A DNA stretch of 64,000 nucleotides, from positions 7,846,312 to 7,910,311 of the forward strand of contig NC_092675.1 of the NCBI RefSeq assembly GCF_964355755.1, written 5' to 3'. Under the pieces are notes generated by a model. The model had not been told where the DNA came from and ran no database searches. It saw nothing but the letters and a program-made list of their open reading frames with translations. Positions 1-64,000 of the stretch are shown in pieces. The translations under genes and the position numbers were made by a program. Source of the stretch: Antedon mediterranea. Its lineage: Eukaryota; Echinodermata; Crinoidea; Comatulida; Antedonidae. Position 1 is the stretch's first letter, and each line of letters starts with the position of its first letter.

Positions 1-738
1 TATGACGACATTATTTGTTACAGGCTCATTGAATACGGCTGCTGCGTGTGATGAGGGCGGCAAACAGAAACGGGATATCAACACGATTGCGTCAATTTTA
101 AATGATCTTCTAAAAGCTGCACCAATGTATAAGCAACTGTTGGAAAGTCGACCACGTGCACCAATGGCAAACACGAACAACGCCACCGGAGGACTGCCGG
201 ACTTCAGAAGAAGAACCAATGGTCAGTATAATAAACCTATACAATATTTTTTTTCAAAGGAGACGCCGATAGTGCCCTGAATGAAATAGAACCACTTCTA
301 TCTATATCGGAAACAATTTAACATAGGCAACCATTTTTAAGAGAAAACGTGACATAATAATGATGTTATATTAGGCCATAAATTGCGTATTGCATTTCAA
401 AGGTGGGCTTGACAAATTGTAAGGGTTTGCTAATACACCAATCCACCAAATAGGTTGCCTCCTCATTTTTGACAAATTGTTGCAACCATGACTTTCAAAT
501 AATATCATCCGTAACCAGTAAAAGTGTGTGAAAATTATGTGCAAGTTATCATTTTTATATTATTACATTTTTAGATGATGCACGTCAGGAAAAACACACC
601 AGAGACAAAATGGCGCATTTGCAGATGATGATGAAAGATCGCCAACAGCGACGACGCGCCCGTCGCGATCTACGATCTCCGTACAACACCCCTCATCGCT
701 CAATCGAACGCTTAGAAGGGAGTAACCTCGCCGTCTGA
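1..738 (+). CDS. midnolin-like protein, C-terminal two exons (5' partial)
   Basis: Two exons join in phase: 1-221 (donor GGTCAGTAT after AAT-G) and 575-738 (acceptor TTTTTAG). The first contains a helix-like stretch RDINTIASILNDLLKAAPMY. The second is very basic, with DRQQRRRARRDLRSPYNTP, and ends in ...EGSNLAV and TGA at 736-738. An IASILNDLL-type helix followed by an arginine-rich RRxARRDxRxPY tail is, as I recall it, the pattern of the C-terminus of midnolin, the nuclear protein that brings substrates to the proteasome through its C-terminal helix. The ubiquitin-like and Catch domains would lie upstream, outside the window. The reading frame and splice phase are clear; the family name rests on remembered similarity only. 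An unrelated basic nuclear protein is the alternative. Confidence 0.5.
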
Positions 739-1300
739 ACTGCGGCTAGAAAATCTCGGCTAGCAATAGCTGATCGGATTTTGACGAATTTTGTAGCAGA
801 TTTCGGCTGCTGAAGCTTTAAAGAAAAGCTTCAAAATTGACGAATACAATTTAGTGCTTGGAGCCATGGGCTAAAGCATTGCGAAGTGTTACGGTGTTTC
901 ACACGAATCGAATTAGTTTGAGAACGATCATTGTTGGTTGCTAGGGAATAGACATATCGTAGGCTAAAAACCAGCGTCATCGATTTGTAAAATTTAAAGA
1001 AAGCATTAGTATGGAAATAATAACAGAAAGAACACAAAATCGATTTTATTTCATTTAGTAGTTTAAAGTACATGTATAGTTACGATATAATTTTGTTAAT
1101 TTTTGTTGAACAATATTTAGCAGAAAAAAACGTTTTAGGTTTCATCCGGTTTTAATTTTATTTGATATTAATTTACATGATGGCAAGAACGAACGCCAGG
1201 AGTGAATTAAATTAATATGCAAAATTATTTTTAATTAATCTAATATATCGTAAAATTTGTTTAGTAATTTGAGACTAAACTTTTAATTCAAAATAAAGTT
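739..1300 (+). other. 3' UTR of the midnolin-like gene with poly(A) signal
   Basis: No open frame of note follows the TGA at 736-738. An AATAAA hexamer at 1292-1297 is the first canonical poly(A) signal downstream and probably marks the transcript end near 1315. The stretch is AT-rich and otherwise featureless. Confidence 0.5.
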
Positions 1301-1315
1301 TACCGGTTTTTTCTT

Positions 1316-3051
1316 CATCATTTCTAATATTAAGTGTGTTGAGTTCCTCATATGTCACGTATATAGTATATAACACATTTTCATTTAAAATAGACAATCT
1401 TATACAATAATATTATAAAATAAGTGTAGGCCTATTATATCAACACTTTTATTATATAACCCGTGAGCGCTTTCGGTATGGGTGTTTTCAAGTCGAAGGA
1501 TAACGCTGTAACGGTTACATATATTTTTTGCTGTTTAATAGTTAGAAATAAATTTATATTTTTAGTACGGTATAATGATATTAAAACTACTTAATATGCT
1601 GATAATGCAAAACCTTGTATGTGCCAAGTTGTGGGTACATTTAAAATCATTAATAATAATTATAATATTTCTAAAACAATTACCGTAGTAAACATCATAT
1701 AAAGTTATTTGATAGATTGTATTATGTTTATAAGTTTGTTTAAGTGTAACAAAATAATTATTTGTTTCTCTCCGTGTGTCCAATCGACCAGGATTTTCCT
1801 GGTCATTCGAATTGTTGTTGCTATTCGAAACAGTGATATGTTGTGTGTCGTCATATACCAATATCCAATTGGTTTATTTTTCAAGGAAACTTGGCAAAAC
1901 AAAAAATGCTATTGTATCAAGATATGATTTGAGTCTATTTTATGTTACAAACTATCTTGTATTGTCTTATTCTAGGCATTGTGTCTGTACTACTGTCCCA
2001 GAAGATTTACCCGCAATAGTGATTATTTTTAATATATACTATTTTCATCATTAGAGTATAAAATTGGCCGTGTGTTTATCCCAATAAGATCCACAATACA
2101 ACAATATGATATATATATATATATACATGCGTGAAGCCATATGAATAAAATTGATGTTGAATATCGTGTATATAATTGTTTAGCAGCATACCTTGGAAGT
2201 GCGCGTCGCCATTTTAGGCCCACGCGCGCACCTTTTGGTATAATGGTATTTATTGTACAGTGTATAATTATGTATGTTGATTACTGTGTGAACAGGTACT
2301 AGCATTTTGGTGAAGATTTGTTTACCATTTTTAAACTTCCACCACGTGACCAAATTTTGTAAATAATATATTAATGAAAAAAAATTAAATATTTTAGTGA
2401 GTTGTTTTCGGTGATAAGTTTAGTTATGAAGAAAATAGAACAAGTAGCATTTTCACTCTATTATCACTTTGGATGACGTAATTGGTTTTGTAGTAACAAT
2501 TAAAATAGCTTACGTCGAATTGATAAATTGCGTTATTTCATTGAGTCGAATGTTTGTATTTGTCATGTGTTTTGTATGGTCCAAAGAACTATTTCATATT
2601 AAAAGCCTTTCTTGCAATTAGTTTGATTAAAAAAATTCCTATGGACTAACAAGGGTATATATAAGTTAGTCTTCTCATGATAAAAAACATGAAACTAAAA
2701 TGGCACAATATCGCTGCAAGTGTGAACTAAGCTTTACTTTTGCGTGCCGATATCAATTGTAGAATGAGGTTTCACATCAGCAGTGTCTCTAATTTTCTTT
2801 TATCTTTTCTCCCAATTGGCTATTTATGTGTACCAAAGATATTCACATGCACTTTGTAAACAAATTGTCGCACCGAAACATCCCTTTTAATACTACGGTC
2901 ACAATTAGTATGTTTGGCGGTGATTGCCTTCCATAATACTAGTAGAAATGATACATGTGGACTGTAGAGGGTGGCATACAATAATAAACGAAACTTCATA
3001 CATTTCTATTCTATAGAGTTTTCTCTCCCCTTCAGGACAGAGGAATCCGTT
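1316..3051. other. intergenic, AT-rich, no recognised gene
   Basis: The stretch separates the midnolin-like gene from the SRCR receptor. The open frames in it are short and AT-driven and show no recognisable domain. A short (AT)n tract lies near 2109-2125. The promoter and 5' UTR of the SRCR receptor presumably lie at the right end; I see no clear TATA box there. Confidence 0.5.
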
Positions 3052-6000
3052 ATGTTTTGGATACTTTCTCTTGTTTTTGTTGCAATAAATTGTTATGGTG
3101 TTAATACTCAATTTGGTATGTTGATACTGTATTTAGCCTCAGCCTAGATTAGGCTTATTAGCAAATGCTAAATTAGCCTAGGCGGCCTGCTCTCTATCTA
3201 CTCTAGAGACTAGGCCTAACTAGGCCTAGCCCAGGCTTAGGCCTAGCTCTATAGTGGACAGGCCTACTAGGCCCTCTAGCTAGTAGGATGCTTTAGAGTG
3301 CTGTATGTAGCTACCAATGATATGTAATACTAGTCGAAGGCTGGATGGCAATCTTTTAATGTTATCGCAGTTCAAAAGTGATTCTCCATGGAGAGGGAAC
3401 CAACGAACAAGATGGCGGCTGCAATTGACCAATCAGATAGATATGCCCTACGCTACGCAGTATCCAATGCTACGCCTGTATCTGTATGCGACTCGTACAA
3501 ACACCTTTCTAGGTTTTCGTTGCACGCAGGGCGGGGTCTGATGTGCAGCAGTTATTTTAAATAGTGGGCAGTGGATATCAGGTCGTTAATGTTTATTTGT
3601 TCAAGTTCGGATTTGAAGAAGGTCTTGGTATTTGGAGCATCGCGGAAAGGCAAATTGTTCCATTCAGGGATCGTTTTGGGATATAATGAGTGGCGATAAC
3701 AGTCTTTGTTAGCAGGAATAAAATCGTAAACGAGGGGGTCAGTCTGTCTTGTCTTTATCCCTCTTGTAGATGCTTTGCAATAATTCTGGATATTGTTCGG
3801 TAGAATATGTGTTATAATTTATGTGGTCTTAATGTATTATATTACATATTATTTTTTATATTAAATTTTAAATTTACGGCCGCCATCTTGTTGGTTCCCC
3901 TCTTGTTGCAATCACTTTTCAGTCTAGAGTGCGGCCTCTAGCCTTCGGCTTTACCTCACTGGTAGCTACATAGCTAGGCCCTAGTGATATTAGATAAAAG
4001 ATAGGCTTTTTTTTTTGATAATAGGGATAACGTTGATTTGGAAGGAACCCAACACATTTAGGACCAAAATTTGGAAATCTTATTTTAATTGTCAAAATAA
4101 TATAATTTTATCTACTGTATATTATAATTATTATATTACTAATTGAATTACTATCACCTATAATCATGCCGATTATGGCCGATATTTTTGGACCACTACT
4201 ATTAAAAGGTTGCTCATCATCTTCCTAGCTCCTATATAGCTATACTCAGAACCTCATTTGGGTATAGTTGTAGATGGGTTGGTCACATCCGGTCACATTT
4301 ATGTAGTGTGGGCTTCCTAATTTTTCTTTTAAAACATGTTTCATATTATTACGTTACAATACATACTACTTTAATAAGCCTAGTAGTAGTGTACCATACA
4401 CATACCATTCATATTCAAACAAATGGACGATGAGAACCACGGTCTAAAACATCATTGTTAATAATAATAGCTGTTCATGTTTGGTATATTTTGCACAGAG
4501 ATATTAATAATAACGTGTTATAAGCATAGGCCTATGCTTCAATAATTTCCCAAGTTCTTTGTTATTTAATAATAATTGTTATTTTTTATTGTTATTGTCA
4601 TATTTCATCATAATAAGGAAATAGAAGATGTTATCATTGAATTTGGAAACATTACCAGATTAATATTTGGGAACATGTACTGCAAAAATCAAGATCGGGC
4701 ACATACAGTAGTAACATTTTGTCTCAATTATCATTTTGATTAGACGTTATACCTGTTTTTAAGTAGTCTTGTCAAATCTTGTGGTCGTCAGCAATTCATA
4801 ATAATAATAAATAATTATGTACTTTTTGACTTTTTTAGATTTTGAGGTAAAGTTTAACAACGGTCAAGCACCTGGAAAGCATTATGGAACGGTAGAAATA
4901 TACTACAACAGAAACTGGTGGTTGATCGCCTCAGCTAATTGGACGTTATCAAACTCTTTAGTCGTCTGCAAATCTTTAGGTTATTCCGATGTACATGCCT
5001 ACGCCCCTGTCAACCGTGTAGACAATTCACGCATGTTAACGGCACGCTCTTTTATTTGCACTGGCAAGGAAAGTGGTCTACAGTATTGCAAACAATTTGA
5101 CTTCCCTTCATCTGCATTTGATAACATTGGTGAAAAGATTGTAAAAATAACATGTAAAGGACTAGAAGGTACAGTATGTTAGTGTTCCTAATTAAAGGCT
5201 TTGTTGAAGCTTAATAATAATAATCATGGCCACCAGTGTATCATGATGAATTTGTTTTAAATTTATATCCAGGTATTTTACTATATAATTAAAGGACAAC
5301 TTACCATATATTTACAACGTATTAAGGATGCACGCGCTCGCTGTACAGCTGTCACTGTAAATTGCTGTGAAATCACGGGTGCATTGCAAAATCTACTTAA
5401 TGAGTCCAGATAAGCAAAAGAAAAAAAAAATCAACATTTATATTTTTTTACGACTTATTTACAAAGAAATGTTTGCGATTTGCCAGACTTTGCCAGAAAA
5501 CTCATGATGTAAATTTTGCGATGCACCTGTGACGTCGTTAAAATATGGTCCTCGGTCAAGTTGTCTTTTAAAATACAAAAGTATATTGTTTTTTGTCTAT
5601 GTTATTTCTTATTTTAAATTCCATTATTGTTTAATTCTAAAAAGGATAAACTAAACGCCGGTCGGACACCAACCCGGTATTTTTTAACAATCTTTCGAGA
5701 TAACAAATAAAACAAGATTTATGTAGTTAAACTTAATTTAAAAATATTTACTTTAGAAATATGTTTAAAGACACCTTTCCTTCGTTTTTTAGATCTATTT
5801 TAAGATCACAAACTATATTTAATATAAAAATAATACTATATGGTCCTATTGCGATAACTTTTTTTGTCTTTAAATGGTTAAAAATGTGAAAAATAAGTCG
5901 ATTCTAATAATTATAGCGGCCCGCTATAAATCCCAAAATGCATTGCGCGCGGATTGATATTTCTGTTTTTCTTCTGTAATTCACCCACTTTTCGATCGAT

Positions 6001-9000
6001 CGTGAGGCCAAAACAAATGGAAACTCCTAACTTTTCAGCGAAAATACCGGGTTTTGCCCAATTTGTATCAACGTAGTCTGGCAAAAATAGAAAGAAAATT
6101 AATGCAGCAACTATACGACGTCAGGCTAGGTATATAGCTAGCGTACGATGTTCGTTCGTTACCGATGTTTACCAGCTAGGCCTACAAAACTAGCTAGGCT
6201 AGGCTAGGCCTAATTAAAGACCGTTCACGAGAGGTCAGTCGCCGCGAGCTACCTAGGTACTGTAGTGCATTGTTTCTCACTTTTTATCATAATTTACCAT
6301 AAAACGTACATTTAAGACAAGGAATGACCTGGTTTAATGTTTTTAAAGTAGTATTATTTTTACAAAACGTCACAAATTGTAGGGAAGGTGTCTTTAAGAT
6401 TATCCGGAAGGATAAATAAATGTTATTTTTAATTAAATTGAAAAAATAAAAGTAAAAAGTATTATGCCATGTACAGTATGTAAAATTAAATTAAAAAACT
6501 TGAAGTAAACCATATATAGTAATAATTAGTATCATTCAGTTAAAGTTATTATGTATGTGTCCAATTTGTACAAACAAGCAAAAATTGTCTGAAATAACCC
6601 ATGTGAGTTTTATGCGATGCGCACACGGTGTGTCCAGTGGGTGCAATTGTTTTTTAAAGTTTTAATTATCAATTCAATTGGAATCTCTTAATTTAGAATT
6701 GTCTAGTGTGAATTAGCACTGGATTATTTGATTTTTAATTATTTACAATGACTTTAATGACACAAGTTTCACAAGCACACAAGTTTCAGACAAGATCCAG
6801 AAACTGATCAATGCAATAATATAAATCCTTTTTTTTTTCTTCTCTATTTATCAGAAAGTCATGTTAGATTGGTTGGGGGCTTGACTGCAAAAGAAGGCAG
6901 AGCCGAAGTGTATCACAATGGGGAGTGGGGTACAATCTGCAATAGCGGAATGGTGTTGTCGGATGCAACGGCACTCTGTCGTACTGTCGGCTACGATACC
7001 AAATTGGCAAATTATGGTCTATCAAGACGTTTGCGTAAAGCAACAGGACGGATCTGGATTGATAATTTACGTTGCGATGGTTCAGAGTCGAAAATAAATG
7101 AATGCTCACAAGTGTCGTGGAATGGAAGTGATTCCTGCAATCACAATGATGATGTATACATGTACTGTTATTCAGGTACATAATTTATTAACGACATTTC
7201 ATATTTAGGTACATAATACTATAGGGAAATTTTGATTTGCAAAGATGTGGGACCTATACATTGGTCATCAACTGGACCTAAAATCTGGCAAAACTGTGTC
7301 AAAGAATGCAATAACATATTAAAGATGTATTGTCCCTTTGTCAAATTCCTAAAAAAAAAAAAAAAGATTTCGAAAAAAAGTGGGTCATTTTGAAGTATCA
7401 TAATAGTTATTAATTTTCACCAAAAATGAGTCGAAAAAAAAATCATTTAACTGAAATACAGACGTTTTTTGGTTCAAAAAATAACTTTGACTTCCAGTCA
7501 AAGTTTTCTATCAAAACATATCTCATAATGCAACACGCTTATTTGGCTACTCTGTATGCATAATCATAAAACTTCCTCACAATCTGTGTGAAAACACCTT
7601 CTCATCCGTGACGAGTTGTAAACAATTCTAATTAGCATCATGCATAATGTATACTCATGGTTTGAAATCTTTGTTTACTTTCGCTCGGGACGATTATCCA
7701 GACGAAATGTAATCAAATTAATTTAGCTGTTAATTACGTAAAATTGTTGTTTTTGGCTCGAATTTTTAATATTACTTTGATATGGCCAATTTAAATTTAG
7801 AATATTTTGACCTTCATTTTTTTGTGTTTCAAGGGACAATACATCTTTAAATGATCCTCATATGCAAAATTGCTAGATAATTTATATTATAAAAATTAAA
7901 TAATTAATTTAAATAAAAAATTGCTTTAACTGTCAAAGAATCAAAGTGCGGAAGCATATCACATTGCAAATTTAAAGGCTTCCTCATAGTCAGATCCTTC
8001 AAACTTAATCTGTAGCTGAAATTTAAAACAAAAAAAATGTGATTGTAAAACTGATCTATGTACTTACACTTCATCCAAGTGCTTTTTTCTTTTATGGGAA
8101 TGAACATTCACAAATGAATGAAACTGACCTACCTTGACCTAAGCTGTCCACGCCGTCTGGGAGACTTGTGATGGCTTCTGTTTCACGACCTCTTGCCAGA
8201 TCCTCCTATCTTGTGACATTCTACAGTAGTTGCACTTGTTAGGGATCCTTGGTTTCTTGAATGAAACTACCTTTACTGAATTCTACTTTCTCTTGTTTTT
8301 CCACTTTCTTTTTGTTTATAGAATAATTATGGCATTCCGTCTTATGTTGAACAAATAAAGGGTACATTTGTAGTTTGAAAAGTAGGTATTGCTTACTGTG
8401 AAAGCCTCATAAGAGACCATATATTCTTTCTACAGATAATGATATCCGATTGCAGTCAAATAATGTACATTCTGGGATAGTTGAATTTTACCATTCTGAA
8501 GTTTGGGGTTACACTTGTGAATCCAACTACTACTATTCATCGTACAGCACGTATGTACATGTAGATGCAACTGTTGCCTGCCGTTCACTTGGTTTTACGA
8601 ACCCAATTGTTGGCGAGTACACTACCAGAAACTCAACCAGTAAGATTTGGCTTGATTATATAAGCTGTGACGGACATGAAAACAGTCTTATTGAGTGTGA
8701 ACATGATGATTGGACTGGATCGTCTTGCTCAAATGTATGGGTTGTTGTCTGTATGCAGTCAGTAGGTATGTACAGTTTTAGTTACTGAAAAAAAAACTGT
8801 GGAGATATAATAAAATAGCACAAAGGCTTTTGGCAATTAAAATACGACATCGAGAGTACCCGGGCACAGATCGACCAAAGCACCACCCTAATTGTAGTAA
8901 CCTGCAGCCCAACATAATATGGAAAGCACGTTTTTGAACACACTTAATGGCGTACTCCTAGTGGCATAATGGCTATGAGCGCTCACTGCCTAAATTCAGG

Positions 9001-12000
9001 GGCCTAGCCTATTCAGGCCTACTGTAGGCTAGACCTAGTAGTACTAGCTTGGCTGAAAGGCAAAACTTCGACAGACAATTGGAACTCATTAGGCTAATTA
9101 CGATTCCACGTCTTGTAGAGGTGTTCCCATTAATTAATCAAATTCCTACAAATGATCTAAATCTAATTTAAATGCCTTTTTGATCTAAATTAGTACATAT
9201 ATCTCTCCAGAAATATACTTCCATCGCGAAAAACCAGTCATAATATTCAAATCACTGCGAAAGTACAAAATAGGTTGTTGTATTTCAAAAGCTATAGTAT
9301 AAAACAAAATATTTTACAAACGCGAAAAGATTTTTTTTTTCGTACGTGAAAAAAATTACTATTAAACGAACATGCGTACTATTCCACGCCATGTGACCCA
9401 CATTCGTCCAATCAAATGACAGGAATTTATATAGGTGTTATATAAAACCGTTAATTTTGTCATTTTATTTTTTTTTCGGGTTTTTTTTCTATGGAAGTGA
9501 TTGCATCTATATATAAATTTACGTAAGGGCAAAATTCGGTAAATCGCGCCTTACTTCTTGAATTTTCACTCGATGGTATGTAAAGTTGGTTCGTACTTTC
9601 GGTACTGATTTTAACCGCCTGATGTAACCCTGTTTACTAATTAAATTGAGTTAGATAATTAGTTATTGACGATTAAAACGAATTTAGGTTCAACGATTTG
9701 CCCCAAATAGGGGTGTTTTCCGATCGTGGTATACACTGTCTAATGGATGTCCGTCTTGAAAAATACCCGCCAAAAAAATGCGAGGAGGCTTCGCATTTTT
9801 CTATCTCCTCCTACGATAATTGTTTTTAATAGCTGAAAACCGGTTGAACAGCTAGAGTACACCATCATAATGTTGAAGACAGGCCGATTTCTTTTAAAAA
9901 ATACTATTTTGATAGATTTAATATACGATTATACAAATGTATTGATTTGCGATGAATGGAACATCCCAATCTCTCAGTCTGCCAGAGTTTGGTTTAACAC
10001 AAGTACTGTAGGTAAATTTATGAGCCCTTGGTTTAACACATACGGTAGGTAAATATATGGGCCCTTTGAGAATAAACTTGCAATAGGTTCGGAAAATGTT
10101 AAAAACCAATTTATATTATTTGAATCGGTAAACAGTTTCCATTTATTATACATTGATAATGAAACATGAAATATTCCTATTTATGTCCCTCGAGGTTCAT
10201 TACAATTTATATTTAGTAGTCCCACGGACTTCATCTTAGCCACTCCCCCGAGTGCTAAGGCCAAATTTATGATACCCTACTTTCTATGTAAGTTTAGTTA
10301 CAGTTAGTTCTTGACGATAATACAACGAATTTAGGTTACACCCTTCGGCCGCGAAAACGTTTCTGTACAAATATGATACCGATTGGCTTTATTTCATTCA
10401 ACAGCGACCATAATCTCGCCAATTACAGGATAGATAAACTATTTTATTATTGATGTGCTTATAAATTAAGACTCATGTAAACAGCTTGATTACATCATTT
10501 TACAGACAAACGAAACTTTTTTAAACCTACTGTTTCAATAACTGAGTATAATACTGTATACGTTTTCATAAGTAAGTGCATATACATTTTCGTGTTTTCA
10601 TTGACGAGATTGTAATAGTAACTTCAGTAACTATTACAGTACTTATTTATTATACGACACAAGACAATTGTATCTGACAGGTACGTACATTATTCTAAAA
10701 AATAAGTCTAGATAGATCCCTTAGGCGTCATAAATCACAGGCCAACAAATCAGTACTCATGACAGAAATTCGACCCAGTTTGGTTCACACAAATGTTTAC
10801 AGGAATTTCAACCACCACAACCGATGATTTGCCCTAAATATTTAGGTAGACTACAGTTTAATTTTTCACTGAATAGTAGCTTGAATTTCCGATTTCCATT
10901 TCGCAGAATGTCTAGGTCTATTTATTTAGTTTGGTTCTTATAATATATAAATACAATCAACTTTATTACTGCGGTTCCATCACCACCACCACGTGCCGCC
11001 CAATTCCCCGGTACATACATTTCCATTTCTCCCTAATTTCTTTAGTCCACATAAATTAATTGTCCTTTATGGAATCCAGTATTGGTTTTGTTGTCTCTAT
11101 TCTATTCTACTGTATTCGAGAACCATCTGTGAGCACCCCTAGATGGTACGCGAGCGAAGCGAGCGTGCCATCTAGTCTTTAAGAATTAACTTTAAAAACA
11201 CCGGACATATTTTCTTTTTATTAAAAAAAATTGTTTTTGCAGTTAATGAAACTGATGAGCAAAAGAGCTATATATGTCGAAAAAAATGTCTCAATGGTCA
11301 TTGTAGATATGGTGATGATTGTATCTGTTATGGATCATGGTATGGTGATTGGTGTGGTATGTGTACTATTCACATTTTATTTCAAAATATTGTACATGCT
11401 TCTTTATGATTTTTTTTAAAATGGTTTAATCTTGGTTGTTAAGGCTTTACTGTATTCTTTTTTATTTATGGAATGTGCATACAAAATTATGTAATAATAA
11501 TAATAATAATAATAAGCAATGATAATGATAATAAGCAATGATAATGATAACAAGCAATGATAATGATAACAAGCAATGATAATAAGCAATGATAATGATA
11601 ATAAGCAATGATAATGATAATAAGCAATGATAATGATAATAAGCAATGATAATGATAATAAGCAATGATAATGATAACAAGCAATGATAATGATAACAAG
11701 CAATGATAATAAGCAATGATAATGATAACAAGCAATGATAATGATAATAAGCAATGATAATGGTAATAAGCAATGATAATGATAATAAGCAATGATAATG
11801 ATAATAAGCAATGATAATGATAACAAGCAATGATAATGATAACAAGCAATGATAATGATAATAAGCAATGATAATGATAATAAGCAATGATAATGATAAA
11901 AAGTAATAATAATGATAACAAGCAATGATAATGATAACAAGCAATGATAATAAGCAATGATAATGATAATAAGCAATGATAATGATAATAAGCAATGATA

Positions 12001-13663
12001 ATGATAATAAGCAATGATAATGATAATAAGCAATGATAATGATAAAAAGTAATAATAATGATAACAAGCAATGATAATGATAATAAGCAATGATAATGAT
12101 AATAAGCAATGATAATGATAACAAGCAATGATAATGATAATAAGCAATGATAATGATAATAAGTAATGATAATGATAATAAGCAATGATAATGATAATAA
12201 GTAATGATAATGATAATAAGCAATGATAATGATAACAAGCAATAATAATGATAATAAGCAATGATAATGATAATAAGTAATGGTAATGATAATAAGCAAT
12301 GATAATGATAATAAGTAATGATAATGATAATAAGCAATGATAATGATAATAAGTAATGATAATGATAATAAGCAATGATAATGATAACAAGCAATGATAA
12401 TGATAATAAGCAATGATAATGATAATAAGTAATGATAATGATAATAAGCAATGATAATGATAATAAGTAATGATAATGATAATAAGCAATAATGATAATA
12501 AGCAATGATAATGATAACAAGCAATGATAATGATAATAAGCAATGATAATAAGCAATGATAATGATAATAAGCAATGATAATAAGCAATGATAATGATAA
12601 TAAGCAATGATAATAAGCAATGATAATGATAATAAGCAATGATAATGATAATAAGCAATGATAATAAGCAATGATAATGTTAACAAGCAATGATAATAAG
12701 CAATGATAATGATAACAAGCAATGATAATGATAATAAGCAATGATAATAAGCAATGATAATGATAATAAGCAATGATAATAAGCAATGATAATGATAATA
12801 AGCAATGATAATAAGCAATGATAATGATAATAAGCAATGATAATGATAATAAGCAATGATAATAAGCAATAATGATAATAAGCAATGATAATAAGCAATG
12901 ATAATGATAATAAGCAATGATAATGATAATAAGCAATGATAACACTCAATTTAATATATTACAAATATTCAATAAGTCGCATTCACATTTATTTCGAGAA
13001 AAATATAAGCAATTTACAATTTAGATACAAAAAGTCAAACTAAAATAAAGCTCTGTCTACACTATCAAACTTTATGTGACAAAAAATGTGATGTGCCCAT
13101 ATATGGACATGATAATGTCTTATCACTACCATATTTGGGTATATCACTGCCATATTTAGGCACATCACACTTTTTTTTTGTCAAAATAGTTTGATAGTGT
13201 AGACAGAGCTTAAGACCTGTTCCAGGGATCAAAGTAGACAAAATATGTATTTTTACTGTTTATCACAAATACGAAAGTGTAATTATTTTAATGTATTTCA
13301 GAGTATTCTGATTATACTTACCCTGATGATGATGACGATAACAAGAAAGTAGGTCTCATAGTTGGATTAGTAAGTGGAAGCATTTTAGTTATAGTGTTTG
13401 TTGTTCTTCTATCTGTATACCGTTGCCCCAGAAAGAATCGTACAGATCAACCAGTAGTAGCTTACAGTGCGAATCAAGTGAATTTGATTCCTGTAGTTCA
13501 GATTGGACCTCCTGGATCACATATGCCTATCATTCAACCATTCAGTCAGGCACCAGGAGCAGTAGCTGGAGCACAGGCAATGATGGTTCAGGACTCTAAT
13601 GAAAAAGTTCCCCTTGATGGTAGTGGTGTGCAGCCTGATGAGCCACCTCCTTACAATGCGTAA
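3052..13663 (+). CDS. three-SRCR, EGF-like, single-pass membrane receptor
   Basis: Six exons, all joined in phase 1: 3052-3115, 4839-5168, 6855-7175, 8436-8765, 11243-11356 and 13302-13663, giving 506 residues. Exon 1 encodes a signal peptide (MFWILSLVFVAINCYG). Exons 2-4 each encode one SRCR domain (about residues 22-131, 132-238, 239-348). Domains 2 and 3 carry six cysteines each; domain 1 has lost the early cysteine (WWLIAS where WGTxC is usual). Exon 5 is an EGF-like module with six cysteines (CRKKCLNGHCRYGDDCICYG...C). Exon 6 holds an acidic stalk, a hydrophobic helix (about 403-426), a basic stop-transfer RCPRKNR and a proline-rich tail ending DEPPPYNA, a PPxY motif of the type bound by WW domains of Nedd4-like ligases. 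SRCR proteins act in adhesion and pattern recognition; the ligand here is unknown. Stop TAA at 13661-13663. Confidence 0.88.
3128..3290. repeat. AGGCCTAG-rich low-complexity patch
   Basis: Overlapping TAGGCCTAG, CTAGGC and GCCTAGC words dominate this patch in intron 1 of the SRCR receptor. Similar patches occur near 6175-6215, 8997-9055, 14050-14095, 30600-30710 and 31190-31280. The core AGGCCT is palindromic. I see no fixed unit length, so it is not a proper tandem array. Confidence 0.6.
3552..3783 (-). pseudogene. non-LTR retrotransposon (LINE) reverse-transcriptase 3' fragment
   Basis: Read on the minus strand, the frame gives ...RQTDPLVYDFIPANKDCYRH, then SLYPKTIPEWNNLPF and a short tail ending HYLK and stop at 3552-3554. 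The pattern of a basic/aromatic run followed by PxTIPEWNxLP and a FFKSEL helix is typical of the extreme C-terminus of non-LTR retrotransposon polymerases. Only this 3' end is present, as in a 5'-truncated insertion. It lies in intron 1 of the SRCR receptor, opposite in orientation. Confidence 0.7.
5765..6397. mobile_element. TTAA-flanked MITE, family A, full copy 1
   Basis: Ends are TTAA-AGACACC...GGTGTCT-TTAA (TTAA at 5765-5768 and 6394-6397), with inverted termini AGACACC(T)TTCC / GGGAAGGTGTCT. The interior contains an ATAGCGGCCCGCTATAA palindrome and CGCGCGGATTGAT, and matches 13868-14482 in inverted orientation. TTAA duplications are the hallmark of piggyBac-type insertion. No transposase is encoded. 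It lies in intron 2 of the SRCR receptor. Confidence 0.8.
7319..7850. mobile_element. TTAA-flanked MITE, family B, copy 1
   Basis: Termini are TTAA-AGATGTATTGTCCC...GGGACAATACATCT-TTAA, with TTAA at 7319-7322 and 7847-7850. The 14-base inverted repeat is perfect. The interior is AT-rich and non-coding. It lies in intron 3 of the SRCR receptor. The same ends occur at 14524-14850 and, slightly diverged, at 58090-58407. Confidence 0.8.
9325..9445. repeat. dispersed repeat shared with 38728-38862
   Basis: The segment from a T-run with TTTCGTACG through CCATGTGACCCACATTCGTC to GGTGTTATATAAAAC is repeated almost unchanged near 38728-38862. It contains a TTTATATAGG stretch. It is probably one end of a transposon family whose other end I cannot place here. 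Confidence 0.6.
9506..11175 (+). mobile_element. Helitron-like non-autonomous element, dispersed copy
   Basis: Starts TCTATATATAAATTTACG and ends in a hairpin (GATGGTACGC / GCGTGCCATC) finishing in CTAG at 11172-11175. The left flanking base is A (9505) and the right is T (11176), exactly the A|TC...CTRR|T arrangement of Helitrons, with no target duplication. No Rep/helicase is encoded in its 1,670 bp. A subterminal hairpin with TGCGAGGAGGCTTCGCA lies near 9780. The right two-thirds matches part of 48010-49504 closely. Caveat: the hairpin abuts CTAG directly, whereas classical Helitrons have a spacer of roughly ten bases. It sits in the SRCR receptor intron before the EGF exon. Confidence 0.7.
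11493..12942. repeat. 1.45-kb minisatellite, 19-bp unit with 13-bp variant
   Basis: The unit is AAGCAATGATAATGATAAT (19 bp); a shorter 13-bp form lacks one GATAAT hexamer. Single-base variants (AAC for AAT, AGTAATG for AGCAATG) are scattered, and 19- and 13-bp units alternate more regularly toward the right end. Because the unit avoids stops in the opposite strand, long open frames appear there, but they encode only a repeating L/I/S/Y/H/C peptide and are not genes. The array lies in the intron between the EGF and transmembrane exons of the SRCR receptor. Confidence 0.95.
13048..13211. mobile_element. MITE family C (AAGCTCTGTCTACACTATC ends), copy 1
   Basis: About 164 bp with long inverted termini AAGCTCTGTCTACACTATCAA / TTGATAGTGTAGACAGAGCTT. 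The interior carries inverted motifs with ATATGGACATGATAATGTC and CCATATTTGGG. It lies in the last intron of the SRCR receptor. Other copies begin at 17817, 21642, 26616, 28393, 32318, 39747 and 56482. Confidence 0.85.
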
Positions 13664-13867
13664 CCTACTAGTATTTTATCGCTTACAATTCTCGTATTTT
13701 GCAATACATGCGCCAGCCAATGTCAATATATATCGCTTCAGGCTTATTTTTCTATAGCAGCATAGCCGTCTTTTTTTTCGTTTATTTATACTGTAGTAGT
13801 TTATACATGGGTCAAAATCTCTGAGCTGGTATTATTCGTTTTAATATTAAATATATTTAATAGTTAC

Positions 13868-14482
13868 TTAAAGACCCCTTCCCTGCAATTTTGGACGTTT
13901 TTTGGAAAATAATACATATATATCACTTTAAAAACATTAAACCATGTCATTTCTTGTCTTAAATGTACGTTTTATGGTAAATTATGATAAAAAGTGAGAA
14001 ACAATGCACTACCTAAGTAGCTCGCGGCGATCGACCTCTCGTGGACGGTCTTAGGCCTAGCCTAGCTAGGCTTAGTTTTGTAGGCCTAGCTGGTAAACAT
14101 CGGTAACGTACGAACATCGTACGCGAGCTATATACCTGCTGCATTAATTTTCTTTCTATTTTTGCCAGACTCCGTTGATACAAATTGGGGAAAACCCGGT
14201 ATTTTCGCTGAAAAGTTAGGAGTCTTTCATTTGTTTTGGCCTCACGATCGATCGAAAAGTGGGCGAATTACAGGTGAAAAACAAAAATATCAATCCGCGC
14301 GCAATGCATTTTGGGATTTATAGCGGGCCGCTATAATTATTAGAATCGACTTATTTTTCACATTTTTAACCGTTTAAAGACGAAAAAAGTTATCGCAATA
14401 GGACCATATAGTATTATTTTTACATTAAATATAGTTTGTGATCTTAAATTAGATTTAAAAAACGTAGGGAATGGGGCTTTAA
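13868..14482. mobile_element. TTAA-flanked MITE, family A, full copy 2
   Basis: TTAA (13868-13871) is followed by AGACCCCTTCCCT; the right end reads GGGAATGGGGCT then TTAA (14479-14482). The interior has TAGCGGGCCGCTATAA and CCGCGCGCAATGCATTTTGG. It is the inverted counterpart of 5765-6397. It lies about 200 bp downstream of the SRCR receptor stop codon, possibly within its 3' UTR. Confidence 0.8.
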
Positions 14483-14523
14483 TTGAATGTTCTTTTAATC
14501 TAAGGAATGGAGCGAATGGAGAT

Positions 14524-14850
14524 TTAAAGATGTATTGTCCCCCTGGAAAAAAAATTGTTGTTGTTGAATATGCAATTTTAATGTTACTTTATAGTTATTC
14601 ACTTTACAAAAAATTGGATTGAAAAAATAAACATTTACCTTAAAAAAATAAAATTTAAAGCAAAAAAATATTCAAATTTTTGGTTAAATTTAACCATTTA
14701 TTTTGTTTTTTTTTTAAATGTGAAAACATCATTTGTTTGCATTTTTTTCTACAAAAGTGCTGAACTTTATTAAAACTACAAAATAACATATTCAAAGTCT
14801 GATTTTATTGATCTTCATTTTTTATGTTTTTGGGGACAATACATCTTTAA
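14524..14850. mobile_element. TTAA-flanked MITE, family B, copy 2
   Basis: TTAA-AGATGTATTGTCCCC...GGGGACAATACATCT-TTAA, perfect 15-base inverted ends, 327 bp. It starts only 41 bp after the family A copy at 13868-14482. The interior is AT-rich. Confidence 0.8.
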
Positions 14851-16799
14851 GAGAGAACAAAATGTAAATATATTTGCTTATGTTATTTTGTAAAATGATT
14901 TTAGCAAAATTAATGACTTTAACAAATCAATAAAACGTAGAGTATTTTTCTGGAATCATTTTTGAGGCATGATCATGTGCCATTTACATCCCACTAGAAC
15001 TTAACCACATCAAGATACAAAGACACCAAAAGCACACACCAGTGCAATTTGTAGCACACCTGAAATTTTCAAAAGACAAGGCTTATAAAGCTTAATTTGG
15101 GAAGCCTTTATTAATTCCCTGGTTTCATCACTAGTAATAAACTAGTAATCTAATTTGTTTTATAGTCTCAGACTTTCTTTGTATATTATATAAATTTTAA
15201 CTGATTAATTAAAACATTCCAATTTTAATTTAGTTCTTATTTTAATAATACTATTATTATTACAATGGTAGTAAATAATAATTATAACAATGTTAGTGTT
15301 TTCTTTTGTATAGCAAAGATAACAACTAAATATTTACACTGTAACGAACTCCTCTCACGTATGTTTCCGAGCGGTTGAAAATACTTTAGGAACTCCCTTG
15401 TGACATAAAAGTATACACACAAAATCCACAAAGTTGTAAAATAACTCAAATCAAAGCTTTAATTTCAATCAACTTCAACTTTCAACAATCCAGTAAGCAC
15501 TTTAAACAACAGCTTCACATTAACTTTACAATAATATCCAACCTCTAATCCAACAACCTTCTTCAAAATAAATGCTTCAATAAAAAATCCTTCTCCCTCT
15601 TACAATTGTCATACTTCCCCTTATATACAATATGTTCATAACCTTCTAGATCATTCCTTTTTATACTTCTTCTTATTCTAGTGATTACAGTTTCTATTAA
15701 TAGCATACTGGAATGTTCTTGATTGTTCTTATTAATTATACATGGTTTCTTAAATCAAAACATCTTATTCTAGAATGTTCATGTAAATACTATTACTCTA
15801 TATGTTAGGGAATGGTAATTTATTACAATACACATTATTTTATATAGTTGTTTTCGTTGAATGCATATTTAAGATTTATATACAAGATTTTTTCTAGTGA
15901 AGGAAGGACATAATAAGGAACACAAGGTGAACAAAAGAGGGAGCCCCTTAAAAAAGGGTTGCTATGTACAGTATGTGTATTGTTTAAAATTCCAGAAATG
16001 TTTGGTGACTTGCCATTTACTAAGATAATTCAATAGTTATTAAGTTAAAAATTATTAAGGTTTTTATAGTGCTCATATTAATGTTTAGTATACAGTTTTT
16101 AGTATTTTGTGAATGATGAAACTGCAGGGTACTGACTATTTTGGGGCAATTACGATATAGTCAACTTTCTCAAAACTGCACACCCCTTGTGTTGGCCCTT
16201 TCAGAATGGTATTTTAAACAATAAGAAAGAACCATTCTGATTTCAATGTTGGCTACATATTAAGATTTTAAAGAGGTTGAAGCCAACATTTGTACATATC
16301 TTGTTAAAGTTACTTACCTTTTCTTAACTTGTAATCTTTAACCCGAGTTTTACATACAGATTATGATCAATCAAATTATAACGTAATCATGTCTTGTTCT
16401 ATTGGATGATCCTAACAGTGTGGAACCTCTACAGTATTTCACACAGATTATATTACTGTATATTATTTTACTATATTCTTTATATAATATTTATATATTT
16501 AACCACATTCTGTGTGCATTATTATAATTTATAAAGCTTTATGTTATTGTATATTAAAACTTTAAATACAACGAATACAACGTTGTTGGTTTATTTTAAA
16601 ATTTTGTTTGTATTTTTTATTATTTCGTTTTTTAACATTACAAATATTGAGAGCATAATAATGAAGAAATAATGTCTTCAGACTCAGTAAAACCAATAAA
16701 AAATGAAAATATTTTATTGATAAGGGCACTAGAAGGCACCTCTAATGTAAAAATAACTCGAACTGTATATTTTAACTATGGCTCTTAGCAAATTTGTAT
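14851..16799. other. intergenic between SRCR receptor and ERCC4, no gene seen
   Basis: AT-rich, with no convincing exon on either strand. The sub-segment about 15340-15960 differs in texture (C/T-rich, starting near TGTAACGAACTCC and containing CCCTTATATACAA), which could be a decayed transposon or solo LTR, but I cannot define its ends. Confidence 0.4.
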
Positions 16800-17242
16800 A
16801 AGGCCAATTTACACAGATGAGCGGTAACGGTAATAAAAAGTATAGAATCTATCTTGGAGCCTGTTCGGACAGAACACATTTACACGTGCAATGGTTGCGT
16901 GTGGTGTACATTTTGAGATAAACTTGCTGTTTACAAGAATCCACCTCATGAGGTGGATTTTTTAATTACACCTTAAACCGCAAGCTGGTTAACCGCAAGA
17001 TAAGGAGCAATTTGTGTAAAGAGATGCATGCTGCTGGGTGTTTTTTGTTAGTTTACTTGTGTAAATTGTAAAGTTACACATGTCACTGATTTTACGTCCA
17101 AACACAGCCTATTTCCTTATGACCATTTACACACAACGTGGAGCGGACAGGCAGTTTAGCTTAGTATAGATACTCTATGTGGGACAGGATACACGTTTTT
17201 TTTGCGCTTACCGTTACCGCTTGTCTATTATAAATTGGCCTT
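16800..17242. mobile_element. MITE family F (AAGGCCAATTTA ends), copy 1
   Basis: Inverted ends AAGGCCAATTTACACAGATG and CTATTATAAATTGGCCTT, each followed inward by GCGGTAACGGTAA or its complement. The interior repeats TTTACACACAACG and TGGGACAGGATAC-type words. Length about 443 bp. Related sequence is at 51109-51370. It lies just downstream of the ERCC4 stop. Confidence 0.7.
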
Positions 17243-17484
17243 AAAGCTATTTCTTGGGATTAACCAATGTATTGATACAATAAAGATCAAGAAACGAATT
17301 GTTGATAATTTTTCCAAAAATCTATTTTTTCTACATACAATAGTTTATATATATGATACAAATGATCTTCTTAACAAACCCCCCACCCCCATTTATCCAA
17401 TGCTGGATTCGCACCTGAGCAAATGTCATCATCCATTAACAACAAGAGGAAGGAATATGAAATATCTCATAAAATGTCAAATTA

Positions 17485-20400
17485 CTACTTCTTCACAATT
17501 GATTTTGCATTTTTACGACAAGGAAAGGAAGCAGTTTTTTTAGAAGCTGTTGTTGCAGCTTCTGTCTGCGTCGTATGTAGAAATTTGTGTAGTAGATTTG
17601 CATGCAGGCTACTCCCAAGCAACTCTTCCAATTGGTCAATTGATAGAGAACTTAATTCTGATAAATCTTTAACCTTCTTCAGTAAAGCCCTGAAATAAAA
17701 ATGAATTATAAATAATTAAAAATTATAATTTATCATGGATTAAAATGAAATTTTATAATAATAATCTTGATAATTATGTTAATTATATATCATTACAGCC
17801 TTTAATCATCAATGTAAAGCTCTGTCTACACTATTAAGCTAGTTTGACAAAAAAAAGTGCGATGTGTCAAAATATGTTAGTGATTTGCCCAAATATGGTA
17901 GTGATATAACATCATCATGTCCATATATGGGCACATCACATTTTTTGGTCAAATAAAGTTTGATAGTGTAGACAGAGCTTAAGCCTAAAAAGTTGATTCA
18001 ACATTTATTCAACTCTGCAGCCAGTTAATATCTATAGGCCTACATACCAGCAATTCTTTGTGTTAATTCCAGGCATCTTAAGTAACATATCATAGGGTGT
18101 ATGATTATATACATCGATTGAGTCAGTTTTGTCAGTTGTTGTGATCGCCAGTGCACTCTCTACATCAGGCTGCATTCGGTTAGCCTATGAAACAAACATT
18201 GAAACATTACTTTTAATAAACAATACATCTGTAAACTGAACCACAGATATAACTGTAACTGAGTGTTTTATTGGTACAAGTCATGTAGGCACATTACAAA
18301 TGAAATAAACACTGACATTATTTACGCTGAAAATGAAACTCAGTTGATGCTTTAATTTTTCTCTTCCACAAAATTTGTTAACCTTAACAAATAGGCGTAT
18401 TTGGGGCTAGCTACTGCAGGTTCCCATGTCTATGTGATTACTATCTGGTGATGAAAGTTTACCAAAATCCTGTACCAAATTAGTGGTGGTTCTGACAAAA
18501 ACCATATAATGTAGTTCCCACACACATGTTTCAGTATGTAAAACCTATTTGCCACCAATTATCATACAAAGGAACAAAATGGATACCTTAAGCTCTGCAA
18601 ATAATTCTGCAGTACCGTGTGGACTTGGGCACCATAAGATTCGTAGACCGGGAAAATGTAGAGTCAGAAGAGCCAGTTTAGAAGAGATGTTTTGATATGA
18701 TACTTCTGATGTCATTGTGGTTCTTGTCTAAAAACAAATATAAAAATGTTCAACTACAACAATAATAAACATTTTATTTTTACAATCGTTTGATAGGAAG
18801 GCTAGGCTATTCTATTTTTATGGCTGCGGAGTAGAACAGTGATAGACTATGCATTATAAAAATATGTTATGTGTAATAGACCCATTGGATAGAACTTTTA
18901 CTGAGCAATAGAACTAACATTGAATGGCAAACGATATAAAATTAACCAATCAAATGGCTTAATTTTAACATATACTGTATTCTTTGAAAAAAATTATGGC
19001 GTATAGTTAAAAACGTCTTCCAAGTCCTGACGAAGCGAGTTTAGTTCTAGATGGCCAGAAATATTACTCTCGCCCGTAAAATTCATGATAAATGGCACCT
19101 TTAGTTGGCCGGAAATGACACTCCCATAGCATGCTAGGAATCAGCAAAAACGATCATATTTTGCTTTTAATGTGAATGTCAGGAGGAAGTCTGCAAGATG
19201 CGAGAGAGTTGGTAACTATGTGCATTAAACCATTGATATTAACGTACCTGTAGACTAAATGACTTGTTTGCATCAAATTCGACCAGCAAAACAGGTGTAG
19301 TGTAATACCTTGTCATTGCGACCACCTGGTTATAAAGTCTACCACTTTTCAACGATCCAATCAAATCACTCACGCTTTTACGTTCAACACAGATGTCAGG
19401 GGTCAATATGTAATCCCCAACTTCTATAGTAACAGGAACAATGTCAATTCCTTTCTTGTACAAAATCGATGGCAGCTCACTTCGAAATTCTCTCATATCA
19501 ACTATCACCTAAAACATTGTTATTCACAAACTATAGTTGATTTAATTAATTAAACAATTTAGGGCTCTGAAAGTCTAAGATAATAAAATATATTGAATCA
19601 TATTTGTAAATTGATATTTTAACTTTTGTATGAATACAAATTTAGAAATTTCTACCAAAGTGTATACAGTATATTCAGTATACAATGGAATCAAATTTGT
19701 GCTTTATACAAGTACTAGATGTTGTACATACTACACAATAACTTTCATCTTTCCTTTATGTTGAAATACCAGTAGACAGAACACATTTGTACACAATGGC
19801 AGGAACTGACATGGACCAGTACATCAGGGTAACCCTATTCTTTCAAATAATACACAGGGTTTTTTAAAAATGCATATGAGCCAGATGTGTACACTAGACC
19901 ACTAAAACTATAGAGGTTTGAACATGTGCGTGATGCTATGGTTATGGTTTGCGGAGGCTCTACTTTAACAGCTAGGCTACTCAACATACAATATGTATGG
20001 ATGTAATACCTTCTGCTGTACATGCATAGCTTGATCTCCTTTCCTAGTATTACTCTTATCTATTGGTTGTGTACGTTCCAATTGAGGGGCTACTTCTCCT
20101 TTTCCATCAACCTCTTCTGGAATAACCATTGTCTGTAGAATTAAAGTAAGCAAGTTGAAAATGAATTGCACTATTTCAATGTTGTGCTCTTAAAATCTCT
20201 TAAAAATACTAGTAGCAAACTTTCGGAAAGAAAGGTTTTTCTAAACTTGGCCAGTGAGTGTAGGCCAGTGAGTGTAGACCAGTTGACTAACTTCAGCTAT
20301 CTGCAGAAAACTAGTTTGTTCCCTGAGCAATTCAAATAGGCAACATTGGGACCAGTTGGATGGGAGACCATCTGGGAATATCAGGTGTTGTATGGGGCTG

Positions 20401-23400
20401 GGGCCCTGCATCTAGTATCTGCTTCAGACGTATTGGCTTATCCCTCTCCTCTGGTTAAGGTGGGCACTGGATGAGCGAAGCCCTTGATCAATGAGAGGAC
20501 CAACCAAGGGGCTTTAAACAATCCTGGCTTAGTTTCATTCATTATTCAGATTAACAGCGAAAATATAAATACAAAAAAATACATATACATACATAAACTG
20601 AAATGTTTTGTATGTAAATATAGTGCACAATAAGACACAAATTGTTTGAGAAACAAGCATTATAGTATACTGTGTTAAACATACAACAACAAAACAACCA
20701 CTATAACAAAAAGTAACAACATGGAACTTACTGCTTTTTCTCGTATCAATTGTTCAAATGAATTCTTCTCCTTTTGGAGGGTTGTTAAGTAGCGTTGCTC
20801 TTCAGTTGATCCTTCGTACATTAGAAAGTAAACACGAAGTGGTAGATTCCCTCGCGTAGCTTTATATATCTTGAAAAAGGAATACAAATTATATATTTTT
20901 CAAAGTGGATCGAGAAATTTGTTATGGGGGGGGGGGGGGAGGGGAAGGAGAGAAGGAGAGAAAGGATAGCTGTATTTATAAACGATAAACAATTAAATAA
21001 AGTGTAAAAGGTAGCAGTGAGGGCATATGCAGATGATTATTATTACCTCTGCCAAATTCAAATTTTGGTTTATATATTTAGTTAGCAGGATTAATCAAAA
21101 AGTTATTGCCCGAATTTCACAAGATTTTAAAGGATGGTTTCATAGCTGTATGGGAACATGTAATTACATTTTATGCCTAGGAGGAGGCTTGCGCTCTCTG
21201 AGTGGCCTTCTTGTGAAATAAATTAAAATTGAATTATAAATCTGACGCTGTTTATTAACAATTCTGTCCTAAAAATCAGAAATCTGTCATCAACTACACT
21301 AGACCTTACATATTCCTTGGACTGTTATTTAGTTTTTTAATTACTTAACAACAAGCAATAATATACTCACTTCTAGTTGACGAACAAACTGAATCTCTGC
21401 ATCATATAAAATGACGTACGTTGGCTGAACTTCTTTTAATGTTCTTGTTAAATTATGTGGATCTCTGTGATTTAAAAAATGTAAAAAAAAACAATTGAAC
21501 GATCAAGATTTACTCATTTTATTTTAAATTAATGTGAACTATATGTTTTTCAGAGGATTATTGATTTTGAAAGTGGGCTCTCTAGAATTTATGGAAAAAC
21601 ATGTTTTGGTAAAAATAAACAAATATCTCTTTCTCTCTCTAAAGCTCTGTCTACACTATCAAACTTTATGTGACAACAAATGTGATGCACCCATATATGA
21701 ACATGATGATGTCATATCACTACCATATTTGGGTATACAGTATTACTATCATATTTGGGTGCATCATACTTTTTTTGTCAAACTAGTTTTTGACTACAAA
21801 ATAGAATTCATATTACTGAGTAAACAAAATAAAACAAACAAACGAAATACGTAATACTTACTCATTGCCATGAAGTGGATGGATGACAGTAGAGGGCGCT
21901 GTTACAATACCATAATATGCATCAAATGATGTCACTTGGACATCTGAAGATGCCTGGTCATTACCAGCATCAGGAATGCGTATTAAACTTCCTACCATCT
22001 GGGTCAATGTCTGCTCATCTTTGCCTCTTTCTGTTGGTTTTGATTTTGCAGTTCTTTTTCTTTTATTACCCTGGAAATAGAAGATGCACAAAGGGGGCAT
22101 ATTTAGATATTTGTTGATCTTCAGGAAAGTGCTGTGTAATGTCACAATTTCAATTTCGCAGAATGTTAATTTGTATATATAAATATGTGTTGATGGATTC
22201 AAACATGTACTACAAATGGAGAGAGGCATTATATACCAATATATAACAGTTTTGGTCCTCTCTCCTTCATTTTTGTTGTTGTTGTAATGTATTATACCAT
22301 ATGGACAATTGTCTGAAATAAAAGTTGAATTAAATTGAATAAAATGAGAATTATAGATAAATATCCTCCTTTTCTGCCTTTAACTCTCATTATAGTATAT
22401 AGCCTATGAAAGAATGTGATTGGATGAAATGGCTATGACTACATACATTATATTGCCCTATTGGGAAATGAAAAACGTTATATTGCCCTATTGGGAAATG
22501 AAAAAGGTTATATTGACAGGCGGTCTGATGTCACTAGAATAGAGTGTCATGTATGTGTCAATTAGTTAAACATCATTATATTCACTCTAATACAACATTT
22601 TCACCATTTCATTGGACTGTCCTATTTAACTTCGTTCCACATCATTACAGTCATTCAGCTCATAAAAATAGTTTTACTATTCAACTCATAAACATTAATT
22701 CATTGAAAATTGAATACTTACAGCAGCGTCATCTTTATCCTTGTCAGAAGTTTTAGACTGGAAATATTTATCAAATAACTTCAACAATACTGGCTTAGCA
22801 CCATTACAAAGAAAATCTTTTAGTTGTGAGCAAGTTCGGTCATCAGATGCACAGATCAAAACACGATTTGATTGACCTGAAATTTGGGCGAGTTTATTAA
22901 TGTAAAAACATAATAATAATATGTGTACTACTAATATATGTGTAATACTACTAATAATATATGCATTCATTGACCTAAAAATGTAATACAAAAATAACTA
23001 CTGTAAACATAAGTATAAAATAAATTTTATACAGATGTATGAAATGTAAAAATATCTTATTTGTAATATACATATGTATCTTAACCTGCTAATATTTGAT
23101 ATGTGTGTTTAAATAAAATGTGCATATTTGTGTGATTGTCTATTCACCTGTAGATTTACTGTCTTCCTTAATCTCATTCAAGGTATCTAATAATAACTGC
23201 CACTTCGGACATGGTTCAAGCTCGAGATCTAGAAGAAAACACAACAGGATACTGGCTAGTTCTGAATAGGGATCTAACATTTTCTCCAGTTGTCGTAATC
23301 ATTAATCATACTTAATCAACCCTTAAAATAAATATCTGAAAAATATCTTAAAAAAAGTTAATTCCATTCTATAAAAGACTGTTCGGCCAAGTTTCTGCAG

Positions 23401-26400
23401 GAAAAAAATAACCGATAATTAACTGATAAAAATTAACCGATAAACTGCCTGTGAAAACAGGGTTTAATCGATTCAACTCGAGAAAAATTAACCAATAGTT
23501 ATCTCATTCAAATTATCGGATAAATGGGATAATTTTTAACCCTTTTAACTGATGGACAAAGCATTGTGATTGGGCACCTGGTTGTTTGGTGATTAATGAT
23601 CATGTACACTTTAGTGGTTAAAAAATTAATCGATAATTATATTGTGGCTTCGGAAACTCTCTAAGCATTACCTTGTTCTTCTTCATCTTTTTTCTTTTCC
23701 TCTTTGTCGTCTGTTTTTTGTTTCTTGTTCTTTGAGGCGCCAAATATTCTTTCTTTTGCATGCTATAGAAATATAATAAAACTTTTCAACAACAACAAAA
23801 AATGTGTTCATGATGCCAAACACTATTAAGGGTTTATTTAATCAATTAATGATATGTAATAATGATATCTTATTAGAGAGCCTTTATATTTGGTAAACAG
23901 AGGTGGACATTTTAACATGGGGTACCTAAATATACTGTTGTAATAAATATTCATTCATGTAATTGTATATCTCAAATACAGTTAGTACTTGATGAGTTTA
24001 TCAAGGCTCTTTCTACCAATGATGATATTTTTGGCAAACAGACGTGGACATTTTAACATGGGGTACCTAAATATACTGTTGTAATATATTTTGTACTGTA
24101 TATCTCAAATACAGTGTTATGGTAAAATTCTTTACCATATTGTTTGTTGTCATGACTAAAAATAAAATGTTTTGATTTAATTTACCATAAACATTGTGTT
24201 TGCTGCATCTAAATAAAGCCAACCAGAGTTCTGTCCAAACTTTAGCTCACTTGATCTATAACAAAAATACAGTAACTCCAAACAATTACAGTATTAATAT
24301 TTTCCCAATTGTAGACAATTTACAGATTATAAAAGCATTGTTAAGTTTACAACTATTAGAGTTGTACATGGCACATCACTTGCTTTGTCTCAAAACTACT
24401 CAGACTTGGTATAGTCTATACTACAGATATACCCTTTCACACCAAAACTCCGGAGTGATCTCCGTAGACACCCTGGGGTTTATGACCATTAAAAACTCCG
24501 GAGATACCTCTTTCATACCAACCTAGCAACACCATGGTTTATAAAATAAAATTGTAAATGTCGCCCTATATTTTGTTTGTTTATATAGCGACCATCATTA
24601 GAATAATTAATTAATTAATTTAATAATTATTTTCAAAAGCCTCAGAAGTCATAATGTTTTATTGATACTACTTATTATTTTATAGACCCGCTATATATTT
24701 TGTACAAATAAGTAATTTTAAAATAAAACTAAAGCAATAAGTGATCGTGTGAGGATGACCTGTTGACCTCAAAACTCCTTTTACACCTAAACACCGGTGT
24801 GTCCCCGCAATTCACCCTCCGGAGAACATTCAGCTGTTGAACCCCGCTGTTTTGAACTCCGGAGTTGTTTGATTTTACCTTTCACACCAAAACACCGAGG
24901 CGTCAACTCCGGAGGGTCGCCGGAGTTTTGCTTTTGGTGTGAAATGGTATTAGATAGCAACCCCTTTACACACACAGCAAACAATAATATGGATACAGTT
25001 TTAATATTTCAAATGACAGGATCTAAATTGTTATTGTTACCTGAATGTGTTTAAATAATTATAGAATGTGATGCAATCATACTGAACAAGATACTGTAGA
25101 AGTAGACAAAGAAGCTTTAAATCAGCCACCAACTGCCTTGTTTTACCCGTCTAAAAAATAATAAGGTAAAATTCACTGTATCAATAATAATCTGCTCAAT
25201 TCTTGGATCTTAATCCTGTGGTTGCATTCACTAAAGCTTGGTTCCCACTAGAACGTAACGCAAGGACGTAAACGCAACGCAAGCGTTTTAACCAATGACA
25301 AGCGAAGTTATAGACAGTTAGCAATCACAAGCGAATAAGCCATCGCTTGTGATTGGTCAATTCGCTTGCGTTGCGTTTACGTCCTTGCGTTACCTTCTAG
25401 TGGGAACCAAGCTTTATCAAAATATCTCCCTTCCTGTGGTCGTATTCACCAATCGAAATAATCTCCCTTAAACAGAGATGTTTACTGTAATATCTCTATG
25501 CTTATACACTATTTCAATTAAGTCAATACATATTTAAATAGTTTTTGTAGTTAGTGTATTCTCTACTTACCAGCTGATGCCAAACTGGATCCAGTTGGTG
25601 CTTGATGAGTTTATCAAGGCTTTTTCTACCAATGATATTCTGAACACAAAGGGCATCTGCATCCAGCTAAAAAGTAACAAAGATCCTCCTTAATAACACA
25701 CAATAAGTTCAGAAGAAAGCCATAAATAGTCTTTTAAAATTTCAAAATATACCATAAAAAAAGAACTTTCAAATTGGCCTAACATGACATTTTAAAATTT
25801 GTAATTATTACGGTAATTAGTATATGGACCATCACAATTCCTGTGATGTTTTATACTGTATTGAGATCATTGAGAATGACACAATACAAAAACTTCCACT
25901 GTACAGTGTATGAAATAACATACAAATAATTAATGTTTATGAGTGTAATGGTACAAATATGAGGTGAATGATGAAAGGTTAGATTTCAACGAGGCAAGTT
26001 GAATACGAGTTGATATTTAACCTTTCATCATTCACCAAATGCAATTATTTGTATTATTACATGAATATAATACATTCATTATTTGTTTTATATAACATCT
26101 AAATAGATTCCTCTAATTTGAATCAAATAAAAGTTAGGCCTAGCCAAGGCCTACATTTGATTCACATTGATTAAAACAGTAACATTTGCTTTTTAATAAT
26201 TATATTAAATATTATTATTTATGGATTTTATAAATGCACCTACACTGTAGTGTTAATTACCCATGTCAACAAACGACCAAACAATCCCAGGTCTAGCAAG
26301 GTTAAAAAGCCTAGGCCTAGCCTGATACTAACTAACCATTTATCATTTACCTCATGCCATTACTTGTGCCATTACACACATAAGCATTCATTATTTGTAT

Positions 26401-29400
26401 AATAATTTACCATAGGATTGTATCTTTTAATCTCTTGAAGACAAGCATTAATGATGTCAAGAATTGATGATTGTATGGCTTGCATTCGTGCTGTCATGCT
26501 AAGCTGAAGCTCAACAACATCTGGCTAAAAGCAATAAAAAGAAGAAAGAAATAAGTGGTTATAAGGAATTGTAGCTTGGTGGGTAAATCTTGTCTGACGC
26601 TTGAAACTTTATTTAAAGCTCTGTCTACACTACTGTATCTAACTAGTTCGATAAAAAAAGTGTGATGTGCCCAAATATGGTAGGGATATTCCAAAATATG
26701 GTAGTGATATGACATCATTGTGTTCATATATGGGCATATCACAAGTTTGATAGTGTAGACTTAATATAATAGAGAATCTTGTGTGGCAATCGTCAGTAAT
26801 GTGAATATAAAACTAAAGTGTCTCAATCTTTTGATTAATAACCTTTAACCTCTTACCTGATTTCTTTCTAAAAACGAGTTAACTGAAGCATGAAATCGAG
26901 GCCAGAGATGAAGTTTGCGGACAAACAAGCTTTTCATCACATGATCAATGTTACAGAAGCCAGATGAAAAGGCTTGTGGTTGGTCAGAGAACGCTTTTAT
27001 AAATCCTGTCTTGTTCTTCTCTCGATACAGCCGTAATATGAAGGATTCTTGATGACTGTTGATAATCCTAAAACCAACGTAGCAGTGTGAATAAGTTAAG
27101 CTGTATCAAAACATTGGTTTGTCTAACTTTTTTTTAAAATTTCATATGTATCAAACAGCGAGTAACTTACCAATTACAGGATGGATAAACTATTTTCAGA
27201 ACCTATTGGTATGAGCCCGCACTGGCTAAAACCAGAGGCCCCGGAGCTTACAGGGGCCCCTGAGCAGGTCCCAGAGGAAAAAAACAGGCATTAAAATATG
27301 CCGAAAAGGGCTAAAAACATCAGAGGCATCGAGCGTGGGAGGGCCACTTAGGGTCCTTAAACTAGGGGCCTCAAGCCTCTGTGTTATGCCACTGACAATT
27401 TTATTATTGATTGTGCTTATAAACAAAGTTTAATTTTAGGAAGTGGAGTTGAAAATGTTGTGAGGAACAACTCTGGCACAAGGTCAGGATTGAGCCCTAG
27501 ATGTAGGGATTGGAAGGCAAGCACATCAACCACCAAGCTACAGCTCTACTACATTATGTAGAGTAAGCATAATATTGTTTTCATTTGTAACTTTACTTAT
27601 GTGCTTTTGAGACAAGAATGCCAGATACTAGATGAGCAGGTATACGGTCAGTTAATAAGTCCACAACAAGAATACGTGAAGTGATAAAGAGAACTCCACC
27701 TTCTAAGTAAACAGCTTGTCTGCAAAATAAACATACCACAAATCAAATTTTTTCTTATTTTCAGTAATGCATATGTATGGAATCGAATGCAAACTCTCAC
27801 AAATTACACAAATGTTTCGCTGAAAAGTTAGGAGTCTTCCATCTGTTTTGGCCTCACAATTGATCGAAAAGTGGGTGAATTTCAGAAGAAAAAAAAATAT
27901 CAATCCGCGCGCAATGCATTTTGGGATTTATAGCGGGCCGCTATAATTATTAGAATCAACTTATTTTTCACATTTTTAACCATTTAAAGACAAAAAAAGT
28001 TATCGCAATAGGACCATATAGTATTATTTTTACATTAAATATAGTTTGTGATCTTAAATATTAGATCTAAAAAACGTAGGGAAGGTGTCTTTAAATATTA
28101 GGAAAGTGATTGAAGATATAATAATTTCAATTTTCATTTTTTCAAAACACAGTTGAACTCTTCTGAAAGCAGACTCAAAAACCAAAATATCCCAAATAAG
28201 AATTTTCTCACAATAAAGGAAATTTATGAAATATCCCATAATACCTTTGTTTCACACTGTACTCATTGTTGATAACCTTTGGTAAAGACTTTACCTCTTT
28301 GCTTATTAATTCTTCAATTAGGTAATTCTGTGAATGAAAAAGAAATCAAAATGGTCAGTCACACATTCAAATGGCACTGTAATTTGCTTGTAAAGCTCTG
28401 TCTACACTATCAAACTTCATGTGAAAAAAAAGTGTTATGTGCCTAAATATGGTAGTGATATAGCATCATCATGTCAATACAGTATATGGGCACATCACAT
28501 TATTTTGTCACATAAAGCTTGATAGTGATAGACAGGGCTTTTATTTATAATTAGGACTACAAACCCAACAAATAATTCAATATGTTTGATGATAATTTTA
28601 ATCGTACAAACATTCAGAATTATTGAAGAACTTATTAATTGATCATGTCAGTATCTGCCCTAACTGCTTTCTTGGGCTTGAGCCTAACCCTAGCCTCTAT
28701 AGTGAAATATCAGTAGTCTAGAAGTAGTGACATCAGGCTAGTTTTCTGGAGGTTGTAGGTTTGATTCCCACCCAAGAATTACTAGTATGGTACTCGCAAA
28801 TTTGTTTAATTAATTACGTCTGAGAAAGGCAAATCTTCTGATTCGGTGGTTTATATAATTAAACTACACAACCCTGAGTTCTGAATAAATAGATAAATAA
28901 GGCAGGCTATTATTTCAAAGTTCAAAACAAAGGGAGATGGCAATTTGATAAAGTGTAGGGTTGAAAGGTTAACCTCTTCATGACTGCTTGTGTTGAGAAC
29001 AAGAACAAGATTTCCAGGGTCACTGTACAATTCTATGAAATGCAGTAACAATCTTTCTATTCCAAGACCCCTAAATGAAAAAAAAAACAGCACTGTAATT
29101 TATTAACAAATAAATACACATCTAATCCATCTAAGGTATTAAATTCATATTTTTTTCTGACCAAAACCTTGTTATGTTTGCAATTAAATTTGGGTTTGAA
29201 AAGAAAACCACACTAAAATAGTTCTGTTGACATTTGCATTGTCAGGAGAACAGGAGTTAGGAGAACAGGAGTTGGGAGAACATGAGAGGATTTGGAGTGC
29301 ACTTCCCATACTGTTGTGGGAATTTTGAATACAGATCACTCCGGCCGCGCTTCACTCCGGCCGCGCTTCAATCCGGCCGCGGTTCATTCCGGCCGCAGCT

Positions 29401-30424
29401 ATGGAGCGCCCAATGAGTCTTTTACAACCGAGACACGTTTTTTTGTAGAGAATCAAAATAAACATTTGTAATCATACAGTATATTTTTTCTCTTTCAGGA
29501 TCACAACAACATCGCAAGTGTTTTAAATTAGGTCTAATGCTAAAACAAAATAATTTATGTGTTGTATCCAATTAAATGTAATAGGCTAGTATATTAATTG
29601 TAATGTGATTAATTAATGTAATTTATTGCAATGTACCCTATATGTCATATTATGTTTATCATATATAAATTAAAATATAAAATCATTGTAAATTGGACTG
29701 TACAAAAATAATATATTAATTCTTGATACAATTCCAGGTAACATTAATTACACGGATATTTGATTATTTGAAATAAATTAATATTGTAAATATTGTTATT
29801 ATTAACTATAACAAACATCAATAATAATTGATCATTTGAAATAAATTATTAACTACAATTAGTAAGTATGGGTACTGGCAAGATAAAGTGTTATAAAAAT
29901 AAGGGTTTTAACAAATTTTTAATGTTAATAAATGTAAAGCTATAAAAATAAATGTACATTAAATAGAAATTAAATAGTGTTATTCAAGCGGGTATTTGAT
30001 TATTATTTTATTATTGAATTTAATTAAGTTAAGTTTAGTTTGAAAGAAAAAGCAGTTCCAACTTCTTTGAATGTTATTGTTAATGAAAAAAGTAAAATTG
30101 TTGCTAATAAATATTCAACTAGTTCCATTTAAATTCACCAAGAATTTGTTATAATACTGAACAGTATAGAAAACGTACAGGAAGTCAAATTGAATAGCGG
30201 CCGGAGTGCATACCATCGCGCTAAACTGATACGGCAGCCGGAGTGAAGCGCGGCCGGAGTGATCGGCTACCGGAATGAATTTTTAATGTGTAGTTCTGAT
30301 GTATCCCTCCACTAAAAAAAAAAACCTGTTTGCATTTACCGTGCTGAAACAATAAGTCCATCCTCATGGAACAGATCTAAAAACATCTGCTTTTCATATT
30401 CCAGCAGCATTTTATGTCTTGATT
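17485..30424 (-). CDS. ERCC4: DNA repair endonuclease XPF (ERCC4), N-terminal exon not found
   Basis: Twenty exons from the 5' end: 30340-30424, 28974-29070, 28245-28327, 27597-27719, 26857-27067, 26411-26524, 25571-25666, 25041-25150, 24186-24255, 23672-23762, 23148-23228, 22722-22876, 21862-22070, 21371-21464, 20732-20869, 20010-20132, 19248-19508, 18587-18727, 18048-18184, 17485-17689. All phases agree and give 873 residues plus a missing start; human XPF has 916. The order is: inactive SF2-helicase-like region ([40 protein letters not shown]), linker with [13 protein letters not shown] and LTQMVG, then the ERCC4 nuclease (about 627-713) with [13 protein letters not shown] and [18 protein letters not shown]. 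The GDx(n)ERKx3D metal site is intact, so the enzyme should be active. A helix-hairpin-helix pair follows ([12 protein letters not shown]). XPF with ERCC1 cuts 5' of lesions in nucleotide-excision and crosslink repair. The first recognised exon starts with two bases of a split codon, so an upstream exon is needed. Confidence 0.95.
17817..17980. mobile_element. MITE family C, copy 2
   Basis: Inverted ends AAGCTCTGTCTACACTATTA / TTGATAGTGTAGACAGAGCTT, flanked on the left by TA. It lies in the ERCC4 intron between the last two coding exons. Confidence 0.85.
20326..20516 (+). repeat. 5S-rRNA-derived SINE (SINE3-like)
   Basis: The segment GGATGGGAGACCATCTGGGA followed by ATATCAGGTGTTGTA (about 20357-20393) closely matches the 3' half of eukaryotic 5S rRNA, including its box C region. 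It continues into a non-5S body (GGGGCTGGGGCCCTGCATC ... GGTTAAGGTGGGCACTGG). The 5' half of 5S is degraded or missing, so this is a retrotransposed element rather than a working 5S gene. It lies in an ERCC4 intron, antisense to the gene. Confidence 0.75.
20925..20970 (+). repeat. G-run and polypurine tract
   Basis: About twelve G in a row, then A/G-only sequence (GGGGAAGGAGAGAAGGAGAG). It lies about 55 bp upstream (in gene orientation) of the ERCC4 exon at 20732-20869. Such tracts can form triplex or quadruplex structures in vitro. Confidence 0.7.
21642..21791. mobile_element. MITE family C, copy 3 (right end missing)
   Basis: Starts AAGCTCTGTCTACACTATCAA; the interior matches the family, but after TTTGTCAAACTAGTTT the expected ATAGTGTAGACAGAGCTT end is absent. 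ERCC4 intron. Confidence 0.75.
22448..22506. repeat. tandem duplication of about 32 bp
   Basis: TTATATTGCCCTATTGGGAA with ATGAAAAA is repeated twice head to tail, and TTATATTG begins a third time. It lies in an ERCC4 intron. Confidence 0.75.
23890..24115. repeat. local intronic duplication containing a fossil ERCC4 exon fragment
   Basis: A segment with GGACATTTTAACATGGGGTA and CTAAATATACTGTTGTAATA occurs at 23890-23945 and again at 24031-24086, each followed by TGTATATCTCAAATACAGT. Between them, 23986-24023 (CTTGATGAGTTTATCAAGGC then TCTTTCTACCAATGATGAT) nearly matches 25600-25637, inside the coding exon at 25571-25666. The fragment lacks splice sites and is in the same orientation as the gene. 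Confidence 0.8.
24429..24951. mobile_element. MITE with CACACCAAAACTCCGG inverted ends
   Basis: The left end reads ATACCCTTTCACACCAAAAC then TCCGGAG; the right end reads CTCCGGAGGGTCGCCGGAG, then TTTTGCTTTTGGTGTGAAAT. CTCCGGAGT words recur inside. About 520 bp in an ERCC4 intron, near the exon at 24186-24255. The short open frames within it on both strands are by-products of the palindromes. Confidence 0.75.
25233..25415. mobile_element. MITE family D (AAGCTTGGTTCCCACTAG ends), copy 1
   Basis: Nearly palindromic: AAAGCTTGGTTCCCACTAG...CTAGTGGGAACCAAGCTTT, with inward ACGCAAGGACGTAAACGCAA and its complement. The flanks CTA/TATC fit a TA target. ERCC4 intron. Confidence 0.85.
25922..26105. mobile_element. 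palindromic element, family G, copy 1
   Basis: Inverted halves around GGTGAATGATGAAAGGTTAG and TAACCTTTCATCATTCACC, with AATAATTAATGTTTATGAGT and ACATTCATTATTTGTTTTA outward. A second, better-preserved copy is at 38545-38735. ERCC4 intron. Confidence 0.7.
26616..26760. mobile_element. MITE family C, copy 4 (right end shortened)
   Basis: Starts AAGCTCTGTCTACACTACTG and ends at TTTGATAGTGTAGAC, lacking the last AGAGCTT. ERCC4 intron. Confidence 0.8.
27110..27550 (-). repeat. tRNA-derived SINE-like element with nested insertion
   Basis: On the minus strand, a head GTAGCTTGGTGGTTGATGTG...CTTCCAATCCC...GCTCAATCCTGACC resembles tRNA box A and box B. It is followed by a body with CTTATAAGC- and CAGTTTATCCATCCTGTAAT-type words. 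The same body occurs on the plus strand at 36010-36290 and in part inside the Helitron-like copies near 10402-10470 and 48667-48735. About 27210-27402 (GGCCCCGGAGCTTACAGGGG...) has no counterpart in the other copies and looks like a later insertion. ERCC4 intron. Confidence 0.6.
27815..28094. mobile_element. TTAA MITE family A, 5'-truncated copy 3
   Basis: Matches the right half of 13868-14482 (CGCTGAAAAGTTAGGAGTCT, TAGCGGGCCGCTATAA, AGGACCATATAGTATTATTT) and ends AGGGAAGGTGTCT-TTAA at 28091-28094. The left half is missing. ERCC4 intron. Confidence 0.8.
28393..28540. mobile_element. MITE family C, copy 5
   Basis: TA followed by AAGCTCTGTCTACACTATC; right end CTTGATAGTGATAGACAGGGCTT, with two differences from the consensus. 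ERCC4 intron. Confidence 0.8.
29334..30264. mobile_element. 931-bp element with GC-rich inverted ends and AT-rich core
   Basis: The left end GATCACTCCGGCCGCGCTTC...ACTCCGGC is repeated exactly, inverted, at the right end (GCCGGAGTGAAGCGCGGCCGGAGTGATC, ending 30264). The left side adds further copies of the CCGGCCGCGCTTC word. The 800-bp core is AT-rich and non-coding. It lies in the ERCC4 intron between the exons at 28974-29070 and 30340-30424. Class unknown. Confidence 0.8.
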
Positions 30425-31664
30425 CTGTATAAAAAATTGTATTTATTATCTTATCAACCCATCATAAAAGCAATCCTTTATAGTTAGCAATTTTAATTTT
30501 TGCAAAAATAAATCAAGTACTTCACATTTTTAAATTGATTTAAATATTACACTGCACTTTGCAGAAAGTAGAGCTGTTGCATCAAATACTACTACTACTA
30601 GGTCTAGGCCATGTCAGCATGTTCCCTCACATGCGAAGATATGCAATTTGGTTGCTTTTTATAGATTTGTGAAGTCAGGCCTAGGCCTAAGGGCTAGGCC
30701 TAGTAGTATATCTGTGACACACAGTCTGTGTTACCTACTCTAGCTAGTACAGTACTACCAACCTGGCTTTATGAGGCATTATGATCAATAATTCTTTACC
30801 TTGTTTTACTTAATTGATTTTCATATACAGTATACTTGAAGTATCGACTGGTCTTATTGCTATTAAGTACTTCATAAAAAGATATTTTATTACATGAAAA
30901 ATGTTGTACAGTATTTTTGTTTTCTCACATGTTGGTCAACATGCTCGAATAGGTTTCAAACATTTTATGCTTGATTAGTTTGTCACGCTTGGTTGACTTC
31001 CTGTTCTGGCACACGGCGGCATGTTTTTGTTTTTTGTTTGTCTCGGAACAGATTTTGTATTTAAAAGGTGGCAAAAATAAGTATTATGTGCATATAAATG
31101 TAGTAATAGGGTCTAGGATAGTAATTCAATAGAGTTATATTATTAAAAATCGATAAAAACAAATTGTTATTCCACTGACACAACATAGCCTGCCCTAGCT
31201 AGGTAGACTAGCCTAGCCTAGGCTAGGGCTAGCCTAGGCTCCTAGGCCTAGGCCTACTACTACTTTAGTAGTAGTAGGCCCCAGTCTTGACGAATCCTTC
31301 CTATTTACACCATGCATGGATGGACACCCCACTGATGACTTTTCATGTAATTTCGGTCGCACTTCATATCATTGGTCGCAGTATATGAAATGTGCTAAAA
31401 ATAGAATAGACCCTAATAATCCTACTTCTTCGCAAACTTTATATCAACAAATCCTACTTCTTCTACTCCCTACATATAAAGTACCAGTAATTAAAATTGT
31501 ACTCCCTGGCGACTATTATAATGACCTAAAGTCTAGGTAGGCCTACTACTCTGTAAAAAAAAAATTGTGATAAACAGTGATTACAGTTTTATTGGTACGT
31601 AAATATTGATTGATGAGAATGAGATGACATGTTATTTAATAATACAGGTATATAATGTAAAAAA
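30425..31664. promoter_or_regulatory. divergent 5' region shared by ERCC4 and the kelch gene
   Basis: ERCC4 runs left from here and the kelch gene runs right, so both promoters should lie in this 1.2 kb. The missing first ERCC4 exon must also be here or beyond. I see AGGCCTAG-rich patches (30600-30710, 31190-31280) but no TATA box or CpG island clear enough to call. Confidence 0.5.
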
Positions 31665-34498
31665 ATGAGTTCAGCAGTTGCAAGCATTGAATGGCTGGAT
31701 CGATGTCCAATTGGAAACAAGCCTAGTCCAAGGTAAATTCATATGCTGACCATATTGTGCATGTTTCAATAATAACTTGTCATTCATAAACTTTGTCTCA
31801 TAATTGGCTTTGAATTTACATGCATGAGTGCATACATTTAAAAATAAAATGTCTATACATTTTCATAGTGGTAAATTTGTTCAAGAAAACATATTTTGAA
31901 ACCAAGATATTACCTTGAGTAGAGCTTAAACATGAATTAACTGTTAATATTGAAAGAGAAAGACAAAAAACAGTAATAACTAAAAACTAGTAAAACATCT
32001 AAAATGATGTAAAATATGGTAAAACTACTTGGTTTTGATGAATTATTATATCATATTTATCAGTGAATCATTTACACATTTCATATTTTTTATTTATGTA
32101 TTGCAGTGGATTGAGATTTATTCAGCTTTTAATTATAAAATATAAAATTGAAAGAAGAGTTAATTAAGTTAACTTTAATTTTTGTTTAAGTTGTTAAGCA
32201 GCTAGAGTGGATTGAAGTAAAGCAGTGTGGTAGCATCCCAGATTCAAGAGATGGCCATTCTCTAAGGTAACTTAAGAAATAAATTTAAATAAAAAATGAT
32301 AAAGAATAAATAATATAAAGCTTGGTCTACACTATAAAACTAGTTTTACAAAAAAAGTGTGATGTGCCCAAATATGGTGGTGATATTGGAAAAGCAGCAA
32401 CCACTTTTGGAAGATTTCGTGCTTGTGTATGGAACAACCACCATAACCTTACCATCAAATTGATGATACATTGCATTTGTCCTGTTATATTGCTCGGAGT
32501 CCTGGACATGCACCACGTATCGTCATCAGGAGAAAAGACTAAACTATTTTCACTTTCGCTGTCTGCGCTCTATCTTACTGTAGGTGTGCTTGTGTACCAA
32601 TAGTGTTGTGTTGTCAATTATTAAAATAATTTTCTATGGTGAACTGACTCGACCACGTGGACGGATGATCTTTTTTTTTTAATATTCCCACTGGTTCTTC
32701 TACCAGCAGAGTAGTTTATAAATCTAATAATTGCTGATGTTTTTTACTTTTTACTGTATAAAAATAATTTAACAAATCAATGAACCCAACTCATCCGTAG
32801 AAGAGAAGTACTTAGCTTAGTTAAATAATATTTTGGGCCTGAGGTTATCATCTGTCATGACTGGATTGGGACATATATATGCCCAAATATGGTAGTGATA
32901 TGACATCATCATGTCCATATATGGGCACATCACATTTTTTTTTGTCACATAACTTTTTTGATAGTGTTGACAGAGCTTAACAAATAATAAAGAATATTGA
33001 TAATATAATAAAGAATATTAAAAAAGAAAAGAAGAAATGATAGATCTGTATAAGACATAAATCATTTATTTTACATAACTTTAGTATACTTATCGCATAA
33101 AGTGTAATCTAAATATGAATTCATTCATGCACTTACTTTTGCAGTTCTATCGGCAGTGACTTGTACTTGCATGGTGGGAAAAACCACCCAGATGCGAAAA
33201 AATGTCTACCAGGAACCTTTAAATTTGACACAGGTATTGAAAAAAAAGATTTTCTATTCAAGAATTTTCTTGGTTAAATTGTAATGCTAATAAAATGATG
33301 ATATTATTACATAAATCCCCTAGTCTATACACCCAACATAAGCACCCAACACAACCATGATCCTGTCCAATCATAGTTGAAAATATATTATTGGGAAAAC
33401 TTTTATGGAAGACCAGATTTTCAAGTCAGTGGAGAATTACATGTACAGTACTTTCACTATTACTTTCTCTATAGTTTTACTGACCCCCTTTTTTTTTTTT
33501 TTTTCATTTATTTCGTCTCACTTATAACAAAAAAAACAAACAATAGAGAGAGACAGGATTCCCAAAAGCGAACTAAATCAAACCATCAAGTTTTGATTGT
33601 ACCTATTAACAATAAAATATCAATTTTGTCTCGATTTTCTTACTATAGTCAACCAGCACTGGGTCAAATGCGAAAGAAATGGACCTGAACCAATGACCTT
33701 GTGTCATGACACAGCAGTCGCTCGTGGCAACCTGTATGTTATTGGTGGAATAATACACGGTAAAGCTAGTAACAACATTTATCTGTTTCAGCCTTCGTCT
33801 TCAACTTGGACATTGTTGCATACGCATGGTGAAATTCCAACTCCGAGGTATTTCAAAATGTAGTAAATTCATTTAATTTTTTTATTTTCCACACATTGTA
33901 CAAATTAGAACAGATATTTATACTTTAGAAAAGAAAAAAAATACAAAGAGGACAATGTGTGAAAGGAGATAAAAATATGTAATAACTAGAGGGTACTCCG
34001 AGAGTACAAACCTCCGCCTACTGTAAAATTCCCCTACATAAAATGCCCCTGAATATTTTTTTTTTACATTTTTTTTATTAGTTCTAAGTGTAAATATGTT
34101 AACTGCACACTACAAAGTTGTGGATGACAGTGTGGTGTAATGGTTATGTATCCAGCCTCTCACAGTTGAGATCGCTGGTTCAAGTCCCACTGAGGTTTTT
34201 TTTTATTATTTTTTTATTTCTTTTTTTTTAGCTTTTTGTTGACCTTGATCTTTGACCCTGACCCTTCAAAATTTAACCACAATTATATGATGTGTCATTG
34301 ATCATTGTGACTAAGTTTTGTGAGAATCGGATAAAAACTGTGGTCTCTAGGCAGTAAAATAGTTTTTTGTTAGTTGTGACCTTGACCTATGACCTTTTCC
34401 CCTCAAATTCGAACTCGTCCAAGCTTTTGGGGCATAGATCATTGTTGCCAAATTTGGTGAGAATCGGATAAAAACTGTGGCCTCCAGGCTGTTCACAG

Positions 34499-34529
<31 letters not shown>

Positions 34530-37500
34530 AACACCCAAACATACAGGGCTGAAAATATAACCTCCTTGGCGGAGGTAATTACTTTAAGCATTGACCACCT
34601 AAACAGTTGTCGACATGACAAGTAAACTAAAAGCTATATGATAAAAACAAATAATAAAAAAAGAAAACAAATAACATTGTGAATATGAATGGGATCATAT
34701 TATTATGCCATAATAGTTAAAACTTACTAATACAAGATTATTATTATCAACAAAACAGAAAAAAAGATTGTTTAAATATAGATAAATAAGGAAATGTAGT
34801 CCTTAATTAGTGATTTCTAATAAGTGATTTTGAAACTGATTCCTATATTTTTTACTTCAAATGAAGTTTCAGAGAAAGTAGTAATGTGTTTATTTTTTCA
34901 GATGTGACCACCGATGTAGTGCTGTTGACTCACGAATATATCTGTTTGGTGGTTGTCATGGATACCAGTTGTTCCTTAATGATCTGTATGTTCTTGATAC
35001 AGGCAAGTAACTTCCTAGTCTAGGTTCTAAACTGTGTTTCAACGTAATATTAGTAAAAAGATAAATATTTTGGCACATATGGCATTTCATATGTGTAATT
35101 CTTGTTTCCAGACTAAAATCGAAACGCTGTCTGGTGGAATAACATAAAAAAGATATGTATCTACAGATTTGGGGCAAGCCAAGTAAATTCCAAACAACTG
35201 TCTGTGATATCTTAGTGTGAACAGAGTTTTTAAACAGAACGTGTGACAAAATCATCAAAAATAATAAAAAAGTATTTTGTAAATGTTATAATATACTGAT
35301 ATTACATTTTTTTTATATAAAATTGATTTATATGTTTTGCCAGATAATCATATACTGAGAACATCGCACCAGAAATTTTGAAATGAAGATTTTATTGTAG
35401 TTATTATTACTATAAATAATGTGTAATGTTCTTTCTTATCGTATTATCAATAGATAGTCTTGTTTGGACAAAGCCAGAGGTCAAAGGTGAAGTACCTTGT
35501 AAAAGAGGATCACATTCATTTACAGCACACTCAGATAAGGTATTGATGTGGATTATTGTCATATTGCCAAAGTAATTATTTACAGTAGTGGTTGGAAGAG
35601 ATACCATGTTTGTTGGGAAATCAAAAAAAAGTTATAGTTATACAAATACACATGATTTAGCCGTAATTGGTTATTCAAGTTTTTCCCCACTCTCTTAAGG
35701 GTCTTTCACACCTGTACCGGTCCGGTGCCGGGAAAATCCAATCGAACGTCAATGTTTCGTTTTCACGCGGCTATGTGCATATCGATTGGCGCATAGCCGC
35801 ATGGAGCGCCATGAAAACGAAACATTGATGTTTGATGCGCCGGACCATAACCGTGCCGGAACAGGTGTGAAAGACCTTTTATACTTATTTGTAAATATTT
35901 CCATGTGCATATAATGTAATTAAAATCAACAACCATTGCACGCAAATACTGTACAGCCATTAGATAATCACAGCAAAAAACTGATTGGCTTAAAGTTTTA
36001 ACCACTCACAATCACTCATGGACCTATGCTTGTCTTCCAATCCCAAGGTTCAGGGTTCAATGCTGACCTAGTGCCAGGGTTCAATCCTGACCTAGTGCCA
36101 GGGTTGTAACTCAAGACTCTTTCATCTCCACTCCCTAAGCCTTAGTTTATAAGCAGGATAAATTATTAAACAGTTTATCCATCCTGTAATTGTCGAGTTA
36201 CTCGCTGTTGGATGCGTATGAAAAGAAGATAAATTATGAAATTGTTTATCCATCCTTTAATTAGAGAGTTACTTGCTGTTGGATGTGTATGAAATAACAA
36301 ACAAATTTGTAAATGTGTTTTGTAATAGATAATTGTTTTTGCATTATGTTTTTGTTTGAAGGACTTGTATGTATTTGGTGGTTTAGGTGTTGTTGGTACA
36401 TCGGATGTCATATTGAATGACCTCTACAAGTTGAGCATTGACACATTAAAATGGAAGCAACCATTCTTCATCTCTGAGCCACCAACTAATCGATTCAATC
36501 ACTCGGCAATTATTTACAAAAATCATGTAAGATCTTGTTATTAAATGTAAAATGTATTCAATCAAAAATGTAACTGGTTCATGTACAAACATAAGAAAAA
36601 ACTACTCTGTTCCCAGGATCTAGCCCTTAATCTTGGTTCCCACTTAAGCTTGGTTCCCACTAGTGACGCAACCTACGCAACATAAGAAAATTCCCTTCCA
36701 ATAATTGTGTTTGCTCCCGTCTGCGTGAAATCACACTTGTGATTACGCAATACAGCACTTTGCGTCGATACGTCGCTGCGTTACGTTGCATTGCGTTCTA
36801 GTGGGAACAATGGAAGCATGAAGCAATTTATTTTTTTCAATCACAACATGATGGATCATCCAAACTGTCACTTGTGATTGGTCAACTTGTTTTAGTTAAA
36901 GTTAAGCTGCAGTATAATTATCAACAAAAGTTTGAATTCCTGTCATTATTAGAGTTAGACTTTAATTAGTAGAGTAAAAGCTTACTTGTTGTCCTTAAAT
37001 GATGCAATTAATTTTTCTGTGAGAAAGACCTCAAATCAAATTCTGATTTTGAAAAAGATTCCAGTTTTTTGTTTTCATTTTTTCGAGCGAGTCTGTAGCC
37101 GAGCAGTTAAGACAGTGGAACTGTAATTACATAGCCATAACATTGGCAAGGGTTCGAGGCTCATTCGCTCCATGGTTCTGGTGGTAGAACAAGTCTTTTC
37201 AGATAAGGACTATAAACCATATGTACAAAGAACCTAGTACATATTTCGAGTAGGTGTTACCCCGGTGTACTGGTACACACACAGCCACTGATCATAACTG
37301 TGCCCTCAGAAAGACCAGCCTTTGACTAAAAAGGTTACCCAGTATAAATAAATTTCAAATTTAACATTTTATGAGAGTTGACTGCATATCAGAGTAAAGT
37401 AAATGATCCCGACCACTTGAATAGATTGTTCATTTTTTCTATTTTTACAGTTATACGTTATCTATGGCACCAATGAAGATGATGATTTGTTCGACGTAAG

Positions 37501-37924
37501 TGTTACACGTCTTATCAATCCATCACAACGAAAGCCATGTGAGTTTTTATTCTTTAGTTTTTTTCTACTTTATCTTTATTACCTTTACAAAGTACTTTAC
37601 TTTATACATTAAAACCCCTCTTAATGGGCACCCCTATTAAGCAGACACTTTCTGTTATAACAAACAATGTATAATATATGTTTTAACACACTGGTCAACC
37701 TCTATTCAGGGGACACTTTCCTTTGAAATTAGCAAAGAGTATGTATGTTTTAACACTACTGTACAGCCAGTCCTAATAAAGGAAAACTTAGTTGAGTCTT
37801 GAATAAAATTTCTACTTTATTTGTGATACTAAGATTTTAAAAGTATTTTTCTTTGCTTTCTTTATTAGTAAAATTACCACCAGATGAAGTCCACTCTTTA
37901 CTTCAAAAAACCAACAAAAGATGA
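31665..37924 (+). CDS. kelch-repeat propeller protein
   Basis: Exons: 31665-31732 (proposed start, MSSAVASIEWLDRCPIG), 32191-32266, 33145-33233, 33649-33847, 34902-35002, 35454-35539, 36362-36526, 37451-37538 and 37869-37924. From the second exon on, all phases fit. Repeated kelch blades are visible: DGHSLSS...LYLHGGK, LYVIGGIIHG with TWTLLHTHGEIPTPR, IYLFGGCHGYQ with LNDLYVLDT, LYVFGGLGVVG with LNDLYKL, and LYVIYGTNEDD. The protein is about 310 residues, almost all propeller, with no BTB or BACK domain, so it is closest in build to small kelch proteins such as RABEPK or KLHDC members; the exact family is unknown. The intron after 35002 has a GC donor (CAG-GCAAGT). The join of exon 1 (ending with two bases) to exon 2 (needing one) does not fit with the strongest sites, so the N-terminus is uncertain. 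Confidence 0.82.
32318..32978. mobile_element. MITE family C, copy 6, split by a foreign insertion
   Basis: The left part 32318-32376 (AAGCTTGGTCTACACTATAA...CCCAAATATGGTGGTGATAT) and the right part 32875-32978 (ATGCCCAAATATGG...ATAGTGTTGACAGAGCTT) together make one family C element, with about 500 bp between them. The join word CCCAAATATGG occurs on both sides. Intron 2 of the kelch gene. Confidence 0.7.
32377..32520 (+). pseudogene. LINE reverse-transcriptase fragment
   Basis: Reads IGKAATTFGRFRACVWNNHH, then NLTIKLMIHCICPVILLGVL in one frame. This resembles the segment after the polymerase domain in non-LTR retrotransposons (IxKAxxxFGRLRxRVW...LxTKxxxYxAxVLPxLLYG). It is short, lacks the catalytic YxDD region, and sits inside the family C element. 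Confidence 0.6.
33989..34580. mobile_element. element with CCTCCGCC / GGCGGAGG ends enclosing a tRNA-like SINE
   Basis: The left side has GAGTACAAACCTCCGCC and the right side CCTTGGCGGAGGTAATTA. Inside, GTGAGAATCGGATAAAAACT occurs twice (34320, 34460), with a (CA)n tract at 34499-34536. At about 34125-34197 is a tRNA-like head: GTGTGGTGTAATGGTTATG (box A) and GGTTCAAGTCCCACTG (box B), ending in a T-run, which looks like a separate SINE insertion. Kelch gene intron. Confidence 0.6.
35696..35880. mobile_element. palindromic MITE with GTCTTTCACACCTGT ends
   Basis: AAGGGTCTTTCACACCTGTACCGG...ACAGGTGTGAAAGACCTTT, with inner inverted words ATGTTTCGTTTTCA / TGAAAACGAAACAT and GGCTATGTGCATATCGATTG / GCGCATAGCCGC. 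About 185 bp in a kelch gene intron. Confidence 0.8.
36010..36290 (+). repeat. SINE-like element, plus-strand copy with duplicated tail
   Basis: Shares CTTGTCTTCCAATCCCAAGG...TTCAATCCTGACCTAGTGCCA and the body GTTTATCCATCCTGTAATTG with the minus-strand copy at 27110-27550. The GGTTCAATxCTGACC segment is doubled, and the tail (TTTATCCATCCT...TACTCGCTGTTGGATG) is also doubled. Kelch gene intron. Confidence 0.6.
36646..36810. mobile_element. MITE family D, copy 2
   Basis: AAGCTTGGTTCCCACTAG...CTAGTGGGAACAATGG, with inward TGACGCAACC and TTACGTTGCATTGCG. The right end is slightly degraded. A preceding CTTGGTTCCCACTTAAGC suggests a duplicated or nested left end. Kelch gene intron. Confidence 0.75.
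37083..37345 (+). repeat. tRNA-derived SINE
   Basis: The head TCTGTAGCCGAGCAGTTAAG...GGGTTCGAGGCTCATTCGC has a Leu/Ser-type box A and a box B. It continues into a non-tRNA body with ATATGTACAAAGAACCTAGT and TGTACTGGTACACACAC. Length and the non-tRNA body argue against a functional tRNA gene. Kelch gene intron. Confidence 0.65.
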
Positions 37925-38158
37925 TGTGATTTTGTTTTCATTTAGTTAACCTCTATTTTTATTAAGTTTCTCAACTATTACAGCAAGCAACACATTGTTC
38001 ATAAAAAAAAAATCATTTTTATAGAGGGAATAACACATGTTGTTTAAGCATTTAAAAAAATGATTTATACAAATGAAAATGTTAACATTTTTAACCACAA
38101 TTATGTTTAAAAATAAAAACAAAAACCATGAACTATAAACTGCAAAAGAATTTCGAAT
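37925..38158. other. convergent 3' ends of kelch and SLC1 genes
   Basis: Only 234 bp separate the two stop codons. A plus-strand AATAAA lies at 38112-38117 (for the kelch gene) and a minus-strand AATAAA at 37958-37963 (for SLC1). If both are used, the 3' UTRs overlap by roughly 150-200 bp as complementary transcripts. Confidence 0.55.
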
Positions 38159-41100
38159 TTAGGTTTTTACTTTCGTTTCAACTGCCAGATCTTTCTTTTC
38201 ATCGTATCTGGTTTCTTTTAATTCAACTGTCCCATTAAAACCATTGTTATAGTGTCCTCCCGACTCTACATCATTTTGTTCCATTTTCTTATCCTGGTCA
38301 TCTGATTGGTTTAAGATATCTTGCGACATGTGGTTGACAATCCCTGCACCAATTGAGTCTCCCTCTACGTTGACAACGGTGCGAAGACGATCTCTAAAAA
38401 GTATAAATACAGAATGTTGTGTACACTATCAACCAAGAATGGCAATTCTATTGACATCTTCAAACAGTTGCTGAAAACCTATCTATTTCGCATAGCATAT
38501 GAAATGATGTAATTTCTACCTGTTCGGTCTTAATATAATATAATATTATACAAATAATGAATGTTTATGAGTGCAATGGTACAAATAATGGCACGAGGTG
38601 AATGATGAAAGGTTATATCAACGAGGCAAAGCCGAGTTGATATAACCTTTCATCATTCACCAAGTGCCATTATTTGTACCATTACACGAATACAAAACAT
38701 TCATTATTTGTTTTATATAACATCTAGACGTTTTTTTTTCGTACACAAAAATGTTTCAAAAAGTACTATTTAACGATCGTTGAATAGTGCGTACTATTGC
38801 ACGCCATGTGACCCACATTCGTCCAATCAAATGACAGGAATTTATATAGGTGTTATATAAAACAATTTATATAGCGCACATATCCACTAAAAGTACTCAA
38901 GGCGCTAATACTTCATTAATACCATATGCCTCAGCAAAAAGGTATGATTTTAATGATTTTTTAAAAGAATTAATTGTATGGCAATGTCTAATCCATTCAG
39001 GAATGTCATTCCACAGACGCGGAGCATTAATAGAAAAAGCACGATCTCCAAATGAGTGATGAGATTTCGGTTGAAATAAAAGCAACTTATTGGATCGTAA
39101 ATTACATTTAGGAGAGTATAAGCCCAGCATATCAGTCACATGTAGCGCTTTAGAGAAATTTATTTTGTTAAGCGCAAAAGACAATTATTAGTCTTTTTTA
39201 CATTCAAATATCCCTGTGTTAAAGTAACGAGTATTGTTTTGTAATTTATGTACTTTTTTATTGATCCATAAAACATAGTAGCAGGGCTAATAAAAGACTA
39301 TATAACAACTACAGTAGTGTTTACATTCTGTTAAATCTTAATAGTATCTATTTATTGCGAATGATAAGGTTGATGATCTCTTCAGTAGCAGCAGTTCTAC
39401 TAAATAACAGATAAACTATTTATAAATCACATATATTTGTGTGTTAGGTCTGTGATGAAGCTTGTCGATTCTGCACACAATTCTTGTTACTGTATCTCCA
39501 TAATAATAATAAATATTCATAATTTGTCCAGTATTCTAATAATACAGTATCATATATTTATCACAACTTGTATTATTTTAGGTTAGGATATGCCTATGAT
39601 ACTGGGGTCACATTTGATCTGTATGTGACACTATAAATACAGGACAGATAATGCATACAGTATAACGAGAATCGGTCGGATAGATTGTAAATACTAGGTA
39701 ATTACTAGGCTCATGGAGGAAATATATTTCCTCCATGCTAGGCTTTAAGCTCTGTCTACAATATCAAACTTTATGGGACAACAAAACGTGATGTGCCTAT
39801 ATATGAACATGATGATGTCATATCACTACCATATTTGGGCATATCACTACCCTATTTGGAAACATCACACTTTTTTTGTCACTCTAGTTTGATAGTGTAG
39901 ATAGAGCTTTACTTACAAAATAAAATCAACTGCTAAAATCAGTGCAATGTCATTGGTTGGTAAGTTCACCGCTGTCAGAACAATCACCATTGTCACCAGA
40001 CCCGCTTGAGGAATTCCAGCAGCTCCAATACTAGCAAATGTAGCCGTCAAACTGATGGTGATGATCTGGCCAACGTTTAAAGGAATGTTATTTATTTGTG
40101 CAATGAAGATAGCCGCAACAGCCTCGTACAGTGCCGTGCCATCCATATTGATTGTTGCACCGATTGGAAGCATGAAGCGGGACACTCGTCTGTCGATTCC
40201 ATTCTTTTCTTCCAGACATCGTGTTGTCACGGGCAGGGTTGCAGAACTGAAAAGATTCCGAAAACGGAATTTGAAATAGGTACCAATTCTTTGCAACATT
40301 TGTTACACCATGGGCCTCTAATTTATAGGTTCATGAACACAAAATGTCAAGCTGATTCTTCCCTGAGCATATTAACGCTAAAATGTGGGACATTTTCATA
40401 CCAGAACTGTTTCACGCAAGCATTCATGTAACACGTTTTCGGGAATTGATTACTTCGTTTTTATAATGAAGGACTGCAGAAAACCTGTGAAGAACTCTTA
40501 CCTCGATGATGTTCCAAGAGCCGTCATGAAAGCCGAAGAAACATTGATAAGAAATGCATATGGATTCTTCCGTGTGAACACAAAGTACAGCAGAGGAAGG
40601 ATGATGAATCCGTGTATGAACAGACCAGCTACGACAGTTCCCATGTACGCGCCGAGTTTTGCAAATAATTCTCCCCAGTCTTCTACCTCGATCATACTTC
40701 CTGTTATCAGAAAAAGAATGCCAATTGGAGCATACCTGAAATTAAAATAAACAGAAGGTTATTGCGGCATTTCTATACCAAGGAATATAAATTAGTACTG
40801 GACATTTCACTTTTAAGTGAACAGGGAAGTTATACACTTTTCCGTCAAATTATCAATTCTTCTGGGATGCAAACACTTGAAAATTGTATCTTCATGCTAA
40901 AGTCTATACATACAACATTTTAATAATACATACCACATAATTACTGTTACTAATTTCATAATTGCTTCGTTAGTAGCACCAAAAAAATTGACGACAACTT
41001 TTCCATCTTCCCCAACACGAGCAATCGCTACACCAAATACTATAGCAAAGACAACAATACCAAGGATGTTCATGCTATCTGACATAACACCAACATATAG

Positions 41101-44100
41101 AGTTGCCGCTGTGGAGTTAGTATGATAAACGATGACGTAATCCATTCCCGTGTTGACGATCATTGCCATCGTCTTTTCAAGTTCGTGAACCTCTTTTGTA
41201 AGAGATGCTATCTGGTTAAGTTCTTCCAAATCACCAGTTAAAGGAGATGAGCTTAGAGTCATGAGTTCAATCATAATTATGTTCATTCTCTTTAAGATTG
41301 CATTTATGTCAGTCATGACGTCATAACTGTTTGCTTTTTCTATGTCAAGTAAGTAAAGTAAATTAACAGTCATGTGCATTGAACTCATTGTAAGATCATT
41401 TAGATTCAATGAACTTTTGATATCTATGACATGCATTGACGTCATAGTCATATTCATCATGATCGTCATGATTTCATTGATTTCAACAAATGACGTGTTC
41501 TTGCCGCTTTGTTCGATGACGTCAATCAGACTTCCACTGACGTCATTCACATCTCTCATTATTTGATTGATCTGATTATAATCGATCATGAAAAAGACCT
41601 CATTGATTCCATTCAGAGTTGAACTAAGAGCAACAGCTGAGTCCTGCATTGCTGTGGCAGGGACAGGCGACAACCCGACTAATCTAACCATCTCCCGCGC
41701 TGTTGAAACTAGTAAAAATGATAACTCTGTTGATTCGTTGCTAAGCATCTTCATCTCTGATTCGCTAACGAGATCATCACCGGTTAGGCCTATCTCAGTT
41801 AATTGCGTCTGCAAAAGGTCGCGTTTATCGGAAGTATGTTTCATAAGCAGATCCAGTGATGTGGTCGGTGTTAGAAGATCTTCTCTAACGTTATCTACAA
41901 ACACCAAACTCGAGTCAACCTCCTGCAGAAAGACATCCATGTCAGCTCGTACCTCCACATAAGACAAGCGACTGGAGTTAAAGTCTGCCATTTTCTTGCC
42001 AATGATCATCAAACTACCGTTAATGGCAGAAAGTGAAGATGCAACAGAAACACCAGAACTGATCATTAGGTTTGAAAGATCGTCAGAACTTACTGGTTCT
42101 ATGGCTTCTTCTTGCATTTCAGTTTTGTACTGGAAATATAACCATATTTTCTTTACAACATAGAGTCAATTATAATCATTATATGCGTGCTAGCTTAGTT
42201 GTGCATTGAACTTCTACACCAGGATGACTATCTCTTTTGAAAGAGTCTAAACCTTTTTAAAAACCTCCTATTTCAGAAGGCGTAAACCCCGTTATAAAAT
42301 CGGGAGATATTTATTTCATTGTGAAACATACAGTGATTAAATTATACCCATATATATAAGTTCTTAAAGTTATAAAATTCCCGATTTAGGAGCAGATCCT
42401 TTATCGAATCGAAAGCACAAGCTATGATCAACCAGGTCTACTTACCGTCCTGAAAGTTGCTTCAACCAGATTTGACGGAAACATGCTCCTAAAGATACAA
42501 CGAACACATTTCAATCAAAGATTTATTTATTTGACACATTTTCTAATTATTGCTATTTTACTCTATTTTTAACATTTTCTATATTATTTTAATTTTTTTT
42601 AAACACACAAATTACATTCTTCAATTCACTAAACAAAAGTTGTGACCGTTACGTCATGAGTTCGACCAGCTGCGGTTAATACGACTATCTTACAGTAACA
42701 TCTTTGTAAAATAATTGCATTCGAATCAATCGATGATTTTATCGTCTAATCGACATAAGATAAATACAATTAAGTATGTTTTTCGTTTACATTTCATCGG
42801 TTTATCGGTATTGCTATTGTGATATTTCTATCAGACTAACATGCTGCCGCCAAATGTCGTTTACGGAAACACAATGTTTACGTTAGATTATAATTCTATG
42901 GAAACATTACTATGTTGTATGTACAAACATGTACAAGGTTTGATTTTCGGTGATTCCCCCAAAATGTTTTAATAGTCAAAATATTTGGTTATTTGAATGT
43001 TTACAAACAAACACATTTTTTTAATAAGCAAGAACAAGATATTTTAAAGGTATATGGATAAAATTATGAATGGTATTTAATCGGTATAGAATCTACATAT
43101 TATTACTAAATTGGTCGCGTAATTTTACGTATCTCCTCCGCGCGCATCATCTAATTTCGACTACCACCACCATGTGCACTTTTTTTGTGTTGATTTCCGT
43201 AAGCAGCTGTTGTTTTATTATTCTAATACTTCACAATTCTATAAATAGCAATTTATATTTTATCATTGAAAAGTTTTACACTGCCGCCGACTGATTGAAA
43301 GAGTTCAACGTGCATGTCCCTCTCATGCACGTTGTCACTTTCTGATACGCATCCTAAATTAATATTCACACAGTACGATTTCTTTAGCGTCTTTTATTTT
43401 TGTTCCATATCCTGTATTGCTTTCATTTTTTAGCTTACAGATATTTCAAAGTGAAGGAATACTTCGTGTATAATAACATCAATGGCCGTAAATAGTTCCG
43501 AAATTTATTCTTGACAATTTTTTTTTTGTCAGAGTACTTTTATCAGGGAAGAGTGCGCTTTTATTATGCTTACTCATCCTATGCGAATTAGTATATAACC
43601 ACATATTAAGGCAGAAAAGGGTTACTGCTAGTATTTCTTATTTACTTTGATTGTTTAAATACCGTAAAGCTAACACTAATTGTACAAACGACGGGTAATT
43701 ATTTAAAAAGTGCGACAGGTCATAATTATTACAAAGTGCGACGTCTCAACAAAGTGCGACGGACAATTATTTAAAAAGTGCGACAGGTCATAATTATTAC
43801 AAAGTGCGACGGACAATTATTTAAAAAGTGCGACAGGTCATAATTATTGCCAATTGCGACGGCTCAGTTTATAATTACAAAATGCGACAACCCAACTTAT
43901 TATAAAGTGTGAAATCTCTAAGTCATATTAGTATACAGATCAACAGCACAGTTGTTAGAGCGACGTTCAGTTATCAAAGTTCCATTATAGTTACATTATA
44001 CTATAATAATTACACATTAACTCTAACGTGTATTGGGTGTTTACTATAAAATTAACAACGGCAAATATTGTTAACAAAATAAACATTTGTTTTTGTTTTA

Positions 44101-44977
44101 TTTTCACTCTTTTTTCCAATTTAATGTTCTATTTTATTTCTACCATGAAAACTTTTTAATAGATACTTGTGGAATATATCAACATGTTAAATCTAAGCAG
44201 AAATGTTGGAATATAGATGTGAAAAAAGAAGCACGACCTCAGCAATCGTTAATCGTTATTGCAATAGAAAATACAAAATGGAATTACTCCAGAAGACGGT
44301 TGTAGCATACGTGAAGACATTCCCAATTCACAGTTTCTGTTTGGAAACCCATGCACATACCACAATTAAGCCTTAATTTACTCTAACATTAAAAAAATAT
44401 AAGAGAGAGACTATTTTTGCACACCACCTATGCCCATTCTCTGAAAGTCGTCTTCTTAACATGAATAAAGTACACTAGCCTACCTTATGAGATCCATGAA
44501 GGCATAAGCTGTCCCAACAGACGCTTCCTCCTCTGAACTCTCACCAACATCTCCACTTATTTCACCAGGTCTTATCGTAAGCACCAACAAAATCCCGAGA
44601 AAAACGGCGATAATTGTTGTCGAAATGTAATAAACCACTGCCCTGATTCCCAGCTTTCCAGACATTGACGAATCCAACGATGCTAGGCTGGAAACCAAAC
44701 TTGAAAAAATCAAGGGTAGTATCATCATCTTTAACATGTTCATGAATATATCGCCAGGAAAGGATATGTAGTCAATTTGCTCTGGAGTAAAATCAAATAG
44801 TTTGCCGAATAACCAACCGAAAAAGAAACCGAGGATTACGGATGAAATCAACAGAATTAATAGAATATTTTCTTTGCTGATTTTGCACTGTTTCCCTTTT
44901 TCATCGTCGCTGTCTTTAAAGACATACTCATCTTTAGACCCGAGTGCCATTTTCAATTGTGGTGGACGAGTATGCAC
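38159..44977 (-). CDS. SLC1-family excitatory amino-acid transporter with oversized extracellular loop
   Basis: Six exons from the 5' end: 44484-44977, 42446-42488, 40934-42129, 40502-40735, 39917-40246 and 38159-38393; all phases fit and give 843 residues (usual length 500-575). The start is [10 protein letters not shown]; a second in-frame ATG nine codons on is possible. Visible SLC1 signatures: TM1 with [47 protein letters not shown], hairpin HP1 with [26 protein letters not shown], hairpin HP2 with [17 protein letters not shown], and [19 protein letters not shown]. The Arg of DRLRT and the NMDGT motif are those of Na+-coupled glutamate/aspartate carriers. About 350 residues (180-527) lie where human EAATs have about 60. 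This block is helix-rich and carries six N-glycosylation sequons (NGS, NSS, NES, NTS, NMT, NST). The C-tail is hydrophilic. Confidence 0.93.
38545..38735. mobile_element. palindromic element, family G, copy 2
   Basis: A near-perfect hairpin is centred near 38628: GGTGAATGATGAAAGGTTAT...ATAACCTTTCATCATTCACC, extended outward by TACAAATAATGGCACGAG and its partner and by AATGAATGTTTATGAG / CATTCATTATTTG. Last intron of the SLC1 gene. Confidence 0.75.
38897..39184 (-). pseudogene. LINE (non-LTR retrotransposon) polymerase C-terminal fragment
   Basis: Minus-strand frame of 95 codons ending with a stop at 38897. It contains [20 protein letters not shown], then [20 protein letters not shown] and YLF. 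The GDRAFSxxAPRLWNxxP...SFKxxLKxYLF pattern is the standard C-terminus of jockey/CR1-like retrotransposon proteins. The region upstream is not open, so the copy is 5'-truncated. It lies in an SLC1 intron, same strand as the gene. Confidence 0.8.
39747..39909. mobile_element. MITE family C, copy 7
   Basis: AAGCTCTGTCTACAATATCAA...TTTGATAGTGTAGATAGAGCTT followed by TA. It lies only 7 bp from the exon at 39917-40246, so the donor site of that exon abuts the element. Confidence 0.85.
43690..43900. repeat. short tandem array with AAAGTGCGAC words
   Basis: A unit of about 50 bp (GGACAATTATTTAAAAAGTG, CGACAGGTCATAATTATTAC, AAAGTGCGAC) is repeated about three times with partial units at each end, e.g. 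TTTAAAAAGTGCGACAGGTC at 43709, 43770 and 43820. First intron of the SLC1 gene. Confidence 0.8.
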
Positions 44978-44999
44978 GTCGTGTACGTAATCTTCCTTT

Positions 45000-45759
45000 A
45001 TTCTTTTTCTAATTCAACACCAAAATGTGTTAACCCGCTGTTGTTTCACTTTTGTCGAGATAATGATATCATTAATTTATGGAAAGACAATATGAAAGTC
45101 TTCATAAATCAGCGATAGGGACGGAACGTTTGCAATAGCCATTGGCTGAGGTTGTAGATAACAACTTAAGTAGGCTATCTTTATTGGTCAGTAAAAATCT
45201 CAAAGCTTTATTCTTTTATTGACATTATTTTGGTTAAACATCTCGGCAATGATTCTGTTTACAAGCCAAATTTAATCAGTTACTGAACAACCGAACGCGT
45301 TTCAATATTATACACCTATTTATTAGTCACAGGTTCAATTGGATTGGTCGATTATATGTTGTGTCCATACTTTGTCTAACGTCTATTTACATTTTGGCAC
45401 ACTCGGGAGTGGCATGTGTGCTTATAGATCAACGTATGAGAAAGAGAAGGCTTTCTCATGTGTTGGAGTGAGTTCAATTTTGACTATTTTTAATATTATT
45501 TTGAGATGATTAAAACACACAATTAATATTAAAAAAGCAATCAGATCGCACGCTACATTATATTTCTAGAACATGTACTGTTTTTTTTAAAAGAAAAAAG
45601 TGTTTTTTTAAATGTCAATGAGGTGGATCACCGATCAGTTTTTGTGTTTAATAACATGTTTTCTTCTATTCCAACTTTTCTTCTTATCTTTTATTATGTT
45701 TTGATACAAACAAGAACATGTTTAAAATACCAAAAGACAACACCAATATTATGTGTGCT
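45000..45759. other. SLC1 upstream region, no gene seen
   Basis: AT-rich sequence between the SLC1 start and the Helitron-like array. It should contain the SLC1 promoter, but I see no clear core element. No supportable exon. Confidence 0.4.
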
Positions 45760-46960
45760 TCTATATATAAATTTACGTAAGGGCAAAATTCGGTAAATCG
45801 CGCTTTACTTCTAGAATTTTTACTCGATGGTATATAAAGTTGGTTCGTACTTTCGGTACTGATTTTAACCACCTGATGTACCCCTGTTTCCTAATTAAAT
45901 TAAGTTAGATAATTAGTTATTGACGATTAAAACGAATTTAGGTTCAACGATTTGCCCCAAATAGGGGTGTTTTTCGATCGTGGTATACACTGTCTAATGG
46001 ATGTCCATCTTGAAAAATACCCACCACAAAAATGCGAGGAGGCTTCGCATTTTTCTATCTCCTCCTACGATAATTGTTTTTAATGGCTGAAAACCGGTTG
46101 AACAGCTAGAGTACAGCATCATAATGTTGAAGACAGGCCGATTTTCTTTACAAAATACTATTTTGATAGATTTAATATACGTTTATAGAAATGTATTGAT
46201 TTGCAATGAATGAAACATTCCAAATTATTGCATACCTCCATGGTTTAACACAAGTAGGTAAATTTATAGACCCTTGGAGAATAAACAGAAATAGTATTGT
46301 TATGCTATACAATACTGCAAATAGGTATTAACCACTTTTGATCGCCATTTGAATCAAAAGTGTGTTGGTACTGTTAGATATAATATAAACAAATATACTA
46401 ATAAACTTTATCACTGTGAGTGTGGGTAGTCCCTACTTTTAGATTATAAACACATAATAATATAATACTTTATTACCGTCAGTTGTTTCTCAACGTTTGT
46501 ATTAATTAATAATTACAAAAATATAAACGTATTAGTGGTCTTTAAATGTACTTTACTATGTCAATCGACCATGAGACAGTGACAGTTTCAATAAAGTATT
46601 AAATCGGAAATGTTTTACTCTATTTAGTGGTATATTATTTATAGGCCTATACAAAAAATACTTCGTTAATGATTGGATAATAAAGAAATATAAAAAATAA
46701 TTTAACAAAATTGGGTTTGTTTAAATGAGTCCAAATAACAAATTTCGACTCATTTTGTGACAAGTTTCTAGGTGTTAATTTTGGTTGACTACATAAATCA
46801 TTGTGTCTACTTATTTGTTTCTGTAAACGACAATGTTTTATAGTCCTGCCGTACGTACATTTGAAATCGCCAGCTTTTTACGCTGAAATTACTATGTATT
46901 CGAGAACCATCTGTGGGCACGAACTAGATGGTACGCGAGCGAAGTGAGCGTACCATCTAG
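45760..46960 (+). mobile_element. Helitron-like element, array unit 1
   Basis: Begins TCTATATATAAATTTACG and ends with the hairpin GATGGTACGC...GCGTACCATC and CTAG at 46957-46960; length 1,201 bp. The hairpin stem is perfect here (GTACC pairs with GGTAC), unlike the other units. The left flank is T, not the expected A. No protein is encoded. Confidence 0.7.
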
Positions 46961-49504
46961 TCTATATATAAATTTACGTAAGGGCAAAATTCGGTAAATC
47001 GCGCCTTACTTCTAGAATTTTCACTCGATGGTATGTAAAGTTGGTTCGTACTTTCGGTACTGATTTTAACCGCCTGATGTAACCCTGTTTACTAATTAAA
47101 TTGAGTTAGATAATTAGTTATTGACGATTAAAACGAATTTAGGTTCAAAGATTTGCCCCAAATAGGGGTGTTTTCCGATCGTGGTATACACTGTCTAATG
47201 GATGTCCATCTTGAAAAATACCCGCCAAAAAAATGCGAGGAGGCTTCGCATTTTTCTATCTCCTCCTACGATAATTGTTTTTAATAGCTGAAAACCGGTT
47301 GAACAGCTAGAGTACACCATCATAATGTTGAAGACAGGCCGATTTTCTTTAAAAAATACTATTTTGATAGATTTAATATACGATTATACAAATGTATTGA
47401 TTTGCGATGAATGGAACATCCCAATCTCTCAGTCTGCCAGAGTTTGGTTTAACACAAGTACTGTAGGTAAATTTATGAGCCCTTGGTTTAACACATACGG
47501 TAGGTAAATATATGGGCCCTTTGAGAATAAACTTGCAATACTTTGACAATACTGTAAATACCTATTAACTATTTTTCATTTGAATCGAACATTTCTTACT
47601 CTGAATGTTCGTACTGTTAGATGTAATATAAAAATATATACAAATAAACTTTATTACTGAGACTGTGGATAGGCTCTACTGTTAGATATACAAATAAACT
47701 TTATACTGACAGTTCCTTCTCAACGTTTGTATTAATTAATAATTACCAAAAATATAAACGTCGTAGTGGTGTATCGTGACATGTACTTTAATATTTCAAT
47801 CGATTAAGACAGTGACAGTTTTAACAAAGTATTAAATCGCAAATGTTTTAGGCCTACTGTATCTAGAGGTATATTATTTATAGGCCTATAAAACATGAAC
47901 AAAATATTTCGTTACTCAGTGGATAAAGAATATATTTAAAAATTGTTCCTCTTTGTACCTATCCGCTTTCCCATCCCTCAACCCTAATGTTACATAGCGA
48001 GGAGGCTTCGCATTTTCCTATCTCCTCCTACGATAATTGTTTTTAATAGCTGAAAACCGGTTGAACAGCTAGAGTACACCATCATAATGTTGAAGACAGG
48101 CCGATTTTCTTTAAAAAATACTATTTTGATAGATTGCTAGAGTACACCATCATAATGTTGAAGACAGGCCGATTTTCTTTAAAAAATACTATTTTGATAG
48201 ATTTAATATACGATTATACAAATGTATTGATTTGCGATGAATGGAACATCCAGTTTGGTTTAACACAAGTACTGTAGGTAAATTTATGAGCCCTTGGTTT
48301 AACACATACGGTAGGTAAATATATGGGCCCTTTGAGAATAAACTTGCAATAGGTTCGGAAAATGTTAAAAACCAATTTCTATTATTTGAATCGGTAAACA
48401 GTTTCCATTTATTATACATTGATAATGAAACATGAAATATTCCTATTTATGTCCCTCGAGGTTCATTACAATTTATATTTAGTAGTCCCACGGACTTCAT
48501 CTTAGCCACTCCCTCGAGTGCTAAGGCCAAATTTATGATACCTTACTTTCTATGTAAGTTTAGTTACAGTTAGTTCTTGACGATAATACAACGAATTTAG
48601 GTTACACCCTTCGGCCGCGAAAACGTTTCTGTACAAATATGATACCGATTGGCTTTATTTCATTCAACAGCGACCATAATCTCGCCAATTACAGGATAGA
48701 TAAACTATTTTATTATTGATGTGCTTATAAATTAAGACTCATGTAAACAGCTTGATTACATCATTTTACAGACAAACGAAACTTTTTTAAACCTACTGTT
48801 TCAATAACTGAGTATAATACTGTATACGTTTTCATAAGTAAGTGCATATACATTTTCGTGTTTTCATTGACGAGATTGTAATAGTAACTTCAGTAACTAT
48901 TACAGTACTTATTAATATACGACACAAGACAATTGTATCTGACAGGTACGTACATTATTCTAAAAAATAAGTCTAGATAGATCCCTTGGGCGTCATAAAT
49001 CACAGGCCAACAAATCAGTACTCATGACAGAAATTCGACCCAGTTTGGTTCACACAAATGTTTACAGGAAGTTCAACACCACAACCGATGATTTGCCCTA
49101 AATATTTAGGTAGACTACAGTTTAATTTTTCACTGAATAGGAGCTTGAATTTTCGATTTCCATTTCGCAGAATGTCTAGGTCTATTTAGTTAGTTTGGTT
49201 CTTATAATATAAATACAATCAACTTTATTACTGCGGTTCCATCACCACCACCACGTGCCGCCGCCCAATTCCCGTACATACATTTCCATTTCTCCCTAAT
49301 TTCTTTAATCCACATAAATTAATTGTCCTTTATGGAATCCAGTATTGGTTTTGTTGTTTCTATTTCTGAATACCCCAATTAGGGGGACACTTCCGTTTTT
49401 GTTTAGTGTCCCAAAAAAGTCCCCGTCCGTGGATTCTACTGTATTCGAGAACCATCTGTGAGCACCCCTAGATGGTACGCGAGCGAAGCGAGCGTGCCAT
49501 CTAG
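46961..49504 (+). mobile_element. Helitron-like element, array unit 2 (composite)
   Basis: Starts TCTATATATAAATTTACG directly after CTAG of unit 1, with no intervening base, and ends CTAG at 49501-49504; 2,544 bp. The first 0.6 kb matches the dispersed copy at 9506; 47530-47995 resembles the tail of units 1 and 3. At about 47998 the GCGAGGAGGCTTCGCATTTT module recurs and then runs into the long tail seen at 9840-11175. About 66 bp (CTAGAGTACACCATCATAAT...) is tandemly repeated at 48073 and 48137. It therefore looks like two family members fused by internal recombination. Confidence 0.7.
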
Positions 49505-50799
49505 TCTATATATAAATTTACGTAAGGGCAAAATTCGGTAAATCGCGCCTTACTTCTAGAATTTTTACTCGATGGTATATAAAGTTGGTTCGTACTTTCG
49601 GTACTGATTTTAACCACCTGATGTAACCCTGTTTACTAATTAAATTAAGTTAGATAATTAGTTATTGACGATTAAAACGAATTTAGGTTCAACGATTTGC
49701 CCCAAATAGGGGTGTTTTCCGATCGTGGTATACACTGTCTAATGGATGTCCATCTTGAAAAATACCCGCCGCAAAAATGCGAGGAGGCTTCGCATTTTCC
49801 TATCTCCTCCTACGATAATTGTTTTTAATAGCTGAAAACCGGTTGAACAGTTCGAGTACAGCATCATAATGTTGAAGACAGGCCGATTTTCTTTAAAAAA
49901 TACTATTTTGATACATTTAATATACGTTTATACAAATGTATTGATTTGTGATGAATGGAACATTCCAAATTATTTGGTTTAACCATACAGGTATAGATTT
50001 AGATTTATGGGCCCCCTTGGAGAATAAACATAAATAGTATTGCAATGCTGTACAATACTGTTAAGGTATTAACCACTTTTGATCGCAATTTGAATCGCAA
50101 ATTTCTTACTGTGAGTGTTGGTACTGTTAGATGTAATATAAAAATATATACAAATAAACTTTATTACTGTGAGTGTGGGTAGGCCCTACTGTTAGATTAT
50201 AAACATATAATATACAAATAAATAAACGTTATTACTGACAGTTGCTTCTCAACGTTTGTATTAATTAATAATTTAAAAATATATAAACGTCGTAGTGGTG
50301 TATCGTTACATGTACTTTACTATTTCAATCGACTATGACAGTGAGAGTTTTAACAAAGTACCGTATTAAATCGTAAATGTTTTACTGTATTTAGTGGTAT
50401 ATTATTTATAGGCCTATAAAACATTAAAAACAATATTTCGTTACTGAGTGGATAAGAATATATTTTAAAATGTTTCCTCTTTGTACCTATCTTCTTCCCC
50501 CATCCCTCAACCCTTAATGTTACATACAAAACACAAATTGGGTTTGTTTAAATGAGTCCAAATAAAAAAATTTGACTCATTTTGTTTCTCTCTCGGAAGT
50601 AATTCTCAGGGTGCTAATTTTGGTTGACTACATAAATCATTGTGTATATTTATTCGTTTCTGTAAACGACAATGTATTATAGTCCTGCGGTACGTACATT
50701 TGAAATCTCCATTTTTTTCTCGCTGGAAATACTGTGTATTAAGAACCATCTGTGGGCACGACCTAGATGGTACGCGAGCGAAGCGAGCGTGCCATCTAG
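49505..50799 (+). mobile_element. Helitron-like element, array unit 3
   Basis: Starts TCTATATATAAATTTACG directly after CTAG of unit 2 and ends GTGCCATCTAG at 50799, followed by T. Length 1,295 bp, closest to unit 1 in its tail. No protein is encoded. Confidence 0.7.
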
Positions 50800-51108
50800 T
50801 TTGAATAATAATAATTATTATTTTATGGTGTCTAAAATTAATGCTTACACGGCACAGCTAGCTAAAATTAGGTTAGGAAGTCTAGTCCATCTTGGTTATA
50901 ATAGGAAGTTAGAGGATTATTTTGATACTGAAACGAGAAAAGCAAAGAAAACGTAGTAGGCATATATATGCTACTGTACTGAGTGCGTCATAAATTAAAA
51001 AATAATGAGCATAAAATAGAAGAGTAGACCTGAATAATCTAAATTAGACTGTAAACTTGATTACATCACAATGTTCATGTTGTTTAAATCAGAATACATT
51101 CAAACCCT

Positions 51109-51370
51109 AAAGGCCAATTTACACTGACGAGCGGTAACAGTATTAAAAGTATAGAATCTATGGTATTACTTATGACCATTTACACACAACGCGGAGCAGA
51201 TTCTACGTGGGACAAGCTACGCGGTTTTCCGTTGTCCTTTTAAAGGTCAATTTACACAGACGAGCGGTAACGGTGAACAAAACTAATAACAGAATCTATG
51301 TTACTTCTTATGACTATTTACACTAAAAGTGCGCTGTCGAATTCTACGTGGGACAAGCTACGCGTTTTTC
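51109..51370. mobile_element. MITE family F remnants
   Basis: AAGGCCAATTTACACTGACG at 51110 and AAAGGTCAATTTACACAGAC at 51243 each precede GAGCGGTAAC, with TTTACACACAACGCGGAGC and GTGGGACAAGCTACGCG words repeated. It looks like two partial or rearranged copies of the element at 16800-17242. Confidence 0.55.
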
Positions 51371-51404
51371 TGCTGAATTGGGCTTTATTTAGGATACACC
51401 TACT

Positions 51405-51740
51405 GTCAGGACCTAACCCAGCGAGCGATATTTCTTTTCGTACATAGTTAAGGACCCTCATGAAAAGTTACAAAATAAACATGAATATTCATTAGTCATA
51501 TCCATAAGGTGTAACGTAAGAATTGAGCCAACTACAATTTTCGCTTTCTGTCGAGTCATCTGTGTAGTCGAGTGGATAAGATTATGGATTTAAATGTCGA
51601 TGTATGGGGTTTGAATCCCATGAGCTACTTCTTTTACTTATAGCGAAAGCACAGAGAGATTGTTTAGAGGGTTAGGTTTTGTTTAGTTATATTTAGGAAG
51701 TAGTTTGGCTATCTTTAACATGGGATCCCCAGTACGAAAA
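51405..51740 (+). repeat. tRNA-containing SINE-like element, copy 1
   Basis: A tRNA-like core lies at about 51566-51635: GTGTAGTCGAGTGGATAAGA (box A) and GGGGTTTGAATCCCATGAGC (box B). It is embedded in a longer unit that begins near CGAGCGATATTTCTTTTCG and ends near AACATGGGATCCCCAGTACG. The complete unit recurs inverted at 62868-63185, so the tRNA-like part moves as part of a larger element. Confidence 0.7.
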
Positions 51741-52119
51741 CAAAAATCGCACCCGGTGACCTAACAAAGTGTCCATCTATTCTAATTATAGATGTTTAAG
51801 TCTTTTTGGCCAAGTATTATAAACTTCTTCTGTTTACCGACCGTACACAAATTCATCATCAGGGTTTATACAGTACAGTAGGTCTATTTTGAAAAAGCTG
51901 GAGAGGTTGTGAAACCAGGAATAAAATGGCTGAAGAAGATATATTTTTGTTTAGAGTTGAGGACCCCACATCCTCTTGAACTTGCTTATGCATTTAAATT
52001 TTGTTTAATGTCATATTGTTCAATAACAAGTTGTAAAAGAATATAATAATTCTGAGTAATGAAGAAAATAAAATGTTATTCTAGACAAAAGCTTTTATGA
52101 AAATTTATTATAAGTTGTC

Positions 52120-52981
52120 TTAATCCACAACAATTCCCTTCTTCTTTAGTTCCTTTTTTTTTCTTTTTTCCTCTTTCTCAATGTCAGCTAACATCTGTTG
52201 GAACCTTGGGTTTCTTGGATCTATAGCATAACCCATCTTTTCTTTAGCTTCTTCTAGTAGCCTCTGTCGCTTTTCCTTTGCTGCTTCTTCCTCCGCAAAT
52301 TTCTCTAATTGTTTTTTCTTGAAATCTTTAATCAATGATGGCATCTTCTTCATGCCATCTTCAATTGCCTTGGCTCTAAAAAAAAGGAAGGAATTAAAAG
52401 GTGATAATCTACATATTAATTAGTATTCTAATTCCCTGGTCAAACCTAACATAAATGATTAGTAAAAAAATGCATTACCGGAATTATAAATACCGTGTAA
52501 TAAAAAATTAATACATCATACTCAATATCAATTATAATTTATAATAATTCTTGTACAACAATAACAATTGTTCAACAAAACAATGAAACTAAAACTTTGG
52601 TTTTTACTTTGCAAGTTCTTTTTGCTCTCTTTCTTGTTTTTCGATTAATAATTCGTCCTGCATTTGTTTCAGTGAGGGTTCAAATTCTAAATCCTCTTCA
52701 GTTCTGGCTTTTAACTCTTCTTTTGTGGGCCACATGATTCCTGGATCAATGCCCGATGAAGCACCTTCCTTCGCATACTTTCTTCGTATTAGACTTAATC
52801 GATAATTCGGGGTAGCCGTATATGTCCTAGTTTTAAGAAATTCATCTATTTCTTCAATCCCGTTTTCTGGAACCATTAACACGTTACTTCTACAAGTAAG
52901 GGGCCTAGCCGTCTCATGCCATGCAGTCTTGGCCCGCCGGAATGGCCCAACAACTGCGCTCGTCACCCTTCTTTGCTCCAT
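52120..52981 (-). CDS. GADD45GIP1: GADD45GIP1 / CRIF1, mitoribosomal large-subunit protein mL64
   Basis: Two exons, 52608-52981 and 52120-52375, join in phase to give 209 residues from MEQRRVTSAV; an in-frame ATG 15 codons upstream (53024-53026) would add a hydrophobic stretch. I prefer the inner start because a possible acceptor lies between the two and the inner start gives an arginine-rich, targeting-like N-terminus. Family signatures: RRKYAKEGASSGIDPGIMWP (human RYGAASGVVPGSLWP), EPSLKQMQDEL, a long charged coiled coil, MKKMPSLIKDFKKKQ and GYAIDPRNPRFQQMLAD. mL64 is part of the 39S subunit near the exit tunnel and is needed for membrane insertion of respiratory-chain proteins; in vertebrates it also binds GADD45 and nuclear factors. 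It is divergent from TMEM59 with 536 bp between starts. Confidence 0.92.
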
Positions 52982-53517
52982 ATAAGTTCTTCTAGAAAGA
53001 ATATTCAAACATATGCACAATGTCATATTGTATGTTGGAAATATTTATTTTCCGAATATGAAAGCTTATAAAATACGACAGATTAGTCCCCAGACACTTT
53101 AGCTAGGCCTACAAAACAAATTTAGGTCTACACATGCTTTTCGAGTCGCCGTCAATCGATAGGTCAAAGTTGAACAATTTGTTTATTATGAGAGGGCGCT
53201 ATGTAGTGTAATTGTTGCCAGTTAATTAGTAGACTTTATGATTATTTTTTTATCATTTTTGCACAGTTACTATTGTCTAGCGTTGGTTTACCTTTACTGA
53301 ATATTAAAATATAAATGTGGATGACTATACATAATGAAAATGTATGTAAATATTATATTAATACATGAACATTAACTTTAAAATTATGTATAGGCCTACG
53401 CATTGACTGTCTGGCAAATCTTTGTTGTTCTTCCTCATTATGCATTATGTTGATTTCTGTGAACAGAGACGAACAGGTCGAGGGAGGAACTAAATTAATT
53501 ATACAAAATATATTAAA
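52982..53517. promoter_or_regulatory. bidirectional promoter region, GADD45GIP1 / TMEM59
   Basis: The two start codons point away from each other across 536 bp, a typical arrangement for housekeeping genes sharing a promoter. I cannot pick out specific factor sites. If the longer GADD45GIP1 start is used, the gap shrinks to 491 bp. Confidence 0.55.
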
Positions 53518-56500
53518 ATGGCTGAACTTGGCGACAAGAAAGGCCTTTTAATTGTTTATGCAACACTTATATTTATAATAAGTGTGCTTGTTAGGTCAAA
53601 TGCTGCTTCTGAATTGTTTGATTCTGTCCTAGACGACGTGAGCAGTTGCTCTGAGACCTGTGAAAACACATACCCAATGCACACATATCCAGAGGTACGT
53701 AGTCTTTTAGTAGGCCTACAACCAACAGTAAAGAGTACTTTGACCTTGTTTTGATTTCATATTTTTAAGTTGTTCACAATAAATATATATTATTGAACTA
53801 TGTTCTTTATTTAATTAGCAGGTTTCAAGAACAAATGAATGGTTTTATACTATTTTCAAATGCCTATCTATATATAGTATTACAAACTGTCATTAATAAT
53901 ATAAATAGTAATACATTTAAAGTAAACCCTGGAAATGAAAACAGCACTGTCGACTGATATATATATAGCCATAGAGATATTATAGTTATATAAGCCTAGA
54001 GGATAATCAACTGAACATTTGTGTTATTTTAAAACGGTTGTTATTATTTGGAATATAAAATAAAGTGCAAAATGATGCTCAGTTGTTTTCTAGTTTGACA
54101 TTATTTTATTATTTTTATTTGTTTTCTAATGATTTTCGCGATCGGATTTAATTTTTAGAATGATAATTTGGTAGCATGTGAACGTGGATGTCGTCTTTTA
54201 TCTATTGTTGAATTCGCCAATGAGGACCAAACAGATTTGAACAGCACATTAAAAACATGTGAAGGTGGTAAGTATAATTTAAGTTTAAAAGTTACATAAC
54301 TTCTATTTTCTACATAAACTGTATATTAGTATTGTAACAGAATAACCAAATCCAGAAAATAATATTTATTACATTAATTTAATATTTACCTAATAGCCTG
54401 CAATGAAGCATATGATACAAATGAAGATGGAAACTTTGCATGCAGCCTGGGATGCAAAAGTCAATTACCATACATCAGACAACTAAGAGAACAGGTACAA
54501 GATATGTCTTAATGATATAAGATTATCAGATCAGGGAGTTTTACCACTCCCTAATCAGATATTATTGATATCAGAATGGGGTCAGAGTCAGTATTATGGG
54601 AGGTAAAAACATGTAGTGTCTTTACACACTGTTTTACCCAACAACCTGTCCCTTAATAGGGTTGGCCATAGTTTGAAATTTATACCGTATATCCTCTTGT
54701 ATACAGTAATTCCACCTCTCTAAAACACAAAATGGGGCCGACATTGGGGGTGGGACTATACCCGAAAAAAGCCTGGTTCAGGGAAAAACAAATTATCAGT
54801 AAGCACTTCTTGTAAAACCTCATCGGAACTGGCTAAGAGAGGTCTACATCCATATCAAAAGTCAATACTGGAACTATACATGAGGATATGTATGTTTGTG
54901 AAATCAGGCATGATTAGAGGGTGGGATTGCACCCGAGGATATACAGAATTTTGTCTGGTTTATTTAGCAGGGAAGAGCCCCTCTAATACCAGTGTTCCTT
55001 GAATAGGGTTGTCCCAAAGACTGGCCCTACTTTAATTATATATTAAACTTGATCACTGCACATAACAAAAAGGCAGCGAAAAAAAAGGAATGAACAGGTG
55101 ACAAGCACCTCTATCCACATCCCCATTAAAATAGACATAAAAGTAACAATAGTATATATATTAGGTATTGATTGATTGATTAGATATTAAAAGGGTGAGG
55201 AGAAACATTTAATAATTTTTTATTTTTTATTTTATTAGTATGCAAACATGGAACCAGTCATTCATATGTTAACTCCGTTGCTGATGATGCAAAATATGTA
55301 CCATGAGGTTTTGGACAATGCTCATGGAATGATGATGAGTTCTTTTTCATTGTTCATGCAATCAGATGATGGAGTGGTCTATGTGTTTGAGTCACAACCA
55401 AAACTTGACACCTTTACTTATCAACCAAAATATGAAGACCAACCCTTAGGTACTGTAAACTTAAGGTTTAATTTAATTTTAAATAATAATTATTCACTAA
55501 TTACCCACATATTGTCAATTCCCTTGATATCTGTTTACTTATTTCATACTTGTAAACTGGTCCTTTTTAAACATTTTTTTAAGATTACTTTAGATGCAGT
55601 GGTTGAGGATGGTTTATATAGCAATATAGCAATTTAAATTGAATGAAATCAACCTCCTTCATTTCCTTCACACTTTTATTTATTCAGCACACTTTATTAA
55701 TTTACTAAAGGTATCAAATATTTAACCCTTTAAAACAGATTTGGACACTCTGGTGGACATGCCCTCATATGACAGCAGTTATTCCGGCAACACTGATTGG
55801 TTAACATGTGTCTCGTACCGTTCTGGACTCCCTGAATGGCTCATCTCTCTTATTTTGTTTTTGTCGTCTGCTTCCATGATCTGGCTTGCGTTTGCATCAT
55901 GTTCAACCAGTAAACCACACAGAGTTATTACTCCAAAGGTTTGTGAAAGTATTTTTTAATACTTTGATAGTCACTTATACTGTATCTTAAAAGCCTTGAT
56001 AGTATTGGTTGGAAGTAAAGAGGTTTCGCAACTCTACGAATATGATAATAAAAACGGATACGTCACACACACATATTCGTTTTCGTAAGCCAGTGAAAAT
56101 CTGTTTTGCATGGCAACGAAATATTGAGGGTGCCGTCCTAAATATGACTGGTGTAAATTTTTACGCGAAGCGCAGGTACGTGTTGCTTGGCTGCCTAGGC
56201 TTAACATAACATCAAAGCGAGTGAGGACTGCTATTTATCAAAATTGACCTGGCATTTTAGTAAATTACTTTCAATAAATCTATAATTATGTTATAATCAT
56301 AAATCATTCCTGATTCAAATGCAAAATAGATCAAAACCTATACTTGTTTTGTAGTTACGAATATGACTAGTTATAATTTTACAAACATGAAATTGGAATC
56401 AGCTAAAAAATTTCACAAATGTGTGACGTATCCGTTTTTATTATCATATTATTCATAAGGTTGCGAAACCACCCTAGTATTAAGCTCTGTCTACACTATC

Positions 56501-56858
56501 AAAATGTGATGTGCCCATATATGAACATGATGTCATATTACTACCATATTTGGGTACATTACATTTTTTTTTCAAACTAGTTTGATAGTGTAGACAGAGC
56601 TTTACTAAAATAGCTATCTACAGTATGTCTGTCATTTCCAACAGCTTCTATTTCCTCAAGTGATTGAGGTACATTATTGTTCTCATTGTGTAAATTTGAT
56701 TTTCTTTGTTTTAGAAAACATACAAGTACTTAGACCCAGAGTGGGAAGACCTAATGAAGAAGTACCCTGTGTGTGTTGCAGAATCATTTGACGAGAGTAC
56801 AATGGCGGAACCACTGCCACTGAAGGTGGACATTCCACTCAACAACACAAGTATATAA
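53518..56858 (+). CDS. TMEM59: TMEM59, Golgi/endosomal type I membrane protein
   Basis: Six exons in phase: 53518-53694, 54159-54267, 54397-54494, 55239-55449, 55739-55938, 56715-56858, giving 312 residues (human 323). Signal peptide about 1-29 (GLLIVYATLIFIISVLV). Conserved family words: FDSVLDDVSSCSETC, TYPMHTYPE, ACERGCRLLSI, ACNEAYDTNEDGNFACSLGC with QLPYIRQLREQ (human AYSQSDEQYACHLGCQNQLPFAELRQEQ), and FMQSDDGVVYVFESQPKL. One membrane helix at about 232-253 (WLISLILFLSSASMIWLAF) precedes a cytosolic tail with YLDPEWEDLMKKYP. TMEM59 restrains glycosylation and traffic of APP-like cargo in the Golgi and recruits ATG16L1 to endosomes through its tail; whether this tail keeps that motif I cannot say. 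The start ATG is the only one in the exon before the signal peptide. Confidence 0.95.
56020..56470. mobile_element. MITE with about 50-bp GGTTTCGCAACTC inverted ends
   Basis: Left GGTTTCGCAACTCTACGAAT then ATGATAATAAAAACGGATAC; right GTATCCGTTTTTATTATCAT then ATTATTCATAAGGTTGCGAAACC. The inner boundary on both sides is CGTCACACA / TGTGTGACG. About 450 bp in the last intron of TMEM59. Non-coding. Confidence 0.8.
56482..56602. mobile_element. MITE family C, copy 8
   Basis: AAGCTCTGTCTACACTATCAA...TTTGATAGTGTAGACAGAGCTT followed by TA; shorter (121 bp) than other copies. Twelve bases to the right of the previous element, in the last TMEM59 intron. Confidence 0.85.
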
Positions 56859-57220
56859 TTCAATTGCAATAAATTATATTGACTGCATTACTGGATAATA
56901 ACAATGGTTGTGAATTAAATTGTTGTTTTCGTTAATACCGTACTATTAATACTGTGATTCCTTTTTCTGCATTTAACCAGAAAAGAGTGACTATAATAAT
57001 CCCTGATTAAACCTGATAAAGCATAATAGATTGTATTGTGCTGTCAGTATTCTTTTAAAAATTTGTTTCAAAAATATTGTAAACATTTTAACTTTTAAGT
57101 ATTTTGTAAAATTTACCATTATTTGATATATTATAATTTGGGGTATTCTATTTTGTGTAGTTACAATTTCAATTTTAGATAATGTTTTTCTTTTAATAAA
57201 GACTCTTCTTTTAATTAGCA
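56859..57220 (+). other. TMEM59 3' UTR
   Basis: AATAAA hexamers occur at about 56869 and at 57195-57200. The second sits in a clearer context (TTTTAATAAAGAC) and probably ends the transcript near 57220. Confidence 0.5.
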
Positions 57221-58089
57221 CAAATACTATGTGGTCTTTAATAATTATTTCTAAATGCTTCTTTTATTTGAAAAGAAAATCATCTCACAGATTCAAATTA
57301 ATTAATTAAATTTCAGTATATCAACGGGCAGTTTAGAATTCATGTTCTGTGCCTGTTGTGTTTATTTATATAAACATAAATATTATCAATCTCATTGGCC
57401 GTGTATACTAGTATAGTTATGTGGGTTGTGGTCGTGGAAGCAGCTATTTGTATTCCTGTGACTGCCATATGTGTGTTTGCATAAACCCTATTAAGTGGAC
57501 AACAACATTGTCCCCTTAATAGTGGTGTCCTTTGAATAGGGGTTGGTCGAAGTGTTAGATATATATTTCCCCTTCTTTATTTCATTAGAATGTATCCCCT
57601 GGATGGGGGTGTCCCTGGATGGGGGTGTCCCTGAATAGGGGAGAAGAGGAAAGGAAATTAGTTTAGTCCTACCTGGTATTATGGACATTGCATTCTGAAT
57701 GCGTTTCAGGCTGAAGGGTTCTGGTGATATTTATAGTAAATTAAACTAATATATTTATTTATGATATTTTAACATCTATAAATAAAATCTATAAACATTA
57801 ATTTGGTAAAAGGTACTCACTAGCATTACTGTACGATAGCCTATGTTTAACATTAGTTGTTACTGGTATTGAACTTTTAATTTAAGTTTTAATTTAATGT
57901 GGTAGCGCAATAATTTTCTTTACCATTTTACTATATTCTAAATGTAATCAATGTGAGACAAAAACAACGCAATGTACTTTGCCCTATAGATCCACCTTAA
58001 CAACTTTCTGAACCATAAAACAATAACATATTGAAACTTAAGGATAACAACAACAATATGCTCTGATATCAGTACTATAGACGTTATCA
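57221..58089. other. intergenic, no gene seen
   Basis: AT-rich. About 57480-57660 has repeated GGGGGTGTCCCTGGATGGGG-type words and CCCCTTAATAGTGGTGTCC; related words lie at 37610-37790 in the kelch gene, so this is a degraded dispersed repeat. Confidence 0.45.
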
Positions 58090-58407
58090 TTAAAGATGTA
58101 TTTTCCCCCTGAAAAAATAATGATTAAACATTTTTGTTGTTGAATATACCATTTTAATGTCACATAATATTTATCCACTTTGACCAAAAATTAAATCGTA
58201 AAAAAATGTATTTACCTGAAAAAACTGTAATTTAAAGCAAAAAATAGTCAAATTGGCTGCCAGCCAATGAATTTAACCATTTGTTTTGTCATTTTATAAG
58301 TGAAAACATTATTTTTTTTTTTCTACGGAAGTGATTACCTTTATTAAAACTACAAAATAACCTATTCAAAGTCATTTCATGTTTTTGGGGGGACAACACA
58401 TCTTTAA
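58090..58407. mobile_element. TTAA-flanked MITE, family B, copy 3
   Basis: TTAA-AGATGTATTTTCCCC...GGGGGGACAACACATCT-TTAA, TTAA at 58090-58093 and 58404-58407. The interior matches 14524-14850, including TTTAACCATTTGTTTTGT-type words. Ends are more diverged than in the other copies. Confidence 0.75.
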
Positions 58408-59073
58408 ATTAAAACAAACTTAATAAGTACTTATTACTTGCGTTTACCTTTTTAGAAACCATGCTCTATGTACCCTTAGAAGAGGCATTTTACTTCTAGC
58501 AATTATCATCCAAACAATTTATTTTTTAATTCTTAAAATAAAGTATAATACTCCGTAGTGTGTTTTTTTTGGTTTGATATTGTTAAGTTTTTTTAATAAG
58601 GGTTTCACTAAACGTATTCCATGTTTTATTGGCGCTAAATCGATTTTTCTTGATACCGTAATCAATCAATATTAAGAGACATCTTAATTACGATATTTTT
58701 GAGAGGAAAGAGAATAATTATTAATTATAAGTAAGTGGCTTCCCTGTTGCCGTGATACAATTTAAATCCAAAGAGTTTTACTCTACACGAATTTAGGATT
58801 ATCTAGGCGTACGTACTTTAGTCACCTTCCTGGTATTTAAGAATATTAAAAACTGTTAAATGCATTTAAGAGCCGACATCAATCAAATTCAATAATTGGA
58901 TATGGTCGCATTGCTGCATGATTGTTTTTACGTGAGAAAATCAAATGTTCATGCAGTAGGCTGATAACCGTTACACAACCAGCGAGCCATTTTAATTACA
59001 GTATGTTGACAATTTGTAACAAATAGACCCTATAAGACCGGTTCACACATCGCCTTTGGTGTGTATGAAAACT
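58408..59073. other. intergenic, no gene seen
   Basis: AT-rich sequence between the family B copy and the nested MITE pair. No exon-like frame with splice signals on either strand. Confidence 0.4.
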
Positions 59074-59074
59074 A

Positions 59075-59500
59075 AAGCTTGGTTCCCACTAGCACGTAAA
59101 GCCTGGTTTCCATAAAATCGCTACACCGTTTCCATTGAAATCGCTACACGCGCAAATGTCGCCGACGCGCATTGGGGAGGTCTCCCCGATTCATCGCAGA
59201 CAAATCGGCAAAGTTCAACCATGTTCAACTTTGCCGATTTTGTCGGCGATGAGTCGTATACGCGTGTACCAAAGAATATTTAGCGCTCGCGTACTAGATC
59301 CCCGATCAATTCTAGCGTTTCCATAGAATCGCTACGCTCTGTCGGCGACAGCAGTCGGCGACACGGTGTAGCGATTTTATGGAAACCAGGCTTAACAAAA
59401 GGACGTAAACGCAACGCAAGCGTGTTAACCAATGATAAGCGACAGTTCGAATAATCAATCGCTTGTGATTGGTCAATTCACTTACGTTACTTTACTTCAA
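59075..59500. mobile_element. MITE family D copy 3 split by another MITE
   Basis: The left end of family D (AAGCTTGGTTCCCACTAGCA) is interrupted at about 59098 by an element with perfect inverted ends GCCTGGTTTCCATAAAATCG / CGATTTTATGGAAACCAGGC (59101-59392). Family D then resumes (GGACGTAAACGCAACGCAAG...CGCTTGTGATTGGTCAATTC) but lacks its right end. The inserted element is palindrome-rich (ACTTTGCCGATTT, GTCGGCGA words). Confidence 0.75.
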
Positions 59501-60901
59501 CAGATGACCACAGCGTCGACTAATACCTGAATGCACATCCTAATCCTAAATTAAAACATGCATTTCAGGGAATTTATTAAAATTTAAGTTAATTTAAGTT
59601 TATCTTTACTGTGGTATTTTTGTAATGTAAGAGAATACTATTAATAATGGTGGATTGAGTTATTTTTGTAGTATTGTTGTATGGTCATAGGTACAGTACA
59701 GTGTTATTTACATGGCTGTACCTAGATGCATTAGTTACTGCAATAAAAATAATACATTATTCAGAAACCGTGTGTATACTTTATTTGGACATCTTTGCAT
59801 AAATTTCACACAGAAACTAAAAATATCACAATAATTATAAATACATATAATATAATAATTAAATTAGAAATATATATTTAAAATATCAACTACACTGTAC
59901 TATGTAAATGTGACGTCAGACTACGTATTGTCCCGAAATGTGTTTTAGTTTGAATTACATCAAGACAATCGTATTGCCTTGATTACATGAAGTAGGCCTA
60001 TAGTTGTTGTTTTTTTCTATGAATGGAATATAAAACCAAAAATACTACTATTAACATTCTACATTATGCTAGTAATAAAAAAGAAACAAACATTGTTTGC
60101 GTATATACTTCAAATTAGGCCTAGAATTCTGTTTAGGCTTAGTTATTAACCCGGTAAGTTAGCTCCAACCGGTATCCAACTGTGTGCTTGAAAGCAACTT
60201 ACCCCCGGGTAAATAGGTAAGCCTGAAAGCTGAACTGGGCAAAAGACTATTAGTGTCGGCTGGTATCTTGTTTATATGAATATCGTGTATATTTTTTGTT
60301 AAAGCAAACTTTGATTTTATTTCATATCTTGATAAATAAGGAATGAAAAAAAATATGTTGCCATTTTTTCTAAAGACATTTAAAGGACCAAATTCAAGAT
60401 AGCCGCCAACATTCAAATAACCTTATTTAAAATCAGAATATTACCAATAACACAAAAGAAAAATGGCAACATAATTTTTTTATTACTTTACATCCTAAAG
60501 ACACTAAATCAGCTGGAATTTTGCTTTTAACAAAAAATGACACGAAATTACATAGTGACCTACATTATATTGTCTACTTATGGTTAGACAGGCCCATTTC
60601 AACAATTGTGTCTATATTATATTATATAAATCGATTATGTAGATACGACTTTGCTGGTTACCAAGAAACCACCTTTGTACACGCTTTTCTTTGAAAGTAT
60701 TGTATAATATCTGTCTATGCTTACAGTATGTTCGTCCTTTCAGAAAGTAGAATGATTAAATTCGAAAAATGATCGCAACAATAGCCTCATTATTACATTA
60801 TTACTACACTTTATATTCGTAAATGGAAGATAACGAATAGGCCTAGGCAGGGAAATAATAATGATTTTATAATAATTAGGCCTACGTTTAAAGAAACTAA
60901 A
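59501..60901. other. intergenic, no gene seen
   Basis: AT-rich; open frames here are short and without recognised domains. The minus-strand frame at 60159-60416 has no splice context or motif that I recognise. Confidence 0.4.
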
Positions 60902-61060
60902 GATTGGGTCCCTGTAGGACGCAACGCAAGGACGTACGCGCAACGCAAGCGAATTGACCAATCACAAGCGAAAATTCGGATAATCCATCGCTTGTGATTG
61001 GTTAAATTGCTTACGTCGCGCTTACGTCGTTGCGTTACGTCCTAGTGGGAACCAAGCTTA
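60902..61060. mobile_element. MITE family D, copy 4
   Basis: Left GGGTCCCTGTAGGACGCAAC; right GTCCTAGTGGGAACCAAGCTTA, with AAGCGAATTGACCAATCACA and its complement around the centre. About 160 bp. Confidence 0.8.
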
Positions 61061-61499
61061 AGTAACGTTTTGTTAGCTTTTATATATTATTATTATTATT
61101 ATATGCAATAAGATAGGCCTATGATGTGATGTTATATAATAATGACGTAATATTATATTATCAGCTAGTGTGTTTGAATATATCATTGTAAAAAAGTGCA
61201 TATAGGCCTACACAAATTATTTACCGTTACCTCGCGTGTTTTACAATAGTATTATTAACAGCAGCTATTTGATTATACGAAACATTAAGCAGCAGATATG
61301 TTTAGCCATTGGATTTCGAAAAACAACCTTCTGTTTTGTGGTGAAATATTTTAAGTTACCAAGTACGTCAGTCGATAATCTGTTCACAGCGACCTCTATC
61401 ACAATTATCGATTTGATGATACTGTACGTTATTCCATTTAATTTGATTACAGTTTTATCTTAATTATCATTAATATTATTCTTGTGCTGTTATGAAGTC
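61061..61499. other. region downstream of the GluN3-like gene
   Basis: Contains a short (TTA/TAT)n tract near 61087-61105. Probably includes the 3' UTR of the minus-strand receptor gene. No other gene seen. Confidence 0.4.
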
Positions 61500-63582
61500 C
61501 TATTCGTTGTGAATCATCTTTCGAAACTCGCCGTTTTTCAAGAGGGCCACAAGATTCTGCATGTTGGAAGACGAAGACTGACTTGTACCACTGTTCACTT
61601 CATTGTGAATGCGCTGTAAAAAAAAAAAGTTTAATCAATCCCACCCGAATACAATAAAATACATAGGGGACACCTACAGGACTCAGCAAAATGTCCTCTA
61701 AAACTTTCCATTAGGACGCAACGCAAGGACAAATGATTTTACCAATCTCAAGCGATGGATTATTCGAACACACGCGTGTGATTGGCCAACTCACTTGCGT
61801 TGCGTTTACGTCCTTGCGTTGCGTCCTAGTGGGAATCAAGCATGACTTGAGAATGTTCCTCTTAGTGTTAAAATGCCCCTCGTTCGGTCAAAGCTCCTTA
61901 TAGGCGTTTTCACTAAAAGGGTGTGTCCCAATGGCTAGGTTTCTAGTGTAGGCCCTATATGTACCTTCGTCATCATCATCATCATTGTTAGTAATTTGCA
62001 TAATCATCTTTTTAGTCATTTAGTATCATATTATACATAACATTAAGTAAAATTAGGGTATATTCACAAGACTTATAGTTGTTATTGACGTTAAGCTGTA
62101 AGTATAATACAAGATATAATACCTATAGCTAGGACAAAGCTTACCTGGCTAATGACCAGGAAATTTCGCTTATTCCGAGGCCTCCTTTTAAGAAAAGGAA
62201 CTCCCCATTTGTGCATTGCAAACTCACAGAGCAAAAGAAGGAATCCCGTAAGTATACCTAATATCAGCATTACTATTAATCCTGCAAAATAAAGTTTTAG
62301 TATAAATATGAAATAATAAAAATAATAATATATCCGAAGGCAAGTTACTGTAAAAATTACAATGCTGAGGATATCAGTGGATCTCAAATAGAGATAAAAA
62401 ATTAAACAAACACTGAAAATATGACAATGCTGGGGGTATCAGTGGATCTCAATGGAGATAAAAAATAAATAAACACTGAAAATATGACAATGCTGGTGGT
62501 ATCAGTGGCTGGAACTCAATGGAGATATGAAATAAAATAAGGACTAAAGCTAAATCAAAACGATAAAAAAAAAACAAGAACAAATTGTAGAGCTTTTTGG
62601 GCAACAGAAGCTTTTCATCTGTACAAGTGAAATAATAATAATAAACATTACGTAATAGTATACACAGAACCCTTTTATTGGGACAGCTCATTCAATCAAG
62701 GAGGAGACCCCTATTTAAGGGAAACACACGAGGAGGAGCAGTATGTTTTAAAACTGCAGCCATTTAAGATTACAACCCCCCCCCCCACCCCCTTATAGGA
62801 CACTTTGCCGCGTCCCCGGAGATGTCCCCTTAATGTTCAACTGTAAGTGTCCCTGCAGCGTTTTTTTTTCGTACTTAAGTTGGGGACCCCATTTGAAAGA
62901 TAGCCGAACTATTTCCTAAACATAACTAACTCAACCCTCTAAATAATCTCTCTCTCACTCTATAAAGTAAAAGAAGTAGTCGAACCCCATACACCGACAT
63001 GTAAAGTCCATAGTCTTATCTACTCGACTACACAGACGGCTCGACAGAAATTGTTTGATTAGCGAATTGTAGTTAACTAAATTCTTACGTTACACCATGG
63101 ATATGACTAATGGATATTCATGTTTATTTTGTGATTTTTCACGAGGGGTCCCCAACTTATGCATGAAAAGAAATATCGAGTCCCTTCACCCTTTTTTCTA
63201 AATTATCTTTTTACTCTATTACAATATTATTAGCCCTACTAAATACAATTCTATGTTCTTTAATTGGGTATCTGGGCGTACTTTCTTTACTCATCATCGC
63301 AATATAGGCCTATATCGGCGTACAAAATCAGAGTAGGCACGTAGTTTTACCTATAAAAGCGTGTTCGAGTAATGGATCATGTTTACCATGTAAATGTTCT
63401 ATAAGATATACCTGTCACGTGTTTAACTGTCACACTGCTATCATTACCCCCAGTTTGGGGATTTAATACGTCCTCTTTTAAACAACCTATAGAATCGAAC
63501 CATTTCCGGTGAAGCTGTTCCAGACGTCCATCCATCTCATATTGAAGTAGAATTGTTGATAAAGGCGTTTTTAATGTGGAAC
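61500..63582 (-). CDS. NMDA-type glutamate receptor subunit, GluN3-like, C-terminal exons (5' partial)
   Basis: Three exons in phase: 63412-63582, 62145-62281 and 61500-61613; about 140 residues to a TAG at 61500-61502. The first exon matches the end of the S2 ligand-binding lobe: GSTLKTPLSTILLQYEMDGR then LEQLHRKWFDSIGC, comparable to GluN3 SPLTSNxSEF...LHDKWYKxVPC. The second is the M4 membrane helix (GLIVMLILGILTGFLLLLCE) followed by a basic juxtamembrane region. The third begins after SQ-RIHNEVNSG, close to the GluN3 word SQKIHRALN. These points favour GluN3 over GluN1, GluN2 or AMPA/kainate types, as far as I remember those sequences. GluN3 subunits bind glycine and modify NMDA-channel permeability at synapses. 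The pore (M1-M3) and the N-terminal domain lie beyond the right edge. The cytosolic tail is short compared with vertebrate GluN3. Confidence 0.72.
61704..61841. mobile_element. MITE family D, copy 5
   Basis: Left TCCATTAGGACGCAACGCAA; right TTGCGTTGCGTCCTAGTGGGAATCAAG, with the central AAGCGATGGATTATTCG and GTGTGATTGGCCAACTC. It lies in the last intron of the GluN3-like gene. Confidence 0.75.
62355..62540. repeat. tandem repeat, about 71-bp unit, 2.5 copies
   Basis: GACAATGCTGGGGGTATCAG with TGGATCTCAATGGAGATAAA and AACACTGAAAATAT recurs at about 62358, 62424 and 62486 with small changes. Intron of the GluN3-like gene. Confidence 0.75.
62776..62796. repeat. poly-C tract
   Basis: CCCCCCCCCCACCCCC-type run in an intron of the GluN3-like gene; G-rich in the transcribed RNA. 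Confidence 0.7.
62868..63185 (-). repeat. tRNA-containing SINE-like element, copy 2
   Basis: Inverted relative to 51405-51740 and similar along the whole length: GGGGACCCCATTTGAAAGAT at one end and GCATGAAAAGAAATATCGAG at the other. The complement of the tRNA-like core (TATCTACTCGACTACACAG, GTCGAACCCCATACA) lies at about 62970-63040. Intron of the GluN3-like gene. Confidence 0.7.
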
Positions 63583-64000
63583 CTAATAAACCAATGGGAA
63601 AGAATATGATGTCACACTATTAACCATACTATAATAATCAATCAGTTAAAACACTTTTTGGTATAAACATTGTTTTTAATCGGAATCTTCTATTTTTATA
63701 TATATCTGTTTTTGTGGAAGATGGTTTTATTGTTTTTAATTGAATATTTTTATATATTTTATCTGTATTTATATAAATGAAATATTCAAATTTACTCCCA
63801 GTGAGACACAGATGTCTCTTTTATGTGTTTTTGAATACTTAAGTGAAATGAAACATCAGCACGGTATTACAGTTCATATATTCAAATCTATGAGTGTCTC
63901 TGTCCTATTCATCGACTCTTCTTTTTCAAAAGAATAAATTTCATGAATCCACCACTGAGCTGCACAGTATTATCTCATTATACAAATCAGTATACTCATA
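63583..64000. other. intron of the GluN3-like gene to the window edge
   Basis: AT-rich; no further receptor exon is visible before the right edge. Confidence 0.4.

Follow-up and report, generated by a model that had tools for sequence, protein, structure and literature searches.

The closest described system is that of the Helibat/Helraiser elements of Myotis lucifugus, canonical Helitron1 transposons that share with the family analysed here a TC start, a CTAG end, a 3' hairpin, insertion between A and T, and, by way of its candidate partner, a RepHel protein with Rep and Pif1-like helicase domains. The two systems differ in that the hairpin stem of our family reaches the last base and includes the CTAG, whereas in Helibat/Helraiser it stands some bases upstream, and in that exact head-to-tail joins here number tens in one family. 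For Helraiser, both circles and tandems in the genome have been reported in which CTAG abuts TC exactly (PMC4778049, PMC5876387), and Grabundzija et al. described Myotis insertions directly beside another Helitron (PMC4778049). Exact head-to-tail Helitrons in bats have also been cited as support for rolling-circle concatemers, as told in two later papers (PMC2267711, PMC5876387). For maize, Du et al. 2008 argued for consecutive insertion of one dissimilar adjacent pair in the r1 region, with the order left unclear (PMC2267711); that pair resembles ours in its exact CTAG|TC join, its dissimilar elements, and its interpretation as consecutive insertion, but it is one case, whereas the present family offers 67 exact joins, polarity controls, and one locus pair pointing to the 5' border. 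Among the fungal cases is a triple for which insertion into a 5' end and rolling-circle replication were both kept as explanations (PMC5148889).

The type of structure is already known from bats, maize, and fungi, and what is new here is its scale and number, its precision, its polarity, and one ordered pair. Xiong et al. (2016, cited in PMC5876387) reportedly found tandem Helitrons in plant centromeres. The plant-centromere and fungal tandems are alike in their head-to-tail arrangement and have been explained by circles, rolling-circle amplification, or 5'-end insertion, whereas the units of our family are heterogeneous. The literature searched, which lay mostly outside subscription journals, yielded no previous description of strict orientation at a resident 5' border. 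Head-to-tail joins are common enough in this family to test the claim of rolling-circle concatemers that has stood since the bat genome, and they point instead to different elements inserting one after another at the terminus of a resident.

Three Helitrons head to tail in a crinoid genome

The window, a stretch of 64,000 nucleotides on contig C6 of the Antedon mediterranea assembly (354 Mb, 18 contigs), holds three complete Helitron units head to tail at 45760-50799 on the + strand, with two exact CTAG|TC joins and zero spacer, as the initial annotation had described. Unit 1 (45760-46960, 1201 bp) is followed by unit 2 (46961-49504, 2544 bp) and unit 3 (49505-50799, 1295 bp), and a solo copy of 1670 bp lies at 9506-11175 on the same strand. 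The start TCTATATATAAATTTACG occurs at 9506, 45760, 46961, and 49505 and the end CCATCTAG at 11175, 46960, 49504, and 50799, all on the + strand; all four copies carry TCTATATATAAATTTACGTAAGGGC at the start and the palindrome CTAGATGG...CCATCTAG at the end, and the longest open frame in each is at most 85 aa. Both inner borders of the array read CCATCTAG|TCTATATATAAATTTACGTAAG, also given as CTAG|TCTATATA—junction 1, between units 1 and 2, at 46957-46966 (CTAG|TCTATA, border 46960/46961; C6:7893268-7893289), and junction 2, between units 2 and 3, at 49501-49510 (CTAG|TCTATA, border 49504/49505; C6:7895812-7895833). The left terminal sequence (LTS) of unit 1, beginning TCTATATATAAATTTACGTAAGGGC at 45760-45811, folds as a short imperfect inverted repeat and is kept in 30 sampled copies. 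Right terminal hairpins fold at 46924-46960 in unit 1, where both CTAG tetranucleotides fall in the stem, at 49468-49504 in unit 2, and at 50763-50799 in unit 3, the last being followed by a host T. The solo copy, in the context gca|TC...CTAG|tct, defines the ends and bears out the boundaries A|TC...CTAG|T originally proposed. The base 5' of the window array is instead T (gtgct|TCTATA), an exception genome-wide. Unit 2 also has an internal duplication, in which its positions 275-413 recur at its 1037-1175 (window 47997-48135) with 138 of 139 bases identical; after this repeat the unit picks up again from about position 346 and so reads as a rearranged composite.

Across the genome there are 1937 exact matches to the 23-base start and 1632 matches to the 3' hairpin when up to two mismatches are allowed. 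The base before the start was A in 29 of 30 copies sampled on C1 (the first starts in order along that contig, not a random sample), and the base after CTAG was T in all 14 of those with a readable 3' end; among distinct non-junction flanks, A preceded the start in 42 of 43. At the array loci examined, the outer flanks of whole arrays were A and T, and the border showed no target-site duplication in the locus pair L022/L023. The family thus has the marks of Helitron1: TC and CTAG termini, insertion between A and T (the window array itself being preceded by T), and a 3' hairpin whose 13-bp outer stem includes the final CTAG and runs to the last base instead of stopping short of that tetranucleotide, with a free energy of about -26 kcal/mol for the whole 60-base 3' fold (RNA parameters). 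Since solo copies sit between A and T, the window elements are a canonical (A^T, TC...CTAG) Helitron family, and a non-autonomous one. Membership in Helentron/Helitron2, which use TT or a similar target and have terminal inverted repeats and no TC...CTRR ends, was rejected on the A|T target and the TC...CTAG ends. Separately, two pairs of starts on C1 face each other exactly 1312 bp apart (6610724(+)/6612036(-) and 6637626(+)/6638938(-)) and look like an element with a left end on both sides.

Number, polarity, and relatedness of the joins

A whole-genome search with a gapped pattern, CCATCTAG to AAATTTACGTAAG, recovered 93 head-to-tail junctions, 67 of them exactly CTAG|TCTATATATAAATTTACGTAAG and spread over 11 contigs; set against starts, as the initial annotation had suggested, exact CTAG|TCTATATATAAATTTACG junctions numbered 70 to the 1937 exact starts. 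These whole-genome counts rest on listed match positions, and loci were cut out around 30 junctions and 30 starts. If the 1937 elements had inserted at random A|T sites, about 0.02 exact joins would be expected, so that the observed number is far beyond chance. The earlier identification of these elements as Helitrons with precise ends and precise end-to-start joins is supported. Some of the 67 are one event duplicated segmentally—three on C5 at 30.5 Mb, L013/L014, for example—so that independent events perhaps number about 60. Most inexact junctions have a slightly changed start or lie inside a TA run, and a few have a 2-3 bp spacer; a spacer of 6-36 bp was found at one locus, in three copies. 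The whole genome yielded no head-to-head joins, whether the elements abutted directly or stood up to about 30 bp apart, and no tail-to-tail joins at spacings of 0-30 bp. Instability of kilobase palindromes could partly account for the missing head-to-head pairs, but tail-to-tail pairs are lacking as well, and so are head-to-head pairs separated by up to about 30 bp. One further locus (L087, C1:4540051, - strand), with flanks ttattatctata and TATATATAAATTTA, is probably an insertion within the TA run of another element's start, a rarer and imprecise form of the end-to-end event.

Neighbours are rarely each other's closest relatives. When the units of 30 junction loci were compared with a reference set of 64 sequences, some of the units being open at one end, no upstream unit found its best match in its downstream neighbour, and a single downstream unit (at L006) found its best match in its upstream neighbour. 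Within the window, similarity is 83% between units 1 and 3 (compared at full length), about 82-84% between units 1 and 2, and about 85-87% between units 2 and 3, whereas relatives of units 2 and 3 elsewhere reach 97.6-99.1%: unit 2 is 99.1% identical to a unit on C3 (the downstream one at L015), and unit 3 is 97.7% identical to units on C4 and C5 (L028_u and L024_u). Unit 1 has a relative at 95.6% (L026_d). A rolling-circle concatemer should consist of near-identical neighbours that are each other's nearest relatives, and the units here are not of that kind. We also considered movement of the 1177-bp unit together with a unit-2-like element as one composite: the downstream unit of L015 differs by 0.46% from window unit 2 and by 1.13% from that of L021, and because the two downstream units are not sisters, independent insertion is weakly preferred.

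Origin of the arrays

A pair of paralogous loci on C4, the only pair that orders an insertion, is informative about how a unit was added. The left flank, ending ACAGTA, is identical over the 150 bp compared; at L022 it is followed by a 1292-bp unit and a further unit X, and at L023/L024 by a 1171-bp unit, the 1292-bp unit, and X. The 1292-bp unit is 99.9% identical between the two loci and X is common to both. Thirty sites, the first at position 29, tell the 1292-bp and 1171-bp units apart, and the 1292-bp unit of L022 is of its own type at every one of them; the simplest reading is thus a gain of the 1171-bp unit between the host A and the resident T. The 1171-bp unit may instead have been lost from L022 by recombination, but such a loss needs a crossover within the first 29 of about 1170 bp. 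A comparison of ages between upstream and downstream units gave 7 versus 9, with no signal of younger upstream units.

We consider it likely that the window array consists of three non-autonomous members of one family that inserted independently and serially at the 5' terminus of a resident, always in the same orientation. A newcomer would enter exactly at the border between host A and resident TC, producing a CTAG|TC join without spacer, and serial insertion there accounts for both the heterogeneous units and the A|T border. Just short of an even chance, in our estimate, is the further proposal that the resident LTS serves the transposase as a target, precise to the base and specific for one strand; arrays would then grow only 5' of residents, and the terminus would be both origin and landing site. 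Under this proposal a RepHel transposase would take the resident left terminus as its target, recognising it and nicking it on one strand as it would when starting transposition; the incoming 3' CTAG end would be joined to the resident 5' TC, giving the sequence that is also found where Helraiser circles close (PMC4778049), and the incoming 5' TC to the host A. Donors would probably come as single-strand or circular intermediates from a RepHel element like that at C1:29.68 Mb. Use of a one-strand nick at the left terminus would account for precision and polarity together. If the transposase does cut resident left ends as targets, this is a directly testable property of RepHel, and it would offer a route to composite Helitrons and to the seeds of tandem repeats.

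Among the alternatives, the best has a Helitron circle recombine homologously with a resident relative and integrate there, giving a precise tandem with no choice of target. It explains orientation and precision together, and units do share several hundred bp of similar sequence; it should, however, produce reciprocal chimeras, whereas all 30 diagnostic sites at L022/L023 stay with their own unit, and three arrays carry the 1171-1177-bp unit intact and, counting substitutions, at least 99.5% identical. The C4 pair speaks against it, since a crossover confined to the first 29 positions of a unit of about 1170 bp would be needed there, and we regard this explanation as unlikely. Slightly less credible still is rolling-circle read-through or a multimeric circle, in which one event running past the terminator lays down several copies in a row. 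This would yield only precise, head-to-tail, zero-spacer joins, and Helraiser circles with the precise CTAG|TC join provide a precedent (PMC4778049, PMC5876387), but it predicts near-identical neighbours, and nearly all of the 30 junction loci, like the window, combine different subfamilies. As neighbours are mostly not sisters, a concatemer made in a single event is disfavoured; read-through is largely refuted for the window array and would survive only for arrays of sister units. Failed rolling-circle termination, one of two origins put forward by the initial annotation, is thus not supported, and its term "direct concatemer" is misleading for what appears to be serial insertion of mostly different subfamilies. 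Its other suggestion, repeated insertion at the end of an earlier element, holds as to serial insertion but not as to the site, which at the C4 pair is the resident 5' A|T and not the CTAG-T end.

Two other readings seem very improbable to us. Chance joins from untargeted insertion at the A|T sites of AT-rich DNA were one route that Du et al. considered for maize (PMC2267711), and this reading gains something from the AT-rich resident start TCTATATATAAATT, with A|T at its border, and from the few junctions that are 2-3 bp off or in a TA run. Its simple form is already refuted by the excess of exact joins over expectation (67 against about 0.02); moreover, alternative A|T sites inside the same 15-bp stretch and over the following 36 bp are hardly used, and head-to-head joins do not occur although the A|T target is symmetric. 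With nearby A|T sites mostly spared and orientation fixed, a blind preference for A|T is insufficient. An assembly artefact, whether expansion or misjoining at repeats, deserves mention because the arrays were judged from the assembly, but to produce them it would have to join units that differ by about 13-18% and are unequal in length, and to do so in 67 exact joins over 11 contigs while leaving a proper A and T at the outer flanks of the arrays examined.

A candidate autonomous partner

Genome-wide, the Rep domain gave 87 hits, with only a handful of canonical RepHel frames of about 1400 aa. One of these, on C1, is a single frame of 1439 aa with a Rep-domain hit at C1:29681497-29682036, an HVH motif, and a Pif1 helicase match at C1:29683438-29684067. 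Homology to the window elements begins about 850 bp past its stop codon: 1157 bp of this downstream DNA are 97.8% identical to unit 2 (whose homologous 3' part, on the + strand at 48351-49504, extends through the terminal CTAG), through the hairpin to CTAG|T, and the DNA is also 98.0% identical over 1020 bp to the 3' part of the solo copy (10085-11175, + strand), with 100% identity over the last 72 bp. From this 3' homology, the element at C1:29.68 Mb is a probable autonomous partner of the window Helitrons, and the solo copy and unit 2 are probably deletion derivatives of an element like it. At the left, no terminus was found within 3.4 kb upstream of the frame, and no exact start of the window type stood among the listed matches nearby; the frame may accordingly be an accidental neighbour of a Helitron 3' end. 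At C5:12.37 Mb, a sister RepHel terminates in CTAGAGGGTCGCGAGCGAAGCGAGCGAACCCTCTAG|T and has the hairpin core in common.

A family of larger RepHel proteins, near 3100 aa, was also considered as partner and set aside for its C1 copies below about 24.7 Mb, the part covered by the listed ends, as no matching 3' end was found near them. The genome has about 50 such large Rep/Pif1 frames, most near 3100 aa and many without stops, with Helitron_like_N; the one frame of this type that was scanned (L041) also contained DUF6570. The large frames are partly clustered, in one orientation per cluster and some 20-70 kb apart, at C8:0.80-0.94 Mb (+), C4:19.88-20.02 Mb (-), C1:14.51-14.55 Mb (-), C1:23.05-23.17 Mb (+), and C3:20.30-20.36 Mb (-), and these clusters may be head-to-tail very large Helitron-like elements or segmental duplications.
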